Shown in pieces: positions 1 to 64,000 of a stretch of DNA of 64,000 bases (positions are counted from its first letter, which is position 1; each line of letters starts with the position of its first letter). The stretch is from assembly GCA_017993835.1 (NCBI GenBank), contig JAGOLX010000004.1:124001-188000 (forward strand). The letters run 5' to 3'. Both the position numbers and the translations under genes were made by a program. The notes beneath the pieces are model-generated. The model saw only the letters and a list, made by a program, of their open reading frames with translations, was not told where the DNA came from and ran no database searches. Origin of the DNA: Phycisphaerae bacterium. Its GTDB lineage: Bacteria > Planctomycetota > Phycisphaerae > Sedimentisphaerales > Anaerobacaceae.

Positions 1-219
1 TTTCAGGTCATTACTGCATGTTGGGCAGCTTGTGTACACTCTCTTCTTGTTGCGCCGCTCCTCCAATAGAGTCTCGTATTCGGCTGGTGTCTTGCAGACA
101 GCCTTGTCTTCTTCACTCCTCGGCTTGCGCACCCTGAATGGCTCCCACCCATCAACCTTGAAGAGCTTGCTTATAGGCGACTTCCCGACCCCAGCATGTC
201 CAACTATGCACACTCTCAT
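1..219 (-). CDS. P-loop NTPase, partial (cut by left edge)
   Basis: The reading frame is open from an ATG at 219 to the window edge, giving 73 codons. The N-terminus reads MRVCIVGHAGVGKS, a clear Walker A motif (GxxGxGKS) directly after a first beta strand. This is the usual start of a small nucleotide-binding protein or guanylate-kinase-like P-loop protein. A strong ribosome binding site (AAAGGAG) lies 8 bases upstream of the ATG and fixes the start. A CPTC pair occurs near the visible end and could bind metal. The rest of the protein, including any Walker B motif, is outside the window, so the function is not assigned. It lies 92 bases downstream of the frameshifted nucleotidyltransferase on the same strand. 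Confidence 0.7.
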   Translation of the reverse strand, partial: MRVCIVGHAGVGKSPISKLFKVDGWEPFRVRKPRSEEDKAVCKTPAEYETLLEERRNKKRVYTSCPTCSNDLK

Positions 220-311
220 CTTTGTGTCTCCTTTGCCGTCTGTGCGAAATAACTGGTATTGCCGAAATGGCTCTACGCCCATTGCCACTCATGGGAGACT
301 TTGCTGACACC

Positions 312-654
312 TCATTCGTCTTGAATCAGATACGATGTCCTCCAACGTAATTCAGATATATACTGCGTCTCTGCCTGGGTCACTACTCTGTCTCGGAAGT
401 AGCGACTCAGGTCCTGGGGCGTTCGCAGATCCACCTTGCGGTTGTCGAACAGGGTGGACAACTCCTCCTCCATATCGAACAGTCGAAAGAACCCCGGGGA
501 CATGATCCGGCTCGAAGTCCACGAGGATATCGACATCGCTGTCCGGCCCGAAATCGTCCCGCAGGGCGGAGCCGAAAACCGCCAGCCGGGTGATGTGGCA
601 CCGCCGACAGAAATCAGCGATCTTGTCTTGGTCTACGGCAAGTTCCCCGTTCAT
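312..654 (-). pseudogene. MNT-type nucleotidyltransferase, frameshifted
   Basis: The first half reads [20 protein letters not shown] and continues into [24 protein letters not shown]. This is the minimal nucleotidyltransferase core, with GSxxR and the D-x-D pair that binds metal. About residue 54 the frame is lost at a CCCCGGGG run near 497-504. The family-like continuation ([20 protein letters not shown], then [15 protein letters not shown]) is in the next frame and ends at 312. Removing one G restores a single protein of about 113 residues. Such MNT proteins usually pair with a HEPN protein as toxin-antitoxin modules, but no HEPN gene is visible here. A GAGGT ribosome site precedes the ATG at 654. 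The frameshift may be real decay or a homopolymer sequencing error. Confidence 0.8.
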
Positions 655-734
655 AGACGTACCTCAAAAGGGATCGTACATCCTGAGACGACCGCGGTCA
701 AGGTTATCCCGTTCGGGTCTCAGGCCGGAGGGTA

Positions 735-1076
735 CATGACCGTAGTTGCGACCTGCAGCAGCGTGACGAAACGTTGCCCCGACTCTGTCATTCCTGCCAC
801 ACCTGCCCTCGACCCGATCGGGGGGCAAGCAGGAATCCAGGAACCGTGGCATGCGACATGTCCCAGGAAATGGATTCCCGCCTCCTCTGGAAATAGACGG
901 ACGGACGATAGAACAAAACGCGCCAAGTCGTGTACTGGACAAGACTTGTGTGCGACGTGGCGAAGCGGCACCATTTCCATCCCCTTCGGGTGGGCCAAAG
1001 GACCATGAACGGCTTCGCGGGAATGACATTCCAGGGTTTCCACAAACCACTATTGCACGCGTGCAACCACGGTCAT
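735..1076. repeat. Dispersed repeat, copy 1 (interrupted)
   Basis: This stretch matches 31221-31430 along most of that copy's length. Shared blocks are the 'gtcattcctgccacac', 'tcgaccc/tgatcgggggg', 'tccaggaaccgtggc' and 'gcgggaatgaca' segments and the terminal 'cggtcat'. The other copy is 210 bp, whereas this one is 342 bp because about 130 bp sit inside the ATTCCCG...CGGGAAT palindrome (roughly 881-1017). The extra segment carries its own inverted ends, TGGAAAT at 888-894 and ATTTCCA at 973-979. It also contains a hairpin built from CGCCAaGTCG and CGACgTGGCG. No gene is visible between 655 and 1091 other than this element; the frames here give only repeat-derived peptides. Confidence 0.75.
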
Positions 1077-1091
1077 ACGCCTCAGGCCAGA

Positions 1092-1820
1092 CTACCCCAA
1101 CAACACCGGGAGCAGCTCTTCCGCCGGACCGAGGTGGATTTCGTCGAAGATGTAGGCCGCCTGTTCGGGCATTTCCAGGTTGACGAGGATTGCCTTCGCT
1201 CCTCGGTCCTTGGCCGTGAAGACGAAGTCACAGGCCGGATGGACCGTGCAGGAGGTCCCCACCGCCAGGAAGAGGTCACACGCATCGACAGCCGCATCGC
1301 AGGCACGGTAGGCATCCCGGGGCAGCATCTCCTCGAAGAGCACAACGTCGGGGCGCAGGACGGCGCCGCACCTCTCACAATGGGGGACTTCCGTCTCGTA
1401 GAGGTCCCAGTCCTCGAAGGGCTTCAGAGTGCATCGCGGATTTGTGCAGCGGGTGTGACTCAATCGGCCGTGCAGTTCGATCACGCCGGGACTTCCCGCC
1501 CTTTGGTGCAGGCCGTCGATGTTCTGAGTCACCAGAGTCAGGGACTGTGCGACGGTCAGCTTGTTTTGGAGATCGGCGATGGTCTGATGGGCCGGATTGG
1601 GCTTGGCGGTCTTCGCGGCTCGTCGCATGAAGCTGATGAGTCGCCAGACGCGCAGGGGGTCGGCATGCAGGGCGGTCGCCGTCGCGCAGGCTTCCGCGTC
1701 GAACTGCTTCCACAGGCCGCCGTGGCCGCGGAACGTGTCGAGCCCAGACGCGGCGGAAACCCCCGCCCCCGTGAGGATTACAATCCGCTTGTATGCAGCA
1801 ACATCGATTTGGCTAGCCAT
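1092..1820 (-). CDS. cobB: Sir2 family NAD-dependent protein deacylase
   Basis: This encodes a 242-residue sirtuin that removes acyl groups from lysines using NAD+. The NAD-binding motif GAGVSAASGLDTFRG is at residues 18-32, TQNID at 98-102, and the catalytic histidine is H117 in ELHG. A zinc site is formed by C125, C130, C148 and C151. In bacterial class III sirtuins a Tyr-x-x-Arg pair recognises succinyl-lysine; here the aligned stretch reads S-F-M-R, so the tyrosine appears missing and deacetylation may be preferred (inference). I chose the ATG at 1820; a TTG lies directly before it at 1823. There is no Shine-Dalgarno sequence, and a good promoter ends just before the start, suggesting a leaderless transcript. 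Confidence 0.93.
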   Translation of the reverse strand: MASQIDVAAYKRIVILTGAGVSAASGLDTFRGHGGLWKQFDAEACATATALHADPLRVWRLISFMRRAAKTAKPNPAHQTIADLQNKLTVAQSLTLVTQNIDGLHQRAGSPGVIELHGRLSHTRCTNPRCTLKPFEDWDLYETEVPHCERCGAVLRPDVVLFEEMLPRDAYRACDAAVDACDLFLAVGTSCTVHPACDFVFTAKDRGAKAILVNLEMPEQAAYIFDEIHLGPAEELLPVLLG

Positions 1821-1828
1821 CAAGGGAG

Positions 1829-1857
1829 ATCGTATGCTCGGCAGCCCGTCGGGTCAA
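1829..1857 (-). promoter_or_regulatory. Sigma70-type promoter of the sirtuin gene
   Basis: On the minus strand TTGACC (1852-1857) is followed by a 17-base spacer and TACGAT (1829-1834). Transcription would be expected to begin near 1822, two bases before the ATG at 1820. This fits the absence of a ribosome binding site. Confidence 0.6.
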
Positions 1858-2096
1858 TGTGATCCCTGCAAATCGGGAGTCAGACTCCGGAAATACAAGG
1901 ATGATCGGCGGCCCGATACTGAGGGAGGTGAGGCAGGGGTTCGCAGACGGTCTGCGTGAGGGCAAGAAAACCGTTGCATGAAAGCCGCAATGTGGGCTTA
2001 ATAGTGGGGGTATGGGAACGGGGAGTCCGCGCGTTCCCGGTTTAAGGAGGCGCTATAGCCGTAAGGCGTTGCCAATAGAGAAAAGGGAGTGCCGAT

Positions 2097-2918
2097 ATGA
2101 AAAGAGCTGCGAATCGTGTTGTCGTTGCGTTGCTGGGGTTGTCGTTCGTGCTGGCGGGCTGTTCGGAGGTGGGGATCACGGGCCGGCGGCAGTTGAACTT
2201 CATGCCGGACTCGATCATCAACTCGATGAGCATCGAGCAATATGGCACGTTCATCAAAGAGAGCAAGCTGAGCACCGACGCGACCAAGAGCGCGATGGTC
2301 AAACGCGTCGGGGAGAACATCCGCAACGCCGTGAGCCGGTACTCCAAGGAAACCGGCGGCGAGGACCCGTTCGCAAGCTACGAGTGGGAATTCAATCTCG
2401 TCGATGACCCGAACGTCAACGCGTTCGCCATGCCCGGCGGCAAGGTCGTCGTCTATACGGGCATCCTGCCCCTGACGCAGAACGAAGCGGGACTGGCGGT
2501 CGTGGTGGGTCACGAGATCGCCCACGTCTATGCCAAACACGGATCGGAGCGGATGAGCCAGCAGTTGGCGGTTCAGTTGGGCAGCGTGGCGCTGTCTACC
2601 GCCTTGAAGAATCAGCCGGAGGCGACCCAGAGCATCTTCACGAGCGCCTTCACCGTGGGCTCGCAGGTCGCGGTCCTGCTGCCCTACAGCCGCAAACACG
2701 AGTACGAGGCGGATCGTCTGGGCACGATCTTCATGGCCATGGCCGGCTACGACCCCCACGAGGCCGTGACCTTCTGGCAGCGGATGTCGGCTGCGAAGGG
2801 AGAGGGGTCCTCGACACCGGCGTTCCTCAGCACGCACCCGGCCGATGCAAAGCGGATCAAGGAACTTCAGACACGCCTCCCTGAGGCGCTGGAATACTAC
2901 AAACCGGTGACCAAATAG
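2097..2918 (+). CDS. M48 family metalloprotease, lipoprotein
   Basis: A 273-residue exported zinc protease of the BepA/LoiP-like M48 class, probably acting on misfolded or mis-assembled proteins at the envelope. A signal peptide ends in the lipobox LAGC with the acylated cysteine at 22. The catalytic motif HEIAH lies at 139-143, and the third zinc ligand is in EYEADRLG around E204. The protein ends soon after the catalytic domain, so the TPR tail of BepA is absent. The start is supported by the AAAGGGAG site upstream. It stands alone, converging with the flavoprotein gene 22 bases away. Confidence 0.9.
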   Translation: MKRAANRVVVALLGLSFVLAGCSEVGITGRRQLNFMPDSIINSMSIEQYGTFIKESKLSTDATKSAMVKRVGENIRNAVSRYSKETGGEDPFASYEWEFNLVDDPNVNAFAMPGGKVVVYTGILPLTQNEAGLAVVVGHEIAHVYAKHGSERMSQQLAVQLGSVALSTALKNQPEATQSIFTSAFTVGSQVAVLLPYSRKHEYEADRLGTIFMAMAGYDPHEAVTFWQRMSAAKGEGSSTPAFLSTHPADAKRIKELQTRLPEALEYYKPVTK

Positions 2919-2923
2919 GAGAA

Positions 2924-2940
2924 GGTGTGCACAGCACACC
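2924..2940. terminator. Palindrome between convergent genes
   Basis: GGTGTGC-aca-GCACACC forms a perfect 7-bp stem in the 22-bp gap between the protease gene and the convergent flavoprotein gene. It lacks a T-run, so it is either a weak bidirectional terminator or a small dispersed palindrome. A similar short palindrome occurs at 50635-50651. Confidence 0.4.
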
Positions 2941-4209
2941 CTACGCGGGCAGATGGATGTCTGGTCGCGTCTGCGCCGCTGAGCGGCCCGCCAGGGCGCC
3001 GGTGGACCAGCACATCTGGAGGTTGTAGCCGCCGCAGGGACCGTCCAGGTCGATCACTTCGCCCGCGAAGAACAGGCCCGGCCGGACCTTCGATTCCAGG
3101 GTCTTGGGATCGATCTGGTCCCGGCTGACGCCGCCTCGAGTGACCGTGGCCTTGGCGATCGACTCGGTGCCCGTGACGCACAGAGGCAATCGCGTGATCG
3201 TTCGGACCAGTTGTCTGCGTCCTGGGCCGGGGAGTTGGCCGGCCTGCCCATCCCGGGCACAGCCCGCGAGCAGGCACAGCGTCTGCGAGAGCTGCCTCGG
3301 CAGCGACAGGCACTCCGACAGGACGTTCGCGACGGTCTTCTTGGGTTGGGCCTGCAATCCCTGCTGCAACTGCCGATCCAACTGCACCTCGTCCAGGTCG
3401 GGCAGAAGATCGATCTCGACGGGGATACCGCACTGCCCTTCGAAGAGCGCATCGGTCAAGTGCCGGCTGAGGTCCTGAGCCGCCGGTCCGCCGATGCCGC
3501 GCTGCGTAAACAGCATATTACCTGCGGAGACGACTGGGTGTGCGTCCACGGTTGCCCGCAGTCTGACGTTCGCCACAGAAACGCCCGCCAGCTCGCTCAT
3601 CCAGGTTTCCCGTACCACCAGAGGCACCAACGCCGGCTTGGGCGCGATGACGGTGTGGCCCAACTGTGCTGCAAAACGGTATCCGTCGCCCGTCGAGCCC
3701 GTCTGGGGCCAGGACAGGCCGCCCGTCGCCAAAATGACTCGCGAGGCATGGACCTGCCCCCCTGCTGTGCGGATCACAAAGCCCTCACTGCCGGCAGCAA
3801 CGTCGTCCACACGCAACTGATAACGGATTCGAACGCCCAGCTTGGCTGCTTCCGCGACGAGGACGTTTCGCACGTCGGCCGCCTGATCGCTGATTGGAAA
3901 CACACAGCCGTTCGCTTCGACCGTGCTGGGCAGCTCCCGCCACTGGAAGAACTCCCTGACTTGAGCCGGCGGGAACTCGTACAGCGCCTGTCGCAGGAAC
4001 CGTCCCGGCTTGCCGAAGGCCTTGGCGAGGTCCTCCGGACCGCCCACGTGGGTGAAGTTGCACCGCCCTCCGCCTGTGAGCAGGAGCTTCCGTCCGGCGG
4101 TCGTGTTGGTCTCCAGGACCAGGACTCTGGCGCGGTTTTGTGCCGCGTGGATGGCAGCGGTCAATCCCGCTGGGCCTGCCCCAATGACGCAGAGATCCTC
4201 CATCCTCAC
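2941..4209 (-). CDS. HI0933-like flavoprotein (BaiN/RdsA-type NAD(P)/FAD oxidoreductase)
   Basis: A 422-residue FAD-binding protein of the HI0933 family, typically annotated as an aminoacetone oxidase-like or BaiN-like flavoprotein of unsettled physiological substrate. The FAD dinucleotide-binding motif IGAGPAGLTAA is at the N-terminus, followed by the family-specific GRKLLLTGGGRCNFTH segment. The C-terminal FAD-contacting region reads FAGEVIDLDGPCGGYNLQ, a hallmark of the family. The start is a GTG at 4209 whose bases overlap the TGA stop of the upstream lipoprotein gene, so the two are translationally coupled. An ATG two codons downstream (4203) is an alternative start. Confidence 0.92.
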   Translation of the reverse strand: MRMEDLCVIGAGPAGLTAAIHAAQNRARVLVLETNTTAGRKLLLTGGGRCNFTHVGGPEDLAKAFGKPGRFLRQALYEFPPAQVREFFQWRELPSTVEANGCVFPISDQAADVRNVLVAEAAKLGVRIRYQLRVDDVAAGSEGFVIRTAGGQVHASRVILATGGLSWPQTGSTGDGYRFAAQLGHTVIAPKPALVPLVVRETWMSELAGVSVANVRLRATVDAHPVVSAGNMLFTQRGIGGPAAQDLSRHLTDALFEGQCGIPVEIDLLPDLDEVQLDRQLQQGLQAQPKKTVANVLSECLSLPRQLSQTLCLLAGCARDGQAGQLPGPGRRQLVRTITRLPLCVTGTESIAKATVTRGGVSRDQIDPKTLESKVRPGLFFAGEVIDLDGPCGGYNLQMCWSTGALAGRSAAQTRPDIHLPA

Positions 4210-4841
4210 TCCGTGCCGATACCCGTGACGCGAGGGTCATCGTCCCGAATGGCGACCTCGACCCATTCCCTGGTGTCGGCGCCGAAGTACTCGAGGCAGG
4301 CCGCGAGCAGGTAGTTCACCACCTCGCGGAGTTCCGCGTTGCCCGATCCGAGCGAGGCCTCGCCCAGCCAGACCATCTTGCTGTACGTCGGCTGGCCTTC
4401 GTCCCTGGCATATAGACGGATCTTGAGCCAGTGAATATAGGCCATGTCCACGTAGGGCACATAGCTCGTGTAGGCGAATCCCCAGCCGAAATGGTGCCCG
4501 GGTCGGCCATAGTAGTACCCACCTACAGGACCATACAGCGGCGCGTAGTCCACGACGCGATGCGAATCGATCCCCGCTTCGAACGTGAGCAGGTACGCGG
4601 CGTCCTGCTCCGCTTCGACCGGGTTGTACCCGTCGCCTTGGAGCAGGTCTCGGACCTTCGACGCGATCTGCTTGCGCAGGATGGGGTTGGCAGCGTTGGG
4701 GTCGGCCGCGATGTACACCGGCGCCGTCCGACTCAGCGGCTCGGCCAAGTCCGAATAGGCATTCACCCGCACTCTGTATGTCGGCGCGCAACCGGCCGCG
4801 CACGCAGCCGCTGCAACGAGAATCCACGCTGACTTGTTCAT
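4206..4841 (-). CDS. Lipoprotein of DUF4136-like type
   Basis: This encodes a 211-residue predicted lipoprotein. A short hydrophobic leader ends in AAGC, the lipobox. The mature part carries a segment rich in Tyr and Gly (GPVGGYYYGRPGHHFGWGF) between predicted strands, resembling DUF4136-like envelope lipoproteins. No catalytic motif is evident. The ATG at 4841 is chosen over an in-frame ATG at 4865 because AAAGGAA lies at the right distance and the signal peptide begins there. It is upstream of and overlaps the flavoprotein gene by 4 bases; the pairing has no obvious functional logic. Confidence 0.75.
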   Translation of the reverse strand: MNKSAWILVAAAACAAGCAPTYRVRVNAYSDLAEPLSRTAPVYIAADPNAANPILRKQIASKVRDLLQGDGYNPVEAEQDAAYLLTFEAGIDSHRVVDYAPLYGPVGGYYYGRPGHHFGWGFAYTSYVPYVDMAYIHWLKIRLYARDEGQPTYSKMVWLGEASLGSGNAELREVVNYLLAACLEYFGADTREWVEVAIRDDDPRVTGIGTE

Positions 4842-5055
4842 GCCAGTTCCTTTCTTCGTCTGCATTCTGACTTTCAGGTAGCTATTGTCCGCTCGGCTTG
4901 CAGAGAAATCAACAGGTTCCCGCCTGCATAGATATTCCGCGAATTCGCCAGAAATTAATAGGGGTTTAACATGATCCTAGCAGTTTCTGCGTATCGTCCA
5001 GTAGATGCAATGGACAACGACTCAGTCAGACAATCGAATATGCTGAGGTGACCCC

Positions 5056-5667
5056 ATGAACCAGACGCTTGAACAAACCCAGAGCCAAACGGAAGCACAG
5101 ACACACGCCGGGGCCTGTGGAGATGTGCAATTCAACGTCTTCGAGGTCCTGCGGATCGCGGATGAGCTGCAGCACAAGGCCGCGAAGTTCTTCCTTCGCG
5201 CCGCCGAGCGGTTCGGCGACCATCAAAAGCGGAACATCTGCTATAGCCTGGCAGCTTGGCGGGCCCGGCATCAGCAGGCATGGGCCCGCATCCGGCGAGA
5301 CTACTCCGAACGAACGGGTCAGTTCGGCACATTCGATCCTGACAACTATCTCCTTTCCAATCCACAAGTTATGGCAAGTCTGGCCTGCTTCTCAGTACGC
5401 CCGGGCTCGCGAAACGCTCTCAGCGGACGTGAGACAGCCGAGCAGATCGTTCGCGACGCGATCCGCCGGGCCAGGGAGACAGCCATCTTCTACCAGGGTC
5501 TGAAGGGATTCGTCCGGGATGCGGAGAGCCGGACGATGATCGAGACCATGGTTGCCGAGGAACAGCGCCATATCCGCCTGTTGTCTCGCTCCCTGGAACG
5601 ATCGCAAACAGCACAGCGGCCGACCCGACCATGCGACCTCGCCTGCGTTGCCGGTGCGATGAATTGA
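5056..5667 (+). CDS. Ferritin-like / rubrerythrin-like domain protein
   Basis: This encodes a 203-residue protein built of four long helices. Possible carboxylate ligands occur in ADELQHKAAKFF (first helix), RRARETAIFYQ (third helix), and EEQRHIRLL near the C-terminus, the E-x-x-H pattern of ferritin-like diiron proteins. No C-terminal rubredoxin knuckle is present. A role in iron handling or peroxide stress is family-based inference. The start is supported by GAGGTGA five bases upstream. The C-terminal 20 residues, rich in Arg, Thr and Pro, look disordered. Confidence 0.65.
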   Translation: MNQTLEQTQSQTEAQTHAGACGDVQFNVFEVLRIADELQHKAAKFFLRAAERFGDHQKRNICYSLAAWRARHQQAWARIRRDYSERTGQFGTFDPDNYLLSNPQVMASLACFSVRPGSRNALSGRETAEQIVRDAIRRARETAIFYQGLKGFVRDAESRTMIETMVAEEQRHIRLLSRSLERSQTAQRPTRPCDLACVAGAMN

Positions 5668-5853
5668 CTGACGAAACCCAAAATCGGTTTTTTTCGCGCA
5701 CTTGGCTCTAGCATAACCAGACGGCGATGTTAAAATAGGCAATGGAATCAGGTGTTGTTGTCTCCTGCATTCCATGGTTCGCACCTAGGTATGGCTCGAT
5801 AGTTCGAGGGGGGCTGACTGTCACGCCGTGACGGAAAGTGAGGAGAGTATACG

Positions 5854-6375
5854 ATGCTATCGACTGCTCGCGGGGCTCATCACGGCCCGAGATCGAGCAG
5901 GTTTGAAGAAGTCCGGTCAGGTTGGCTCCACGACATCCTGCAATCCATCCGCTGGATGCACAAGGAGCACGTGAAGGACCTTCGTGGACTCGGATACTCC
6001 CCGAAGGAAGCGTTCTGGCTGGATTTTGCGTGCCTGCCTTTTTTACCATGGGACAAGACCGCCGGTCCCGAAGTGCGTCTGAGCGTGATCCTCAAACTCT
6101 ACGCGGACATCCACTGCGCGACCGTCGGGCCCGTGAAGTTTGCGGACACGCAAGCCTTCCTTGACCTGCTCAAACGAAGATACCGCACGATCCGCGAGAA
6201 GATGGCGGAATCGGGCGCGCGGGACCGCGAGGGGACCGCCCGTCAACAGCCCAACGCGGGACCCCAAACGCCGGATGCGAAGGAGGCCTTGGCCGGCGTG
6301 ATCGTGATGCAGACCGCGAGGGAATGGGGTCGGCACCGCACCAGCTTCCCGTGCAGGCTCGTGGAAGACCTCTGA
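5854..6375 (+). CDS. Hypothetical protein
   Basis: This encodes a 173-residue soluble protein that I do not recognise. It has a helical central region (SGWLHDILQSIRWMHKEHV, then LGYSPKEAFWLDFACLPFLP) and a low-complexity tail rich in Gln, Pro and Ala. A GAGGAG site 8 bases before the ATG strongly supports translation. It lies 75 bases upstream of the esterase gene on the same strand and could be co-transcribed with it. Confidence 0.65.
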   Translation: MLSTARGAHHGPRSSRFEEVRSGWLHDILQSIRWMHKEHVKDLRGLGYSPKEAFWLDFACLPFLPWDKTAGPEVRLSVILKLYADIHCATVGPVKFADTQAFLDLLKRRYRTIREKMAESGARDREGTARQQPNAGPQTPDAKEALAGVIVMQTAREWGRHRTSFPCRLVEDL

Positions 6376-6449
6376 GACCGGGACGGCGCACGATCCTTCA
6401 GATGGACCACGCTCGGACGTGGCGACGGGTTGAACGGAAGGCGATGGTC

Positions 6450-7430
6450 ATGGAAGAACCACGGCACGTTGCGACTCTTGGGGCATTCATCTTCCTGCTG
6501 GCGCTGGTGGATTGGTGGCCTGCGGGCGCAGGTCTTGCCGCAAGCCGGGAAGAGCCGACCCAGGGCGTCAGTGCCAGTTCGAGGTCCGCGTGGGTCCCGC
6601 CTTTCGGACCGTCGATGGAGCAGTACGGCTGGCGGCTTGGGACCTTCCAGAGCAAGGCCGCTCGCGCCACGGTAGGCTACTACTACTATCTGCCCCCGAA
6701 CTACGAGTTGGATAGGGACCGACGATATCCGGTGGTCTACTGGCTTCACGGCCTGGGCGTCGGGCCGGACGGCGCCAATCCGGTCGTGTCCCGCCTGGAC
6801 GCCGCAATCAGGGCGGGCGCCGCCCCCGCGATGATCCTCGTCAGTTGCACCGATCCGACGAAGCGGAGCTGGTGGACCGACTCCAAGGACGGTCGCATCC
6901 CCGTCGAGACGGTGATCGTGCAGGACCTCATCCCGCATATCGACGCGACGTTCCGCACCATCGCGACCCGCGAGGGCCGGGCCATCGAGGGCCACTCCAT
7001 GGGAGGCTATGGGGCTGCCTACTTGGGGTTCAAATATCCGGATACGTTCGGCGCCGTTTCCATCCTGGCCGGCGCGTTGCGAACCCCGGACGCCATCATC
7101 GCCAAGGGAGGCCCGACCTTCCGGACGGTCTTCGGCGCCGACGCCAGGTACGTATGGGCCTGTTCGCCCTGGGTGCTCGTGCAGCAGAACGCCGACCGGA
7201 TTCGAGGCAGAACCTCCATTCGCATCTGCGTCGGCGAGAAGGACGGGCTCAAAAACCACAGCACTGAATTCCACCAGTTGCTCGCGAAACTCGGCATCGA
7301 CCACTCCTGGTCCATCGCCCCGAATACAACGCACAGTCCCGAGGAACTCTTCACCAACTGGCCCGGCAATCCGTTCGAGTTCTACACGGTCGCCTTCGCA
7401 GCATCATCTCTCTCTACAGCGAAACCGTGA
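6450..7430 (+). CDS. Secreted alpha/beta-hydrolase, esterase D / feruloyl-esterase-like
   Basis: A 326-residue exported esterase. After a hydrophobic leader (GAFIFLLALVDWW) the hydrolase domain shows the nucleophile motif GHSMGG with S183, the acid D265 in VGEKDG, and the histidine H295 in NTTHSPE. The oxyanion loop is the YWLHGLG segment. It resembles the esterase family that removes acyl groups from plant polysaccharides or S-formylglutathione; with a signal peptide, a polysaccharide esterase is more likely (inference). I chose the ATG at 6450 because GGAAGG lies 8 bases upstream; the ATG at 6444 is too close to that site. The gene overlaps the convergent nitrilase gene by 17 bases. Confidence 0.82.
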   Translation: MEEPRHVATLGAFIFLLALVDWWPAGAGLAASREEPTQGVSASSRSAWVPPFGPSMEQYGWRLGTFQSKAARATVGYYYYLPPNYELDRDRRYPVVYWLHGLGVGPDGANPVVSRLDAAIRAGAAPAMILVSCTDPTKRSWWTDSKDGRIPVETVIVQDLIPHIDATFRTIATREGRAIEGHSMGGYGAAYLGFKYPDTFGAVSILAGALRTPDAIIAKGGPTFRTVFGADARYVWACSPWVLVQQNADRIRGRTSIRICVGEKDGLKNHSTEFHQLLAKLGIDHSWSIAPNTTHSPEELFTNWPGNPFEFYTVAFAASSLSTAKP

Positions 7431-8157
7431 CGAGCACGATATCCCTGTCGAAGTCCCGAGCGACCGCCAGGATTCTGCCTGTCCGGTCGGCGGCGACGCT
7501 GTGACCGGCGTAGGTCCGCCCCGCCCAGGGTCCGTGTGTGATCTGACCGATCAGGTTCGTGCCGATCACCGGCGCGCTGAACGTCCTGGCCGCGTTCGTG
7601 ACGACGCGTTCGAGTTCCTTCCCGTGCTCGGGCCACTCATCCTCGTGGGCTGCGTAGCCATAGGGCACCAGAACCAGATCAGGCTTGAGCTTTGCCATTT
7701 TCGCGAGAATCTTGGGCTCGTGCGTGTCGGCACAGATCAAGACACCGATCTTGCCGAGCGGCGTTTCCACAACTCGGACCGCGCTCCCGGCTGTATACGG
7801 CGGCGCCATCAACTCACTGAGCAGGATGATCTTGCGATGCTTCAGCAGAATCCGACCCTCGCTGTCAATGAGCAGAGCCGAGTCGTAGAGATCCTCGCCG
7901 GCCTTCTCGTCCAGACCAACACACAGGAACAGCTTGTGCCGCCTCGCGATCTCGCAGAGGCATTGCGAATCCTCGCCCGGGATCGGCTGCGCCCGCTGGT
8001 GCGCGTCCGGGTTCACCCACCCGAGGACGGCCGACTCTGGGAGGCACGCAATCCGGGCGCCGGCCCGTGCGGCCTCCTCCACCGCCAGTTCAATCCGGGC
8101 GAGGTTCCCACGCCGGTCTCCATCAACACAGACGATCTGACACATCGCAATCTGCAT
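7414..8157 (-). CDS. Carbon-nitrogen hydrolase (nitrilase superfamily)
   Basis: A 247-residue amidase-fold enzyme hydrolysing a non-peptide C-N bond. The catalytic triad is visible: E41 in LPESAVLGW, K109 in KHRKI and C142 in LICADTHEP. The substrate cannot be told; the length matches single-domain omega-amidases and carbamoylases. It is a soluble protein with no leader. The start ATG at 8157 has a GGAGAA element about 11 bases away; an internal ATG at 8145 is possible. Its 3' end overlaps the esterase gene. Confidence 0.9.
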   Translation of the reverse strand: MQIAMCQIVCVDGDRRGNLARIELAVEEAARAGARIACLPESAVLGWVNPDAHQRAQPIPGEDSQCLCEIARRHKLFLCVGLDEKAGEDLYDSALLIDSEGRILLKHRKIILLSELMAPPYTAGSAVRVVETPLGKIGVLICADTHEPKILAKMAKLKPDLVLVPYGYAAHEDEWPEHGKELERVVTNAARTFSAPVIGTNLIGQITHGPWAGRTYAGHSVAADRTGRILAVARDFDRDIVLVTVSL

Positions 8158-8224
8158 GGCGGGTGTCGTTCTCCACGTTCAAAGAACAGATCTCAGGGCT
8201 GCACCAACCTGTCGTCTCCATCGC

Positions 8225-9658
8225 TCACGACTCTGTCTTTCCCGTCAGAGATGAGAGAACATGCCGTGCGTCCACGACATAGACGTCTCCCCGACGCTTG
8301 CTTCTGGACGAGGTCTTGGGAATGAACACGGCGTACAGGATATGGCGATCCCTTCCGCGAAAGCACCCGGGAATCCCCTTGGCCTTCAGATCCCCGATTG
8401 CCTTGTCCATCACCTCCTGCGAGGCGGGTCGGTCGGTCCATTTGGCCTCTCCCACGAGCAGGTGCTCTCCGTCAAGAGACTCCGTGACAACGTCCCATTC
8501 CGGTCCGTCGCCCTGCCAGTACCGCGCCGCCGGCTTCCAGGGGCCATATTGAGCCAGAGGACAAGATCCCTCATGAATGTGTACAACCGCCTGACGGCAC
8601 AACTCCTCCCAAGCCTCGGCGAACAACGACGCCTTGGCCTCTCGCCAGAGGCTGCGACGCACCGATTCCGAGGCATGGGCAAGCAGGGCACGATGGGGCG
8701 CCACAATGCGGAACCAACAGCGAAACAGGGGATCGGCGATCTTGTAGAGGGATCGTTTGCCGGACTTCTCGGATTCGCCATAGGGTTGTTCTCGCCGCAC
8801 CAGTCCGAGATCGACAATCCGCGACAGGGCGTGACCCAGCGAGGTTGCGGGTTTCCCCAGGCGTCCGGCAATCTCGCTAAGGCGGTGCGCCCCCATGCCG
8901 ATGACATCCAGGATGGGACGACACGCGGCGGCCGGCGGAAGCTCCTCCAAAAGGAGCCGGTCCGGCTCTCGATGCAGCGGTCCCAGGGGATCCAACATAC
9001 ACTCGTCCACCGCACATTCCAGATCCGGGCCATACGGCTCGGCCAGTTCCCAATACCGCGGCACCCCTCCCCAGACTGCGTAGGATTGCACACACGATAT
9101 GGCGTCCTTGAGATTCAGGCCCTCTCGCAGGAAGCCCGCCCCGAGAGGCCCGATCTCCAGGAGTTCCACTGCACGTCCATACAATGGCGACGAGGCATCC
9201 AGCACCAAGCCCTGCATCATCCGCTGGCTGGAGCCGGCAATCGCAACGGCCAACTTCGCTTGTCGGGCCTCTCCATCGATCCACCGCTGAAACTGGCTGA
9301 CCAGCTCGGCGCCGGCCTGGACCCAATAGGGGAACTCGTCCAGAACCAGGGGACCCCGCCATCCGGTCGCGCCGGCTTCGCGGGCGATCCGGCGCAGCAG
9401 CGAGGTCCAGTCGGGATACGTGGCTTCGCCCAGAGTCTCGAAACGAGTGCTCAGGGCCTGCGCCAGATAGGCCCTCTGCACCGCCGAAGCCGATTGATCT
9501 CCCACGGCGTACAGGCCGTCGTGCCGCCGGCACCACTCCAGGAGCAGGCGCGTCTTGCCGATGCGCCGACGCCCCCACAGGACGGCCAGTCCCCCTTCCG
9601 CCTTGGCGGCCAAACGGTCCAGTCGCTGCATCTCAGCCTGGCGATCGATGAACTTCAT
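8225..9658 (-). CDS. ATPase of the archaeal/DUF234 family
   Basis: This encodes a 477-residue AAA-type ATPase. The N-terminus has Walker A GRRRIGKT at 29-36, then an Arg/Trp-rich P-loop domain including PLVLDEFPYW (Walker B-like, DE). A winged-helix segment follows (MGAHRLSEIAGRLGKPATSL). The C-terminal DUF234-like region (LLVGEAKWTDRPA) contains a nuclease-like ExK core. These proteins are common solitary genes in archaea and anaerobic bacteria, with unknown function. There is no ribosome binding site, and the promoter ends next to the ATG. Confidence 0.88.
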   Translation of the reverse strand: MKFIDRQAEMQRLDRLAAKAEGGLAVLWGRRRIGKTRLLLEWCRRHDGLYAVGDQSASAVQRAYLAQALSTRFETLGEATYPDWTSLLRRIAREAGATGWRGPLVLDEFPYWVQAGAELVSQFQRWIDGEARQAKLAVAIAGSSQRMMQGLVLDASSPLYGRAVELLEIGPLGAGFLREGLNLKDAISCVQSYAVWGGVPRYWELAEPYGPDLECAVDECMLDPLGPLHREPDRLLLEELPPAAACRPILDVIGMGAHRLSEIAGRLGKPATSLGHALSRIVDLGLVRREQPYGESEKSGKRSLYKIADPLFRCWFRIVAPHRALLAHASESVRRSLWREAKASLFAEAWEELCRQAVVHIHEGSCPLAQYGPWKPAARYWQGDGPEWDVVTESLDGEHLLVGEAKWTDRPASQEVMDKAIGDLKAKGIPGCFRGRDRHILYAVFIPKTSSRSKRRGDVYVVDARHVLSSLTGKTES

Positions 9659-9665
9659 GGATCAT

Positions 9666-9720
9666 ATATTATTCGTTAAGGAATAATTGTCAAGACAATA
9701 ATCATGGCACTGCATATGCA
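9666..9720. promoter_or_regulatory. Promoter and operator-like palindromes ahead of the ATPase gene
   Basis: On the minus strand TTGACA (9688-9693) and TAATAT (9666-9671) are 16 bases apart, placing transcription start near 9659, one base before the ATG. Two perfect palindromes overlap this promoter. ATTATTC-gttaag-GAATAAT (9668-9687) covers the -10 and spacer, and ATTGTC-aa-GACAAT (9686-9699) covers the -35. A third, TGCATATGCA, is at 9711-9720. The layout suggests binding of a dimeric repressor. Confidence 0.6.
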
Positions 9721-9793
9721 TGGGCTTGCATCGGCGCCTGCGATGACGTAGACTTCCAGTGGCGGATATGTTGTGCGTGTGCAGGGACTTGGA

Positions 9794-10882
9794 ATGACCA
9801 AGAGACGCCGATCCATCCTTGTCTTGCTTGTCGCAGCAGTGGTTGTCGCGACAGTCGCGGGCTGGCACTGGCGCCGAGGGAGGAATCTCTATACCGTGAC
9901 CATCCTGCCGTCACTGGGCGGCGGCCACATGCTCGTCTGCTCCATGAATGACCGAGGTCAAGTCGTAGGCACGGAGTCCTTCGGGATCAACGATAGGCGT
10001 CTGTTTCTCTGGGATCGTCAGAGCGGTATCCGGCATCTGGGGCCCGTCACCGCCCATCCACTGAGGATCAACAACGCAGGACAGATCTGTGGGTCGATGA
10101 TCGACCCCAATGGAAACACGCAGGCGTTTCTCTGGGAACCCGACAAGGGCAGAACGATGCTGGGCGTATCGGCGAACGGGAACAGCTTCGCTGTTGCGAT
10201 AAACAACCATGGCCAGATCGCTGGCTACTCCCTCAATCCTGTCACCAGGTCGACAGGGATATTCCTTTGGGATCAACCGACCGGCATGAAGGAACTATCT
10301 GTACCCAGTCGTTATTCATGGACGCCGCTGAGTATCGACAACCGTGGACGGATCTTCGCGTTCTCGCAAGATGCAGGGAGAGGCCCGACCCGATGGTATC
10401 TCTTCGATGCGAACGGACCCACGTTGCTTGACGCCGCTCCGTCGGATGCTTCGCCACGCCCGATGAACCGGCATGGTTGGCTGGCCGCTGTGGACAAACC
10501 CAACAGCGAACATCCATACCTGATTCTCTGGCACGAAAGCGGATCGCTGCAACGGCTATTCCCTGTCAGCTCCTTCGCATTCGTGACCCGGCTCAATGAC
10601 CGGAATCAAGTCGCCTGCACATTCTTTGTCAATACCAGCCGTTGGCAGCGATGGTGGGATCGCCTGTTGGGACGCCCTTGGGTTTATCCCTGGCCGAATA
10701 CATCCTATCTCTGGGACCCCAAACGCGGGAAGATACCCCTCGACAGGTACGTCTCAGACGCTGAAACCTCTCTGGTCAGAGACCTGAACAACCATGGCTG
10801 CATCGTGGGAGAGATCCTGAAGAAGAACGGCCAATCGCAGGCAGTCCTGCTGGAGCCCATTCCTAAACGCTGGGGCAAATGA
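9794..10882 (+). CDS. HAF-repeat (beta-propeller-like) membrane-anchored protein
   Basis: A 362-residue protein with an N-terminal transmembrane anchor after a basic stretch (MTKRRRS). The extracytoplasmic part holds repeats of about 40 residues with the pattern 'xxINNxGQIxGxS ... FLWdp': MNDRGQVVGTES, INNAGQICGSM, INNHGQIAGYS and LNDRNQVACTF. This is the HAF repeat, which is thought to form a propeller and has no known biochemical role. The ATG at 9794 is chosen over an upstream GTG (9773) because it directly precedes the basic-hydrophobic leader and AGGGA lies upstream. It is followed after 6 bases by a paralogue. Confidence 0.8.
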   Translation: MTKRRRSILVLLVAAVVVATVAGWHWRRGRNLYTVTILPSLGGGHMLVCSMNDRGQVVGTESFGINDRRLFLWDRQSGIRHLGPVTAHPLRINNAGQICGSMIDPNGNTQAFLWEPDKGRTMLGVSANGNSFAVAINNHGQIAGYSLNPVTRSTGIFLWDQPTGMKELSVPSRYSWTPLSIDNRGRIFAFSQDAGRGPTRWYLFDANGPTLLDAAPSDASPRPMNRHGWLAAVDKPNSEHPYLILWHESGSLQRLFPVSSFAFVTRLNDRNQVACTFFVNTSRWQRWWDRLLGRPWVYPWPNTSYLWDPKRGKIPLDRYVSDAETSLVRDLNNHGCIVGEILKKNGQSQAVLLEPIPKRWGK

Positions 10883-10888
10883 CGAGAT

Positions 10889-11974
10889 ATGCGGATCATG
10901 AATACGAAACGTCTGTTCGTCGTTCTCGGGTGTGCGGCGGTTTTGATCGCGGCCGGCACAGTCGTGTGGTACGTGGATCGACCGAAGGTCCTGTATCGAG
11001 TGACCTTCCTGCCGCCGATGGGCGGGGTCGAGACAGATCCGCACGCGATCAACGACTCGGGCCGGGTCGCGGCCGTCGTCCGCTGGGCCGACGGCACGGA
11101 GCACATCGTCCTGTGGGACAAGAGCGGCCGGACAGAGGATCTTGCCTCCTTGCCGAAGGGCTACTACGTAACCCGTTTGTGTCTCAACAGCGCCGACCAG
11201 ATCGCAGCAACCGTGTTCGATCCGAATCGCGCGTGGAGTTCCTTCTTCCGCGACGCCGACGGTCGCACCTGTGCGTTGGACGCACCAGGGGGCGGAGAAG
11301 TGCAGATGAGAGCGATGAACGATCGCGGCCAGGTCGTCGGACACTGGAACCGGCCGCGGGGACGGTGCCATGGGTTCCTTTGGGACAAGACCGCCGGCAT
11401 GCGGGACCTGGGCACGTTCGCCGGCCTGGAGAGCCTCGCCTGCGACATCAACGACAAGGGCCAGATCGTCGGTTTCTACTCGCCCCGGGGGAATGAGTGG
11501 CGAGCCTTCTTCTGCGACCCGAATCTCGGTGTGCAGGAACTCGGCCTCTCGAGATTCGGCCCGGATGCCACCTGCTGCATCAACAACCAGGGCTTCATCG
11601 CGGGTCAGTTCGGCTCAGCAACGGACGAGTACTACGTCTCCACCTGGACGGCCGGCGTCGGGCCGCAGCGACTTGGCTCGGCGGGCGGCCAGGACTACCT
11701 GCGCGTGTGCGGGCTGGACGACGCAAACCGCTACCTCCTGAATATCCACCGCCGGGGCATCCGACTGCTGCGACGGCAACTCGGAACACGGTGGGAGGCA
11801 CGCCTGTGGGAGTCGGATCGATACATCCGATGCATCGACAGGCATCTGGGGCGTGCAGACATCGAGAGCGTGCAGGTGCGCGACACCAACAAGGACGGGA
11901 CGATCCTCGCTCTGCTGGCGACGGGAAAGCACGCCTATCCCCAGGCCGCGATCATCGAGCCGATCGAACGGTAG
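10889..11974 (+). CDS. HAF-repeat protein, paralogue of preceding gene
   Basis: A 361-residue protein with the same architecture as its upstream neighbour: a short basic N-terminus, one hydrophobic anchor (LFVVLGCAAVLIAAGTVVWY), a YRVTFLPPMGG segment matching the neighbour's YTVTILPSLGG, then HAF repeats (AINDSGRVAAV, AMNDRGQVVGHW, DINDKGQIVGFYS, CINNQGFIAGQF). Both end in a 'QAxxxEPI' motif. The pair arose by tandem duplication and is surely one operon. The function is unknown; extracytoplasmic exposure is inferred from the leader. Confidence 0.8.
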   Translation: MRIMNTKRLFVVLGCAAVLIAAGTVVWYVDRPKVLYRVTFLPPMGGVETDPHAINDSGRVAAVVRWADGTEHIVLWDKSGRTEDLASLPKGYYVTRLCLNSADQIAATVFDPNRAWSSFFRDADGRTCALDAPGGGEVQMRAMNDRGQVVGHWNRPRGRCHGFLWDKTAGMRDLGTFAGLESLACDINDKGQIVGFYSPRGNEWRAFFCDPNLGVQELGLSRFGPDATCCINNQGFIAGQFGSATDEYYVSTWTAGVGPQRLGSAGGQDYLRVCGLDDANRYLLNIHRRGIRLLRRQLGTRWEARLWESDRYIRCIDRHLGRADIESVQVRDTNKDGTILALLATGKHAYPQAAIIEPIER

Positions 11975-12159
11975 CCGGTTTGTCTCGTCTGAGTGCCAGC
12001 AGAGATCCCCGCCTCCGCCCGATCCCACCCAGGAGTCGCAAACCACGCGGCCTTATCGGGGAGAATTCACTTTGGGGTTGCGACCAGATCGTGCTACACT
12101 TCAGAGGGTCCCGGTGGCATGAGGACCGTCAAAGGACTACGTCATTTCAAGGGTGGATT

Positions 12160-13509
12160 ATGGGCAGTGCTCCGATGAAGACATCAAGGCGGTGCTTCTT
12201 GAAGTCCACGGCAGGGGCGGCCGCGGCGTTTACCATCGTCCCTCGCCATGTTCTGGGTCAGGGACAGAGGCCCCCGAGTGAAAGGCCGAACGTCGCGGGC
12301 ATCGGCGCCGGCGGCATGGGCGGCGAGGACATCAAGGCTGTGGCCGGCCGCGGGGCGAATATCGTGGCTTTGTGCGACGTCGATCTGCGGCGGGCCTCGA
12401 CGATCAAGATGTTCCCCAAGGCCAGGGTGTTTCGCGATTTCCGCAAGATGCTCGACGACATGGACAAGCAGATCGACGCGGTGATCGTCGGCACGCCGGA
12501 CCATACCCACGCGGTGGCCGCGATGGCTGCCATCAAGCGAGGCAAGCACGTCTACTGCGAGAAGCCCCTGGCCCATTCCGTCGGCGAGGTCCGCGCCCTG
12601 ATGAAGGCCGCACAGGAGTACAAGGTGGTGACCCAGCTCGGCAATCAGGGCCATTCCTATGACACCATCCGCACATTCTGCGAGTGGATCTGGGACGGCG
12701 CGATCGGCAAGGTGCACACCATCCACTGCGGCTGCGAAGCGGTGAATTCCGGCATCGACCGCTTGCCCCGCCTGGACGACAAGGAAGACATCCCGGACGA
12801 GTTGGATTGGGACCTCTGGCTCGGTCCCGCGAAAGATCGACTGTACCACTCCTTCTACCTGCCGGGAGCCTGGCGAGGCTGGGTCCCCTTTGGCAACGGC
12901 ACCATCGGCGACTGGCTCTGCCACGTCGTGGACCCGGTCTTCTGGGCCCTGGACCTGGGGGCCCCGAACACCGTCGCGGCACAGGTCAAGGATTACGATC
13001 CCGAGATCCGCGACCACGCCTATCCCAAGGGCGACATCATCACGTTCGAGTTCCCGGCCAAGGGCGACCGCGGACCGATCACGCTCGTCTGGCACAGCGG
13101 CACCGAGAAGATCCCGGTCGCCAAGGAACTGGAGCCGGGACGCGAGGGAGTCAAGACCGGCGCCTACGTCTACGGCGACAAGGGCGTCATCATGTATGGC
13201 TCGCACGGCGCCAATCCGGTCCGGATCATCCCCGAGACGGCCATGAAGGCCTACAAGCTGCCCGAGCGGAAGATCCCCCGCGTCAAGGAGCACCACGACG
13301 ACTGGCTCCGCGCGATCCGCGAAGGCGGCAAGGCGGGCTCGGACTTCTCCTATGGCGGCCCGCTGACGGAACTGGCCATGCTGGGCGTCATCGCGATCAA
13401 GATGCCGGGCACCAAACTCCAGTGGGACGCGGCGGCCATGCGGTTCACCAACTGCGACGAGGCCAACCAGTTCGTCGCTCCGCCCTACCGCGAAGGTTGG
13501 AGCCTGTAG
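12160..13509 (+). CDS. Gfo/Idh/MocA family oxidoreductase, Tat-exported
   Basis: A 449-residue NAD(P)-dependent sugar dehydrogenase-like protein. The N-terminus carries a twin-arginine-like leader (SRRCFLKSTAGAAAAFTIV). The Rossmann domain follows with the glycine-rich GIGAGGMGGEDI and the family signature KHVYCEKPLAHSV, whose lysine is catalytic in characterised members. The C-terminal domain is the usual dimeric sheet. Planctomycetes hold dozens of such exported members, presumably acting on sugars in the periplasm. The start at 12160 has AGGGTGG upstream; an ATG at 12175 also keeps the leader. A strong hairpin follows the gene. Confidence 0.92.
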   Translation: MGSAPMKTSRRCFLKSTAGAAAAFTIVPRHVLGQGQRPPSERPNVAGIGAGGMGGEDIKAVAGRGANIVALCDVDLRRASTIKMFPKARVFRDFRKMLDDMDKQIDAVIVGTPDHTHAVAAMAAIKRGKHVYCEKPLAHSVGEVRALMKAAQEYKVVTQLGNQGHSYDTIRTFCEWIWDGAIGKVHTIHCGCEAVNSGIDRLPRLDDKEDIPDELDWDLWLGPAKDRLYHSFYLPGAWRGWVPFGNGTIGDWLCHVVDPVFWALDLGAPNTVAAQVKDYDPEIRDHAYPKGDIITFEFPAKGDRGPITLVWHSGTEKIPVAKELEPGREGVKTGAYVYGDKGVIMYGSHGANPVRIIPETAMKAYKLPERKIPRVKEHHDDWLRAIREGGKAGSDFSYGGPLTELAMLGVIAIKMPGTKLQWDAAAMRFTNCDEANQFVAPPYREGWSL

Positions 13510-13547
13510 GCACTCACGATCTGTGATTTGCGATCGATGATTATATA

Positions 13548-13596
13548 GGGCACGTGTGTCTCATCCGGCACGAGAGCACACGTGCCCTCTCTCTGT
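13548..13596 (+). terminator. Hairpin terminator after the oxidoreductase gene
   Basis: GGGCACGTGTG (13548-13558) pairs perfectly with CACACGTGCCC (13577-13587) over 11 bp, followed by a TC-rich tail (tctctctgtg). Apart from this hairpin and the one at 13802-13832, I see nothing in the 336-bp gap between 13509 and 13846. Confidence 0.6.
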
Positions 13597-13801
13597 GTGG
13601 GCTCTTCAGCCCGAATCAGACAAGTCCGTGGGCCTGCACCCTGTCCGGCCGTGCGCACCCACCCAAAGGATTAGTCGCTGGCCAACGGGGAAGATTTCAT
13701 GGCCCCCGTGAATCTTACTGCCGGGGCAGGGTGGATGTTCGTCGGTCTGCCGTGGAAATCGAAACGCCGGGGGGCGTTGCTGGCGGCCCCAGTGACATGA
13801 A

Positions 13802-13832
13802 GAAGGCTGCGGCCGAAACGACCGCAGCCTTC
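13802..13832 (-). terminator. Hairpin terminator of the membrane/AsmA-like gene
   Basis: GAAGGCTGCGG and CCGCAGCCTTC form a perfect 11-bp stem with a 9-base loop just downstream of the minus-strand gene ending at 13846. The tail on that strand is only moderately T-rich (TTCATG). Confidence 0.65.
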
Positions 13833-13845
13833 CTGGTTCTTGCCG

Positions 13846-15693
13846 CTACTTCTTCTCTTCCTCTTTCTTCTTCTTGCCGAGCAGGCCGGTGAGGCCCTCG
13901 ACAACGTCCTTGCTCTTGCCCTGGAGCGTTTCCTTCAGCTCGGTCGGGACCTTGTCCCCGAGTTGCTTTTCGATCTGCTTGCCGACCTCATCCTGGAGCT
14001 TCTGCTTGCCGGCGGCGACCAGGGCGTCCTGGAACGTCTTGGTCAGGCCCTTCGTGTCGAACACCAGTCGCGGCTGGGTCGTCGGACCGACGACGCGGAT
14101 CGTCGTCTTGAGCCCCTTGAGGACCTCCATCACGCGCGAGGTTTCCTCGGCTCCGAGCCCGAGGACGCCCTTGCCGGTCCCGGTGGCCTTGAGGTCGTTG
14201 ACGTCCAGCGAGATGGTCAGATCCACCTGCTCTCTGGTCAGGGTGCCCTTGAAGGCGCCCGAGGCCAGGCCGGACTGGAACTGGAGTCCCGCGTCCTGCG
14301 AGAATCCCTCCTGCATCTTGCTCAGATCGAGTCCCGCGAACGTGCCGGAGACCTCCGGCGTGTCCCCCTTGGAGTAGTCCATGGCGACCTTGAGCAGGGC
14401 CTTCGTGACATACGACTGGACCTGCATCGTGATGGGCAGTTTCGCGGCCGCAGGGGCTTCGCTGAGGTTCGTCATTTCCACCTTGCTGTTGCCGAACAAC
14501 TTCGAGGGAATCTCCGTCTTATCCGCCAGCAACTGTTTCGCCAGGAATCGCGGCGAAGGCGGCGTCACGGCCTTGAGCTTGAGATAATCCAGGTACTTGG
14601 CCGGCTTCTCCGGGACCTCGGCCGCAACCTCGTTGCTGTCCTTCGGGAGCCAGTTCCGAAGCTTCTGCAACTGCTCCTTGAGCTTCTTGGCGTCCTTGAA
14701 GTACTTCTCCAGCTTGGCGACGTCGTTGGCGTCCACCTTGTGGGCATTTGGATCGAATGTCTCTTCCGCCTTGGCGGTGGCCGCCTCCAGGATCCTGCCC
14801 GCCACTTGCCGGGCCTGGTCGAAGTTCACCTCGGAGACTTCCACCTTGTTGAGCACGAGCTTGCCGAGCAGCAGGTCGTAGACGCTGGCATCCGCTTCGA
14901 TCTTGCCGACGACGGTGTGGTTCTGCATCGCGTTCTGCGGGTCCGTCAGTTGCACGCCGGAAACGGAGACATCGCCCCGGAGAATGTCGAGCCCCAGTTC
15001 CGCCAGATTGGCCTCGGCCTTATTGGCATTCGTAAGCGTATTGGCGGCGTAGCCCTTCACCATCGAGTCCTGGATGAAGTGCACGCCCACGAGGAAACCA
15101 CCGACGAGCAGAACGGCCAGGACGACCCCGACCTTGCGGATGTACTTGGCCTTTACGAACATCGACTTGACGTCCTTGGTCCGCTTGCCGATGAGGATCC
15201 GGTCGAGGATTCGCACCCACGCTTTGGAGTACCAAATGCGGAACTTCTCGGACTTCTCGTCGAGTCTCACCATCATCCGTCGGAAGTAGAAGACGACGAT
15301 GGCCAAGGCCACACCCGCGACGGCGCCCACGATCGGTCCCAGGATCAGGGCCCCCACCAGCGCATACCGGCTGAAGTCGGTCAGGCCGATCACCGGGATC
15401 GTGGACAGGGTCGCCAGCACTCCGCCCAGCGGTTCCTGCGCCCAGACGCCCACGTGATAGAGCACGGGCGCCGCGGCCAGGCACAACGCCTTGCCGACAC
15501 CCAGCGCGAGCAGGAACAGCGTGATGTTCACGTTCACGACCAGCACGAGCACGACCAGCACCGTGTGCAGGCCGGACCAGCCGGGCATCAGTCCTGTCCA
15601 GAGGCCCAACAGCACCGATAGGAAGATCAGTGGCGGCGCTACGTTCCCACGAAGGACAGACAACAGCTTGCTTATGGATCTTGGAAGAAGCAT
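13846..15693 (-). CDS. Membrane protein fused to AsmA-like domain (TIGR03546-TIGR03545-like)
   Basis: This encodes a 615-residue inner-membrane protein. Residues 1-140 hold several membrane segments typical of the small TIGR03546/DUF2062-like family (GLWTGLMPGWSGLHTVL). A further membrane segment near 195-215 starts a long periplasmic part (GDVSVSGVQLTDPQNAMQNH) with AsmA-like strand repeats, a coiled-coil around 330-350 and a Lys/Glu-rich tail. In related bacteria, as I recall, the two parts are separate adjacent genes; here they form one polypeptide. AsmA-like proteins are implicated in lipid transport to the outer membrane. GAGGAGT sits 7 bases before the ATG. Confidence 0.75.
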   Translation of the reverse strand: MLLPRSISKLLSVLRGNVAPPLIFLSVLLGLWTGLMPGWSGLHTVLVVLVLVVNVNITLFLLALGVGKALCLAAAPVLYHVGVWAQEPLGGVLATLSTIPVIGLTDFSRYALVGALILGPIVGAVAGVALAIVVFYFRRMMVRLDEKSEKFRIWYSKAWVRILDRILIGKRTKDVKSMFVKAKYIRKVGVVLAVLLVGGFLVGVHFIQDSMVKGYAANTLTNANKAEANLAELGLDILRGDVSVSGVQLTDPQNAMQNHTVVGKIEADASVYDLLLGKLVLNKVEVSEVNFDQARQVAGRILEAATAKAEETFDPNAHKVDANDVAKLEKYFKDAKKLKEQLQKLRNWLPKDSNEVAAEVPEKPAKYLDYLKLKAVTPPSPRFLAKQLLADKTEIPSKLFGNSKVEMTNLSEAPAAAKLPITMQVQSYVTKALLKVAMDYSKGDTPEVSGTFAGLDLSKMQEGFSQDAGLQFQSGLASGAFKGTLTREQVDLTISLDVNDLKATGTGKGVLGLGAEETSRVMEVLKGLKTTIRVVGPTTQPRLVFDTKGLTKTFQDALVAAGKQKLQDEVGKQIEKQLGDKVPTELKETLQGKSKDVVEGLTGLLGKKKKEEEKK

Positions 15694-15906
15694 AGACGTT
15701 ACTCCTCTGATGAAACCCCAAACACATCGTTGTCAGAGGAGTGGATTATAGTGTTTCCGCTGCGTTATGCAAGCCGATTGGGTCAGCACCCAGGGAATGG
15801 GGCGTCGGGTGCGCGCAACCCGCGTACAGGTCGGTCGCAGTCAGGAATAGGTTTCGAACCGAAGGAAGAGAGTCGAGCGTGCGGCAGGTTCCGGCAGATC
15901 ACACGT

Positions 15907-16138
15907 AGCAGTCGAGGATCGAGCCGACAGGCAGCTTTCCGCAGTCCGGAACGGTTCGGCCAGCCGGCTGGATGACGCCGTGCGAATCACCGGACTGTCG
16001 AACCCGAACGTGGACGTGAATCGGCTCTTGCGGCTCCACCACGCGGCAGCAGTCCGCATACCACCCGCCCACCCCGTCGGTTGGATGCAACAGGTCAAGG
16101 TCCAACGTTCTGCCGCAGATCAAGTTCGACATCACTTC
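15907..16138 (-). other. 650-bp gap with a doubtful small frame
   Basis: Between 15693 and the zinc-ribbon gene at 16337/16364 no convincing gene is seen. A minus-strand frame beginning at an ATG near 16138 (MSNLICGRTLDLDLLHPTDG...) runs about 77 codons to 15899. It includes an alternating IHVHVRV stretch that could be a beta strand, but the ribosome site is weak and the composition ambiguous. I leave it as a possible small protein only. Confidence 0.25.
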
Positions 16139-16363
16139 ATTGCCCCCACTTGCTCCTATCCTACCAGAAGGACCGGGATCGTTCAAGAACGGGGAGGGCT
16201 CGCAGCCAGCGAAATCGGCGTCCACCGGCTTCTCAGTGCCGCGAGGAGGCCCTTATCGGACGTCGCGGCGGGCGGCAGGCAAGAAAAAACACAGACGCCT
16301 CACCCTTCTCCGCCAATTGAGCCGATAAAAGAGGCGATGGCAGTATGCCACGATATCCGGCAT

Positions 16364-16576
16364 ATGAAAGACTCCATGCATATCATCTTGAAATGCCCGC
16401 GATGCGGGTATCGGTGGTGGCTCGACGCCAGTGCGGCGGACCGTCGTGTGCGATGTCGCAAGTGCTCGCTGCTGCTGAAGGTCCCCCACCTGGGCGAGCT
16501 ACCCGATGCGACCAGCGTCATCGAGGACGCCCAAAGCGAGGTCTATGTCGATGATGCGGGCAAGCTGTACGGCTGA
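16364..16576 (+). CDS. Small zinc-ribbon protein (MJ0042-like)
   Basis: This encodes about 70 residues with two CxxC pairs, CPRCGYRWWLDASAADRRVR followed by CRKCSLLLKV. This is the spacing of MJ0042-type zinc ribbons that recur at the N-termini of planctomycete and deltaproteobacterial proteins. The remainder is a short acidic tail. The function is unknown. The start is uncertain: ATGs at 16337, 16364 and 16376 are all in frame and none has a good ribosome site. Confidence 0.65.
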   Translation: MKDSMHIILKCPRCGYRWWLDASAADRRVRCRKCSLLLKVPHLGELPDATSVIEDAQSEVYVDDAGKLYG

Positions 16577-16669
16577 CCGGCGACAGGGCCGCCGAGCCTC
16601 GTCCGGACCACCCACTCCCACGGCCAGCGGGCAGTCCCGCCAAGAATGAGCCCCCCTCTTCTTGTCAGG

Positions 16670-16975
16670 TCAATCCGCTGGGAAGTCCTCTTCCGGCCCG
16701 TCATCGGCCGGGAGTTCCTCGGCGTCATCGTCGCCATCCACGTGCTCATTGAACGTCCACTGGTGCAGCGTCTCGATGAGCAGCGCCGAACCGATGCTCT
16801 CATGGCCTTCCGCATTGACTTCCGCCAGGGCCCGGGCCAGCCAGTCCACCAAGCCGCTGACCGCATTCACACAGTCCTCGAACTCCAGGTTCACGGGGTC
16901 ATCCGTGCCCACCACGGTTCCGTGTTCCCGGACATCGACGACAAGTCTTGCTCCACGATGGTGTCTATGCTCCAT
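16670..16975 (-). CDS. Small acidic hypothetical protein
   Basis: This encodes 101 residues. The first half alternates polar and hydrophobic residues (ARLVVDVREHGTVVG), the middle is helical (FEDCVNAVSGLVDWLARALAE), and the last 20 residues are mostly Asp, Glu and Pro. I do not recognise a family. AAGGAG occurs upstream of the ATG but 11 bases away. The 314-bp stretch to the deaminase gene (16976-17289) shows no other gene. Confidence 0.5.
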   Translation of the reverse strand: MEHRHHRGARLVVDVREHGTVVGTDDPVNLEFEDCVNAVSGLVDWLARALAEVNAEGHESIGSALLIETLHQWTFNEHVDGDDDAEELPADDGPEEDFPAD

Positions 16976-17289
16976 GGGAATACGATCTCCTTGCCAAACC
17001 CGTTTCCAGACCCCCGTGCGGCACCAGCCCGCGTCGCCCTCCCCGGCGCTACAGTGACCGCTGCTGAGTCTTGCAGGACGTTGTTCTCAATCAGGCGGAG
17101 ACCATTATAGTCCCGCCGTCCCCGTCGGGCAAACCGAAAACGGACAAGGCCCTTGTGTGGAGACGCCTGGAACGGGTACGATTCACACAAGAGGTTGGCC
17201 TCAGGCGCGAGTCGGGCGCGCCGGTCCGGGCGAGAGCTTCCGACCCGGGATGCCTACGATAACAAGAACGAGCAGATGAGAGGACCGCC

Positions 17290-17874
17290 GTGGAACACGG
17301 GAAGATCGTGCTGAAACTGCCGGAGTGGGTGGAGTCGTTCGTCGGCCGCCAGGGCGCAGCGTTCGATTCGGTCGAGGCGAAAATGCGCCTTGCCATCCAG
17401 TTGGCGCGCCGGAACATCGAGCACAAGACCGGCGGGCCGTTCGGGGCCGCGATCTTCGAAATGAACGGCGGCCGACTCGTCAGCGTGGGGGTCAACCTCG
17501 TGCAACCATCCCACTGCTCGATCCTGCACGCGGAGATGGTCGCCATTGTCCTGGCGCAGCAGGCGTTGGGGAGCTACGACCTCGGCGGCGACCGACGCCC
17601 TTCCCATGAGCTGGTGACCAGCACGGAACCCTGCGCGATGTGCCTTGGGGCCATTCCCTGGTCCGGCGTTCGGCGGGTCGTCTGCGGCGCCACAGGCGAG
17701 GACGCCTGTGCCATCGGGTTCGACGAGGGCGCCAAGCCGACAGACTGGGTCGGCGAGCTGCACAAACGCGGAATCGCGGTCGTGCGCGACATCCTGCGAG
17801 AGGAAGCGAGGAGCGTGTTGCGCCAATATGCAGACCTTGGCGGCGTCATCTACAATGCCACAGGGGGCACATAG
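17290..17874 (+). CDS. Nucleoside deaminase (cytidine/deoxycytidylate deaminase fold)
   Basis: A 194-residue zinc-dependent deaminase. The catalytic HAEMVAI motif supplies a histidine ligand and the proton-shuttling glutamate, and EPCAMC supplies the two cysteine ligands. The sequence between them (GGPFGAAIFEM upstream) matches the guanine deaminase/tRNA-adenosine-deaminase branch. The C-terminal extension (GELHKRGIAVVRDILREEA) is like guanine-deaminase-type members. A GTG start at 17290 with GAGAGGA six bases before it is well supported. A role in purine salvage is likely but not certain. Confidence 0.88.
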   Translation: MEHGKIVLKLPEWVESFVGRQGAAFDSVEAKMRLAIQLARRNIEHKTGGPFGAAIFEMNGGRLVSVGVNLVQPSHCSILHAEMVAIVLAQQALGSYDLGGDRRPSHELVTSTEPCAMCLGAIPWSGVRRVVCGATGEDACAIGFDEGAKPTDWVGELHKRGIAVVRDILREEARSVLRQYADLGGVIYNATGGT

Positions 17875-17901
17875 CCTCAGCGGGCCATCCTGGGGACTCG
17901 A

Positions 17902-18321
17902 TCACCGCGTCTGCGGCAGAACCGCCGGCGGCGATGTCTGCGGCGACTTCGGCGCCAACGGCGCGTTGGGATCGGACCTGGCGGGCACCAGCACGATGCC
18001 CAGATGTCTCTCGATGCGTTCCAGTCGCTGATCCATCTGCGTCAGCCTGGCATCGACCGCGTCGATCTTGACGGCCAGGACTTTCAGATCGGCGGCAAGG
18101 TCCGTGAACTGCCGCTCGGTCATGTCCATGTACCGCTCCATGAGTCGCTCGTTGGCGTTGATGGCACGGGTCGCATCGGATGGAGTCTGATCGACGCTGT
18201 AGACCCTCGTCTCGACCTCGTAGGTCTTACGATCGCGTCCAGGGGAGGCGGACCAACCCAGAACGATCACGAATACGACGATCCCGCCGGCAATGCGATA
18301 CACCATGTGACTGCGTTTCAT
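17902..18321 (-). CDS. Membrane-anchored coiled-coil hypothetical protein
   Basis: A 139-residue protein with an N-terminal membrane segment (MVYRIAGGIVVFVIVLGWSA), a short linker, then a helical heptad-rich region (LMERYMDMTERQFTDLAADL... LDQRLERIERHLGIV) and a Pro-rich tail. It follows the TolC-like gene after 129 bases on the same strand, so it may be the last gene of the export operon. The ATG at 18321 is chosen because of AAGGGTG upstream and the position of the leader; an in-frame ATG at 18378 is less likely. Confidence 0.6.
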   Translation of the reverse strand: MKRSHMVYRIAGGIVVFVIVLGWSASPGRDRKTYEVETRVYSVDQTPSDATRAINANERLMERYMDMTERQFTDLAADLKVLAVKIDAVDARLTQMDQRLERIERHLGIVLVPARSDPNAPLAPKSPQTSPPAVLPQTR

Positions 18322-18450
18322 CCGGACACCCTTGCCCTTTCGACAGACCCTGATATCGGCGTGCATGGCACACCCCACAGGACTGTTATCGGCAGATGGC
18401 CGGCAGGAATTGAGACGGATTCTCGGACCCCTCAGCGGTGGCGGCGATCA

Positions 18451-20121
18451 TCAGTCCGCGTCGTCGGCCGGGACGATGGGCTCCCATTGAATCCGGGCGG
18501 CGCCGAGAATCGTGCCGGTGGCGTAGGCCACCTCGACCAGCGAGATCTGGTAGTCCGCCAGGGCCTGGATTTCCGACGTCTGGGCATCCGCGAAGTCGGA
18601 CTGGGCGTCGAGCACGTCCGTGCTCGTGCTCATGTCGACCTCGAACGCCCGCTTCTCGGCTTCATACAGGCGAGCGTTGACGATCGTGTTCTGGCGGGCA
18701 GCCAGAATCCGTTGCCAGTTGGCCTCGACCTGGTCGACAGCGTTGAGCACCTCCTGCTGGATCACCATCTCGCGATTGGCCCGGGTTGCGAGGTCCCGCC
18801 GGCGCTGGTAGATGGCCTGACGCAGGCGGCTCTTGGCTGCCTGGTTGCCGAGGGGGACGAGCAATTGCAGGCCCAGACGATGATTCACGAAGTCGCTGTC
18901 GGACAGCATGTCGAACGATTCATTGCGGGTCTCGCCCGTGGCGTTGATGTTGTACGAGTACACGAGGCTGGCCGAGGGCAGCGTCAGATTGCGAGCAGAA
19001 TCGACCGCGCTGGCGTCCTGAAGGATCTGGAGCTGCAGCTCCAGCAGCTCCATGCGGGACTCCATCGCCTGTTTGATGAGAGGACCTTCCTCCAGTTCAT
19101 ATCGGACCGGGTCCGGCATCGTGCCCGGGACCACGATGGTCGGGGTCTGCATATCCAGGCCGGGCTTGCGGACAACCCGTTTGATCTCCCGCTGGCGGTC
19201 GCGCAGGGTGTTTTCGGCGACGATGATGGCCTCCAGTTGTTGCGCCACTCCGGACTCGGCGCGGATCACCTCGATCTGCGAACGCTGGCCCGCAGCGACG
19301 AGACGACGGGCCCGCTCCAGTTGTGCCATCGCCAGCTCATACTGTTGCTGGCGGACCTCGAGCACTCGCCGGGCCGCGTACAGACGCCAGTAGACCCGAT
19401 CGATGGCCGCCAGGACCGTGATGACGTCGAGTTTCGTCTGCGCGCTGACGATGCCATGATTGTAGGCTGCCAGGCGGATCGAATGCGTGTTGACCCATTT
19501 GCCCGCGCCCCGCAAGAGCGGCTGGCTGATGGAGACCGAAAGCGAATCCTCATAGGACGGGTTGAACGGCCCTTCCGAATTGAGGTCTCGGGTCCGCGAG
19601 TCCCCCAGGTCAAACGTCACGGTGCCCCCCGTCCGCAACGGGACCCGGACGCCGGTATCGACCGCAACGGTCTCGGTCTGGGAGGTCGCGACGATGGGGA
19701 CGCGGACGCCGGTCTCGCCGACCTCCGCGGAGCCGCCAAAGGGCAGATCCGTCTTGGTAAGACTCGCATTGGCGAAGAAGGCCGATTCGAATGCGGCCTC
19801 CTCCTCGCTGAGTCGGGCGGCAGCAATCGAGGGGTTAATCAGACTGGCCTTCAATTGCAGGTTGTTCTCCAGGGCCAGAGCCCGGCACTGCTCCAGCGAC
19901 AGTTCGATCTCCGCTGGCGGTTCGTTCGGTTCCGGCGCGGTCTTGTTGGGCTCGGCCTGCTCCAGCTCCAGCGGCTCGATCTGGTGTACCTTCTCGCTGA
20001 CATCCGCCATCAAGGCTTTGTCGTAGTCGGGCGTGCGCAGATGACAACCGCCCAACAGGACGACCGCAAACCACACCGCCGCCGTCAACCGAATGCCTCG
20101 GGGAACAGGGTATCTACTCAT
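18451..20121 (-). CDS. TolC-family outer-membrane efflux lipoprotein
   Basis: A 556-residue outer-membrane factor. The leader ends in LLGGC, so it is probably lipidated like NodT/OprM types. Two TolC repeats are visible as long helical stretches with Asn/Gln/Ala-rich segments (IDRVYWRLYAARRVLEVRQQ and VEANWQRILAARQNTIVNAR). The ATG at 20121 overlaps the stop of the permease gene by 8 bases, giving translational coupling. Together with the three upstream genes it makes a complete MacAB-TolC-like tripartite exporter encoded in one operon. Confidence 0.9.
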   Translation of the reverse strand: MSRYPVPRGIRLTAAVWFAVVLLGGCHLRTPDYDKALMADVSEKVHQIEPLELEQAEPNKTAPEPNEPPAEIELSLEQCRALALENNLQLKASLINPSIAAARLSEEEAAFESAFFANASLTKTDLPFGGSAEVGETGVRVPIVATSQTETVAVDTGVRVPLRTGGTVTFDLGDSRTRDLNSEGPFNPSYEDSLSVSISQPLLRGAGKWVNTHSIRLAAYNHGIVSAQTKLDVITVLAAIDRVYWRLYAARRVLEVRQQQYELAMAQLERARRLVAAGQRSQIEVIRAESGVAQQLEAIIVAENTLRDRQREIKRVVRKPGLDMQTPTIVVPGTMPDPVRYELEEGPLIKQAMESRMELLELQLQILQDASAVDSARNLTLPSASLVYSYNINATGETRNESFDMLSDSDFVNHRLGLQLLVPLGNQAAKSRLRQAIYQRRRDLATRANREMVIQQEVLNAVDQVEANWQRILAARQNTIVNARLYEAEKRAFEVDMSTSTDVLDAQSDFADAQTSEIQALADYQISLVEVAYATGTILGAARIQWEPIVPADDAD

Positions 20122-21376
20122 GCCTGAGCGCCTCAATAGGATCCAACCGTGCGGCCTTGATGGCCGGGAACATGCCGAAGAAGACGCCAACCGAGCCCGC
20201 GAAACCGAAGGACAGGCCAATCGCCCACAGCGGAATGTAGGCCATGTCCAGACGCGCGCCGGGGATCTTCGCAATCAGAGACGTCAACATCTGCCCGATC
20301 GCGGTGCCCATAAGCCCGCCGAACAGACACAGCACGACCGCTTCGACGAGGAATTGCAGGAGAATCGCGGAGGGTCGCGCGCCCACCGCCTTGCGCAGAC
20401 CGATCTCGCGGGTCCGCTCGGAGACCGAAACGAGCATGATGTTCATGATCCCGACGCCGCCGACCAGCAGGGAGATTCCCACGACGCCGCCAGCGACCGC
20501 GGTGACGCCCATCGCGATCTTGTTGAAGCCCTTGAGGATCTCCTCGATCACGTCCATGCGGAAGGTGTCCGGGTCCCCCGGCTCCAGACGACGGGACTGG
20601 CGAAGGAAGAACCGCAGTTCCGCCTGAGCCTCGGAAGACAGGTCGGGACTCCGGCAGCACGCGATCGCGTAGATCCACGGGTCCCACAATCGCCACGCGG
20701 TGGGAAAAGGAATGAAGACCTCTTCCGAGGAGCCCATCTGGCCGAACATGCCGGACTCCACGCGGTCCTCGACGACACCCACGATGCGGAAACCGCGGCG
20801 GTCGATGATGACACGCTGGCCGATGCAGTCCTGATCGAGGCGCAGCTTGTCGCGGACCCGCGGCGTAATCAGACAGACCTGCCAGCCGTTCTCCTCGTCC
20901 ATCAGCGTGAACGGCCGGCCAAGGATCACCGAGCGGCTCTCGATCTTGTGCCAGGAGGGGTTGATGCCATACACGCGGGCCCCGTCGATGCTGTGAACGC
21001 CGTAGCTGACCGTCCGGCCTCTTTCGATCATCAGAGTATAGTCCGAGATGGACGGACAGCGATCCAGCAGGCCGTCGAACTGCTCGGGCTGGAATCGGAT
21101 CACGCGCCAGTTGAAGTTCTTGAACCGTCCCTTGCGGGGCCACTCCGGGCTGATGTAGATCTTGTTCGTGCCCAGGGACTCGAAATCCAGCAGGATCTTC
21201 GCCTTCAGGCCGGTCAGGGCCGCGATCACCGCGGTGACAGACGCCACGCCGATCACGATCCCGACGGTAGTCAGGGCCGAGCGGGTCTTGTTCGTCCAGA
21301 TCTGGCCCAGCGCCAATCGAATGCTCTGGAGCAGCAGAACCGTGAGCACCAATGGAGCGGTCAACAGCCGCAGCAT
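20114..21376 (-). CDS. MacB-type ABC transporter permease
   Basis: A 420-residue permease with one N-terminal membrane helix (TRSALTTVGIVIGVASVTAV), a large periplasmic MacB_PCD domain (about 45-270), and three C-terminal helices forming the FtsX domain (GGVGIMNIMLVSVSERTREIGLRKAVGA). This is the MacB topology without the ATPase, which is encoded separately upstream. Substrate could be a lipoprotein, peptide or macrolide-like compound; it cannot be told. AAGGAG precedes the ATG. Confidence 0.92.
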   Translation of the reverse strand: MLRLLTAPLVLTVLLLQSIRLALGQIWTNKTRSALTTVGIVIGVASVTAVIAALTGLKAKILLDFESLGTNKIYISPEWPRKGRFKNFNWRVIRFQPEQFDGLLDRCPSISDYTLMIERGRTVSYGVHSIDGARVYGINPSWHKIESRSVILGRPFTLMDEENGWQVCLITPRVRDKLRLDQDCIGQRVIIDRRGFRIVGVVEDRVESGMFGQMGSSEEVFIPFPTAWRLWDPWIYAIACCRSPDLSSEAQAELRFFLRQSRRLEPGDPDTFRMDVIEEILKGFNKIAMGVTAVAGGVVGISLLVGGVGIMNIMLVSVSERTREIGLRKAVGARPSAILLQFLVEAVVLCLFGGLMGTAIGQMLTSLIAKIPGARLDMAYIPLWAIGLSFGFAGSVGVFFGMFPAIKAARLDPIEALRHE

Positions 21377-21429
21377 GTGTATCTCCTTCTCGGGAACACG
21401 AAACGCACGCTCACAAGTCCATCCAAGTG

Positions 21430-21590
21430 AAAAACTCGAAATCCGAAACTCGAAATCCGAGACAATTCCAGAGCACGAAACACAAACGACCGAAACACTA
21501 TCGCTCGTCGAGTAACTCGTTTTGGATTTTGGATTTTGGTCATTGAGATTTGTTTCGGATTTCGAGTTTCGAATTTCGGATTTCTCTGCT
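21430..21590. repeat. Palindromic intergenic repeat, family A copy 1
   Basis: Between the ATPase and permease genes the left half carries tandem 'aactcgaaatccgaaa' units and the right half the reverse complement ('tttcggatttcgagttt', 'gaatttcggattt'), separated by about 90 bp. The RNA would fold as one long hairpin. A second copy with the same layout lies at 29893-30050. Both sit between co-directional genes. Confidence 0.75.
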
Positions 21591-22334
21591 TCAGGGTGTT
21601 TCGGCTCCCGTGGCCACCAGCCGGACGGCGCCTGTCTGCTCGTCGGCGACGATCCGGCCGTCGCGCATTCGCACGATCCGCTTGGCGTGATGGGCGATGT
21701 CGTCCTCGTGCGTGACCATGATGATCGTCTGGCCGTCCCGGTGCAACTGCTCGAACAGCGACATGATCTCCAGACTGGTGCGGGTATCCAGGTTGCCCGT
21801 CGGCTCGTCGGCCAACAGAATGCTCGGCCGGTTGACCAAGGCGCGGGCGATGGCCACCCGCTGCTTCTCCCCGCCGGAGAGCTGGTTCGGACGGTGCTTC
21901 ATCCGCTCGCCCAGGCCGACCTTCGTCAGGGCCTCCTTCGCCCGGACCTTGCGAGTGAGCCACCCCTCGCCGCCGGCATAGAGCAGCGGGAGTTCGACGT
22001 TCTTGAGGGCATTCAGCCGGGGCAGCAGCTCGAACGACTGGAAGACGAAACCGATCTGTGCGTTTCGCACGCGGGCCAGTCCAGCGGCGCTGAGCCGTGT
22101 CGTGTCCCGCCCGTCCAGCTCGTAGGTCCCGCTCGTACAGCGGTCCAGGCACCCGAGGATGTTCATCAGCGTGCTCTTGCCCGAGCCCGAGGGACCCATG
22201 ATCGCCACGTACTCGTTGCGCCCCAGTTCGAAGTCCACGCCGGCGAGCGCGTGAATGGATTCCACGCCCACCTTGTAGACGCGTGTGACCCCTGCGAGGC
22301 GGATTACGTTGTCATTTGCTTTCGTTGGGGTCAT
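21591..22334 (-). CDS. MacB/LolD-type ABC transporter ATP-binding protein
   Basis: A 247-residue ATPase. Walker A is GPSGSGKST, the Q-loop lies in [13 protein letters not shown], the signature is [15 protein letters not shown], Walker B is [12 protein letters not shown], and the switch histidine is in VTHEDD. This sequence set is typical of the LolD/MacB subfamily. Its first bases overlap the 3' end of the adaptor gene (22312-22334), indicating coupling. A short palindromic repeat separates it from the permease gene. Confidence 0.95.
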
Positions 22335-23715
22335 TGGCGTCCTTCGCGCCCGCTTTCTTCCTGGCTTCTTCTTCCGCCTTGGCCTCGCGCTCGTCTTTGA
22401 TGAGCTGGTCGTGCTTCATCTTCTCCAGCTCCTTGTAGGGACCGACAACGACCTTGTCCGTCTCGGTCAGCCCGGACTCGATGACCGTGTGGGTCGTGTT
22501 GCTGGCGCCGATCTTGACGGGGACCGCCACCGCCTTGCCGTCGCGGCAGCAATAGACAATCGAGGCGAACGCCTTGTTCTTCTGCTCTTCGCTGAGCTTG
22601 TCGCGAATGTCCACCGGCAGCTCATCCACCTTGCGCCCCAGGACCGCCTGGCTCGGCAGAACCAGAATCTCCTTGTGGGTCGCCACCTCGATATCCACGT
22701 CGGCGGTCATGCCCGTGAAAACCCGTTCGTTCGGATCGACCAACAACACCTCGGTTTCGTAGTACTTGGAGCCGTCGGTCCCAATCTTGCGGCTCAGGGC
22801 AACCGTCTGCACGATGCCTGGAAAGATCTGGTCAGGCCAGGCCTGGATATTTACACGGGCCTTCTGCCCGACTCGCAGCTTGCCGACGTCCGACTCGTCG
22901 ACCTGGGCAACGACCAGCATCTCGGAGAGGTCCCCCACTTCCATAATCACGGTGCCAGGGTTGTTCATCGTGCCCACGATGGCTATCTCGCCGACCTCCG
23001 CTTCGATCCGTGTGATCGTGCCGTCGATGGGGGCAGTAATCGTCGTGTAGCTCAGCGCCTCTTGCGCCTGGGCGATCCGGGCATCCGCACCCTCCAGGTT
23101 GTACTCCAGCACCTTGAGGTTCAACTCGGCAGACTGCAGCGAGTGCTGGGCCGCCTCATACTGGGCCTGCAACTCCTCGACCTTGAGCTTGGCCTGGTCG
23201 AACTCCGCCTGGCTGATGTCGTTCGAAACGACGAGGCGGTCCTGCCGCTGGAGGTCGGTCTTGGCCTGTTCGAGCGTCGCGGCGGTCCCCAGCAGACTGG
23301 CCTTCTGACCGGCGATTCGGGCCTTCTCGACCTCGATCTGGGCAGCCTGGGCATCCCGGTTGGCCTGGGCCGACCGCAGGCTGCTCTCCAAGTCCTTGGA
23401 GTCAAGCCGCACGAGAACCGACGGCGGCACCGGCGGATTCGCATTGGGATCGCCCTTCGTCACGAGCGCCCCCTCTTCATAGGGCAGAGCAACCACCCGG
23501 GCCGAGACCTTGGCGCTGATCTCGACGTTCCGCTTGGGCTCGATCTCGCCGGGGGCGCTGACGAACTCGATCAACTCGGCGCGTTGGACCGGCTCGATCC
23601 GCACGATCGTCGGCTTCTCGCCGCCGACTCTGCGTCTCTTGACCACGAACCCTGCGGCCAGACCCACGACCGCAAGAGCCACGACAACGATGATCAAAAT
23701 GCGAAGCTTTCTCAC
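22312..23715 (-). CDS. Periplasmic adaptor (MacA/HlyD, membrane fusion protein)
   Basis: A 467-residue membrane fusion protein. A single N-terminal membrane helix ([20 protein letters not shown]) is followed by the lipoyl half ([20 protein letters not shown]), a long coiled-coil hairpin (about 110-230), the second lipoyl half ([20 protein letters not shown]) and beta-barrel domains. The C-terminus is Lys/Glu/Ala-rich. I chose the GTG at 23715 because GGAAGGG sits 7 bases upstream; a GTG at 23721 is too close to it. It is the first gene of the exporter operon. Confidence 0.92.
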
Positions 23716-24319
23716 ACGCACGCCCTTCCAAGCACCTGTCGACGTCCAAGACAGCAGACCCGCCGGGGTCCCATATTCATAGACGCATCAGACCAGCTTT
23801 CATTGCCATGAACCACCAGGAAAAAGGGTCCGACCCCTTCCGGAGCTCAGCCCTCTGCCCAAGACCATCGCTGGACCCTGCACGAGCCAACCGTCCCGGA
23901 CGCCACAGTCTACCGTCGGAGCCATCGGATCACAAATGGAACCTCGCGACACTCCGACCGCCGAACGAATGCCTTGCAGTATGCGGGTGGCACATTACCG
24001 TTTTGTTACGGGTTTGTCCAATCTTGGTGATTCCGCCGTGAACGCATTGGATGGGCTGGACGCGGCGTGGATAGAAAAATGGCGTCGTCTGGCACAACGA
24101 CGCCGGAGAAAAAGATGAAACGGTTTTCACCTCTCCTATCGGCAGGCATAGCCCGAAATCAGCAGTCTTTTTTCCTAAAAGGGATGACAAATACGGTGTA
24201 TTTCTCGCCTGCACACTATCGGACCTTGCGACAGGCTCTCTATATGGAGCAATCGCGATGTGGATTGGCTATTTTGGAGAACGGAGTGAATTTGCGTAGG
24301 CGCAAACGACGCTTCCCTG
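23716..24319. other. 600-bp intergenic region upstream of thiC
   Basis: No convincing gene is present between the adaptor gene and the riboswitch. A short palindrome AAGGGTccgACCCCTT lies near 23825-23840. A perfect hairpin GGCGTCGT...ACGACGCC lies near 24080-24102. The open frames here run straight into the riboswitch and have no coding character. Confidence 0.5.
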
Positions 24320-24325
24320 TACAAT
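24320..24325 (+). promoter_or_regulatory. Candidate -10 element for thiC
   Basis: TACAAT lies about 10 bases upstream of the 5' edge of the TPP aptamer, where the transcript must begin. The hexamer 17 bases further upstream (TAGGCG) is a poor -35 match, so the promoter assignment rests on the -10 and its position. Confidence 0.4.
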
Positions 24326-24334
24326 TCGGGTGGT

Positions 24335-24450
24335 CGCTAGGGGTGGCCCGCCGGGTGGCGGGCCTGAGAGAAGACCCTCCGAACCTGATCAGGATAATTG
24401 CCTGGAGCCGGATAGACGCACCAGGCCGATATGCCTGCGTAGGAAAGCGA
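24335..24450 (+). ncRNA. TPP riboswitch (THI element)
   Basis: The conserved thiamine-pyrophosphate aptamer blocks are present in order: ctaGGGGTGgcc, a GC hairpin, CCTGAGAgaagACCC, cGAACCTGATCaGGATAATtgCC, a variable P3-like arm, and the closing GTAGGAAAGCGA. It lies 130 bases upstream of thiC, the classic target. Binding of TPP is expected to turn expression off, here by termination at the hairpin directly downstream. Confidence 0.95.
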
Positions 24451-24477
24451 TGACAACGAAACGTTGGCCGTCTGGAG

Positions 24478-24508
24478 AAATCGCTTCCCGCAGGAGCGAT
24501 TTTTTTAT
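24478..24508 (+). terminator. Intrinsic terminator of the thiC riboswitch
   Basis: AATCGCT (24479-24485) and AGCGATT (24495-24501) form a stem followed by a run of T residues. It stands 28 bases after the aptamer and before the thiC ribosome site. The aptamer's terminal AAGCGAT could pair with part of the stem and act as antiterminator, a switch to test by folding. Confidence 0.85.
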
Positions 24509-24579
24509 TTGGTGGAGTTCTGAAAAATGCAGGATTGGACCTATTCCAGGACTCGGGTCACTATCAAGGAGTCGGATTC

Positions 24580-25884
24580 ATGACGACACAACTGACGGAT
24601 GCCAGAGCCGGGAAAATCACAGCCGCCATGCGCCACGTCGCCGAGAGCGAGAACGTGGAGGTGCACACGGTCCGCGAGGAGTTGGCCGCCGGCCGGCTGG
24701 TCATCCCGGCTAATCGGGCCCATCTCAAGAGCAACCTCCGCCCGCTGGGCATCGGCCGGGCCCTCACGACGAAGGTCAACGCGAACATCGGCACCAGCAG
24801 CATCCGATGCTCCGTGCAGGCGGAAATCGAGAAGATGAACGCCGCCTTGGCGGTCGGCGCAGACGTCATCATGGACCTCAGCACGGGCGGCGACCTCGAC
24901 TCGATCCGCGACGAACTGCTCGCCCACTGCCCGGCCCCCTTCGGTACCGTCCCGATCTATCAGGTGATCGAGGGCCGCGGCGTCGAGGACGTCACGCCCG
25001 AGATCATCCTCCAAACGGTGGCCAAGCAGGCCCGCCAGGGCGTCGATTTCTTCACGATCCACGCGGGCCTGCTCCGCGAGCACCTGCCCCTGCTCGAGAA
25101 ACGCGTGATGGGCATCGTCAGTCGGGGCGGGGCGCTGCTCGCCAAATGGATACTCCACCACAACCGCCAGAACCCCCTCTACGAGATGTTCGACGACCTG
25201 TGCGACATCATGGTCGAGCACGATGTGTGCTTCTCGCTGGGCGACGGGCTCCGGCCCGGCGCAATCGCCGACGCGACCGACGAGGCCCAGCTCGCCGAAC
25301 TCCGTACGCTGGGCGAACTGACCCAGCGGGCCTGGGAAAAGGGCTGCCAGGTCATGGTCGAAGGGCCGGGCCACGTGCCGTTCAACCAGATCCAATACAA
25401 CATGGAGATCCAGCAGAAGCTCTGCCACGGCGCGCCTTTCTACGTGCTGGGCCCGCTCGTGACGGATATCGCACCGGGCTATGACCACATCACCTCCGCC
25501 ATCGGAGGCTGCGCCGCGACCTTCTACGGCGCCTCGTTCCTGTGCTACGTCACGCCGCGAGAGCACCTCGGCCTGCCCAACGACGACGATGTCCGAGCGG
25601 GTGTCGTCGCCGCCAAGATCGCCGCCCACGCAGGCGACGTCGCGAGGGGCCATAAAGGCGCCGCGGATCGGGACCGCGCGTTGAGCATCGCCCGATCGAA
25701 CCTCGACTGGCGAACGCACATCGGCTCATCGCTCGATCCCGAGACCGCCGACCGGATGCACAAGGAAGCCTGCAAGGAAATGGGCATGGCGGAGCTACAA
25801 TCTGCCGATTATTGCTCCATGTGCGGCAAGGACTGGTGCAGCGTCCGAATCAACCGCGAAGTCCGCCAGGCGGTCCGACAGTAG
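24580..25884 (+). CDS. thiC: Phosphomethylpyrimidine synthase
   Basis: A 434-residue radical-SAM enzyme that converts aminoimidazole ribotide to hydroxymethylpyrimidine phosphate for thiamine synthesis. Family motifs include KVNANIGTSS, GADVIMDLSTGGDL, EGPGHVPFNQI and IGGCAATFYGASFLCYVTP. The C-terminal iron-sulfur motif is CSMCGKDWC (CxxCxxxxC). The length matches the shorter anaerobe-type ThiC without the N-terminal extension. The ATG at 24580 is chosen because AAGGAG lies 9 bases upstream. No other thiamine gene is in the window. A short GC stem with a T-rich tail (AACCGG-ccg-CCGGTT near 25990-26005) may terminate it. Confidence 0.97.
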   Translation: MTTQLTDARAGKITAAMRHVAESENVEVHTVREELAAGRLVIPANRAHLKSNLRPLGIGRALTTKVNANIGTSSIRCSVQAEIEKMNAALAVGADVIMDLSTGGDLDSIRDELLAHCPAPFGTVPIYQVIEGRGVEDVTPEIILQTVAKQARQGVDFFTIHAGLLREHLPLLEKRVMGIVSRGGALLAKWILHHNRQNPLYEMFDDLCDIMVEHDVCFSLGDGLRPGAIADATDEAQLAELRTLGELTQRAWEKGCQVMVEGPGHVPFNQIQYNMEIQQKLCHGAPFYVLGPLVTDIAPGYDHITSAIGGCAATFYGASFLCYVTPREHLGLPNDDDVRAGVVAAKIAAHAGDVARGHKGAADRDRALSIARSNLDWRTHIGSSLDPETADRMHKEACKEMGMAELQSADYCSMCGKDWCSVRINREVRQAVRQ

Positions 25885-26208
25885 GCGACCTGGGAGGGCT
25901 CGCCGGGCAGGACGCAGGTCGGCGCTTGCGGCCTGATGCCCGTCAGTCCTACATTTGCGTTGACCTTTGATGGACGGCCAACCGAGAACCGGCCGCCGGT
26001 TGCTCCCCGGTTTTCCCTTGTTCTTCCTCCGGCCTGAACCTACAATACGCCCATGGATTCGCAGGCTGTGTGCTCTGCGAGATGCAGAAAAGCGATGATC
26101 GATAAGTCCCTGTAGAGAATGTTACGCCCCGGAAAAATGTCCTAAAAAAGACAATAAAGAACTTGCCCTATGGGCAATAGGTTGATAGAGTAAAAGGAGG
26201 CGTTCGAG
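25885..26208 (+). other. Intergenic region after thiC
   Basis: It holds the weak candidate terminator near 25980-26015 (AACCGGccgCCGGTT with a downstream ttttcccttgttctt). It also holds a perfect short palindrome TTGCCC-tat-GGGCAA at 26163-26177 just upstream of the next gene. Nothing else was recognised. Confidence 0.45.
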
Positions 26209-26502
26209 TTGTCGGGTCGAAGAGACAATGGGCACGGGTTTGGTCTTGACGCCCGAAGGCGATGTTTCATCGCCAAGGCGCGGGAGTTTCTCGATCGACT
26301 CGGATCGTACGAGTTCGTCGGACGCGAGGAATACGAGGAGCAGATAGAACAGGCTTTGCTGATACTGGAACGTTTGCCGACGAGCGAGCAGTCCGAGAGA
26401 ATCATGAATGAGATATGCTTGACGGTGACGATTGCCTGCTACGCTCTGCGGGCCCATGAGCGGTCTCAGAGGGACAAAGAGCCCGAACAGGGCAGCGAAT
26501 GA
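26209..26502 (+). CDS. Small hypothetical protein, TTG start
   Basis: A 97-residue charged, helical protein (ARRRCFIAKAREFLDRLGSY, then LPTSEQSERIMNEICLTVTI) of no recognised family. The start codon is TTG at 26209, made credible by a perfect AAAAGGAGG ribosome site 8 bases upstream. It precedes the HTH gene by 47 bases on the same strand and may form a two-gene unit with it. Confidence 0.6.
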   Translation: MSGRRDNGHGFGLDARRRCFIAKAREFLDRLGSYEFVGREEYEEQIEQALLILERLPTSEQSERIMNEICLTVTIACYALRAHERSQRDKEPEQGSE

Positions 26503-26549
26503 TCGTCGGACGTGAACCGTTGTTGTGAGAATTCGTACGGGGGTGTCCC

Positions 26550-26891
26550 TTGGATACACAGAGAAAACGGATCGAAGCCAACCTGTCCGCCGACCTCGTC
26601 AAATACCTTCAATCGCAAGGGATGACTCTGCGGCAGATCGGCGACGCCGTAGGGCTGAGTGAGTCGTTCATCAGTCGCGTCGGCAATAAGAAGCGGGGTC
26701 TTACCATCGAACATCTCCTCCGGCTCCAGGATGCTATTGGAAAACCATTGCCGCTGCTGTTGCTGGAAGCCACCTCGCAGGATTCGGTGCCGGAGCCGTT
26801 GGCGCCCCTGTACGAAAAGGCCCGCGATGTCCTCGCCGCCGGCATGGAGTTGACGCATTCCGTCAAGAGGCGACACAGAAAGACGGGTTGA
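26550..26891 (+). CDS. XRE-type helix-turn-helix protein
   Basis: This encodes 113 residues with a Cro/C1-type HTH at about 18-72: the segments MTLRQIGDAVGLSESFISRV and GLTIEHLLRLQDAIGKPLPL. A helical C-terminal tail follows. It is probably a transcriptional regulator; the target is unknown. The predicted start is TTG at 26550 with only a weak G-rich site before it, so an internal start is possible, though the first 15 residues look like a natural lead-in. Confidence 0.75.
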   Translation: MDTQRKRIEANLSADLVKYLQSQGMTLRQIGDAVGLSESFISRVGNKKRGLTIEHLLRLQDAIGKPLPLLLLEATSQDSVPEPLAPLYEKARDVLAAGMELTHSVKRRHRKTG

Positions 26892-27020
26892 TGTTCTATG
26901 GCTCTTGAGGGCTCCGCCCCCAAACCCCCGGCATCTTCCGCCTTGGGCCAATGGCATGATAGGAGGAAGAGGGGCCTCACAAGGCTCTTGTTGGGGATTG
27001 GAACACTGCAATTGGTTCGT

Positions 27021-27659
27021 TCATCTCATCTCCGGCTTGCCTGCATTCTTAAGTTTCTGGTTGAGTTTATCCCGCTTCTCCTTCATCTTCGTAGGGCGTA
27101 CAAAATAGAAGTCAAACAGACCCTCTAATGTATCGAGAAGCCATTCCGCCTCCTCTGGCTCCACTCCAACGATTTCGCCCGTGTTTGTGTTCTTCGTCGG
27201 ATGTGCTGCGAAATTGCCGAGCGTTCGAACCGCATCAATGGCCCCAGCGAGGTCAGATGGCAAAGTCCCCAATTCGGATACCTGCCTGATCTCATCCGAC
27301 AGATTCCCTGGCTTGACGCGTGCTACCTCCCGCAAGAGAAGCTGTAGACAGCGGCGGCTAAGTGCGGCGCTGGCCTTGGGGCTATCATTCAAAACAAGAT
27401 AAGCTTCACGGTAATCCTGAGCAAAGTCATCCGGGACTTCTTGGGGAGGCGGAGTACGAGCAGGAGCTCTGGGGTAAACGAGAAGTGTACAGTCGGAATA
27501 CGGAGTCCCTTGAATGGTGTCTCCTCGCAACTCAATGATCAGCCTTCGACATGCGGGGCACAATTCGTGCGTCACAGTCCAACTGCAGTAGTCGTCGTTA
27601 GCAAGGTACTGCAGACTCTTGTCGGAATGGTATTCCGTGAGACAGTGCGGGCACTTCAT
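27021..27659 (-). CDS. DUF4145 domain protein with zinc-ribbon N-terminus
   Basis: A 212-residue soluble protein. The N-terminus has MKCPHC and a second CPAC pair, likely a zinc ribbon. Residues 80-190 match the DUF4145 helical domain (EAYLVLNDSPKASAALSRRC and IDAVRTLGNFAAHPTKN). This domain often occurs in defence-associated and restriction-linked proteins and in solitary genes. GAGGAG six bases before the ATG supports the start. No defence genes are adjacent. Confidence 0.82.
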   Translation of the reverse strand: MKCPHCLTEYHSDKSLQYLANDDYCSWTVTHELCPACRRLIIELRGDTIQGTPYSDCTLLVYPRAPARTPPPQEVPDDFAQDYREAYLVLNDSPKASAALSRRCLQLLLREVARVKPGNLSDEIRQVSELGTLPSDLAGAIDAVRTLGNFAAHPTKNTNTGEIVGVEPEEAEWLLDTLEGLFDFYFVRPTKMKEKRDKLNQKLKNAGKPEMR

Positions 27660-27938
27660 TCTAATCTCCTCTCAACATGCCTCACCAGAACGGAACTCCA
27701 TCCTGGCAGAACGAGGCCACATACCTCGAATCGTTCTGTATACAATGTACCAGAAAGGCTTCAATGAGGAAAGCCAGTCTCCAAGCTCAGTCTCAGTGCC
27801 CAGTCCTCAGGATATCGGCCTTCCTTCATATTCCTCTCTCTTGAATCATGCTGCTGGCAAAAAACGCAGAATGCCAGGGGTTCGGGGATGGCGTCCTCGG
27901 TTCTGAGGGCGTTCGTCGTTTCGACGATTCCGCCTTCT

Positions 27939-29876
27939 TCAGCCTGTTGTTGGGCCGGGAACTGCACCAGGGGCTTCGGCGGTTTTCTCCGCTGGTTCGA
28001 GGTGGTTGTACCAGGTGAACTTCAGGATTAGCGAGGTCGCGACGAAGACTGCGCTGCAGATGAGGGCTCGGCTGTACTGCTGGATCACCAGGAAGATGGG
28101 GGCGGCGACCATCGCTATTTCCCAGACGATTCCCACGATCACGTTGAACCCGTCTCGGCAGAAGTCGCGATTCGGTTGGATCGTCGGGTCCTCGGCCTGG
28201 CACTTTTCAAGGATCGGCTTCCAGAAGCCCCAGGGACGGACCGTGCGGTAGAAGCTCTTGAGGACCGCGTCGTCTTCGGGCTTTGTCAGCAGGCACACGC
28301 CTATCGATGCGATCGTGGCCAAGAGCATGATGATCGGGAAGACCACGTAGACCGGGTGTAGGCGGATGGGGTCGGCACCCAGGTGGGCCATGTACTCCGG
28401 CTTGCCGATGAACAGCAGGACGAGGGCCGACAGAGTGCCCGCGACCATGCCGGCGAAGAAACCGTAGCCGTTGAACCGCCACCAGTGCCACTTGATGACA
28501 TTCGGAATGACGAACGCCGGCACGATCACCGAGACGAGCACCTCCGTGATGGAGTGGACGGATTTCGTCGCGAATCCGAACGCGATGCCCAGCGCGATGA
28601 TGGCGATCGAACAGACGTAGCTGAGGACCACGTATCGGCGGGGTGTCCCATGCGGGTTGATATAGCGTTTGTAGATGTCGTTGACGATGTAGGCTGCGCC
28701 GGAGTTGACGGTCGAGACGAACGTGCTCATGAACGCCGCGAGCAGGCCCGCGAGGATCAGGCCCTTGGCGCCGATGGGCAGGTAGCGGTTCACGACGCTG
28801 GGCAGGATCTGCTCGAAATCCACCTTGCCGGTGGTCGCCATCTCGCGCAGCTCGGGACTGAAGTAGACGATGCCGAGCGTGCCGATGCCCGCGATGAGCA
28901 GAAATCGCGGGGCCAGCGAGGCGATGGCCATCATGAGGTTCTCGAGTGCCGCCTCGCGCGGGCTGCGAGTCGAAAGCACGTGTTGGATCGCATAGTTGGG
29001 CGTCGGGCCCGCCATGCTCACGAGCACGCCCTTGAGGAAGAGCATCAGCACGAACAGGCCAAAGACCGAGTAGCCGTCGCCGCCCTGGGCAATCGGGTTG
29101 TAGAGCTTGTCGTTGAGCTTGGGGATCAGGCCGGACCAGTCGAGGTCGAGCCGCCAGCCGAAGAACAGCTTGTCCCAGTTGGCGGGCACGTTCGCCAGGA
29201 TGCCCTGCGAGGAGGTCGCGTGCATCGCGATCGCGCCGATGATGACCGCGGCGATCACGATCAGGCCGAACTGGATCATGTCGTTCATCACGACGCTGTA
29301 CATGCCGCCCACGACGCAGTAGAGGCCCGCGATGAGCATGACGACGATGGCGAAGAAGTCCGCGGGCGCCATGTTGCCCGGCAACGGCTCGGCGGAGATG
29401 CCGAGCGATTCGAAGGGGATGAACGAGGCCGTGAATTTGCCGATCCCGATGTAAGCCATGCTCAGGAACCCGACGACGCTCACAATCGCGTAGACGACCA
29501 TGCTCAGGTACGCCAGTTCGGTCCCTGTGTTGCGGCCGAAGCGCGTGTACATCCACTCGGCCCCGGTCAGGACGTTCGACCGGCGGACCCAGGTCCCGAG
29601 GTAGACCATGCGAAAGACCACGTTGAACAGGGGCCAAACCCAGAGCAGCCAGACGCCCTTGACGCCGTAGACGAAGAGCACCATGACGAACCACATGGTG
29701 CCGGAGATGTCCAGGCCGCTGGAACCGTGCGCGACGCCGATCATCCACCATGGCAAGCTCTTGCCCGCGAGGAAGTAGGACTCCGGGTTCCTCGCGGCCA
29801 GTTTCGCGACGACCCAGCCCACGGCCACCATCAGCAGCAGATACGCGACGACAATCGCGATGTCCAGAGGATGCAT
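27939..29876 (-). CDS. Sodium:solute symporter (SSF/SLC5 family)
   Basis: A 645-residue integral membrane transporter with about 14 membrane helices. Family features include the NPESYFLAGKSLPWWMIG segment after the first helix, and the GLILAGLLAAFMSTFVSTVNSGAAY region of the sodium-binding helix. It probably imports a sugar or related solute with sodium. The ATG at 29876 is supported by AAGGAG five bases upstream; the frame extends further upstream only through the palindromic repeat. It lies downstream of the GH130 gene on the same strand, suggesting that the transporter takes up the glycoside processed by that enzyme. Confidence 0.93.
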   Translation of the reverse strand: MHPLDIAIVVAYLLLMVAVGWVVAKLAARNPESYFLAGKSLPWWMIGVAHGSSGLDISGTMWFVMVLFVYGVKGVWLLWVWPLFNVVFRMVYLGTWVRRSNVLTGAEWMYTRFGRNTGTELAYLSMVVYAIVSVVGFLSMAYIGIGKFTASFIPFESLGISAEPLPGNMAPADFFAIVVMLIAGLYCVVGGMYSVVMNDMIQFGLIVIAAVIIGAIAMHATSSQGILANVPANWDKLFFGWRLDLDWSGLIPKLNDKLYNPIAQGGDGYSVFGLFVLMLFLKGVLVSMAGPTPNYAIQHVLSTRSPREAALENLMMAIASLAPRFLLIAGIGTLGIVYFSPELREMATTGKVDFEQILPSVVNRYLPIGAKGLILAGLLAAFMSTFVSTVNSGAAYIVNDIYKRYINPHGTPRRYVVLSYVCSIAIIALGIAFGFATKSVHSITEVLVSVIVPAFVIPNVIKWHWWRFNGYGFFAGMVAGTLSALVLLFIGKPEYMAHLGADPIRLHPVYVVFPIIMLLATIASIGVCLLTKPEDDAVLKSFYRTVRPWGFWKPILEKCQAEDPTIQPNRDFCRDGFNVIVGIVWEIAMVAAPIFLVIQQYSRALICSAVFVATSLILKFTWYNHLEPAEKTAEAPGAVPGPTTG

Positions 29877-29892
29877 CGGTTCTCCTTGTGTC

Positions 29893-30050
29893 GAACAAAT
29901 CCGAAACTCGAATTCCGAAATCCGAAACAAGCACGAATGATCAAAACTCAAAATCCAAAACGAGTCATTCGGCGGGCGGCAGCATTTCTGTCATTTGGAT
30001 TTCGGTCCTTTGAATCTGTTTCGGATTTCGAAATTCGGATTTCGTGCTTT
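29893..30050. repeat. Palindromic intergenic repeat, family A copy 2
   Basis: It has the same design as 21430-21590: 'aatccgaaactcgaattccgaaatccgaaac' units on the left, and 'tttggatttcggtcc' and 'gtttcggatttcgaaattcggattt' units on the right. A shared central piece reads caaaatccaaaacga/cgttttggattttgg. It lies between the GH130 and symporter genes. Confidence 0.75.
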
Positions 30051-30053
30051 CTT

Positions 30054-31076
30054 CTACGCCGGGCAGGTCAGCAGATGCTGCACCAGCTCTTCCAGATCGC
30101 ATGTCGCGAGGGCGCAGTACTTGTCCCCGCCGCCGTAGTAGACGAAGAGCGTCCCATCGATGACAACCGCTCCACAGGGGAAGCAGACGCCACGATAGAA
30201 GCCCTCGATCTCGTAGTCTGCCTCGGGCTGCATCAGCCAATCGGGCGTGCGATGCCGAACGATGCTCGGGTCTTGCAGATCCAGCAGCACGGCGCCGAGA
30301 CGGTAGTACTTGTCCGGGCCGACGGCGTGGTAGATCGTCAGCCAGCCGTGCTCGGTCCTGATGGGCGGGACGTTGACGCCCATCTTGGCCGTCTCCCAGG
30401 GGTACTTGTTCGTGAGGAGCAGCTTGCTCTCGCGAAAGCCCATGAGATCGTCGGCGAAAGAGATCCAGGCGCTGGCCTGTTCCACGCCGTACTGCAGGCC
30501 GACCCACTCCAGCGGGCGGTGCAGCATGACGAACTTGCCGCCCACTTTCTCCGGGAACAGGATCACGTCGCGGTCGTCGAGCATCGGATCGGTGAGCCAG
30601 CCCGCGCGGATCCAGGTCTTGAAGTCCTTCGTCATCGCCAGACCGGTGAGTGTCGCGTTCATCCGCAGGTAGCGAGGGAATGCGTCGGCACACTCGGCCG
30701 GCGTGATGTACGGGTCGCGTCCGCCGGGGACCCAGAACCGCCCGAAGGGATAGTGCCGGCAGGCATAGGTGACGTAGTACCAGTCGCCCATCTTGACCAT
30801 TCGCGGGTCCTGGATCGTGGCCCCGTCGAAGCCTTCGACGCTCGGACTGAGCACGGGTTGATCCGAGATCCGCTCGAAGTGATAGCCGTCCTTGCTCTTG
30901 GCGAGGCCGAAATAGCACTTGTACTCGGGTCCCGATTCCGCCGCCCGGTACAGAAGCAGGACTTCCTCTGCCTTTTCGTCGTACCAGGCGGCGGGGTTGA
31001 ACACCGCGAGGTCCTCCCAGGGGTGGTCAGGGTGGGGCGACAGGATCGGGTTGCCTGCGTAGCGATGGAGCTTCAT
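30054..31076 (-). CDS. GH130 family beta-mannoside phosphorylase-like protein
   Basis: A 340-residue five-bladed propeller enzyme of glycoside hydrolase family 130, members of which phosphorolyse or hydrolyse beta-mannosides. Family hallmarks are RYAGNPILSP at the N-terminus, ATIQDPRMVKMGDWYYVTY with the catalytic Asp in the DPR motif, ILFPEKVGGKFVMLHRP, and YYGGGDKYCALATCDLEEL at the end. The substrate (mannoglucose, mannobiose or N-glycan mannose) cannot be set from sequence alone. GAAGG precedes the ATG by 6 bases. It pairs with the downstream symporter. Confidence 0.9.
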   Translation of the reverse strand: MKLHRYAGNPILSPHPDHPWEDLAVFNPAAWYDEKAEEVLLLYRAAESGPEYKCYFGLAKSKDGYHFERISDQPVLSPSVEGFDGATIQDPRMVKMGDWYYVTYACRHYPFGRFWVPGGRDPYITPAECADAFPRYLRMNATLTGLAMTKDFKTWIRAGWLTDPMLDDRDVILFPEKVGGKFVMLHRPLEWVGLQYGVEQASAWISFADDLMGFRESKLLLTNKYPWETAKMGVNVPPIRTEHGWLTIYHAVGPDKYYRLGAVLLDLQDPSIVRHRTPDWLMQPEADYEIEGFYRGVCFPCGAVVIDGTLFVYYGGGDKYCALATCDLEELVQHLLTCPA

Positions 31077-31220
31077 GGACGGCCTTCACTCTCAATCGGG
31101 CGGGCCCCGCGCCGAAGAGCGTCGCTTCGCCTTCGATGCACGGAACCCTGTGGGCCGTCAACATACCATCATCGGGAGTCGGCCTCAAGGACTATCAGAT
31201 ACGAGCCAGACCACAGGGCG

Positions 31221-31430
31221 CATGACCGCAGTTTCGACCTCCCGCAGAGTGGCGAGACGTTGCCGCGATTCTGTCATTCCTGCCACACTTGCCCTCGACC
31301 TGATCGGGGGGCCAAGCAGAGATCCAGGAACCGTGGCGTGCGGCGTGTCTCAGGGAGTGGATTCCCGCTTCCGCGGGAATGACAACCCAGGGTCTCCATG
31401 AACCCCTGTTGCACGCGCAGATACGGTCAT
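31221..31430. repeat. Dispersed repeat, copy 2 (intact)
   Basis: This is a 210-bp element shared with 735-1076. It contains the perfect palindrome ATTCCCGC-ttcc-GCGGGAAT (31361-31380). The frames through it give the peptide signature EAGIHSL...DSRFRGND seen in spurious ORFs of many genomes, so it belongs to a widespread dRS3-like repeat class (recognised by eye, not searched). The remaining 31077-31752 gap shows no gene. Confidence 0.75.
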
Positions 31431-31594
31431 GCACCCCAGGCCACGATGCCCGTGCAGATTCCAGGGCACATCGCTGGGTGGCACATAGGCAGACCCGTTT
31501 GCCCGTGCGACCTCGGAGCAGCAGTCGCACCCGAGACGGCGCCGTCAAACCAGTTTGACGGTGGCGCCCAACGCCAGAGTGTTCTCACATTGCC

Positions 31595-31683
31595 AAGTCA
31601 CCCACGCAGGCAGGGTCATCACGGTCAAGGGCGGTTATCGCGTGTCGGCTCGGCGAAGTCACCCACGCAGGCGAGGTCATCAC
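31595..31683. repeat. Pair of direct repeats in the intergenic gap
   Basis: 'aagtcacccacgcaggc' followed by 'ggtcatcac' occurs at 31595-31622 and again at 31656-31683, 61 bp apart, with two mismatches. Only two copies are present and no spacer-like arrangement is seen, so this is not a CRISPR array. Confidence 0.7.
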
Positions 31684-31752
31684 ACGATTTGGCCGTCGTG
31701 CGACGAGGGCACAGCGGAGCCAGCAGGCGGGCATGGCGTGCTGTGCGGAGTC

Positions 31753-33456
31753 TCACTTCTTCTGTTCCGGCTTCTTGATCGCCGGGGCGTACCAGGCGAC
31801 GCCTTCGTACTTCCACACGCTCGCAAGTTCCTCGATCAGCAGGTCCTTGGTGGACTCGTCCATCGTGTAGAAGTACTGGCTCAGACTGTCCGACCAAAAC
31901 CGATAGACCGGACGGGCATCCTTGGGCTGGTGTCCCTCGGCATAGGCGAAGAAGGCGATGCCCTGGTACTTCCAGACGGACGGTTGCTGGTCCAGCAGCT
32001 TGTACTTCTCCTGCTCATCGATCGTGCAGAAGTGTCGCTTCGAGGTCGTCGAGACGAAGTGGTAGACCGGGGAGGCGTTCTCGATAACGCCCATGTAGAT
32101 GCTGGGCGCGTAGCCCTGATTGGCGGGGCTCTCCAGATCGAGGACGGGCTTGTTCGGCTCCGCCGCGGCAACAGGCGGTTTCGCGGGCTGCTTCGACGCT
32201 GCGTTCGGATCCACGCTCGGCGCCGCGGCGACCACCGCCGGCTTGACCTCATTGGGCTCCTGGGCGACCTGCGACCGCGCCGCGTTCGCGACGGCAGGCG
32301 GGCCGGCGTTCGGGTCCTTGGCGGTCAACGGCTCAATGGGCTTGACGGGAACAGGCTGCTTGCGCTCCAGGTTCGACAGGAGTTTCTCCGTGGCAATCGC
32401 GTTGGCGTCTCGGACCTCTCCGGCCACGACGAGATCGCCCAAGGTCGGGCCGGTTGCCTGCTCACCGGCGATCGGAACGGCCGTACGGGCCTGCGCCGGA
32501 TCGCGGGCACCCGTTCCGGAAGTGACCTGAGTTTCGAGGGACCGCTTCCGCAGGTCGCGGATGGCCAGGCTGTGGAAGTCGCCCGCCGCGATCACGGCGA
32601 AATGGTCCCCTTCGGGAACCTCGCACTGAGCGTAGTTGTCCTGACCCCAGGACTCGATGCGACCGTCCCGTCGGAGGGCAAGACTGTGGAGCGAGCCGGC
32701 CGCAACCGCTACGAAGTCCTTGCCGGACGGAATCCGGCACTGCCCTTCGCCGTTGCGACCCCAGGCGACGAGGCTCCCGTCGGCCTTCAACGCGAGATTG
32801 TGCAATGTGCCCGCGGCGATCTGGGTGAACTGGACGCCCTGCGGCACATTCGTCTGGCCGTCGCCGTTGGCTCCCCAGGCCACGACGGAACCGTCGGTCT
32901 TGAGGGCCAAGCTGTGAGAGTAGCCGCCAGCGGCCTCCGTATAGTCGTTGCCCGCAGGGACGTCGCACTGGTGCTGTTCGTTCCACCCCCAGGCGACCAG
33001 GGTGCCATCCAGGCGAATGCCCAGGCTGTGCCAGGCGCCCGCCGCGATCGCACGGAATCTCGTGTCGCGAGGGACGTTGCACTGCCCGCGGGTGTTGTCC
33101 CCCCAGGCGACGACGGTGCCGTCCGTCTTCAACGCCAGGTTGTGATAGTGCCCCGCCGCGATGGCAGCGAAGTTGTTGCCGAAGGGGATGTTGCACTGTC
33201 CGACGGTGTTCTCGCCCCAGGCCATGAGCGTGCCGTCGGCGGTCAGCGCCAGGCTGTGGTAGCCGCCGGCGCAGATGGCCATGCACTCCCGGCTCGGCTG
33301 GGGGTTGTACCGGCTGCCGAAGCTGTTGCCCCAGCCCACGACCTGCCCCGGTTGGGCCTGGCACGGCGCCGCCGACACGATCGTGAGCAGACCCAGAGCG
33401 ATCAGCCTCCCGGCCCACATCACTCGAACGTGATGATTCCGCATGTCCCAATCCAT
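31753..33456 (-). CDS. Secreted RCC1-repeat protein with C-terminal DUF5648-like repeats
   Basis: This encodes about 567 residues. A leader (LIALGLLTIVSAAPCQA) is followed by seven RCC1-type repeats of about 42 residues (for example AIAAGHYHNLALKTDGTVVA followed by WGDNTRGQCNVP), a seven-bladed propeller. A low-complexity Pro/Ala/Asn linker follows. The end carries two DUF5648-like units (PVYHFVSTTSKRHFCTIDEQ, then PVYRFWSDSLSQYFYTMDES). This looks like a surface protein, possibly binding carbohydrate or protein. The start is uncertain: ATGs at 33456 and 33444 lack a clear ribosome site. Confidence 0.8.
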   Translation of the reverse strand: MDWDMRNHHVRVMWAGRLIALGLLTIVSAAPCQAQPGQVVGWGNSFGSRYNPQPSRECMAICAGGYHSLALTADGTLMAWGENTVGQCNIPFGNNFAAIAAGHYHNLALKTDGTVVAWGDNTRGQCNVPRDTRFRAIAAGAWHSLGIRLDGTLVAWGWNEQHQCDVPAGNDYTEAAGGYSHSLALKTDGSVVAWGANGDGQTNVPQGVQFTQIAAGTLHNLALKADGSLVAWGRNGEGQCRIPSGKDFVAVAAGSLHSLALRRDGRIESWGQDNYAQCEVPEGDHFAVIAAGDFHSLAIRDLRKRSLETQVTSGTGARDPAQARTAVPIAGEQATGPTLGDLVVAGEVRDANAIATEKLLSNLERKQPVPVKPIEPLTAKDPNAGPPAVANAARSQVAQEPNEVKPAVVAAAPSVDPNAASKQPAKPPVAAAEPNKPVLDLESPANQGYAPSIYMGVIENASPVYHFVSTTSKRHFCTIDEQEKYKLLDQQPSVWKYQGIAFFAYAEGHQPKDARPVYRFWSDSLSQYFYTMDESTKDLLIEELASVWKYEGVAWYAPAIKKPEQKK

Positions 33457-34210
33457 GCAGGCCAATACTCTAATCCCTTCATCACCCGTCTGTGCCATTG
33501 AATCCCGGCTCAACTATCCAGCCGCGCCGGATGATATTATTGTACACCATTGCCCGAACGATTCAAGAACAAACCCCCTGATTACCCGCACGGATCCTCC
33601 GAGCCTATCCCAGCCTTCCCGTTTTATCGTCATTATCAGGGGTGAGCATTGACGTGAGCGTGCCCCGAGCCCTGGGCGACCAGTCCCACGATGCCGGAGA
33701 CTGTCGCCTTGCTGCGGGCGGAGGAGCACTCGACCGAGTGACCCCCGATGTCCCATGGGCCTGCAGTATCGGCGGACGACATCACATGGTCATCTCCATC
33801 GGGCGTCCGAGCCTGCGTGGGCCGGCATGGAGGACTCACGATCGTCCGATAGCATCCTCAGAAACGGCCGATTCGGATTGGCATCGAGAGACCCGTTCCC
33901 GGTCCTTCAACCCGCTCTCTCCCAGCTCTTCTCGCTCCCGTCGTACGTGCAGGATGGGCTACCCCCTGTTCTCACCCCGTGACCCAGCACGCCGCGCGCC
34001 TCTTGGGCGGAATCGCCCGAAACCTGACGCCGGGCACGCATCTTCCAGGCGCCCGCATTCTCGGACGTGCGAACTGGCAGGAGGAGCTCTTCTGGTATCG
34101 CCGCCCCTCTGGACGCCACCACAACTGTCAAACCTGCAACATAGTGCTGATTTGACAATACTGACACGATGGGCGGATCTGCAGGAATTCCTGACCACAG
34201 CAGTAGAATT
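33457..34210. other. Long intergenic region without a recognised gene
   Basis: About 750 bp between the RCC1 gene and the PEP-CTERM promoter. Open frames exist on both strands but have no Shine-Dalgarno sites, no recognisable domains and an Arg/Ser/Pro-rich composition typical of shadow frames. A TTGACA at 34152 lacks a matching -10. Confidence 0.5.
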
Positions 34211-34214
34211 GCAC

Positions 34215-34243
34215 TTGACGTTTGCATCCACCCTGGGTATAAA
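34215..34243 (+). promoter_or_regulatory. Sigma70-type promoter of the PEP-CTERM gene
   Basis: TTGACG (34215-34220), a 17-base spacer, then TATAAA (34238-34243). The start would be near 34250, giving a leader of about 280 bases before the ATG at 34530, long enough to hold regulatory structure. Confidence 0.6.
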
Positions 34244-34529
34244 AGTAACGTAGGTATGGAAGCCAACCCCATCATCTGATGGTGGGCTGGGTGACGGACT
34301 CCCTTGTGTACATCGACACTGCAAGCCTGCGCCCGCACGGTTCTGGCCGGCACCGCTCAGGCTGGAGGAGCTTCTGTTGTCTGTGCACGCACGGACGAGG
34401 ACAGGTGTCAGACCAGCAGGATCGCGGGAACGCGGATCGCAGTACGCACAGTGGCGGCAACCCAGTAGAGGTTCGCCGAAGAATGTGTTGTGTGTCCAAG
34501 TCGGAATCTTAGGTTGGAGGAGTACGGTA

Positions 34530-35198
34530 ATGAAAATCATCGCGGCAATCTCTATGGTGGTCGTTCTGGCATCCATGACTCAAGCCTCCGTGACGGTGGT
34601 CACAAGTTCTGCCAATCCCCAGCAGACTACCGCCGTCGCGACGTATCAGACTTTTGGCGACACGATGGATGGCCTGATCGTCACGGTCAACGGCACGGAT
34701 TCGGCGGTCTGGGTAGACACCGGTTCGCAAGCAGGCGCCGCCACCGGAACGGAGTGGAGCCTGGCCGAGTCGGGCGACACTTGGGAGCTCACTAGTGCCT
34801 GGACGTTGACCAGCTCGATCGGAATCGCCAGTCTGATGATCGACGCCGGCGCCGGCGACACCATGTTCGACATCGTGTACGGAAGCTACCTCACGCCGAA
34901 CTCGGCAGACGGTCGCCCCTTCACTCTCGTCGATGCGGGCGGTTACGAGGGGGACCTCGTAGTGACATACAGTGGTCCGGTCACTCTCATCGGCGATTCC
35001 TTCTATGGCGATCTCTACCGGTACATGACGGTCGCGTTCTCCGAGGAGTTCTCCGGGACGCTCATCTTCCGAACCGACACAGACAACGCGTACTTCCCGG
35101 ACGACATCGAACCGACGATCCCAGCGCCGGGCGCTCTGCTCCTGGCGGGTATTGGCGCCGCGATGCTCCGCTCTCTCCGAAGGCGGCAGGCTGTCTGA
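34530..35198 (+). CDS. Exported protein with PEP-CTERM-like sorting tail
   Basis: This encodes 222 residues. A signal peptide (MKIIAAISMVVVLASMTQAS) leads into a Thr/Ser/Gly-rich beta protein. The C-terminus reads IPAPGALLLAGIGAAMLRSL followed by RRRQAV: a P-x-P motif, one hydrophobic helix and a basic cluster. This is the layout of PEP-CTERM substrates cut by exosortase and anchored or released at the surface. GGAGGAG lies before the ATG at 34530. No exosortase is in the window. It is followed by a good terminator. Confidence 0.75.
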   Translation: MKIIAAISMVVVLASMTQASVTVVTSSANPQQTTAVATYQTFGDTMDGLIVTVNGTDSAVWVDTGSQAGAATGTEWSLAESGDTWELTSAWTLTSSIGIASLMIDAGAGDTMFDIVYGSYLTPNSADGRPFTLVDAGGYEGDLVVTYSGPVTLIGDSFYGDLYRYMTVAFSEEFSGTLIFRTDTDNAYFPDDIEPTIPAPGALLLAGIGAAMLRSLRRRQAV

Positions 35199-35234
35199 TC
35201 GCGCGCCATCGTCTGCATGTTGAGACGTAGAACA

Positions 35235-35272
35235 GGGGCCCTCCCCCATCGGGAGGGTCCCTTTGTCTTTTC
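35235..35272 (+). terminator. Intrinsic terminator after the PEP-CTERM gene
   Basis: GGGGCCCTCCC and GGGAGGGTCCC form a GC-rich stem around a ccatc loop, followed by tttgtctttt. Confidence 0.8.
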
Positions 35273-35343
35273 CAGGCAATAGAGCCAGCCGCGAACCTCT
35301 TTGCCTGTCCCCCAGGCTCTGGGACCGTCCTTGCCGGGACGTC

Positions 35344-36690
35344 CTACCGCGAACGGGGCTTACGCCGGGGCCGGGACCAAGCCGGCTGCGGCGAGGGACG
35401 TTCGAGGTGGAACGCCTCGATGAGATCGTCGATGATCTCCTTCGACATGGCGACGTGGCCCCCGATCGGCTGGGCGTCCAGAACCGCCTCCGCGGAGTGC
35501 TCCAGCACCTCCAGCTTGTCGAAGGCCGCCAGAACGCTCTCGCCGACGACCATGACGCCGTTGTTGCACAGCACCGCGGCGGGGCTTTGCAGAGTCAGCG
35601 CCCGCGAGAGCGTCGCGAGGTCGTTGAACACCGTCTCGAACGGCAGCAGGCCGACTTCGCGGACGAAGACATAACTCTCAGGGATCGTGCACGTGTCGAT
35701 GGTCCGATGGCAGACGCCGAAGGCCATCGCATTGATCGGGCAGGCGTTGATGATCGCCCCCACCTTGGGTTGGGCGTCGTAGATCGCCTGGTGGGAGAAG
35801 ACCGCCCGACTCGGGTGCTTGCCGAACTCCTTCTTACCCTTGCGGATCATGACCAGCTCTTCGGGCAGCACCGAGTGGCGGTCCAGCGGGTACGGCGTGA
35901 TGAGGAACTTCTCGTTGTCGATTCGGGCGGAGAACGTCCCGGTTGTCGTGGTCAGCAGACCTTGGCGATACCCCCGCTCGATAAACTTGCAGAGCTGGTT
36001 TCGGAGGTCCTTCTCGCGGATGGTCATCATGGTCGGATCGTACTCGAACGAGTCGATCGGCACGTCGCTCTTGCTCTGGAGCTGAAGCTGCTGATCGGTC
36101 AGGTACTTCGGCTCTCCGATGGTGTGGGCCTTGATGAGGACCTTGCAGCAGACTTCGAGCGTCTCGAACTTCTGGAAGGCGTCCTGGAGGGTGGCACCGC
36201 CGCAACAGACGCCGTGGTTCTCGAGGATCACACTGTCGAAGCCCTCGACGAACTTCTGTGCGATCTTGTTGCCGAGGTCCTCGCTGCCGGGCGTACCGTA
36301 CGGCGCGAACGCCACCGCGCCGTTCGACCGCCAGGCCTGATGGAACAGCCGGGTATTCGGGACCTTGTGCGCGATGCTGAAGGCCACCAAGGCCATCGGA
36401 TGGGCGTGGACTACCGCCCGCAGGTCCCGCCGGACCGCGTAGATCGCCTTGTGGAAGGGGTATTCCGAGGAGGGTTTGTGCAATCCCTCGATCCGCCCGT
36501 CGGCGCGAACGCAGACGATGTCGTTGGGCGTGAGCGTGCCCTTGTCGACGCCGGTCGGCGTGATCCACATGTCTCCGTTCTCGTCGAGGATCGAGAGGTT
36601 CCCGCCGGAGGTTGTCGTCATCTTGTATCGATAGATCCGCTGCATCGTGAGCACGAGCTCATCGCGCGGGTGCATGTACTCGTATCGCAT
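35344..36690 (-). CDS. Tandem class II aldolase/adducin domain protein
   Basis: A 448-residue protein with two class II aldolase domains. The first (about 10-210) has the phosphate-loop TTTSGGNLS, the zinc motif HAHP and LENHG, all consistent with an active L-fuculose/L-rhamnulose phosphate aldolase-like site. The second (about 225-420) keeps the fold (TTTTGTFSARI, LCNNGVMVVG) but the HxH motif has become NACP, so it is probably structural only. Substrate is likely a sugar phosphate. The ATG at 36690 is chosen for the AAGGACT site; upstream frames lack one. Confidence 0.85.
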   Translation of the reverse strand: MRYEYMHPRDELVLTMQRIYRYKMTTTSGGNLSILDENGDMWITPTGVDKGTLTPNDIVCVRADGRIEGLHKPSSEYPFHKAIYAVRRDLRAVVHAHPMALVAFSIAHKVPNTRLFHQAWRSNGAVAFAPYGTPGSEDLGNKIAQKFVEGFDSVILENHGVCCGGATLQDAFQKFETLEVCCKVLIKAHTIGEPKYLTDQQLQLQSKSDVPIDSFEYDPTMMTIREKDLRNQLCKFIERGYRQGLLTTTTGTFSARIDNEKFLITPYPLDRHSVLPEELVMIRKGKKEFGKHPSRAVFSHQAIYDAQPKVGAIINACPINAMAFGVCHRTIDTCTIPESYVFVREVGLLPFETVFNDLATLSRALTLQSPAAVLCNNGVMVVGESVLAAFDKLEVLEHSAEAVLDAQPIGGHVAMSKEIIDDLIEAFHLERPSPQPAWSRPRRKPRSR

Positions 36691-36887
36691 AATCAGTCCT
36701 TGTTCGAAAGCAACCAGACTTCCCACCCCAGCCGGGCCTCGATTCACCGACATCCCGGCCAGCATTTACATGGAGTTTACAGCGTCCTTTTGTAACCCCT
36801 GTGGCATTCGAACGTCAATACGTTAGAATGGAACGCGTCGTTTCGCTCCGGACATAGCTGCGACAGATATTGGCGAGGGCTCGAGGG

Positions 36888-38861
36888 ATGGTCATCACAG
36901 TATTGACGGCAATCCTGCTCACGGCCGCCGACCGGGCCTGGACGCCGGTCCTCACAGAGGAACTCAATTCCCCACTGCCCATCCCCGGCAGCAAGGACGG
37001 CGTGGTCTCGCGGCTGCAGTTCACGGACGCGCTGGGCGAGCCGCTGCCCGGAGCCACCGTGGAGATCTGGGTCACCCGGCGCGATGGCTCCCGAATCTGC
37101 CTGGGCCGAACGGCACTGGACTCCGCCGGCGGTCTGGCGTGCAAGACATCGCCGGACGACCTTCGCTTCGCGGAGTTTGTCGTATCCCATGCCGATTACG
37201 GCTGCGCCCAAGTCCGACAGCCGTTCGAGCCCAACGCTGCAATCGTCACACCGTTGGTCCGCACAGGGACGGTCGCCGCGGATCGCGCGATTTGGGGGCG
37301 CGTGGTGGACCCAAACGGCTCGCCCGTAGCTGGGGCGATCATCCACTGCCCGTATGTCCGTACGCTCGGCGAGGGCCTGATCAACGCGACCAACGAGACC
37401 CCGCAGGGCGTCACGGACGCCAACGGCGCCTTCTCGTTCTACATGCCCAATCGCAGGAACCGGGACGACCGAGGCGAACTGATCCCGCCGAAATCACGGT
37501 ACTGCGTGCGAATCGAGCCCCCGAAGGCACTCCGATTGCTTCCCTATGTCGAACCAATCGAGAATGGACGGGAATCGCTGATCGTTCTCGAACGCGGCGA
37601 CCGTCTGCGACAACTGCGTTTTGAGGATCCCAATGGGGGAATCACCGATCCGACGAAGCTCCGGACGATCACCGTCTCCCTGCGGCGACCCGGCCGCAAC
37701 GTCATAACGCTCTGCTATGACGACTGGAAGGACGGCACACCGCTCGTTCCGGGCACCTACGAAGCGTCGATGCGAGGATCGGGCGAGGAATCTCGGTTTG
37801 AACCGGTGGAAGTAACGCAAGACAGCCCGGAGGAGGTGATCTTCCGACTGCCTGCGCCGGTCACGTACTACGGTCGCGTCGTGCACGGCCTGACCGGCCG
37901 GCCCATGCCCGGCGCATTCGTGCTGGCGATGAACGCCAACGCCGAGGAGCGACTCTGCGACCTCACGACCGAGCAATGGGACATACTACACAGCCTCGCA
38001 GGCAATCCGACGCAGGACGACCCCGCCCTCGGCCCGCTGCGCAAGATCTACGGCTTCACCAGACTGGTCAGGACAGACGCCACGGGCGGTTACGGCATTG
38101 CCCTGGAGGCGGACGAATCTCTCTATGGATTCGTCGCCTTCGCACGGGATTACCTGGCCGTGATGCAGCGAAGGCACGCATTGGAGGCCGACGCGGACCG
38201 ATTCGCCGAGGTCCCGACGATCAAGCTCTTTCCCGCGGCTACGGTCTTCGTCGAAACAGTGATCGACAAGGAACACCCCTCGATCATGCCAAAATGGGAG
38301 ATCGACGAGCAATCGCGACCTGCGTGGGTCGGGGAACTGCTGGCCATCGACAACGACCGCGAGAGTTCCCTGGAATACGATGATTGGCTGGAACCCAACG
38401 CGCGACAGGCCGTCTCCGTGCCGGCTGGCGTCAGTCTGCGATTAAGACTCGAGACGCCATACGACGACGAGTTCTGCCCGGCTGTGATCCCGCAGGAGAT
38501 CCACCTTGCCCAGGGACAGACCGCCAACCTCGGGCAAGTCGTCTTCGAACGGGCGATTTCCGTTCAGGTCAAGGCGGTGGATGCGACCGGGCAGGCTCAG
38601 GAAGGCATACCGATACGCAGCGTGCAAACTCGCGCGGGCGAGCGACCTTGCTGGAGCGTCGTACACAACACGGACGAGCGGGGTGTCGCCAGGTTCTACC
38701 TCATCCCGAATTCCTCCGGCTCATTCGGTGTGCTCTATCACAACGACGACGGCGTCCATCTGACAGAAACGCTGGACTACAAGGTGGGGGGACCGGAGGA
38801 CGCCGGACGCGAATTCGTCCTGCAACTGTCGGACGAGATGCTCACGTATCTGCTGCAGTAA
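36888..38861 (+). CDS. Secreted protein with carboxypeptidase-regulatory-like domains
   Basis: This encodes 657 residues. A leader (MVITVLTAILLTAADRAW) is followed by several Ig-like beta-sandwich units resembling carboxypeptidase regulatory domains, with Gly-Arg-Val-Val-(D/H) and 'pvpGA.V' signatures (AIWGRVVDPNGSPVAGAIIH; YYGRVVHGLTGRPMPGAFVL; FTDALGEPLPGATVEIWVTR). No catalytic domain is evident. It probably acts in adhesion or a surface scaffold. ATG 36888 has a GAGGG site 8 bases before it; a TTG at 36870 is the alternative. Confidence 0.7.
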   Translation: MVITVLTAILLTAADRAWTPVLTEELNSPLPIPGSKDGVVSRLQFTDALGEPLPGATVEIWVTRRDGSRICLGRTALDSAGGLACKTSPDDLRFAEFVVSHADYGCAQVRQPFEPNAAIVTPLVRTGTVAADRAIWGRVVDPNGSPVAGAIIHCPYVRTLGEGLINATNETPQGVTDANGAFSFYMPNRRNRDDRGELIPPKSRYCVRIEPPKALRLLPYVEPIENGRESLIVLERGDRLRQLRFEDPNGGITDPTKLRTITVSLRRPGRNVITLCYDDWKDGTPLVPGTYEASMRGSGEESRFEPVEVTQDSPEEVIFRLPAPVTYYGRVVHGLTGRPMPGAFVLAMNANAEERLCDLTTEQWDILHSLAGNPTQDDPALGPLRKIYGFTRLVRTDATGGYGIALEADESLYGFVAFARDYLAVMQRRHALEADADRFAEVPTIKLFPAATVFVETVIDKEHPSIMPKWEIDEQSRPAWVGELLAIDNDRESSLEYDDWLEPNARQAVSVPAGVSLRLRLETPYDDEFCPAVIPQEIHLAQGQTANLGQVVFERAISVQVKAVDATGQAQEGIPIRSVQTRAGERPCWSVVHNTDERGVARFYLIPNSSGSFGVLYHNDDGVHLTETLDYKVGGPEDAGREFVLQLSDEMLTYLLQ

Positions 38862-38875
38862 GCGGCAGCGGCGCA

Positions 38876-38920
38876 AGAAAACGCCCCGGCCGACGGCTAA
38901 GCCGACCGGGGCGTATTTGC
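38876..38920. terminator. Bidirectional terminator between convergent genes
   Basis: ACGCCCCGG (38881-38889) pairs with CCGGGGCGT (38906-38914), with an inner CGGCtaaGCCG stem. It is flanked by aaaa on the left and a short T-rich stretch on the right, so it can serve both the plus-strand gene ending at 38861 and the minus-strand gene ending at 38950. Confidence 0.75.
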
Positions 38921-38949
38921 TCCTCGACAGGATACGGGGATAGAGACCC

Positions 38950-40341
38950 TTAGTACTCCCGGTCCTTCACAATGCCCGGCTGCGGGACGGGGTAGCGACC
39001 GTTGGCATCGGGCTGCAGCGGCGCCGGCGAATCCATCGTCAGCTTGTCCAGACCCGGGGCCATTTCATGCGGGCAGTTGAGCATTTGCTCGAACGTGATC
39101 TCCTGGCCCGTGTGGGCGGACATTCGGCCCATGCTCGTCACCAGACTGCACTCAACACCGTACTTGGTCTCATTGTACGGCTTATCGGCGCGGATGGCAT
39201 CGACCAGGTCGTTCCACTCGTTCTGGTACGGGTCCCGCTGGTCCATGGGGATCTTCGATTCCCAGATCGCGTTCGCCCTCGTCGGCTCCTGGCCCTTGTG
39301 AATGCTGGAAGGCAAGCCGCAGTCACCGCTCTTGGACGCGATGGCCACGCCCTTCGTGCCGTGTACGTAGCTCGCATAGGGGCTGGCACAGTTGTTCATG
39401 CAGCGACCGTCGAAGAAGAACTTCGAGCCGTCGGCATAAGTGTACTCGACGGAGTAGATGTCGAAGTTCTGGTCCACGTAGGTGATGCCTTCGGGACTCT
39501 GGCGATAGTGCCTGCCGCCCAAGCCCAGCGCCTTGACCGGCCACTCGCCCTTGATCCACCCCAGATGGTCAATGATGTGGATGTAGAAGTCGCTGAAATT
39601 GCCGCCGCTGGCCCAGATGAAGCTGTGGAAGCGTCTCACCTGGTAGCAGAGATCACTGATGTCGGCCGGCTTCGGCGGGGAGCTGAAGAACCCGGCGGGG
39701 CCGTGCATGCGGTAACCGCGTTGCAGAATGACATCGCCGATCTCGCCGTCCTGGACGCGTTTGACCAGTTCCGCGAGCGCCCGGCTGTGACGGGACATCA
39801 GACCGACGCCGACCTTCAGATTCTTGGCCGAGGCCTGTTCGGCCAGTTCGAGCATCCGCTTACTGGTCGGGCCGTCCACGGTGACCGGCTTCTCCATGAA
39901 GACGTTGAGTTTCTTCTCGATGGCGTAGGTGAAATGAACCCAGCGAAAGGCCGGCGGAGTTGCTAGGATCACAATGTCGCCTGGCCGCAGGCAATCCATC
40001 GCCTTGCGGTACGAGTCGAACCCAAGGAACTTGCGGTCGTCGGGCACATCCACCTTATCCTTGAAGTCCCCTTTCAGACCCGCGTAGCTGTCCTTGAGCC
40101 GGTTCTCGAAGGCATCGGCCATGGCAACCAGCTTGATCGGACCTTTCTTCACGTTCATGGCGTTGGCCGCCGCACCCGTGCCTCGCCCGCCGCAGCCGAC
40201 CAGGGCCACCTGGATCGTGTTGTTCTCGCCGGCATACATCCGGGGGGTAATCCCCGCCGCAACCGCCGACACGGCGGCCAGTCGGCCGGTGTCCTTCAAG
40301 AATTCGCGGCGTGACGTGCCTTTCCGATTGATTTCACTCAT
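38950..40341 (-). CDS. Gfo/Idh/MocA family oxidoreductase, Tat-exported
   Basis: This encodes 463 residues. The twin-arginine leader reads TSRREFLKDTGRLAAVSAV. The Rossmann motif is VGCGGRGTG, and the catalytic segment KKLNVFMEKPVTVDGP has the EKP triad. A large C-terminal substrate domain follows. AGGAGAT lies before the ATG. It is divergent from the mannitol-1-phosphate dehydrogenase gene, 236 bases apart. Substrate is probably a sugar or sugar acid; the export signal argues for periplasmic action. Confidence 0.93.
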   Translation of the reverse strand: MSEINRKGTSRREFLKDTGRLAAVSAVAAGITPRMYAGENNTIQVALVGCGGRGTGAAANAMNVKKGPIKLVAMADAFENRLKDSYAGLKGDFKDKVDVPDDRKFLGFDSYRKAMDCLRPGDIVILATPPAFRWVHFTYAIEKKLNVFMEKPVTVDGPTSKRMLELAEQASAKNLKVGVGLMSRHSRALAELVKRVQDGEIGDVILQRGYRMHGPAGFFSSPPKPADISDLCYQVRRFHSFIWASGGNFSDFYIHIIDHLGWIKGEWPVKALGLGGRHYRQSPEGITYVDQNFDIYSVEYTYADGSKFFFDGRCMNNCASPYASYVHGTKGVAIASKSGDCGLPSSIHKGQEPTRANAIWESKIPMDQRDPYQNEWNDLVDAIRADKPYNETKYGVECSLVTSMGRMSAHTGQEITFEQMLNCPHEMAPGLDKLTMDSPAPLQPDANGRYPVPQPGIVKDREY

Positions 40342-40577
40342 AGTGATCTCCTGTCACGATTGGACTTGCCTTGGCCCTCGTTGTTGCACATTCGCGACCC
40401 TGGCCATGGGATCCCGATCAAATGCCTTTTCGACAGCCACAGAACTCTGTGCCCCTGCCGATCCGTCATTATCCGCCATCCGCAGGATTTCGACAAGCAT
40501 TTTCCCCAGAGCAATGTGTACAATGACCCCGTCGTCGATTGCAGGTCGTCAGGAGTCCCGCGGGTCCTATTCGTCGT

Positions 40578-41777
40578 ATGAAATACAAGAACATCGCCGT
40601 CCAGTTCGGAGCCGGCAATATCGGCCGAGGGCTCATGGGCCACCTCTTCTGGCAAGCGGGTCTGGAGACGGTCTTCGTAAACCGCAGCGCCTCCCACGCG
40701 GACCGCTTGAACCGGCGCGGCGGTTATCCTCTTCGCATCCTGGACGCGTACTCCCAGAGCGTCCGCGAGCTGACCGTCGGGCGGTTTCGGGTGCTCAGCA
40801 CGCATCAGAGCAGCGAGATCGCCGGGGCGATCGCCCAGGCCCGCGTGGCAGCCACCGCGGTGGGAGTCGCCAACCTCGGTTCGATCGCGCCCCTGCTGGC
40901 CCAGGGTCTGTGCAGACGATTCGAGAGGCAGGCGGGACCGCTCGATATCTATCTGTGCGAGAACACGCTCAATGCGGCCGAGCAGCTCTCGCGTGCGGCG
41001 ATGGGCCTGCTCGACGGGCCGGTCCGGTCCTGGGCCGAGACGAACGTCGGTTTCGTCGGCACGTGCCTAGCCGGGATCGTCGGCGGCGACGGCGCCCGCT
41101 CGACGAACGATGATCCGCTCCTGGTGATCGCGGATGCGCATCGCGATGTCCCGTACGACGGCCAGGCCCCCCGCGCCGGCAACCCCGCCATCCAGGGATT
41201 CCATCCCGTGGGCAACTTCCGCGCCGAGGTCGAGCGGAAGATCTTCACGAACAACGTCGGCCACGCCGCACTGGCATACTTGGGCTACCTGAGGGGCCAC
41301 ACGTATATCTACGAGACGTTTGACGATGATTTCGTGCGATCCGTGTTCGACGGCGCCCTGGATGAAACGACCGAGGCGCTGTTGCGACGTTATCCTGCCG
41401 ATCTCGACCGTCGCGAGCATATCGAGTTCCGCAAGGACGTCCGAATCCGCTTCGGCAATCCGCTGCTCAAGGACACGGTCGCGAGGGTCGCCCGGGACCC
41501 GATTCGCAAGCTGGGCCGGGACGATCGGATCGTCGGCGCCGCGGAACTGTGCCGATCCGAGGGGATTTACCCCGATCGCATCGCCACGGTTTGCGCGGCC
41601 GCCTTGCGATACGATCATCCCGAAGATCCCCGCGCGGTCCGCCTGCAGACTATGCTCCGGGAAACAGGCTTGGGCGAGACACTCAGGCAAGTCTGCGGCG
41701 TCGATCCCGCTGACGACTTTGGACGCAAGGTGCTAACCCGCTATCGCGATTTGCCCGCGTCGAAGCTCACCGCCTGA
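40578..41777 (+). CDS. mtlD: Mannitol-1-phosphate 5-dehydrogenase
   Basis: A 399-residue NAD-dependent dehydrogenase interconverting mannitol-1-phosphate and fructose-6-phosphate. The N-terminal Rossmann motif is FGAGNIGRG, and the long-chain mannitol dehydrogenase signature KIFTNNVGHAALAYLGY carries the catalytic lysine, asparagine and histidine. It is slightly longer than the usual 382 residues of enteric MtlD. No mannitol PTS gene is nearby, so mannitol may be made as a compatible solute rather than imported (inference). No clear ribosome site precedes the ATG at 40578. The 3' end overlaps the convergent GH28-like gene by 11 bases. Confidence 0.9.
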   Translation: MKYKNIAVQFGAGNIGRGLMGHLFWQAGLETVFVNRSASHADRLNRRGGYPLRILDAYSQSVRELTVGRFRVLSTHQSSEIAGAIAQARVAATAVGVANLGSIAPLLAQGLCRRFERQAGPLDIYLCENTLNAAEQLSRAAMGLLDGPVRSWAETNVGFVGTCLAGIVGGDGARSTNDDPLLVIADAHRDVPYDGQAPRAGNPAIQGFHPVGNFRAEVERKIFTNNVGHAALAYLGYLRGHTYIYETFDDDFVRSVFDGALDETTEALLRRYPADLDRREHIEFRKDVRIRFGNPLLKDTVARVARDPIRKLGRDDRIVGAAELCRSEGIYPDRIATVCAAALRYDHPEDPRAVRLQTMLRETGLGETLRQVCGVDPADDFGRKVLTRYRDLPASKLTA

Positions 41778-43227
41778 AGAGGACCTCGTCAGCGTTCTCG
41801 ACGTAGAACCGCCCTTCCTCGGGACTGGCGATCTCGATGCCCTGAATCCACAGGCCGGCGACGGTGACGTTCTCGATCCTGTGCTGGTCGTCGAAACCGC
41901 AGACAAGGGAGAAGGGGAACAGGCCATCGATGACGCGGATGTCCCGGAACACGATGTCGCGGATGTGGCCCCGGGATTTCGCGCACTCCGCCCGCTGCTC
42001 CTCGGGGACGGTCAGGACGCCCTCCCAGGCGCCGTCCAGGGAACGACGCTCGATCTCCCGTGCATCGGTCGGCCGGTCCTGGCTGTGGCGCGATAGGACG
42101 ATCGCCAGGTCGATCAGCTTGCGCCGGGCGTCCTCGACACGGATGTTCTGAAACCGCACGTCGCTGACCGTGGCCTGATCACCGTTGTGAATGCCGAACA
42201 CCGCGCCGTCCTCGACATGAATCACGTCGCAGTCCGTGAAGGCGATGTTCCGGATCTCGTCCGCGCGAAGCTCGAATCCGATCTCCATGGCGTTCCCGCC
42301 CTCGGCGCTCCAGAACACGCAGTCGCTCACTTCCACGTTCCGCGTGCCCGCGTTCGAGCCGTCGCCGAGAGCCTTGACGGCCACGCAGTCGGCCGCAGTT
42401 CGAATGAAGCAGTTGCGAATCCGCACGTTGCGGCTGCGAACGAGGTCGATGCCGTCCCCGTTGTCGCTGGCGCTGAGGATCTTGACGTTGGCAATCGAGA
42501 TGCTGTCCGACCGGATCGGCGCGATCTGCCACGTCGGGCTGTTGCGAAGGATGATGCCCTCCATCGTCACGCCGGAGCAGTCCTCCAGGTGTACGAATCG
42601 CTGGGAACCGGACTTCACGAAGCCTCGCATCTCCGTGCCGTCCAGGATCCCCCGGCCCAGCACTTTGATGTTTCGGCTCCCCCTCGCCAGGATGGCGCCG
42701 TGGACAATCGCCCCCCCGCCGATGTACGCCGTCTCGTTGTCGCGCAGCTCGATCACGCCGGGCGAGTGGACCTTGCCGGCCGCGAAGTAACGGACACCCG
42801 GCGCATCCGGCTTGGGCCGATTCGTCTCCGGGGGATTGGCAAACAGAAAGAGCGGCCTCTGGAGGTCATGGTTGATCTCGATGCTGAAATTGCCCGGCTC
42901 GGAAAGCGAGAAGCGAATCACGTTGCCCTCCAAGGTCGGCCAGATCCCCCAGCTCCTCGGCCGGATGTCCACCGCCTTGACATCCTGTTTCGGCGTGACG
43001 GCCACCTCGACCGTCCCCCAGAAGGAAAAGCTCGCAATCGCTCCGACGGGCAAATCATGCACGAAGACGTCCTGGCCGTCCACCTGGACCTGGTAGCTCG
43101 TCGCGGGTTCTACGCCCTCCGGGGCCGGATAGATCTCCGCCACCGCCTGTACGACCGAGGCGCTGCGCAAGACCTCGACCATCATCGCGAGGGCAACCGC
43201 ACGGACGAAACAGCGACGCGTCAACAT
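41767..43227 (-). CDS. GH28-like right-handed beta-helix protein
   Basis: This encodes 486 residues. A leader beginning MLTRRCFVRAVALAMMVEVL is followed by an N-terminal beta domain and a pectate-lyase/polygalacturonase-type helix. The helix carries repeated coils (NVKILSASDNGDGIDLVRSR, NVRIRNCFIRTAADCVAVK). The DGID aspartate of GH28 is kept, but the next motif, normally DDC, is A-D-C, and the G-H-G motif is not found. Activity may be altered, or it may be a related family. The ATG at 43227 is set by GGAGGTG four to five bases upstream. Confidence 0.8.
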   Translation of the reverse strand: MLTRRCFVRAVALAMMVEVLRSASVVQAVAEIYPAPEGVEPATSYQVQVDGQDVFVHDLPVGAIASFSFWGTVEVAVTPKQDVKAVDIRPRSWGIWPTLEGNVIRFSLSEPGNFSIEINHDLQRPLFLFANPPETNRPKPDAPGVRYFAAGKVHSPGVIELRDNETAYIGGGAIVHGAILARGSRNIKVLGRGILDGTEMRGFVKSGSQRFVHLEDCSGVTMEGIILRNSPTWQIAPIRSDSISIANVKILSASDNGDGIDLVRSRNVRIRNCFIRTAADCVAVKALGDGSNAGTRNVEVSDCVFWSAEGGNAMEIGFELRADEIRNIAFTDCDVIHVEDGAVFGIHNGDQATVSDVRFQNIRVEDARRKLIDLAIVLSRHSQDRPTDAREIERRSLDGAWEGVLTVPEEQRAECAKSRGHIRDIVFRDIRVIDGLFPFSLVCGFDDQHRIENVTVAGLWIQGIEIASPEEGRFYVENADEVLFRR

Positions 43228-43341
43228 ATGCACCTCCGATCCGACTCTCAGCCACTCAGACATATCTACGGCTTCAGAGCGTCAGCGTCAAGACTGAAGG
43301 CCGCGGCGACGGCTCTGGCGGTTGTGCAGACTGAAGAACCC

Positions 43342-44709
43342 TCACCGCAGCATTCTGCGCAGAATCCTCAGGTCCTTCTCGCTCGTCGGCGGAAACCTCC
43401 CTGGGATATCGAACAGCAGAGTCTGACGCAGGACGCTCTTGTGATTCGAAAGAGCATCGAAACCGGCTTTTCCATGATACCGGCCGAAGCCGCTCTTGCC
43501 CACGCCGCCGAAAGGCAGCGCAGGGGCCGTCAGATGGATCACCGTGTCGTTGACACAGACGCCTCCGGATGAGGTCTCGGAGATAATCCTGTTTTGGAGG
43601 TCTCTGCTGCGGGAGAAGACATAGAGTGCGAGCGGTTTGGGCTTTCGGTTGATGAGGGTAAGTGCTTCCGATACGTCTGCGAACTCCAGAACCGGAAGAA
43701 GCGGACCGAAGATCTCCTCCTCCATGATTCTCCCATCTTCAGGAACATCTCCGATCAGAGTCGGTGATATGTACAGCCTCTGACGATCCACCTTCCCGCC
43801 CAGAATCACCCTTCCTTCCTTCATGAGATCGTTCAAGCGGTCGAAGTGCCTCTCGTTGATGATCCTCCCATAGTCCTGGCTCTGTTGAGGGTCTGCACCG
43901 TAGAACTTCAGAACGCACGCTCCGATGCGTGCGATCAGTTCGTCCTTCACACCTTTCTGCACAAGGAGATAGTCGGGAGCCACGCACGTCTGGCCTGCAT
44001 TGAGGAACTTGCCCCAGGTGATGCGCTTGGCCGTCCTGTCGATGTCACAGTCTGCGGCGACGATGCACGGGCTCTTGCCTCCGAGTTCCAGTGTGACCGG
44101 CGTTATTCTCTGTGCCGCGACGGTCATCACGATCCGGGCGATTCGCTCTGAGCCTGTGTAGAAGATATGGTCCCATCCCGCGCGGAGCAACGCCTCCGAG
44201 GCGTCCGGACCACCGCAGACCACAGACACGAACGTCTCATCGAAGCACTCGGAGATCATCTGCGAGAGGATTCGCTCCGTGTTTGCGGCAACCTCCGACG
44301 GCTTCACAACGGCGCAGTTCCCGGCGGCGATGCACGCGACGAGAGGCAGGATCGCCAAGGCAAACGGGTAGTTCCACGGCGAGATCACCAGACATACCCC
44401 AAGCGGCTCCGGAACGACGCGGCATCGAGACAGAGGAAATAGCTTCGGCCCAGGAACCCGCCGCGGTTTCATCCACTTCAGCAGATGCCTTCGCACGTAC
44501 GTGATTTCCGCCCGGCACAGGCCCACTTCCGTGGCATACCCTTGGACCTTGGACTTGCCCAGGTCAGCCGTCAGTGCCGCGAGGATATCCTCCTGGCGGT
44601 CGCAGATCGCTTCGGCCAAACGCTTGAGCATCCTGTCGCGAAAGGCGAAGGACCTCGTGCCGCCGGAAGCGAAGAAACGCCGCTGTTCCTCAACAGGACT
44701 GCTCATCAT
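43342..44709 (-). CDS. Aldehyde dehydrogenase
   Basis: A 455-residue NAD(P)-dependent aldehyde dehydrogenase of the short, membrane-associated (AlkH/ALDH3-like) branch. The NAD motif FYTGSE, the general base in LELGGKSP and the nucleophile in NAGQTCVAPDY are present, and PFGGVGKSGFGRYHG is typical of ALDH3. AAGGAG precedes the ATG. It sits 41 bases downstream of the AlgJ-like gene, so it is probably the last gene of the acetylation operon; a functional link is unclear. Confidence 0.95.
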   Translation of the reverse strand: MMSSPVEEQRRFFASGGTRSFAFRDRMLKRLAEAICDRQEDILAALTADLGKSKVQGYATEVGLCRAEITYVRRHLLKWMKPRRVPGPKLFPLSRCRVVPEPLGVCLVISPWNYPFALAILPLVACIAAGNCAVVKPSEVAANTERILSQMISECFDETFVSVVCGGPDASEALLRAGWDHIFYTGSERIARIVMTVAAQRITPVTLELGGKSPCIVAADCDIDRTAKRITWGKFLNAGQTCVAPDYLLVQKGVKDELIARIGACVLKFYGADPQQSQDYGRIINERHFDRLNDLMKEGRVILGGKVDRQRLYISPTLIGDVPEDGRIMEEEIFGPLLPVLEFADVSEALTLINRKPKPLALYVFSRSRDLQNRIISETSSGGVCVNDTVIHLTAPALPFGGVGKSGFGRYHGKAGFDALSNHKSVLRQTLLFDIPGRFPPTSEKDLRILRRMLR

Positions 44710-44750
44710 GCCGCTCCTTTTTCCCGGCTATCGGCTTTTCATTCGCGTGT

Positions 44751-45938
44751 CTATGGCAACGGGATGACCTGCCAGCCTTCGGTGCCGAAGCGGATGTCCC
44801 GCTCGACGAACTCCCAGATGACGACCTTCTTGCCATTCAAGAGGGCCGGCTTCCTCGCCAACTGCTGGCGGACGAGCGTCGAGGCGCCGCCGTCGCTGAT
44901 GATGCTGCTCAGGCCGAAGCCGAGATTGTACGCGAGGTGGGCGACGAAGCCTCCGCTGCCGGGCTCGTCTCGCTCGAAGATCCGCAGGAAACTGTCGCCC
45001 AGGACCAGGATGGGCGAGTTCGGATCGTCCATGTAGGGTTTGCCGGTCCCCGAGTCGATCACCTGTGTGCAGTCCATTCGCTGTGGTTCGAAGAGCCGTT
45101 CCACCTGCGGCACGCGAATCATCTGGAGCACATCTCCATGTCGCTCAACTGGGACCGACTTCAGATCGTAGGCAGTCGTCCCTTTCTCTACCAATCCGGA
45201 ATCGAGGAGCCTGCGTGCAACCGTCTGGGCGGCCAATCGCATCCCTTCCGGCGACCAGTGGCTATCCTGGGCCAGATAGCACGCGGGACTACCCGGCACT
45301 TGGCAGGCCTTGCCAAAGACCTCGAAAAGATCGACGACCTCGACGCCAGCCTGCTCCAACCTCGCGAGAACCCCGCGGGTCGTCGGGTTCACGGGGGTTG
45401 TCATCCCAGCCGCCCTCGCCGCCAGCATCTCGGGACAGACGCTCGCCTTATTCGGCGCAGGCATCACGAGGAGCCTGATGCCGCGTTTGGCCAAGTCGTC
45501 GCGGAATGACACAATGGCATCGAGGAGGTCGTCTCGGGCGTTCGTAGTGACGCCGTCAGGCGTTACCTTCTTCTCGTCCGAGGGAAGATATGCCCTCACG
45601 GGCACACTACGAACAGGCTCGACGAGGTACTGCACCGCCGGGCGGTAGAAGAACCAGCCGTCGCGCCCGAGCAGAGCCTTGTCCCCTGTGTCCTCCAGGA
45701 GAACGAAGCGAGCGAACTGCATCCAGGGACGGGCCATCTGCGCCAGTTCGCACCCATTCTCCAGGCGGGTCTCGATGCGTCGGAGATTCGCGGGCGTCGG
45801 TGGTTGTCGGAACAGCTCGACGATCTCCGGCGTGTCGCCCTCGCGCAGGTCGAACACGACCTGGCTGACAGCCACGGCGGCGACCATCGCCAGGAAGGCG
45901 ACGATCAGGCAGACGTGTTGTGAGCAACTGGCCTTCAC
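44751..45938 (-). CDS. AlgJ/AlgX-like O-acetyltransferase (SGNH-fold)
   Basis: A 395-residue exported protein with one N-terminal membrane segment (VCLIVAFLAMVAAVAVSQVV). The AlgX/AlgJ-type SGNH domain has FFYRPAVQYL, MPAPNKASVCPEML, the catalytic D-x-H in AQDSHWSPEGM and the nucleophile block LGDSFLRIF. It would transfer acetyl groups, supplied by the MBOAT neighbour, to an exopolysaccharide in the periplasm. The GTG start is 8 bases after the MBOAT stop. Codons 109-133 are a 75-bp repeat element inserted exactly in frame in a loop between conserved blocks. Confidence 0.85.
   Translation of the reverse strand: MKASCSQHVCLIVAFLAMVAAVAVSQVVFDLREGDTPEIVELFRQPPTPANLRRIETRLENGCELAQMARPWMQFARFVLLEDTGDKALLGRDGWFFYRPAVQYLVEPVRSVPVRAYLPSDEKKVTPDGVTTNARDDLLDAIVSFRDDLAKRGIRLLVMPAPNKASVCPEMLAARAAGMTTPVNPTTRGVLARLEQAGVEVVDLFEVFGKACQVPGSPACYLAQDSHWSPEGMRLAAQTVARRLLDSGLVEKGTTAYDLKSVPVERHGDVLQMIRVPQVERLFEPQRMDCTQVIDSGTGKPYMDDPNSPILVLGDSFLRIFERDEPGSGGFVAHLAYNLGFGLSSIISDGGASTLVRQQLARKPALLNGKKVVIWEFVERDIRFGTEGWQVIPLP
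45540..45614. repeat. Cloverleaf repeat, in-frame coding copy
   Basis: A 75-bp element with the perfect 10-bp ends GTTCGTAGTG and CACTACGAAC, arms ACGCC-gtca-GGCGT and TGCCC-tcac-GGGCA, and a central arm with CTTC/GAAG. It matches the intergenic 71-bp copy at 50521-50591. It lies exactly on codons 109-133 of the AlgJ-like gene. Confidence 0.9.
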
Positions 45939-45946
45939 TCAGCACC

Positions 45947-47401
45947 CTAGAACTGGAAATACAAGAACGAACGGAACGATTGCGCGAACATCGTCATCAC
46001 GGAAACCGCGGACAGAACGATCAGGATCAGGACCTTGGGCCAGGTGAGCCGTCGGACCCAGTCGAAACCCTGGAGGGGCTGGAACACGAGCAGTGCGCAC
46101 AGGGCCATGAGGATGAGATGGCCTCGGGTGTAGATCATGGCACTGAGCAGAATCGAACCACCCTCGGCCGCCCTCGGCCAGAACAGGATCGCGAAGATTC
46201 GCCCGGCCTCGGAGAGATCCGTCGCACGGAAGACGACCCATCCCAGCGCGATCAGAGCGAAAGTCGCAAGGCGTGAAGCATGAAGTCGCATGGGTCCCAT
46301 CGGTCCTGTTCGTCCTGTCGATCCCATCCCCCTGCAAACTCGCTCAACGATCAGCCACAGTCCGTGCCAAGCACCCCAGACGATGAACGTCCAGCCGGCC
46401 CCATGCCACAAGCCGCACAGCAGAAACACGATCATCAGGTTCGCGTAGGTGCGAGCGACGCCGGCCCGGCTGCCGCCGAGCGGGATATAGAGGTAATCGC
46501 GCAGCCAGCTCGACAGCGAGATATGCCAGCGCCGCCAGAAGTCGGTGATGCTGTCAGCCCGGTACGGCGCATCGAAGTTGCGCGGGCACTCGAACCCCAG
46601 CATGAGCCCGATGCCGATGGCCATCTCTGAGTAAGCGGAGAAATCGAAGTACAACTGGAACGAGTAGGCGACGGTCCCGAACCACGCGTCCAGCGTACCG
46701 GGCGACGCCGCAGCGAAAACCGCGTCCGCCACCTGCCCTGCTGCGTTCGCCAGGAGGGTCTTCTTCGCGAATCCCAGGATGAAGAGGGCAACACCTCGCG
46801 AGAACTTGTCCAGCGTATGCACGCGACCCACGAGCTGATCGGCGAAGGTCGGCATCGGCTCCGCCTTGGGATCGAGGGTGTTGTATCGCTGGATCGGACC
46901 GGACAGAAGCTGTGGGAAGAACGAGACGTAGCAGGCGAAATCCAGCAGCGACCGAGCCGGCGGCCGTCCGCGATAGACGTCCACGACATATCCGACGATC
47001 TTGAACGTGTAGAACGAGATGCCGACCGGCAGAAGAACCCTGAAGACAGGCAATGCGTCGCATCCCGTCCACAGCAGGACGCGGTTGAGGTTCTCCTCGA
47101 CGAACCCGGCGTACTTGAAGAAGCCCAGGACCGCGAGGTCCATCACGATGGCGCAGCCCGTCCAGAACAGGCGCGTGGTCTGTCCCCTGGTCGCCGCAAT
47201 GACACGGGACAGCACGTAGTTAGCCAGGGTCGTCCCCAACAGCAGGGACGCGAACCGCCAGTCCGCCCAGGCATAGAACACATACCCCGCCGCGAGCAAG
47301 ACAACGTTGCGAACCGCCGGCCAGCGTCGCGGGACGAGCCCGTACAGCAGCAGAAACGCGGGCAGGAAGTAGAACAGGAATATGTGGGACGTGAATGCCA
47401 T
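45947..47401 (-). CDS. MBOAT O-acyltransferase (AlgI-like)
   Basis: A 484-residue membrane enzyme with about 11 helices. AlgI-type signatures are SGPIQRY, FQLYFDFSAYSEMAIGIGLM, RRWHISLSSWLRDYLYIPLG and the catalytic histidine in CGLWHGAGWTF. It moves acetyl groups across the membrane for polysaccharide O-acetylation. A short run GSTGRTGPMGPMR near residues 356-370 interrupts the loop after the catalytic helix and looks like an inserted low-complexity repeat. The gene starts 3 bases after the lipoprotein stop. Confidence 0.93.
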   Translation of the reverse strand: MAFTSHIFLFYFLPAFLLLYGLVPRRWPAVRNVVLLAAGYVFYAWADWRFASLLLGTTLANYVLSRVIAATRGQTTRLFWTGCAIVMDLAVLGFFKYAGFVEENLNRVLLWTGCDALPVFRVLLPVGISFYTFKIVGYVVDVYRGRPPARSLLDFACYVSFFPQLLSGPIQRYNTLDPKAEPMPTFADQLVGRVHTLDKFSRGVALFILGFAKKTLLANAAGQVADAVFAAASPGTLDAWFGTVAYSFQLYFDFSAYSEMAIGIGLMLGFECPRNFDAPYRADSITDFWRRWHISLSSWLRDYLYIPLGGSRAGVARTYANLMIVFLLCGLWHGAGWTFIVWGAWHGLWLIVERVCRGMGSTGRTGPMGPMRLHASRLATFALIALGWVVFRATDLSEAGRIFAILFWPRAAEGGSILLSAMIYTRGHLILMALCALLVFQPLQGFDWVRRLTWPKVLILIVLSAVSVMTMFAQSFRSFLYFQF

Positions 47402-47404
47402 CGA

Positions 47405-47869
47405 TCACTTCGCGGCCTTGTCGGTCCAGATCGCCCAGTGGACCGGCTCGTTCACTTCGCCGAAGTACTTGTTGATGATGCCGCCCATGTAGTAGTCGTC
47501 GATAGGGACTTCCAGGGCCATGCGATGCACGTCGCCCACGCGGAACTGCTTGACGTTGCCGCCGATCTCCTGGACGCGGGCGTCCGCGACGGTACTGCGA
47601 GGCTCCGCGGGGTTGTAGTGGCCGACGTAGATGACATCCGTGTCCACCTTGCCCCGGTGGACCTGGACGACCTTGTACTTCATCACGTGCGCGTAATCGT
47701 ACATCGGGTCGTCGATCAGATCGCCGCGGATCTCCTCCAACCGGGCGGTGACTTCGATGCTGCCGCGGGTGGTGACGTTCGGGTCCACCGCGGCGGTTGG
47801 CGCCTTCTTCGCACAGGAAACACCCGCCAGCACAATCAACAACAAGACTCCCGTGTAGACTGCCTTCAT
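47405..47869 (-). CDS. Small lipoprotein of the acetylation operon
   Basis: A 154-residue predicted lipoprotein: leader with lipobox AGVSC, then a compact beta-rich domain (GSIEVTARLEEIRGDL, YKVVQVHRGKVDTDVIYVGH). No known domain was recognised. The ATG at 47869 overlaps the TGA of the upstream PD40 gene (ATGA), with AGGAG 8 bases before. It probably serves the surface polysaccharide machinery together with the AlgI-like protein. Confidence 0.75.
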   Translation of the reverse strand: MKAVYTGVLLLIVLAGVSCAKKAPTAAVDPNVTTRGSIEVTARLEEIRGDLIDDPMYDYAHVMKYKVVQVHRGKVDTDVIYVGHYNPAEPRSTVADARVQEIGGNVKQFRVGDVHRMALEVPIDDYYMGGIINKYFGEVNEPVHWAIWTDKAAK

Positions 47870-48897
47870 TTCTGAGCTCCTATTTCCGCATACGTCCAGC
47901 ACGGCTCCCAGCCTTCGACAAGCTGGAGCACCGTCGCGTCCTTGCCATCGGGGTGCACCTTCCGCAGGGCGACGCTCGGCCCGCGGATGGCGGGGGCATC
48001 CTCCATTCGCATCACGCAGATCGGCGCCCCGGACTTCTCGGAGCCGCCGCCGTCTTCGGGACATCGGGTGAACAGCACGTACTTGCCGTCGGGCGATAGC
48101 GCGCCGCCATAGATATGGTAGCCGTCCTCGCCGTAGATCATTCGGGCGTCCTTGCCGTCGCCGTCGCCCATCCAGAGTTGCGTGAAGCCATAGCCATCCT
48201 GGCCCGCAGGCCGGCAGGGAAAGATGATGCGATTCGAATCAGGGAACCAGTCGGGCGTGCAGCTCTGGAACTCGTGCACGATGTTCACTTCACCGGTCTG
48301 GGCGTTCATGCGAACCACGGTCCACATGATCCGGGCGTTCGCCACGCCGCAGAACCACTGCCCGTCCGGCGACCAGAAGAGCTGCTGATAGACGCCCTTT
48401 CGCGGCAACTCGCGCACGACCTTCTTCGTCCCAAGGTCGACAATCTGGATGCCCTTCTGACTCAGACAGGCGATTTGTTTGCCGTCGGGCGACCATGACG
48501 CCCAGGGAAACTCCCGGTCGCCGCCGATCTGCACAGGATTCGAGCCGTCGGCATCTGCGATCATCAGGTTTCCCTGGAAACCCCAGAGGTCGTGACTGAT
48601 GACCGTGCCTTTCGCGAAGCGCCGGTAGAGCAATCGTTTGCCGTCGGGCGAGAACCGGGGGCCGCCCTCCTCATGGTCCGGCGTATTCGTGACGTTCCGA
48701 CGTTCCGAACCGTCCGGTCGCATGAGGAACAGATCCCATGTCCCATTCTCCCCGCGGGCCGCAAACGCAATCCAGCCTTTGCCGCCCACCTCCTTGGCGA
48801 GTTGAGCCGCGCGATCCTCCTGCGCCCCCCATCCGCCAGAAACCAGGATTGCACAAACCACAAAGGCCAGAACCGAGAGCGTCTGTCTGTTCATCAT
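47866..48897 (-). CDS. TolB-like PD40/WD40 propeller protein, exported
   Basis: A 343-residue protein with a signal peptide (LSVLAFVVCAILVSGGWGA) and repeated PD40 motifs (RFSPDGKRLLYRRF, SWSPDGKQIACLSQ, FWSPDGQWFCGV, ALSPDGKYVLFTRC), forming a beta-propeller. The role is probably binding or scaffold; a catalytic function is not seen. AGGAGT precedes the first ATG by 7 bases. It is the first gene of the operon that continues to the aldehyde dehydrogenase. Confidence 0.85.
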   Translation of the reverse strand: MMNRQTLSVLAFVVCAILVSGGWGAQEDRAAQLAKEVGGKGWIAFAARGENGTWDLFLMRPDGSERRNVTNTPDHEEGGPRFSPDGKRLLYRRFAKGTVISHDLWGFQGNLMIADADGSNPVQIGGDREFPWASWSPDGKQIACLSQKGIQIVDLGTKKVVRELPRKGVYQQLFWSPDGQWFCGVANARIMWTVVRMNAQTGEVNIVHEFQSCTPDWFPDSNRIIFPCRPAGQDGYGFTQLWMGDGDGKDARMIYGEDGYHIYGGALSPDGKYVLFTRCPEDGGGSEKSGAPICVMRMEDAPAIRGPSVALRKVHPDGKDATVLQLVEGWEPCWTYAEIGAQK

Positions 48898-48917
48898 TCA
48901 GGGACTCCTGTCCGACC

Positions 48918-50192
48918 TTATGCGGGCCGGTTGAACTGCGGGACCTTCATCTGCTCGCCGCCTCGGAGGGCCGACTCGTGCGCGACGATGCCGGGGACGG
49001 TGTAGGCCAGCGCCTCGTAGACGTCCACCGCGGGCCGGCGGCCGTGCGTCAGCGCGTCGATGAACTCGTGCGTCAGGAACGTGTGCGAGCCGTAATGCCC
49101 GCTGTCGTGTCGCAGGGGCTCGGGCAGCATGTCGGTCTTCCACCAGGCGGGCTGCTCGTACCTCTCCATCTCGGGCAGGTCGCGAACGAAGCCCGCGTCG
49201 TCCTTCTCCTTGCGTCCCTCGGCCGACCGGACGATCACCGGCGGCAGCCCGGTCGGCTCGTCGCAGTAGAAGCTCATCTTGTTGCCGATCCACTGGGCCC
49301 GCTCGGTTCCGCGATGGGCTCCCTTCCACCAGACGTTGCAGCGGAAGGCGTGACCGCGATCCGTCTTGAACATGGCCGACTCGTTCCAGAAGGGGTTTTT
49401 GTAGACGTTGTCCTTGCAGATCGGGTCGTCGTCGCCCCAGCCGTAGCAGGAGACTTCGGTGAGCCGCTCGCCCGTGACGCCGGCGATGAAGGCGGTGCAG
49501 TGTGTCGGATAGTGCATGGGGGCCAGGCCGTGACGCCACGTCCGTTTGCCGTTCTCGAAGTAGAGCACTTCCAGGCCGGGATGCTGGTACTCGGCCTCGC
49601 AGTAGTAGATCTCGCCGAACTTGCCCTGCTCGTGGAACTTCCGCACGGAGATCGTCGGCTGCTGGTAGTAGCTGGTCTCGGCCATCATGTAGGTCAGGCC
49701 GGAGGTCTTCACCGCGTCGAGAAGCCGCTCGGCCTTCTCAACGCCGCCACCCAGCGACGCAGGCACCGCGGAAATCGCGTGCTTGCCGTGCTTCATCACT
49801 TCCGCGACGTGCTTGACGTGGTTCGGACCTTCGGTGAAAACCGCCACCGCGTCGATGTTCTTGTCGAGCACCAGTTCTTCGAGCGAGTTGTACGACTTGC
49901 TGCACTTGTACGTCCGCATCAACCCGTCGCGTCGTTCCGGGCGCAGGTCGCTGACCGCTTCGACGACGCAGTCCGGATGCTCGTGCCACTGGAAGCTCGT
50001 GCCGAATCCCCCGCCCACGACGCCGATCCGAATCCTCTTCGGCGCCGTATTGACCGCCAGGGTCGAATACAGGGGCAGTGCTGCGCCTGCGAGGGCGGCG
50101 CTGCGATGGAGGAATTCCCGCCGGGAGCACAAACGCGGTGATTGCTCGCGAACAGCCTGGGACGACGAACTCGTGTTGGACGAATCGATCAT
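48918..50192 (-). CDS. Gfo/Idh/MocA family oxidoreductase, Tat-exported
   Basis: This encodes 424 residues. The leader includes SRREFLHRSAALAGAALPLY (twin-arginine pattern). The Rossmann motif reads GVVGGGFGTS. The usual EKP signature is replaced by HAISAVPASLGG, so the catalytic lysine seen in other members is missing, as in many planctomycete paralogues. The ATG at 50192 is set by GAGGAG 8 bases upstream; the frame runs on upstream without features. Confidence 0.88.
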   Translation of the reverse strand: MIDSSNTSSSSQAVREQSPRLCSRREFLHRSAALAGAALPLYSTLAVNTAPKRIRIGVVGGGFGTSFQWHEHPDCVVEAVSDLRPERRDGLMRTYKCSKSYNSLEELVLDKNIDAVAVFTEGPNHVKHVAEVMKHGKHAISAVPASLGGGVEKAERLLDAVKTSGLTYMMAETSYYQQPTISVRKFHEQGKFGEIYYCEAEYQHPGLEVLYFENGKRTWRHGLAPMHYPTHCTAFIAGVTGERLTEVSCYGWGDDDPICKDNVYKNPFWNESAMFKTDRGHAFRCNVWWKGAHRGTERAQWIGNKMSFYCDEPTGLPPVIVRSAEGRKEKDDAGFVRDLPEMERYEQPAWWKTDMLPEPLRHDSGHYGSHTFLTHEFIDALTHGRRPAVDVYEALAYTVPGIVAHESALRGGEQMKVPQFNRPA

Positions 50193-50282
50193 AGCGAATC
50201 TCCTCAAACAAAGGGTTCTTTCGGCTCTGATAGCTACCACAGTGTCTCCAGGAATGCAAGGACTCGCGACACGATCCTGGCC

Positions 50283-50459
50283 GTGTTGGTTGTCACGCAG
50301 GTGCTCTCTGTCATCTTCGGCGAGCAGCTCTCCCACGAGGCATTCGAGCTGATTCACAAAGGTGGCGGAGCCCTCCTGCTCATCGGGATCGGTCTGCACG
50401 TCATCCTGAACTGGAGCTGGGTCCGCGCCAGCCTGCTGGTCCGCAGACACGCCCAGTGA
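50283..50459 (+). CDS. Possible small DUF4405-like membrane protein, start unresolved
   Basis: A hydrophobic frame includes TILAVLVVTQVLSVIF (from about 50259) and then FELIHKGGGALLLIGIGLHV with ILNWSWVRASLL. This is two helices with histidines in positions like those of DUF4405-type small membrane proteins. No ATG or ribosome site precedes it; a GTG at 50283 and a TTG at 50286 are possible starts. It could be a remnant whose 5' end was lost next to the oxidoreductase promoter. Confidence 0.4.
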   Translation: MLVVTQVLSVIFGEQLSHEAFELIHKGGGALLLIGIGLHVILNWSWVRASLLVRRHAQ

Positions 50460-50520
50460 CCCGGACCAGATCCGGCCGCAGAAAATGAGAACGGGCGGCA
50501 GTGTCAAGACCGAAGATGTT

Positions 50521-50591
50521 GTTCGTAGTGACGCCGTCAGGCGTTATCTTCCCTGCATATCCAGATATGCCCTTGCGGGCACACTACGAAC
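50521..50591. repeat. Cloverleaf repeat, intergenic copy
   Basis: 71 bp in which every base falls into a cloverleaf: closing stem GTTCGTAGTG/CACTACGAAC (10 bp); arm 1 ACGCC-gtca-GGCGT; arm 2 TATCT-(13)-AGATA; arm 3 TGCCC-ttgc-GGGCA. There are no unpaired bases between arms. It lies in the gap after the DUF4405-like frame. Confidence 0.9.
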
Positions 50592-50634
50592 AGGCTTCGC
50601 TTGACGCTGCCACCCGTCGATGAGAACCAAACGC

Positions 50635-50651
50635 GTGGGTTGAGAACCCAC
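50635..50651. terminator. Palindrome downstream of the ThuA gene
   Basis: GTGGGTT-gag-AACCCAC, a perfect 7-bp stem, followed on the right by ccctaca as in the palindrome at 2924-2940. It could end the minus-strand ThuA transcript but has no T-run. Confidence 0.35.
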
Positions 50652-50681
50652 CCTACACTTCCCGTGTCACGAGGCACGGGC

Positions 50682-51428
50682 CTATTCCGTCACCTTCCCC
50701 GTCGCGGCCCACTCCGTACCTCTCGTGATGATCTTCTGGACGTTCGGGGTCATCAGAGCCTTGCGGTCGTGGCCGAAGGCGTTGTGGACGACCCGGCCGT
50801 TGCCGTAGTTCTGCACGAAGATCAGCGGCTCGGTCTTCTTGCTCCAGTCCGAATCGGCGGTCACGAGCACCTGGATCTTGGCGTCGCCCTGGAGCTTGGC
50901 GTACAGCTCGTCATCGACCTCGAAATCGCCTAGACCCGCGGTGATCGGGTGCTGCTTGTCGACCACCTTCGCCTGGAACGGGGCACGAGGTCCGTGGCCG
51001 GAAGTGCCCATCACCCACTTGCGCCCGCACAGCTTGCCGAACTCCTCCCACTTGGGGAACGACGCGGTCGCCAGGTGCTGGACGAAAAAGCCCTTGCCGC
51101 CCTTGACGTAGTTCAGCAGGTTCTCCTGGGCCTGGGCGGGCAGTTCGGCCCGTTTCGCCGAGTAGATCAGGAACGCGATCACGTCGTAGTTCTTCAGCGC
51201 GGTCGCCGATTCGAGGATCAGCGGGTCCTCGGAGATCTTCACGTCGAACTTGCCCGAGTTGACCAGGATCTCGCGCGTGGTCTCGGACATCTCCCGCCAG
51301 GGATGGGCGGAGACGTCGTCGCCCGTGATGAGCAGGACCTTGATCGGCGCGGGTTTGGCCGGCTGGGCCCCCAGGCAGAAGACCATCGCCAGCATCGCAA
51401 CCCCAGTCACAACTTTCAATGAACGCAT
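50682..51428 (-). CDS. ThuA-domain (trehalose-utilisation-like) exported protein
   Basis: A 248-residue protein with a signal peptide (VVTGVAMLAMVFCLGAQPA) and a class I glutamine amidotransferase-like ThuA domain (IKVLLITGDDVSAHPWREMS, then GFFVQHLATASF). Planctomycetes have many such proteins, often near Gfo/Idh/MocA genes as here, with presumed roles in sugar metabolism. AAGGAGG six bases before the ATG at 51428 fixes the start. Confidence 0.85.
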   Translation of the reverse strand: MRSLKVVTGVAMLAMVFCLGAQPAKPAPIKVLLITGDDVSAHPWREMSETTREILVNSGKFDVKISEDPLILESATALKNYDVIAFLIYSAKRAELPAQAQENLLNYVKGGKGFFVQHLATASFPKWEEFGKLCGRKWVMGTSGHGPRAPFQAKVVDKQHPITAGLGDFEVDDELYAKLQGDAKIQVLVTADSDWSKKTEPLIFVQNYGNGRVVHNAFGHDRKALMTPNVQKIITRGTEWAATGKVTE

Positions 51429-51728
51429 GTCATTCCTCCTTGTCTGAACTCTCAATACAACTGCCTGCACAGGCTATGACTACCTCTGTCCTGCGAATCA
51501 CACGATCTCTACGCTCGTATCGTTGTCCACCACCTTTGGACTCACATTTCACCATCGTTTGGAGCAATCGATCCACGGCCATTCTAAGCCACAGCCGCAC
51601 CGGACGTAAATACTCAATCCGTATCCGTCTCGGGACAACAGATGTCGCGGCGAAGAATCGGTTTGACCCATGAGGCACATCTGGGTATAGTTGACGTGTA
51701 ATCTTGAGGATATGCGACGAGAGGAATC

Positions 51729-52883
51729 ATGGCGCAAATCCCGGAAAACTCCAAGGACATCGAGCTGTGGCTCAAGCTGATCCGGGCCGATGAGGTCGGG
51801 CCAGTGACGTTTGGGCGGCTCCTGAAGCGGTTCGGGTCGGTGGATGCGGCCCTGGGCGCCTCGGTCAGCGAGTTGACCAAGGTCGAGGGAGTGGGGTCCA
51901 AGACCGCTGAGCGGATCGCCGCAAGTCGCGACCAATTCAACGCCCGCGAGGAGTTGGAGCTGGCGGCCAGGCTGGGCGTCTGGCTCCTGCACATGGAAGA
52001 CGCCCGTTACCCCAGGTTGCTCAGGCAGATCTACGACCCGCCGCCAGTGCTGTACGTAAAGGGTACGCTGACCCGCGAGGACACGCTGGGCGTCGCGATC
52101 GTCGGCTGTCGGCGGTGCAGCCTGTACGGCCAGGAACAGGCTTCGCGATTCGCGCATCTATTGGCAGCAGCAGGCTTTACAGTCGTCTCAGGCATGGCCC
52201 GAGGAATCGATACCGCCGCTCACAGCGGCGCCTTGGCGGCCCAGGGTCGGACAATCGCGGTTCAAGGTTGCGGCCTGTCTCGCGTCTTTCCGCCCGAGAA
52301 CGCCAAGCTCTTCGAGCTCATCAGTGCTTCCGGGGCCTGCATTTCCGAGCTTCCACTGCAGGCCGAGCCCCTGGCAGAGCACTTCCCGCCCCGCAATCGG
52401 ATCATCGCGGGCCTGTCGCTCGGGACCCTCGTCATCGAAGCGGGCCTTCGATCCGGCGCCCTGATCACAGCCCAGACCGCCCTGGAGAGCAATCGCGAGG
52501 TCATGGCCATGCCGGGCAAGATCGACTCGCCTGTGAGCCAGGGTCCCCACCAACTCCTCAAGCAGGGCGCCAGGCTGGTCGAGTCGGTCGAGGACATCAT
52601 GGAGGCCCTGGGCTACGTCGGCGAGCAACTCAAGGACCACACGGCACTTACGACGAAGGAGGCCGTCGAGACGGTCGAGGCGCCGTTGTTCGACCCGGCC
52701 AAGTTCAACCTCAAGGGCCACGAGAAGACCCTCTACGACGCGCTCGGCAAAGAGCCTACGCACATCGACCAGATCATCGCGGATACGGACCTGCCCGCAG
52801 GTGCGGCCAACGCCGCGGTCATGTCGCTGCGTCTCAAGGGGCTCGTCAGGCAATTCCCAGGCAACTTGTTCGCAAGACGGTGA
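51729..52883 (+). CDS. dprA: DNA-processing protein DprA
   Basis: A 384-residue protein that binds single-stranded DNA and loads RecA during natural transformation. An N-terminal helix-hairpin-helix region (SELTKVEGVGSKTAERIAAS) is followed by the Rossmann-like DprA core: VGCRRCSLYG, SGMARGIDTAAHSGAL, FPPRNRIIAGLS and EAGLRSGALITA. The C-terminus holds a winged helix (THIDQIIADTDLPAGAANAA). The cysteine in VGCRR replaces the usual serine. GAGAGGAA precedes the ATG. Confidence 0.96.
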   Translation: MAQIPENSKDIELWLKLIRADEVGPVTFGRLLKRFGSVDAALGASVSELTKVEGVGSKTAERIAASRDQFNAREELELAARLGVWLLHMEDARYPRLLRQIYDPPPVLYVKGTLTREDTLGVAIVGCRRCSLYGQEQASRFAHLLAAAGFTVVSGMARGIDTAAHSGALAAQGRTIAVQGCGLSRVFPPENAKLFELISASGACISELPLQAEPLAEHFPPRNRIIAGLSLGTLVIEAGLRSGALITAQTALESNREVMAMPGKIDSPVSQGPHQLLKQGARLVESVEDIMEALGYVGEQLKDHTALTTKEAVETVEAPLFDPAKFNLKGHEKTLYDALGKEPTHIDQIIADTDLPAGAANAAVMSLRLKGLVRQFPGNLFARR

Positions 52884-53207
52884 TATGTCGAACATCGAGC
52901 CGGGCACCATCTGCAGGAGGCACCGCCGTGGTTACCATCTCTCGCTGGATGACGAAACGTTGCCCCGTCTGCACTGCGGGCGAGTGCGTGCGATTGACAA
53001 CCGCTGCCGGACGGGGTATCATAAGAGAATCATAGGTTGAATGCTGTCTTGGATGGAGGACGGTCGGCAGCAGAGCCTTCATTCTCTCGACGGTGGTCCC
53101 GATTCTGTGCATCGTGTCACGAGAGCGGGACGCGGGTTCCCGAACGCTTGCGCGTCTGATCGAGGATCAGACCGAGGACATATCGAACTGCGTGTAGGAG
53201 AACGATC
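52884..53207 (+). promoter_or_regulatory. Promoter and leader of the LamG protein gene
   Basis: TTGACA (52994-52999), 17-base spacer, TATCAT (53017-53022): an excellent sigma70-type promoter. The roughly 180-base leader carries a perfect palindrome GTCTGATC-gag-GATCAGAC (53154-53172) and ends with AGGAGAA before the ATG. No gene is seen in this gap. Confidence 0.65.
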
Positions 53208-56200
53208 ATGTGGACGAAGGCAACGACGATCGTAGCCGCCGTGCTGGTGATGAGCATCGTGTCCAGTGCGATGGCAGGACAATTAGGGTACTGGGCATTC
53301 GACGAAGGGACCGGCACAGCCGCCAAGGACAGTTCCGGCAACGGCAACAACGGCCGGTTCGTCAGCGCCCCGACCTGGGTGGACGGCATCCTCGGCAAGG
53401 CCCTCCAGTTCGACGGCGTGGATGATTACATCGAGGTCCCGCACAGCGCCAAGCTGATCCCCACCACCGGAAAGGCCACGGTGTCCGTGTGGATCAACGC
53501 CCAGCGTCATCCGGGCCCCAGCGGCGCGTGGCAGGGCATCCTGGCCAAGGGAGGCGACCCCCGCCTGTACAACATCTACACGCACGAGAGCCAGACGCTG
53601 CACTTCAGCACGGGACCGAGCGGCGCCTACATCGGCTCGAACAGTACCGGCACCGTTCCGTTGAACGAATGGGTTCACGTCGTCGCGGTCGTCAACAACT
53701 CCCACCAGTATTACATCAACGGCGCACCGGCCGGCACCTTCGCCAACGGAGCGACCGTCCCGACCGGCGGAACCGCGGTGCTGACCATCGGTCAGACCGG
53801 GGAGTCGAACTACTTCCTCGGGAAGATCGACGAGCCTCGCATCTACGACGTGGCCCTCACGGCCGACGAGGTGACCGCCCTCTTCCAGGGCACCCCGCCA
53901 ACCTGGCCCAAGGCCAAGAACCCCACCCCGGCCAACGGGGCCATCGGCGTGAGCTTTGCCCTGCTCCAGTGGGAAGCCGGCGACGGCGCCGTCACGCACA
54001 ACGTCTACATCGGCACGAGCCCGGACCTGACCGAGGCCAACCTGGTTCAGTCGGGAAAGACCCAGACGTTCTACTACTACGCTGCCGGCCTGGAATCGGG
54101 CGTCACCTACTACTGGCGCGTGGATGAGGTCGAAGCGGATCAGGTCACCGTCCATACGGGCGACGTCTGGAGCTTCACTGCCATTCCCGTCGAGGCCTAC
54201 GCCCCCAGTCCCGCCGACGGCGCGAAGAACGTATTGCGCAGCGCCGAGCTTTCCTGGTCGCCCACGATTGACGCGATCACGCACGACGTGTATCTGGGCG
54301 TCAACCGGGACGACGTGGCCGCCGGAACCGGCGATACGTTCAAGGGCAACGTGAGCGAGCTGACGTTTACGCCCGGCACCCTCGAAGGAGACACGACCTA
54401 CTACTGGCGGATCGACGAAGCGGACATCCACGGCACTCGGACCCAGGGCAGCGTCTGGAGCTTCTACACGGTGCCTGCGATCCCGATTTCCGACCCGAAC
54501 CTCGTGGGCTGGTGGAAGCTGGACGAGGAGGAAGGGACGTTCTTCCTGGATTCCTCCGGCTACGACAACCACGGCGCCCTGCAGAACAGTCCCCAGTGGG
54601 CGGAAGGCTACGACGGCGGCGCCCTGGAACTGGACGGCGTCAGCGACTACGCCGAGATCCCGCACAGCGACACCCTGACCGTAGATTCGGAGGCGGCCGT
54701 GATGGCCTGGATCAACGCCGCCACTCTCAATGCGGACTACCAGGGAGTCGTCGCCAAGGGCAACACCGTCCGATCCTACAGCCTGTATCTGCAGAGGGCC
54801 GGCACGTTGCACTTCAGCACCACCTCGACCGCCGCAGGCGCCTACGTGGGCTCCAGCAGCAGCGGCACGGTCGCAGCAGGCGAGTGGACGCACGTCTGTG
54901 CCATGGTTACGGCGGGCGGACACGAGTACTTCATCAACGGCCAGGCCGCCGGCACCGGGGGCAGCGGAATCGTTTTACCCGGAACGACGGACACCGCGCC
55001 CGTGCGGATCGGGAACACGCAGGAGGGCGGACGCTGCTTCGCCGGAGCGATCGACGAGGTCCGCGTCTACCGGACCGCTCTGACCCAGGACCAGGTCCAG
55101 GAAGCCATGCAGGGCGACCCGCTGCGTGCGAGGAATCCGCAGCCTGTCCACAACACTGACGTGGACATCCGCTCCGCGGAGACACTGAGCTGGTCTGCAG
55201 GCAAGACGGCCGCCCAGCACGACGTCTACTTCGGACAGGACAAGGACGCGGTCGCGGCAGCCGGCGTCGATTCCCCTGAGTACCTGGGACGCCAGGCCGA
55301 CGCCAGCTACTCGCTTGACGGACTGGTCGAATTCGGCGGCGGCGACTACTTCTGGCGGATTGACGAGGTCGAAGCCGACGGCGCCACGATCTACAAGGGT
55401 CTCGTGTGGAAGTTCACAGTCCCCGCCTTCTTCATCGTGGACAACATGGAGAGCTACACGGTCGAGGAGGGCAACCGGATCTATGAGACCTGGCTCGACG
55501 GCTACGCCACGAAAGAGAACGGCTCCATCGTGGGCTATCTCGATTCGCCGTTCACCGAGGGCACGATCGTCCACGGCGGCAAGCAGTCTATGCCGTTCGA
55601 CTACAACAACCTCGCGTCGCCCTACTACAGCGAGGGCGAACTGGCTTTCGCGTCGCAGCAGGACTGGACGATCAATGGCGTCGACACCCTGGTCGTCTGG
55701 TTCCGGGGCAACCCAGAGCGATTCACGGAACCCGAACCCGGACGGTACGTGATCAGCTCCACCAGTGGCGACGTCTGGGGCACAGAGGACAACTTCCGCT
55801 TCGTCTACAAGCGGCTCACCGGGGATGGCACCATTACCGCCAAGGTCAACGCCATCACCGAGAGCACTACGACCTGGGCAAAAGCCGGCGTCATGATCCG
55901 CGAGAGCCTGGACCCCGCTTCCTCGTACGCGTTCATGTTCCCGACGCCCGACGGTCGAAGGGCATACCAGAACCGCGCGAGCACAGGCAGCTCCGCTCTG
56001 TCCGCCCACAGCGCCACCGGCGCGGTGACCTTCCCGGTCTGGGTCCGGGTCGAGCGGAAAGGCACCCAGTTCACCGCCTACTACTCCCAGGACGGCGTCA
56101 CCTGGGTCAAGCAGCCCGCCAATGAGAACACCGGGACCGACGCCTCGGGCAATCCCCAGGTCATCCCGATGACGGGCACGGTCTACATCGGCATGGCGGT

Positions 56201-56561
56201 GACCAGCAACAACGCCGGAGTCGCCGCCTGCTTCGGGGACTTCTCCGATGTCGCAACGACGGGACCGGTCAGCGGCACATGGACGGTCGCCAATATCGGG
56301 TTCAATCCCGGCTGCGATCGCGATACGTTGTACGTGGCCCTGTCGGATAGCAGCAACAAGACAGCGGTCGTCGCACACGACGATCCGGCGGCCGTCAACC
56401 TCACCGAATGGACCGAGTGGCAGATCCCGCTGAGCAGGTTCACAGGAGTGAACCCCAAGCGGGTCAAGACGCTGTACATCGGGGTCGGCGATCGGGACGG
56501 CACCTCCCCCACCGGACTCGGCCTGCTCTACTTCGACGATATCCGCCTGATCCAGCGGTAG
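53208..56561 (+). CDS. Giant secreted LamG/fibronectin-like protein
   Basis: A 1117-residue exported protein. Order of parts: signal peptide (1-25); LamG/concanavalin-like domain (GQLGYWAFDEGTGTAAKDSS, about 25-220); two Fn3-like units (PAdGA.GV ... YYWRVDEVEADQ; SPADGAKNVLRSAELSW) to about 420; second LamG domain (LVGWWKLDEEEGTFFLDSSG, about 425-620); a third Fn3-like unit; then a C-terminal region (FIVDNMESYT) with a DUF1349-like sandwich (NAITESTTTWAKAGVMIRES). This family recurs in Phycisphaerae and probably binds complex carbohydrates. No catalytic domain is seen. Confidence 0.88.
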   Translation: MWTKATTIVAAVLVMSIVSSAMAGQLGYWAFDEGTGTAAKDSSGNGNNGRFVSAPTWVDGILGKALQFDGVDDYIEVPHSAKLIPTTGKATVSVWINAQRHPGPSGAWQGILAKGGDPRLYNIYTHESQTLHFSTGPSGAYIGSNSTGTVPLNEWVHVVAVVNNSHQYYINGAPAGTFANGATVPTGGTAVLTIGQTGESNYFLGKIDEPRIYDVALTADEVTALFQGTPPTWPKAKNPTPANGAIGVSFALLQWEAGDGAVTHNVYIGTSPDLTEANLVQSGKTQTFYYYAAGLESGVTYYWRVDEVEADQVTVHTGDVWSFTAIPVEAYAPSPADGAKNVLRSAELSWSPTIDAITHDVYLGVNRDDVAAGTGDTFKGNVSELTFTPGTLEGDTTYYWRIDEADIHGTRTQGSVWSFYTVPAIPISDPNLVGWWKLDEEEGTFFLDSSGYDNHGALQNSPQWAEGYDGGALELDGVSDYAEIPHSDTLTVDSEAAVMAWINAATLNADYQGVVAKGNTVRSYSLYLQRAGTLHFSTTSTAAGAYVGSSSSGTVAAGEWTHVCAMVTAGGHEYFINGQAAGTGGSGIVLPGTTDTAPVRIGNTQEGGRCFAGAIDEVRVYRTALTQDQVQEAMQGDPLRARNPQPVHNTDVDIRSAETLSWSAGKTAAQHDVYFGQDKDAVAAAGVDSPEYLGRQADASYSLDGLVEFGGGDYFWRIDEVEADGATIYKGLVWKFTVPAFFIVDNMESYTVEEGNRIYETWLDGYATKENGSIVGYLDSPFTEGTIVHGGKQSMPFDYNNLASPYYSEGELAFASQQDWTINGVDTLVVWFRGNPERFTEPEPGRYVISSTSGDVWGTEDNFRFVYKRLTGDGTITAKVNAITESTTTWAKAGVMIRESLDPASSYAFMFPTPDGRRAYQNRASTGSSALSAHSATGAVTFPVWVRVERKGTQFTAYYSQDGVTWVKQPANENTGTDASGNPQVIPMTGTVYIGMAVTSNNAGVAACFGDFSDVATTGPVSGTWTVANIGFNPGCDRDTLYVALSDSSNKTAVVAHDDPAAVNLTEWTEWQIPLSRFTGVNPKRVKTLYIGVGDRDGTSPTGLGLLYFDDIRLIQR

Positions 56562-56638
56562 CATCGCGGATCAGCCCGCCATGGCGTCGCGTCCTTTCTC
56601 CACTCGACGCCTGACGGCAGCAAGAAAGCATACAGTGA

Positions 56639-56664
56639 GGCCCGTCCCCAGAGACGGGCCTTGC
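56639..56664 (+). terminator. Terminator after the LamG gene
   Basis: GGCCCGTC (56639-56646) and GACGGGCC (56653-56660) form a stem followed by ttgctg. The rest of the 348-bp gap before the next gene contains its promoter and nothing else recognised. Confidence 0.6.
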
Positions 56665-56779
56665 TGTAGGGGGATCTCGCCGGCGCAGAGGTCGCCAGTT
56701 CAGCGAGGCGAGCGCTGCCCCTCCATTCTCTGGTCAGGCGAGGAGTGAGCCGAATCTGCTCTCGACGAGCCGAATTCTC

Positions 56780-56807
56780 TTGACAAAACAGACAAAATAC
56801 GTAAACT
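56780..56807 (+). promoter_or_regulatory. Promoter of the second PEP-CTERM gene
   Basis: TTGACA (56780-56785), 16-base spacer, TAAACT (56802-56807). The leader of about 95 bases is GC-rich with a C-run/G-run pair and ends in AGGAGGAG before the ATG. Confidence 0.55.
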
Positions 56808-56909
56808 GGAGAATATATAAGCCCCAAGACCCGGATCATTGCCCTGCGGATAGACCCAGAACCGGGGGGGCATCCCTGCTGTTCGGAAAGAACGATAGGA
56901 GGAGACAAA

Positions 56910-57605
56910 ATGAGCACATCTGCGCGCCTCGCCTTGTTGATGGTGCTGACGGTGTTGCTTGGGGTCGATGTGTGTTCCGCAGCCATTGTGCCAATCACCA
57001 GCGTCGTCGCCGGCATGAACGGAAAACCCCCGTACACGCTGGAGAGCATCACGGTGGGTGATTACACAATCACGAAGGAATTCCTGGCCATCGGCGAGAG
57101 CACCGGCGAGTCCATTCTCTTCAGCGACATCTCCAGCGCGGACGATTTCGATCTGAACTCCGTGGCCTCGCGCAACGACTCAGGCATCTGGCGAGTCACA
57201 AACATCGGCGGATCCGAAACTTACAGAGATACCAACGGCGACCATCCCGATTTCTTCCTGTTCGAGGTCGGCATGAACGACGCGGTCAGCGTGCAGGCCA
57301 TCTTCGCCGACGGCACGCTGGGTCAGGCGGTCACGATTTCCCAGTCCGAATGGGGTGATACGGGACTGGACCGGGTGGGCCTGCTGGTGTCGGGTCAATC
57401 GATTGGCGGCGTTGCGTTCTCCGTCTCGGACTTGCTGGACGCCGATGGACAGGCCCTCGCCGCAGATACCGTGATCAAGGGCCTTCAGTTCGACAGTGAG
57501 ACCATCGACCCGGTCCATTTCTCCGCCGCGGTGATGGTCCCGGAGCCCGCCACGCTCGCGATCCTGGGCTTTGGCGGCCTGTTCATTCTCAGACGCCGTC
57601 ACTGA
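56910..57605 (+). CDS. PEP-CTERM protein
   Basis: This encodes 231 residues. A signal peptide (LALLMVLTVLLGVDVCSAA) is followed by a beta-rich domain and a textbook sorting tail VPEPATLAILGFGGLFIL ending in RRRH. The protein should be processed by an exosortase encoded elsewhere. It is followed by a 420-bp gap (57606-58027) that holds only the FolC promoter. Its function is unknown; surface anchoring or sheath formation is typical. Confidence 0.9.
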   Translation: MSTSARLALLMVLTVLLGVDVCSAAIVPITSVVAGMNGKPPYTLESITVGDYTITKEFLAIGESTGESILFSDISSADDFDLNSVASRNDSGIWRVTNIGGSETYRDTNGDHPDFFLFEVGMNDAVSVQAIFADGTLGQAVTISQSEWGDTGLDRVGLLVSGQSIGGVAFSVSDLLDADGQALAADTVIKGLQFDSETIDPVHFSAAVMVPEPATLAILGFGGLFILRRRH

Positions 57606-57989
57606 AGTTGAGCCGAACGCCTGCGGGGTCTTCTGACCTGTCCCCGGCCGTGCCGCCAGGGGCGCACGTTCGAGGATCAACCCCTGCCGGCTTCTTCCCC
57701 GCCGCAAGACGAGCCATTCCAGGCTGTCTCTGCAATATTCCACTCACACACTGCGTCTAATCAATCAGGAATCGACAGATGCCAGGTTACGAACACAGAC
57801 TGCAGAACAGAACCGCCCGACGAGGAAAGGTGTGATGACCAGGGGTGCCCTTCGGGGCGTGAATCCGCCCGCAAAGTAGAAATGGGTGGTTGTATTATGG
57901 GGCTTTCATAAATCCAGTTTTGCCGGACAGTTACATAACGAACGCCTGCCGTCGGGTGCAGATTTCCCGCGTGTGAGGCAGGTTGGCAG

Positions 57990-58018
57990 TTGACTGCGAG
58001 AACACGATTTGCTAACAT
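57990..58018 (+). promoter_or_regulatory. Promoter of folC, predicted leaderless
   Basis: TTGACT (57990-57995), 17-base spacer, TAACAT (58013-58018). The first transcribed base would be about 58025, three bases before the ATG at 58028, and no ribosome site exists. Confidence 0.6.
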
Positions 58019-58027
58019 GGCGGGTTC

Positions 58028-59461
58028 ATGGCCAAGACAATAAGGACAACGGGTAAGAAAAAGGCGAAAAAGGACTCTTCCAAGGTCGCCCCGGTTAGAG
58101 CCAAGAGGGCTTTCGGCAATTATCAGGAAGCGTTGGCTTATCTACTTGAGAGAACCGACTACGAGAAGGAAGAGCACGTACGCTATAACGTGACCACGTT
58201 CAGCCTGGAACGGATGGAGAGATTCTTGTCTCTCCTGGGCGATCCTCACACCAGGATCAGCACGGTCCACATCGCAGGAACCAAGGGCAAGGGCTCGACG
58301 GCCACCATGCTCGCGCGGATGCTCGAAGCCAACGGCTATACGGTCGGCCTGTACACCTCGCCTCACCTGGTGAATCTGCACGAGCGCATCACGGTCAACT
58401 CCGAGATGATCACCGAGGCACAGATGCTCGCCTTGATGAACCGTCTGTACGCGCCGATCGAGAAGCTGTCCAAGGACAACCCGCCCACGTTCTTCGAGAT
58501 CATGACCGCGCTGGCCTTCTGCCACTTCGCGGACCGCCAGATCGATATCGGTGTGATCGAGACCGGTCTGGGTGGCCGGCTGGACAGCACCAACGTCATT
58601 CTGCCCAAGGTGGTGGGCATCACGAGCCTGAGCATCGACCACAAGCAGCAGTTGGGCGATACGCTGGACCGCATCGCCATGGAGAAGGCCGGCGTGTTCA
58701 AGAAAGGCGTCCCCGCCGTCACCGTGCAGCAGGAGCCCATCGCGATGAACGTGCTCAAGACCCAGGCCCTGGCGATGAAGACGCCCCTGAGCGTCACCGG
58801 CACCGACATCGACTTCTCCTACCGCTTCGAGACGTCGCGCGAGCACGGCCCGCACACGCGGATCTGCCTCTCGACCCCGACGAGCAAGTTCGAGCACCTG
58901 CGAGTGCCCCTCTACGGGCGTCACCAGGCCATCAACTGCGGCCTGGCCCTGGCGATGCTGGACAAGCTCAAATCGGCCGGTTACGAGATTGATGTCGAGA
59001 AGGCTGCGGTCGGACTGAGCCACGTCCGCCTGGCCGGACGCATGGAGATGATCTGCGAGGACCCGCGAATCATGATCGACGGCGCACACAACGCTGCCAG
59101 TATCCGCGCGCTGATCCACGCCATTGGGCAGAACATCCCCTACGACTCCATGGTCATGATCTTCGGCTGCAACTGCGACAAAGACGTCCCCGGCATGCTC
59201 AACGAGCTCCAGTACGGAGCCGACAAGGTGATCTTCACGCGCAGCAGCTCGAACAAAGCGGTGTCACCCCAGGAACTGGCCGACGCCTATACGGAGATCT
59301 GCGGCAAGATGTGCCAGACCGCCAACACGCTCGGCGAGGCTCTGCTGCTCGCCCGCAGCGCGGTCGGCAAAGAGGACTTGATCTGCATCACCGGCAGCTT
59401 CTACCTCATCGGCCAGGCCAAGGTCCGCTTCCAGCCCCAACTGGCGCCGGTCGCCTCCTGA
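58028..59461 (+). CDS. folC: Folylpolyglutamate synthase / dihydrofolate synthase
   Basis: A 477-residue Mur-ligase-fold enzyme that adds glutamate to folates. The P-loop GTKGKGST, the TSPHLVNLHERI segment, the ETGLGGRLDSTNV motif and the DGAHN C-terminal signature are all present. A Lys-rich N-terminal extension of about 30 residues precedes the fold. It starts with an ATG placed directly at the predicted transcription start. Confidence 0.96.
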   Translation: MAKTIRTTGKKKAKKDSSKVAPVRAKRAFGNYQEALAYLLERTDYEKEEHVRYNVTTFSLERMERFLSLLGDPHTRISTVHIAGTKGKGSTATMLARMLEANGYTVGLYTSPHLVNLHERITVNSEMITEAQMLALMNRLYAPIEKLSKDNPPTFFEIMTALAFCHFADRQIDIGVIETGLGGRLDSTNVILPKVVGITSLSIDHKQQLGDTLDRIAMEKAGVFKKGVPAVTVQQEPIAMNVLKTQALAMKTPLSVTGTDIDFSYRFETSREHGPHTRICLSTPTSKFEHLRVPLYGRHQAINCGLALAMLDKLKSAGYEIDVEKAAVGLSHVRLAGRMEMICEDPRIMIDGAHNAASIRALIHAIGQNIPYDSMVMIFGCNCDKDVPGMLNELQYGADKVIFTRSSSNKAVSPQELADAYTEICGKMCQTANTLGEALLLARSAVGKEDLICITGSFYLIGQAKVRFQPQLAPVAS

Positions 59462-59647
59462 TCCTAATGAGTTTTGACGGACCAGTTCGGTAGCGTGTAC
59501 GACTGCTTTGGCAGATTTCGTGCGCCTGGGTCGGAGTTCCTTCAGCCGACAGTAATGCGGCCCAGCCGCCCCCGGCTGGGATCACCCCCGAGGGCGGGGG
59601 TGCCACATGGTTCGATTGCCGATCTTGCTCGTCAAAACTCATAAGGA
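59462..59647. mobile_element. MITE-like element
   Basis: It is bounded by 20-bp inverted ends TCCTAATGAGTTTTGACGGA (59462-59481) and CTCGTCAAAACTCATAAGGA (59628-59647), with 17 matches and a 13-bp perfect core. The interior is non-coding and carries a perfect hairpin CACCCCCG-aggg-CGGGGGTG (59583-59602). No clear target duplication is visible. It lies immediately after the folC stop codon. Confidence 0.65.
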
Positions 59648-59728
59648 CTAGCATTCGCCTCTCTGCTCTGTCGGCCAAAATACGGAGTATCGCAAATTGG
59701 TCTTGACTATTTTACGACACCACCGAAA

Positions 59729-60946
59729 ATGGTCGGCATGGGTATCCGAGCAAGAGTATACGACAAGGTCTTGGCAGATCACCTCGGCTCGCAGCGGCAG
59801 ATGGCGATGGTGAGCGGCCCTCGACAGGTGGGAAAGACCACGACCTGTCGCCAGTTGGCCGACCTGTATCTGAACTGGGACAACGCGGACGATCGCGCCC
59901 TGGTCCTGAGGGGACCTGGCGCGGTGGCCGAGAGACTGGGACTCCTGAGACTCAGGGCGTCGCCGCCAACGGTTCTGTTCGACGAACTGCACAAGTTCAA
60001 AAAGTGGAAGCAGTTCCTCAAGGGGTTCTTCGACACGTACGCCGAGCAGGCCCATATCCTGATCACAGGCAGTTCGCGTATGGACATCTACCGGCGAGGC
60101 GGCGACAGCCTGATGGGACGATATCTCCTGTACCACATGCATCCCTTCACGGTAGGCGAGGCTGTGTGGCAGAATCTACCCAATCCCGATCGCATCGTCC
60201 GTGATCCGCGGCCCATCCCGGAGGACGATTTTTCAGCCCTATGGACCCACGGCGGGTACCCTGAGCCGTTTGTCAAGCGGGACATTCGGTTCACTCGCAG
60301 ATGGCGTGCCCTGCGGATGCAGCAATTGCTTCGCGAGGAGGTTCGGGACACGACTCAGATCCAGCAACTGGGCCAATTGGAGACCGTCGCCGCCCTTCTG
60401 TCGGACAGGTCGGGCCAACAACTGGTCTACAGCAACCTTGCAGCCGAGGTCCAGACTTCGGTCGATACGATGCGACGGTGGATCGCCGTCCTCTGCCATC
60501 TTCAAATGGGTTTCCTCGTCAGGCCCTGGTTCAAGAACGTCTCGCGGTCCCTTCGTAAGGAGCCCAAGTGGTTCCTGCGGGATTGGTCAGGCGTCAATGA
60601 TCTGGGATCGCGAGCCGAGACCCTGGTCGCCTGTCATCTGCTCAAGGCCGTGGAGGGCTGGACCGACCTGGGCCTCGGTCAGTTCGACCTTGGGTACCTG
60701 CGTGACAAGGACCAACACGAGGTGGATTTCGTGGTCGTCCGGGACGGCAAGCCATGGTTCCTGGCGGAGGTCAAGTCCAACGACGAGCGGATCAGCCCTG
60801 CCTTGAAGTACTATCAGGATCGACTGGACGTGCCTTTCGCATTTCAAGTCTTGATGGAGGCCGATTTTGTCGAGGCCGACTGCTTCGCCGCGGGACGCCA
60901 ACCCATAGCAGTGCCCGCGAAGACCCTCCTCTCCCAACTGCTGTGA
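59729..60946 (+). CDS. AAA ATPase with DUF4143 domain
   Basis: A 405-residue ATPase. Walker A is GPRQVGKTT at about 30-38, and the Walker B-like block reads PTVLFDELHKFKKW. An Arg finger-like SSR follows, then the winged-helix-containing DUF4143 domain with a nuclease-like end (HEVDFVVVRDGKPWFLAEVK). The family is common in archaea and anaerobic bacteria; its role is unknown. ATGs at 59729 and 59738 are both possible starts and no ribosome site is clear. Confidence 0.9.
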   Translation: MVGMGIRARVYDKVLADHLGSQRQMAMVSGPRQVGKTTTCRQLADLYLNWDNADDRALVLRGPGAVAERLGLLRLRASPPTVLFDELHKFKKWKQFLKGFFDTYAEQAHILITGSSRMDIYRRGGDSLMGRYLLYHMHPFTVGEAVWQNLPNPDRIVRDPRPIPEDDFSALWTHGGYPEPFVKRDIRFTRRWRALRMQQLLREEVRDTTQIQQLGQLETVAALLSDRSGQQLVYSNLAAEVQTSVDTMRRWIAVLCHLQMGFLVRPWFKNVSRSLRKEPKWFLRDWSGVNDLGSRAETLVACHLLKAVEGWTDLGLGQFDLGYLRDKDQHEVDFVVVRDGKPWFLAEVKSNDERISPALKYYQDRLDVPFAFQVLMEADFVEADCFAAGRQPIAVPAKTLLSQLL

Positions 60947-60955
60947 CAAGAGAAG

Positions 60956-61456
60956 TCAATTCGATACCTGCGGGTAGGCGCCGCGAATACTGCCGGTGTG
61001 AAAGACCAGATCGCCTGCCGCGAGGTTCTGTCGGAGTTGTGCCGGGTTTCCCCGGTAGAGATCCCCCTCGCGTTGAAGGACACACGCGCCCACTCGTCCT
61101 GCGGGCAAAACCGCGACGATCTCACGGCCTTCTTGAAGCATGGAGCGCCACTTCCGCAGCAGACCCGCCAGATCGGGAGGCGAACCCTCAAAAGAGAGTC
61201 CCTCCAGTTCGGCAGCCGTGTACCGCCCGGAACGGCCGGCCTCTTCCAGGATCGTCAAAGGGCTGAAGCCCGGGTCTTTGCCGCAGGCCGCCCACGCCAG
61301 ATATCCCAAGGGCTGAATTCGCTCGTGACAGGTGATGAGGTCGATCCAATCGCGGATTTCCACCCGTCCCGCCAGTGCCAGGACCTTGTTGGTCGCCAGG
61401 TCAAATGGGTGCAGCGTCAGCCCCAGTTCCTCATGCTGAACCAAATCCCTGTTCAA
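60956..61456 (-). pseudogene. Truncated AbiEii-type nucleotidyltransferase
   Basis: The 166-residue frame reads QHEELGLTLHPFDLATNKVLAL, then RVEIRDWIDLITCHERIQPL. This matches the middle and C-terminal part of AbiEii/AbiGii-like nucleotidyltransferases. The N-terminal catalytic core with GGT...R and D-x-D should precede this but is absent: upstream comes the stop codon of the partner gene after 12 bases. The first possible start is a TTG in the middle of the fold. I consider it a deletion remnant. Confidence 0.7.
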
Positions 61457-61468
61457 GCCGATTCGACG

Positions 61469-61699
61469 CTATGAGGCGGCAGACGGCCCGCTGGAATCCC
61501 GTGACAGCCATTGGTACAACTCCCCTGCCTGGCGAAATGCCTCCCGGTCGCCGTAGCGTCGGATGTAGTCCAGCGCACGCAGCACATCCGGCAGATCGGT
61601 CGGGTAGTAGTCGGCGCGAAGGAACCAAAGACACCGATTCCGGTATCTGTCAACCAACTGGTTGACCTGCCGACGAAGGTTCTCATCGATTGTGCTCAT
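61469..61699 (-). CDS. Small partner protein of the AbiEii-type gene
   Basis: This encodes 76 residues: MSTIDENLRRQVNQLVDRYR, an aromatic centre (RCLWFLRADYYPTD) and a helix (LRALDYIRRYGDREAFRQAG). It ends in WLSRDSSGPSAAS, a pattern I associate with small genes placed directly upstream of AbiEii-like nucleotidyltransferases. It could be an antitoxin or DNA-binding partner; this is not established. No ribosome site is seen. Confidence 0.6.
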   Translation of the reverse strand: MSTIDENLRRQVNQLVDRYRNRCLWFLRADYYPTDLPDVLRALDYIRRYGDREAFRQAGELYQWLSRDSSGPSAAS

Positions 61700-61708
61700 G
61701 GTCTAACT

Positions 61709-61737
61709 ACGATACCATGCCTCCGGCGAATCAACAA
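61709..61737 (-). promoter_or_regulatory. Promoter candidate of the small partner gene
   Basis: On the minus strand TTGTTG (61732-61737), 17-base spacer, TATCGT (61709-61714). The start would fall about 2-3 bases before the ATG at 61699, again nearly leaderless. Confidence 0.45.
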
Positions 61738-61907
61738 GCCCGTCCTCGGCGCGTCGGCCCGGCTTTTATGGTTGACGAGCCTTTCCGCGAGCCGTTTAAT
61801 CTCTATCTTGCGTGCGGTTTGCGCGTGTCGGCAGGCAGGAGAAAGACCGTTGCAGGAACGGGTCCCAAACGCGATGCGTCGCGTCTGGAGGCCCGAAGGA
61901 GCAGGCG

Positions 61908-63383
61908 ATGCCACAGAACGCCAACTACTACATCGCGGTGGACCTCGGGGCCGAGAGCGGCAGAGTCATGCTGGGCCGGGTCGGTGAGGGGCGGCTGGAA
62001 CTCGAACCGGTGCATCGCTTCGCCAATGGTCCCATCGAGCAGGACGGATCGCTGCGATGGGATTTCGACCGGCTCCTGTCGGACATCAAGACCGGGATCG
62101 GCCTGGCGGCCAAGAAGGCCGGCGGCAAGGTCCAGGGCATCGGCGTCGATACCTGGGGCGTCGATTTCGGCCTGCTGGGCGAGGACGGAAAGCTCCTGGA
62201 GAAGCCCTACCACTACCGCGACAGCCGGACCAACGGCATGATGGACAAGGCCTTCGCGAAGATGCCCAAACGACAGGTCTATGAGAACACCGGCATCCAG
62301 TTCATGCAGCTCAACTCCCTCTACCAGCTCCTGGCCATGCGCCTGGCGAACTCGCCACCGCTCGCAAAGACCGAGCGGCTGCTGTTCATGGCCGACCTGT
62401 TCTCCTACTTCCTGTGCGGCAAGGCCATCGGCGAATACACGATGGCCAGCACCTCGCAGATGATGGACATGAAGACGGGCCAGTGGTCCAAGGCCATTTT
62501 CAAAGAGCTTTCGCTGCCGCTGGAGATCATGCCCCCGATTACGAAGCCCGGGACCGTCGTGGGCACGCTGACCGCGGAGGTAGCCAGGGAAATCGGCTGT
62601 GCCCAGATTCCGCTGATCGCCATCGGCTCGCACGACACCGCGTCCGCAGTGCTCGGCGTCCCCGGCTGCGGCGACCGCTGGGCCTACCTGTCCTCGGGGA
62701 CCTGGAGCCTGATGGGCGTCGAGCTGCCCAAGGCCATCGTCAACGACACAACGTTCGCCTACGAGTTCACCAACGAGGGCGGCGTCGAGAACACGATCCG
62801 ACTGCTCAAGAACATCATGGGACTGTGGCTCGTCCAGGAGTGCAAGCGCCAGTGGCAGCGTGACGGCCAGGACCTCTCCTACGGCGAGCTGACCCGGATG
62901 GCGGCCAAGGCCAAGCCCTTCTTCGGATACGTCAACTGCGACAACAGCGACTTCCTCGCGCCGGGCGACATGCCTTCGCGGATCAACAAGTGCCTGGCCG
63001 AAACCGGCCAGCAGCCCACGCAGGACAAGGGCCTGATGGTCCGCCTGGTCCTGGAGAGCCTGGCCCTGAAGTACCGCTCCGTGCTCGGCGCCATCGAGGA
63101 CATCACGGGCAAGAGCATCGACGTGCTCCACATCGTGGGCGGCGGAATTCAAAACGAGCTGCTGTGCCAGTTCACCGCCGACGCGACCGGACGCAGGGTC
63201 GTCACCGGTCCCATCGAGGCCACCGCCAGCGGCAACGTCCTGATGCAGGCCAAGGCGGTCGGCCAGCTCAAGAGCATCGACGAGGCCCGCCAGGTCGTTC
63301 GCAATTCCTTCGAGATGAAAGAGTACAAGCCACAGAACCGGGACCTCTGGGACCGCCAGTACAAGACGTTTGTCCGCTCGTAG
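61908..63383 (+). CDS. rhaB: Rhamnulokinase (FGGY family)
   Basis: A 491-residue sugar kinase phosphorylating L-rhamnulose. The first ATP-loop DLGAESGRVMLG is typical of rhamnulokinases. The substrate region WGVDFGLLGEDG, the SHDTASAV motif, the second phosphate loop LSSGTWSLMG and the adenosine-binding IVGGGIQNELLCQFTADATG follow. AAGGAGC lies before the ATG at 61908. The partner enzymes rhaA and rhaD are not in the window, although a class II aldolase is 25 kb away. The stop codon TAG is part of a repeat element. Confidence 0.93.
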   Translation: MPQNANYYIAVDLGAESGRVMLGRVGEGRLELEPVHRFANGPIEQDGSLRWDFDRLLSDIKTGIGLAAKKAGGKVQGIGVDTWGVDFGLLGEDGKLLEKPYHYRDSRTNGMMDKAFAKMPKRQVYENTGIQFMQLNSLYQLLAMRLANSPPLAKTERLLFMADLFSYFLCGKAIGEYTMASTSQMMDMKTGQWSKAIFKELSLPLEIMPPITKPGTVVGTLTAEVAREIGCAQIPLIAIGSHDTASAVLGVPGCGDRWAYLSSGTWSLMGVELPKAIVNDTTFAYEFTNEGGVENTIRLLKNIMGLWLVQECKRQWQRDGQDLSYGELTRMAAKAKPFFGYVNCDNSDFLAPGDMPSRINKCLAETGQQPTQDKGLMVRLVLESLALKYRSVLGAIEDITGKSIDVLHIVGGGIQNELLCQFTADATGRRVVTGPIEATASGNVLMQAKAVGQLKSIDEARQVVRNSFEMKEYKPQNRDLWDRQYKTFVRS

Positions 63384-63482
63384 TGACACCGTGAGGCGTT
63401 TCGTAGCACGGGCATCCTGCCCGTGGCAGGACAGGGGCAGGATGCCCCTGAGACTCACGGGCAAGATGCCCGTGCTACTACG
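63379..63482. repeat. Composite repeat: cloverleaf fragment plus 'cacgggcaagatgcccgtg' hairpins
   Basis: It begins with CGTAGTGACACCGTGAGGCGTT (20 of 22 bases like the cloverleaf repeat) and ends with ACTACG, able to close the same stem (CGTAGT/ACTACG). The middle is a different, widespread palindrome with CACGGGCATCCTGCCCGTG and CACGGGCAAGATGCCCGTG units. These give the peptide signature TGILPV...GQDARAT in spurious frames. The rhaB stop codon (63381-63383) lies in it. Confidence 0.8.
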
Positions 63483-63539
63483 CTGACGGTTGCCCATGAC
63501 GGATATGTAGTCCCATAGACCGGCGGAGGGAAGGAGATA

Positions 63540-64000
63540 GTGACTTTGATCGAAACACTGGAACAACAGTTGGACAGCTTCGACGCCGCCGAGCGAAAAG
63601 CGGCTCTCGCGTCGCTTCTGGAGAAGGTGCGGGCCGGCGAGGTCTCTCTACCCGAGCCGGGACGATTCACGAACCTGCATTGCCACACGTTCTTCTCGTA
63701 CAACGCCTACGGCTACTCGCCGACGAAGTTCGCCTGGCTGGCCCGCAAGGCGGGTCTGGCGGTGGTGGGGACCGTCGATTTCGACGTGCTCGACGCGCTC
63801 GACGAATTTCGCGAGGCCTGCCGGCTGCTGGGTCTCAAGGGTTGCTCGGGACTCGAGACGCGGGTCTACGTGCCGGAATTCGCTACGAGGGTGATCAACT
63901 CGCCGGGCGAGCCGGGCATCTCGTACCACATGGGCGTCGGATTCCCCACCTCGAAGGTCCCTGCGTCGCAGCGCAAGTTCCTCAAGAGCCTCAAAGAGAC
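63540..64000 (+). CDS. PHP-domain protein, partial (cut by right edge)
   Basis: The frame is open from a GTG at 63540 to the edge (153 codons). After a helical N-terminal segment (LIETLEQQLDSFDAAERKAA), the sequence NLHCHTFFSYNAYGYSPTKF supplies the H-x-H metal-binding motif of PHP phosphoesterases. TVDFDVLDALDEF and GLETRV continue the fold. An AAGGAG site is 3 bases from the GTG and 9 bases from a TTG at 63546, so either may be the true start. It follows rhaB on the same strand beyond the repeat. Confidence 0.8.
   Translation, partial: MTLIETLEQQLDSFDAAERKAALASLLEKVRAGEVSLPEPGRFTNLHCHTFFSYNAYGYSPTKFAWLARKAGLAVVGTVDFDVLDALDEFREACRLLGLKGCSGLETRVYVPEFATRVINSPGEPGISYHMGVGFPTSKVPASQRKFLKSLKE

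Follow-up and report, generated by a model that had tools for sequence, protein, structure and literature searches.

A dispersed DNA repeat with a cloverleaf fold in a Phycisphaerae bacterium is very probably a REPIN of the GTAG kind

REPINs (BIMEs) are already known from many bacteria. In Pseudomonas fluorescens SBW25, two conserved REPs lie inverted on either side of a spacer that is poorly conserved, the copies are dispersed and fold into a hairpin or a 'clover', and the genome also encodes RAYTs (Bertels and Rainey 2011, PMC3116915). The 'clover' fold was proposed in that study to be the form likely recognised by the transposase (PMC3116915 Fig. S11). Di Nocera et al. (2013, PMC3733652) reported GTAG-tagged REPs and inverted dimers of them from the PVC superphylum, Planctomycetes included. 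Some of these dimers join REPs whose stems differ, the ends of the spacer can be complementary, a dimer may sit within a longer palindrome, and copies inside genes can add 20-30 codons in frame. In Marinomonas sp. MWYL1, REP-Mb, a demonstrated TnpA-REP substrate, is composed of GTAG, 2 bases, and a 10-nt palindrome interrupted by 4 nt (PMC8266576). The repeat family described here shares these features of layout, spacing, and occurrence. It differs from the SBW25 REPINs in sequence and phylum, and while a RAYT adjoins each REP group in SBW25, a cognate RAYT was not found here. It also differs from REP-Mb, which has another sequence and whose Group 3 REPtron includes an adjacent tnpA-REP of its own. 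We found no earlier account of this family, although it could be one of the 24 published GTAG families. The earlier note on this DNA was aware of no family of this shape described from Planctomycetota; however, both GTAG REP dimers (PMC3733652) and the REPIN 'clover' fold (PMC3116915) have been published.

The window analysed here is a stretch of 64,000 nucleotides. The earlier note described a tRNA-like cloverleaf at positions 50521-50591. The sequence and coordinates given there are correct, and the minimum-free-energy DNA fold reproduced the 10-bp stem and the three arms, each with 5 bp and with loops of 4, 13, and 4 bases. This fold has a free energy of -20.3 kcal/mol compared to a shuffled mean of -7.05 (z -6.34; 0 of 200 shuffles as good), and the reverse strand adopts the same shape at -20.6 kcal/mol (z -6.35). 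The element and its immediate surroundings are composed as follows:

50521-50591, forward strand: the focal element, read as a 71-bp REPIN made of REP-A and an inverted REP-B with a short linker between them (sequence, fold, and model match)
50521-50551, forward strand: REP-A, GTTC-GTAG-TG-ACGCC-GTCA-GGCGT-TATCTTC, with GTAG at 50525-50528 and the hairpin at 50531-50544 (sequence; 44-copy consensus)
50561-50591, reverse strand: REP-B, GTTC-GTAG-TG-TGCCC-GCAA-GGGCA-TATCT.., with GTAG at 50584-50587 and the hairpin at 50568-50581 (sequence; 44-copy consensus); its tail has decayed in this copy
50492-50508, forward strand: left arm of an outer palindrome that encloses the focal REPIN, CGGGCGGCAGTGTCAAG
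50600-50616, forward strand: right arm of the same palindrome, CTTGACGCTGCCACCCG

The element occupies the gap between two convergent genes, 50142-50459 on the forward strand and 50682-51470 (ThuA-like) on the reverse strand. Nesting within the outer palindrome is truly found in 2 of 75 copies of this genome (G000), namely the focal copy and L074, according to a local count of flanks in which the hits were read.

By reading 80 stretches around the 10-mer GTTCGTAGTG, we found that the family unit is GTTYGTAGTG-ACGCC-GTRA-GGCGT-TATCTTC, a loop, and then the reverse complement of GTTYGTAGTG-TGCCC-GTRA-GGGCA-TATCTTC. In each REP, a GTAG tag is thus followed by two bases, a hairpin of 5 bp with a 4-nt loop, and the tail TATCTTC; both halves carry GTAG-TG-hairpin, that is, a tetranucleotide tag ahead of a short palindrome. 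An alignment of 44 copies shows the two REPs inverted; the ends of the element are conserved, and its spacer varies. A length of 71 bp is the most frequent, and relatives also contain versions of 57-58 bp in which the central arm is shortened or lost. Because the two REPs have different stems, a three-armed fold is automatic, and the 'tRNA-like cloverleaf' is explained as incidental to an arrangement of two inverted hairpin units.

The exact 10-mer occurs 93 times in the genome versus 8 times for its reversed control. A covariance model built from the 44 copies, among them the focal copy (84.0 bits) and the copy at 45540-45614 (83.6 bits), listed 126 matches in the genome of 6.4 Mb. Once second-strand matches of the same place are left out, these amount to at least 111 distinct places, a lower bound since only 150 candidates were scored. 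The view of the element as a structured repeat with many copies was therefore borne out. Copies have sharp ends and unrelated flanks, and they occur in both orientations. All 9 genomes of the genus carry the family, as does G015, and 31 other sampled genomes lack it. Searching 161 genomes of the order for the exact REP-A pattern gave 14 with a match (control 0) and added genera g31 and g40, which brings the family to 16 genomes in four genera of one taxonomic family. Planctomycetota have been little studied, and our data add a REPIN family to them.

Within the window, three further features belong to or interrupt this family:

45540-45614, forward strand: second REPIN copy, 75 bp, within an AlgX-like gene (44751-45938, reverse strand)
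63376-63401, forward strand: half copy, REP-A only, interrupted by another repeat (model match of 17.3 bits; sequence)
63403-63478, forward strand: a different GTAG REP pair (GTAGCACGGGC..GCCCGTG, inverted) inside the half copy (0 expected by chance)

The window had been credited with three copies; two are full, and the third is the half element interrupted by the pair at 63403-63478. Compared to the focal copy, the copy at 45540-45614 retains the outer stem, arm 1, and the stem of arm 3, as had been noted, but the loop of arm 3, also thought to be unchanged, differs (TTGC versus TCAC). A GTAGCAYGGGC..GCCCRTG REP pair lies within the linkers of focal-family REPINs at 63376-63479 of the window and at L026, L038, L045, and L052. 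To judge from its positions, it looks as if this pair may have inserted repeatedly into such linkers.

We next considered occupancy of individual sites among relatives. The AlgX-like gene (Pfam ALGX, 100 bits) gains 25 in-frame codons from the REPIN (offset 324 nt). This site is occupied in G000 and G005 and empty in G001, G004, G006, G007, and G008; the insertion stretch varies in length among relatives, and we obtained no clean, unambiguous junction. Only 3 of 21 sampled G005 loci lie at a site that is also occupied among the G000 copies compared, the list of which is incomplete. Insertion sites are mostly species-specific. At G005:C289:21585-21710 (L179 / L279), which is orthologous to 50492-50616, a REPIN of the same family lies within the same outer palindrome in the opposite orientation, reflecting either an inversion or an independent insertion. 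In G004, remains of the palindrome lie at this site without a REPIN. Recent movement is not apparent among the G000 copies, the closest pair of which is 94% identical, and their flanks have a mild pyrimidine excess in the three bases that adjoin the element, which is insufficient to name a target.

Our data indicate that the element is very probably a REPIN, a head-to-head dimer of GTAG REPs that constitutes non-autonomous miniature mobile DNA, spread most likely by a RAYT acting in trans. In single-stranded DNA, the inverted feet would pair to give the 10-bp stem and the inverted REP tails would pair to give the middle arm. With different stems in its halves, the element would not collapse into a single long perfect hairpin, and each REP would keep its own hairpin. 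A RAYT (TnpA-REP, an HUH single-strand transposase) supplied in trans would then bind the GTAG-tagged hairpin, cut beside it, and join the excised REPIN to a new site.

The earlier note named two options, an RNA or a cruciform that a protein recognises, and it took conserved pairing despite sequence change as a sign of selection. A structured RNA (tRNA-like, cis-regulatory, or a small RNA) selected for its cloverleaf would account for the very stable fold (z -6.3) and for the double changes in the second hairpin (alignment columns 53-66 and 56-63), which are the clearest in the family. However, across the 44 copies double changes were found in 4 of 27 pairs compared to a shuffled mean of 4.4, cells that pair amounted to 92.8% versus 92.4% in shuffled alignments, and the covariation score of 0.097 was only slightly above the control level of 0.089 and was reached by 24 of 500 shuffles; these figures do not support the proposed conservation of pairing through sequence change. 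Nor has the central arm diverged with compensation: in both copies it is a decayed version of the 7-bp stem TATCTTC/GAAGATA, which is common to the family and encloses a hypervariable loop. At columns 4-73, the outer stem has no standard pair in 17 of the 44 copies, as each foot carries C or T independently of the other. Outer-stem counts are biased towards the foot sequence, as aligned copies were picked by an exact foot at one end. Furthermore, both strands fold with equal stability, copies lie in both orientations, no Rfam or tRNA model matches the element, and the family has inserted within a coding gene at a site where relatives lack it. We rejected an RNA element on strand symmetry, weak covariation, and absent family matches, and consider it extremely unlikely; of the two options in the earlier note, DNA together with a protein is the likely one.

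A MITE of a classical DDE insertion sequence, with terminal inverted repeats and a target duplication, would likewise be short, with inverted ends, many copies, and sharp boundaries. We regard this origin as very unlikely, since no consistent target-site duplication was found in the listed flanks, a tag followed by a hairpin is how HUH/RAYT substrates are laid out, and the genome has RAYTs flanked by such repeats. The REPINs might instead be immobile and kept for a host role, such as a nucleoid protein or gyrase site, mRNA 3' end protection, or termination. Arms are on average 88.0% identical between G000 copies while loops are as different as shuffled loops (48.4% versus 48.3%), the focal copy lies between convergent genes, and most genomes lack a complete cognate RAYT. 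At the AlgX-like site, G000 and G005 differ at 3 of 50 arm positions and 7 of 25 middle positions, with flanking DNA approximately 80% identical, which hints at arm maintenance at this one locus within a coding gene. However, most sites are unshared even between G000 and G005, and conserved REPs with a variable spacer are also ordinary for mobile REPINs (PMC3116915). A host role in place of mobility is therefore improbable. We give an equally low probability to a broader proposal, that the arms are actively maintained by selection or gene conversion long after insertion, the loop being saturated, and that approximately 100 dispersed cloverleaf DNA elements, mostly in carriers without a complete cognate transposase, serve the host. 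The family offers a test case for the maintenance of REPIN arms once no matching transposase remains.

Returning to the REPIN reading, we asked which RAYTs could mobilise the family. This genome contains three REP-flanked RAYTs:

C65:44410: RAYT, 190 bits to NF047646, flanked by GTAGGGTGGGC..GCCCACC repeats
C37:114809: RAYT, 91.6 bits to NF047646, flanked by GTAGCCCAGCC..GGCTGGG
C62:89635 (gene at C62:89515): RAYT, 76.7 bits to NF047646, below the cut-off of 80 bits for this model, flanked by GTTYGGAGTTCCGCC-TTCA-GGCGG REPs

Two weaker RAYT relatives lie on C12. One genome thus shows several REP/RAYT systems side by side. The C62 protein matches the E. coli TnpA-REP 4er8 (E 0.005), and its clade has an invariant H91-Y92-H93 and a YVHHNP stretch. 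We found 20 relatives of this RAYT, mostly in PVC bacteria, and most of those with detectable repeats have a similar REP foot, typically GTTYG(T/G)AGT and in some cases with GTAG. Relatives in other phyla have GTTCGTAGTCCCGCC..GGCGG and GTTYGTAGTTCCGCC..GGCG on their flanks, which differ from the focal REP core by one mismatch. The REPs of the C62 clade (GTTYG(T/G)AGTNCCGCC-TTCA-GGCGG; L158, L306-L323) share with the focal REP a GTTYG foot, the tag, a 5-bp stem, and a 4-nt loop, and they have one or two core mismatches to it. They have TTCA/TTTA in the loop where the focal REP has GTRA, and they also differ from it in the outermost stem pair and in the base that precedes the stem.

No RAYT was flanked by the exact focal REP in the RAYT-flanking stretches examined from the 16 carrier genomes, whose draft assemblies break at repeats, and no reading frame between neighbouring REPIN copies (approximately 0.6-4 kb apart in G000, G001, and G045) was a RAYT. 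We therefore infer that the mobiliser may be a RAYT of the C62:89515 type or a lost sibling, and we put the chance that it belongs to the C62 clade at about even. Among carrier genomes, a complete C62-type RAYT was found only in G000. In G005, a 29-residue remnant of a C62-type RAYT, 66% identical, is located at G005:C202:15117-15206 (L334), and this suggests that G005 may have lost the RAYT while retaining its REPINs.

Other transposases of the genome were discarded as carriers or mobilisers. Focal-type REPs are absent beside the IS200/IS605 transposase at C39, RAYTs of the C65 and C37 types have unrelated REPs of their own, and tag-plus-hairpin repeats were not found beside those C12-type RAYTs that were examined. 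Repeats of these other systems also occur in the window. A single REP, GTAGGGTGGGTTCTCAACCCAC, lies at 50634-50656 on the reverse strand, 43 bp from the focal REPIN; in the relative G007, a REP of this kind flanks a C65-type RAYT (L155). A decayed copy of the REP that flanks the C37 RAYT, GCGGCCCAGCCGCCCCCGGCTGGG, is found at 59557-59580 on the forward strand.

Two RNA predictions were made elsewhere in the window. ARAGORN reports a 95-nt tRNA-Val at 52187-52281 on the forward strand, inside a long reading frame (51729-52883) that resembles dprA, and this prediction is probably a false positive. A TPP riboswitch (RF00059) is located at 24329-24462 on the forward strand, with 59.6 bits, above the gathering score.
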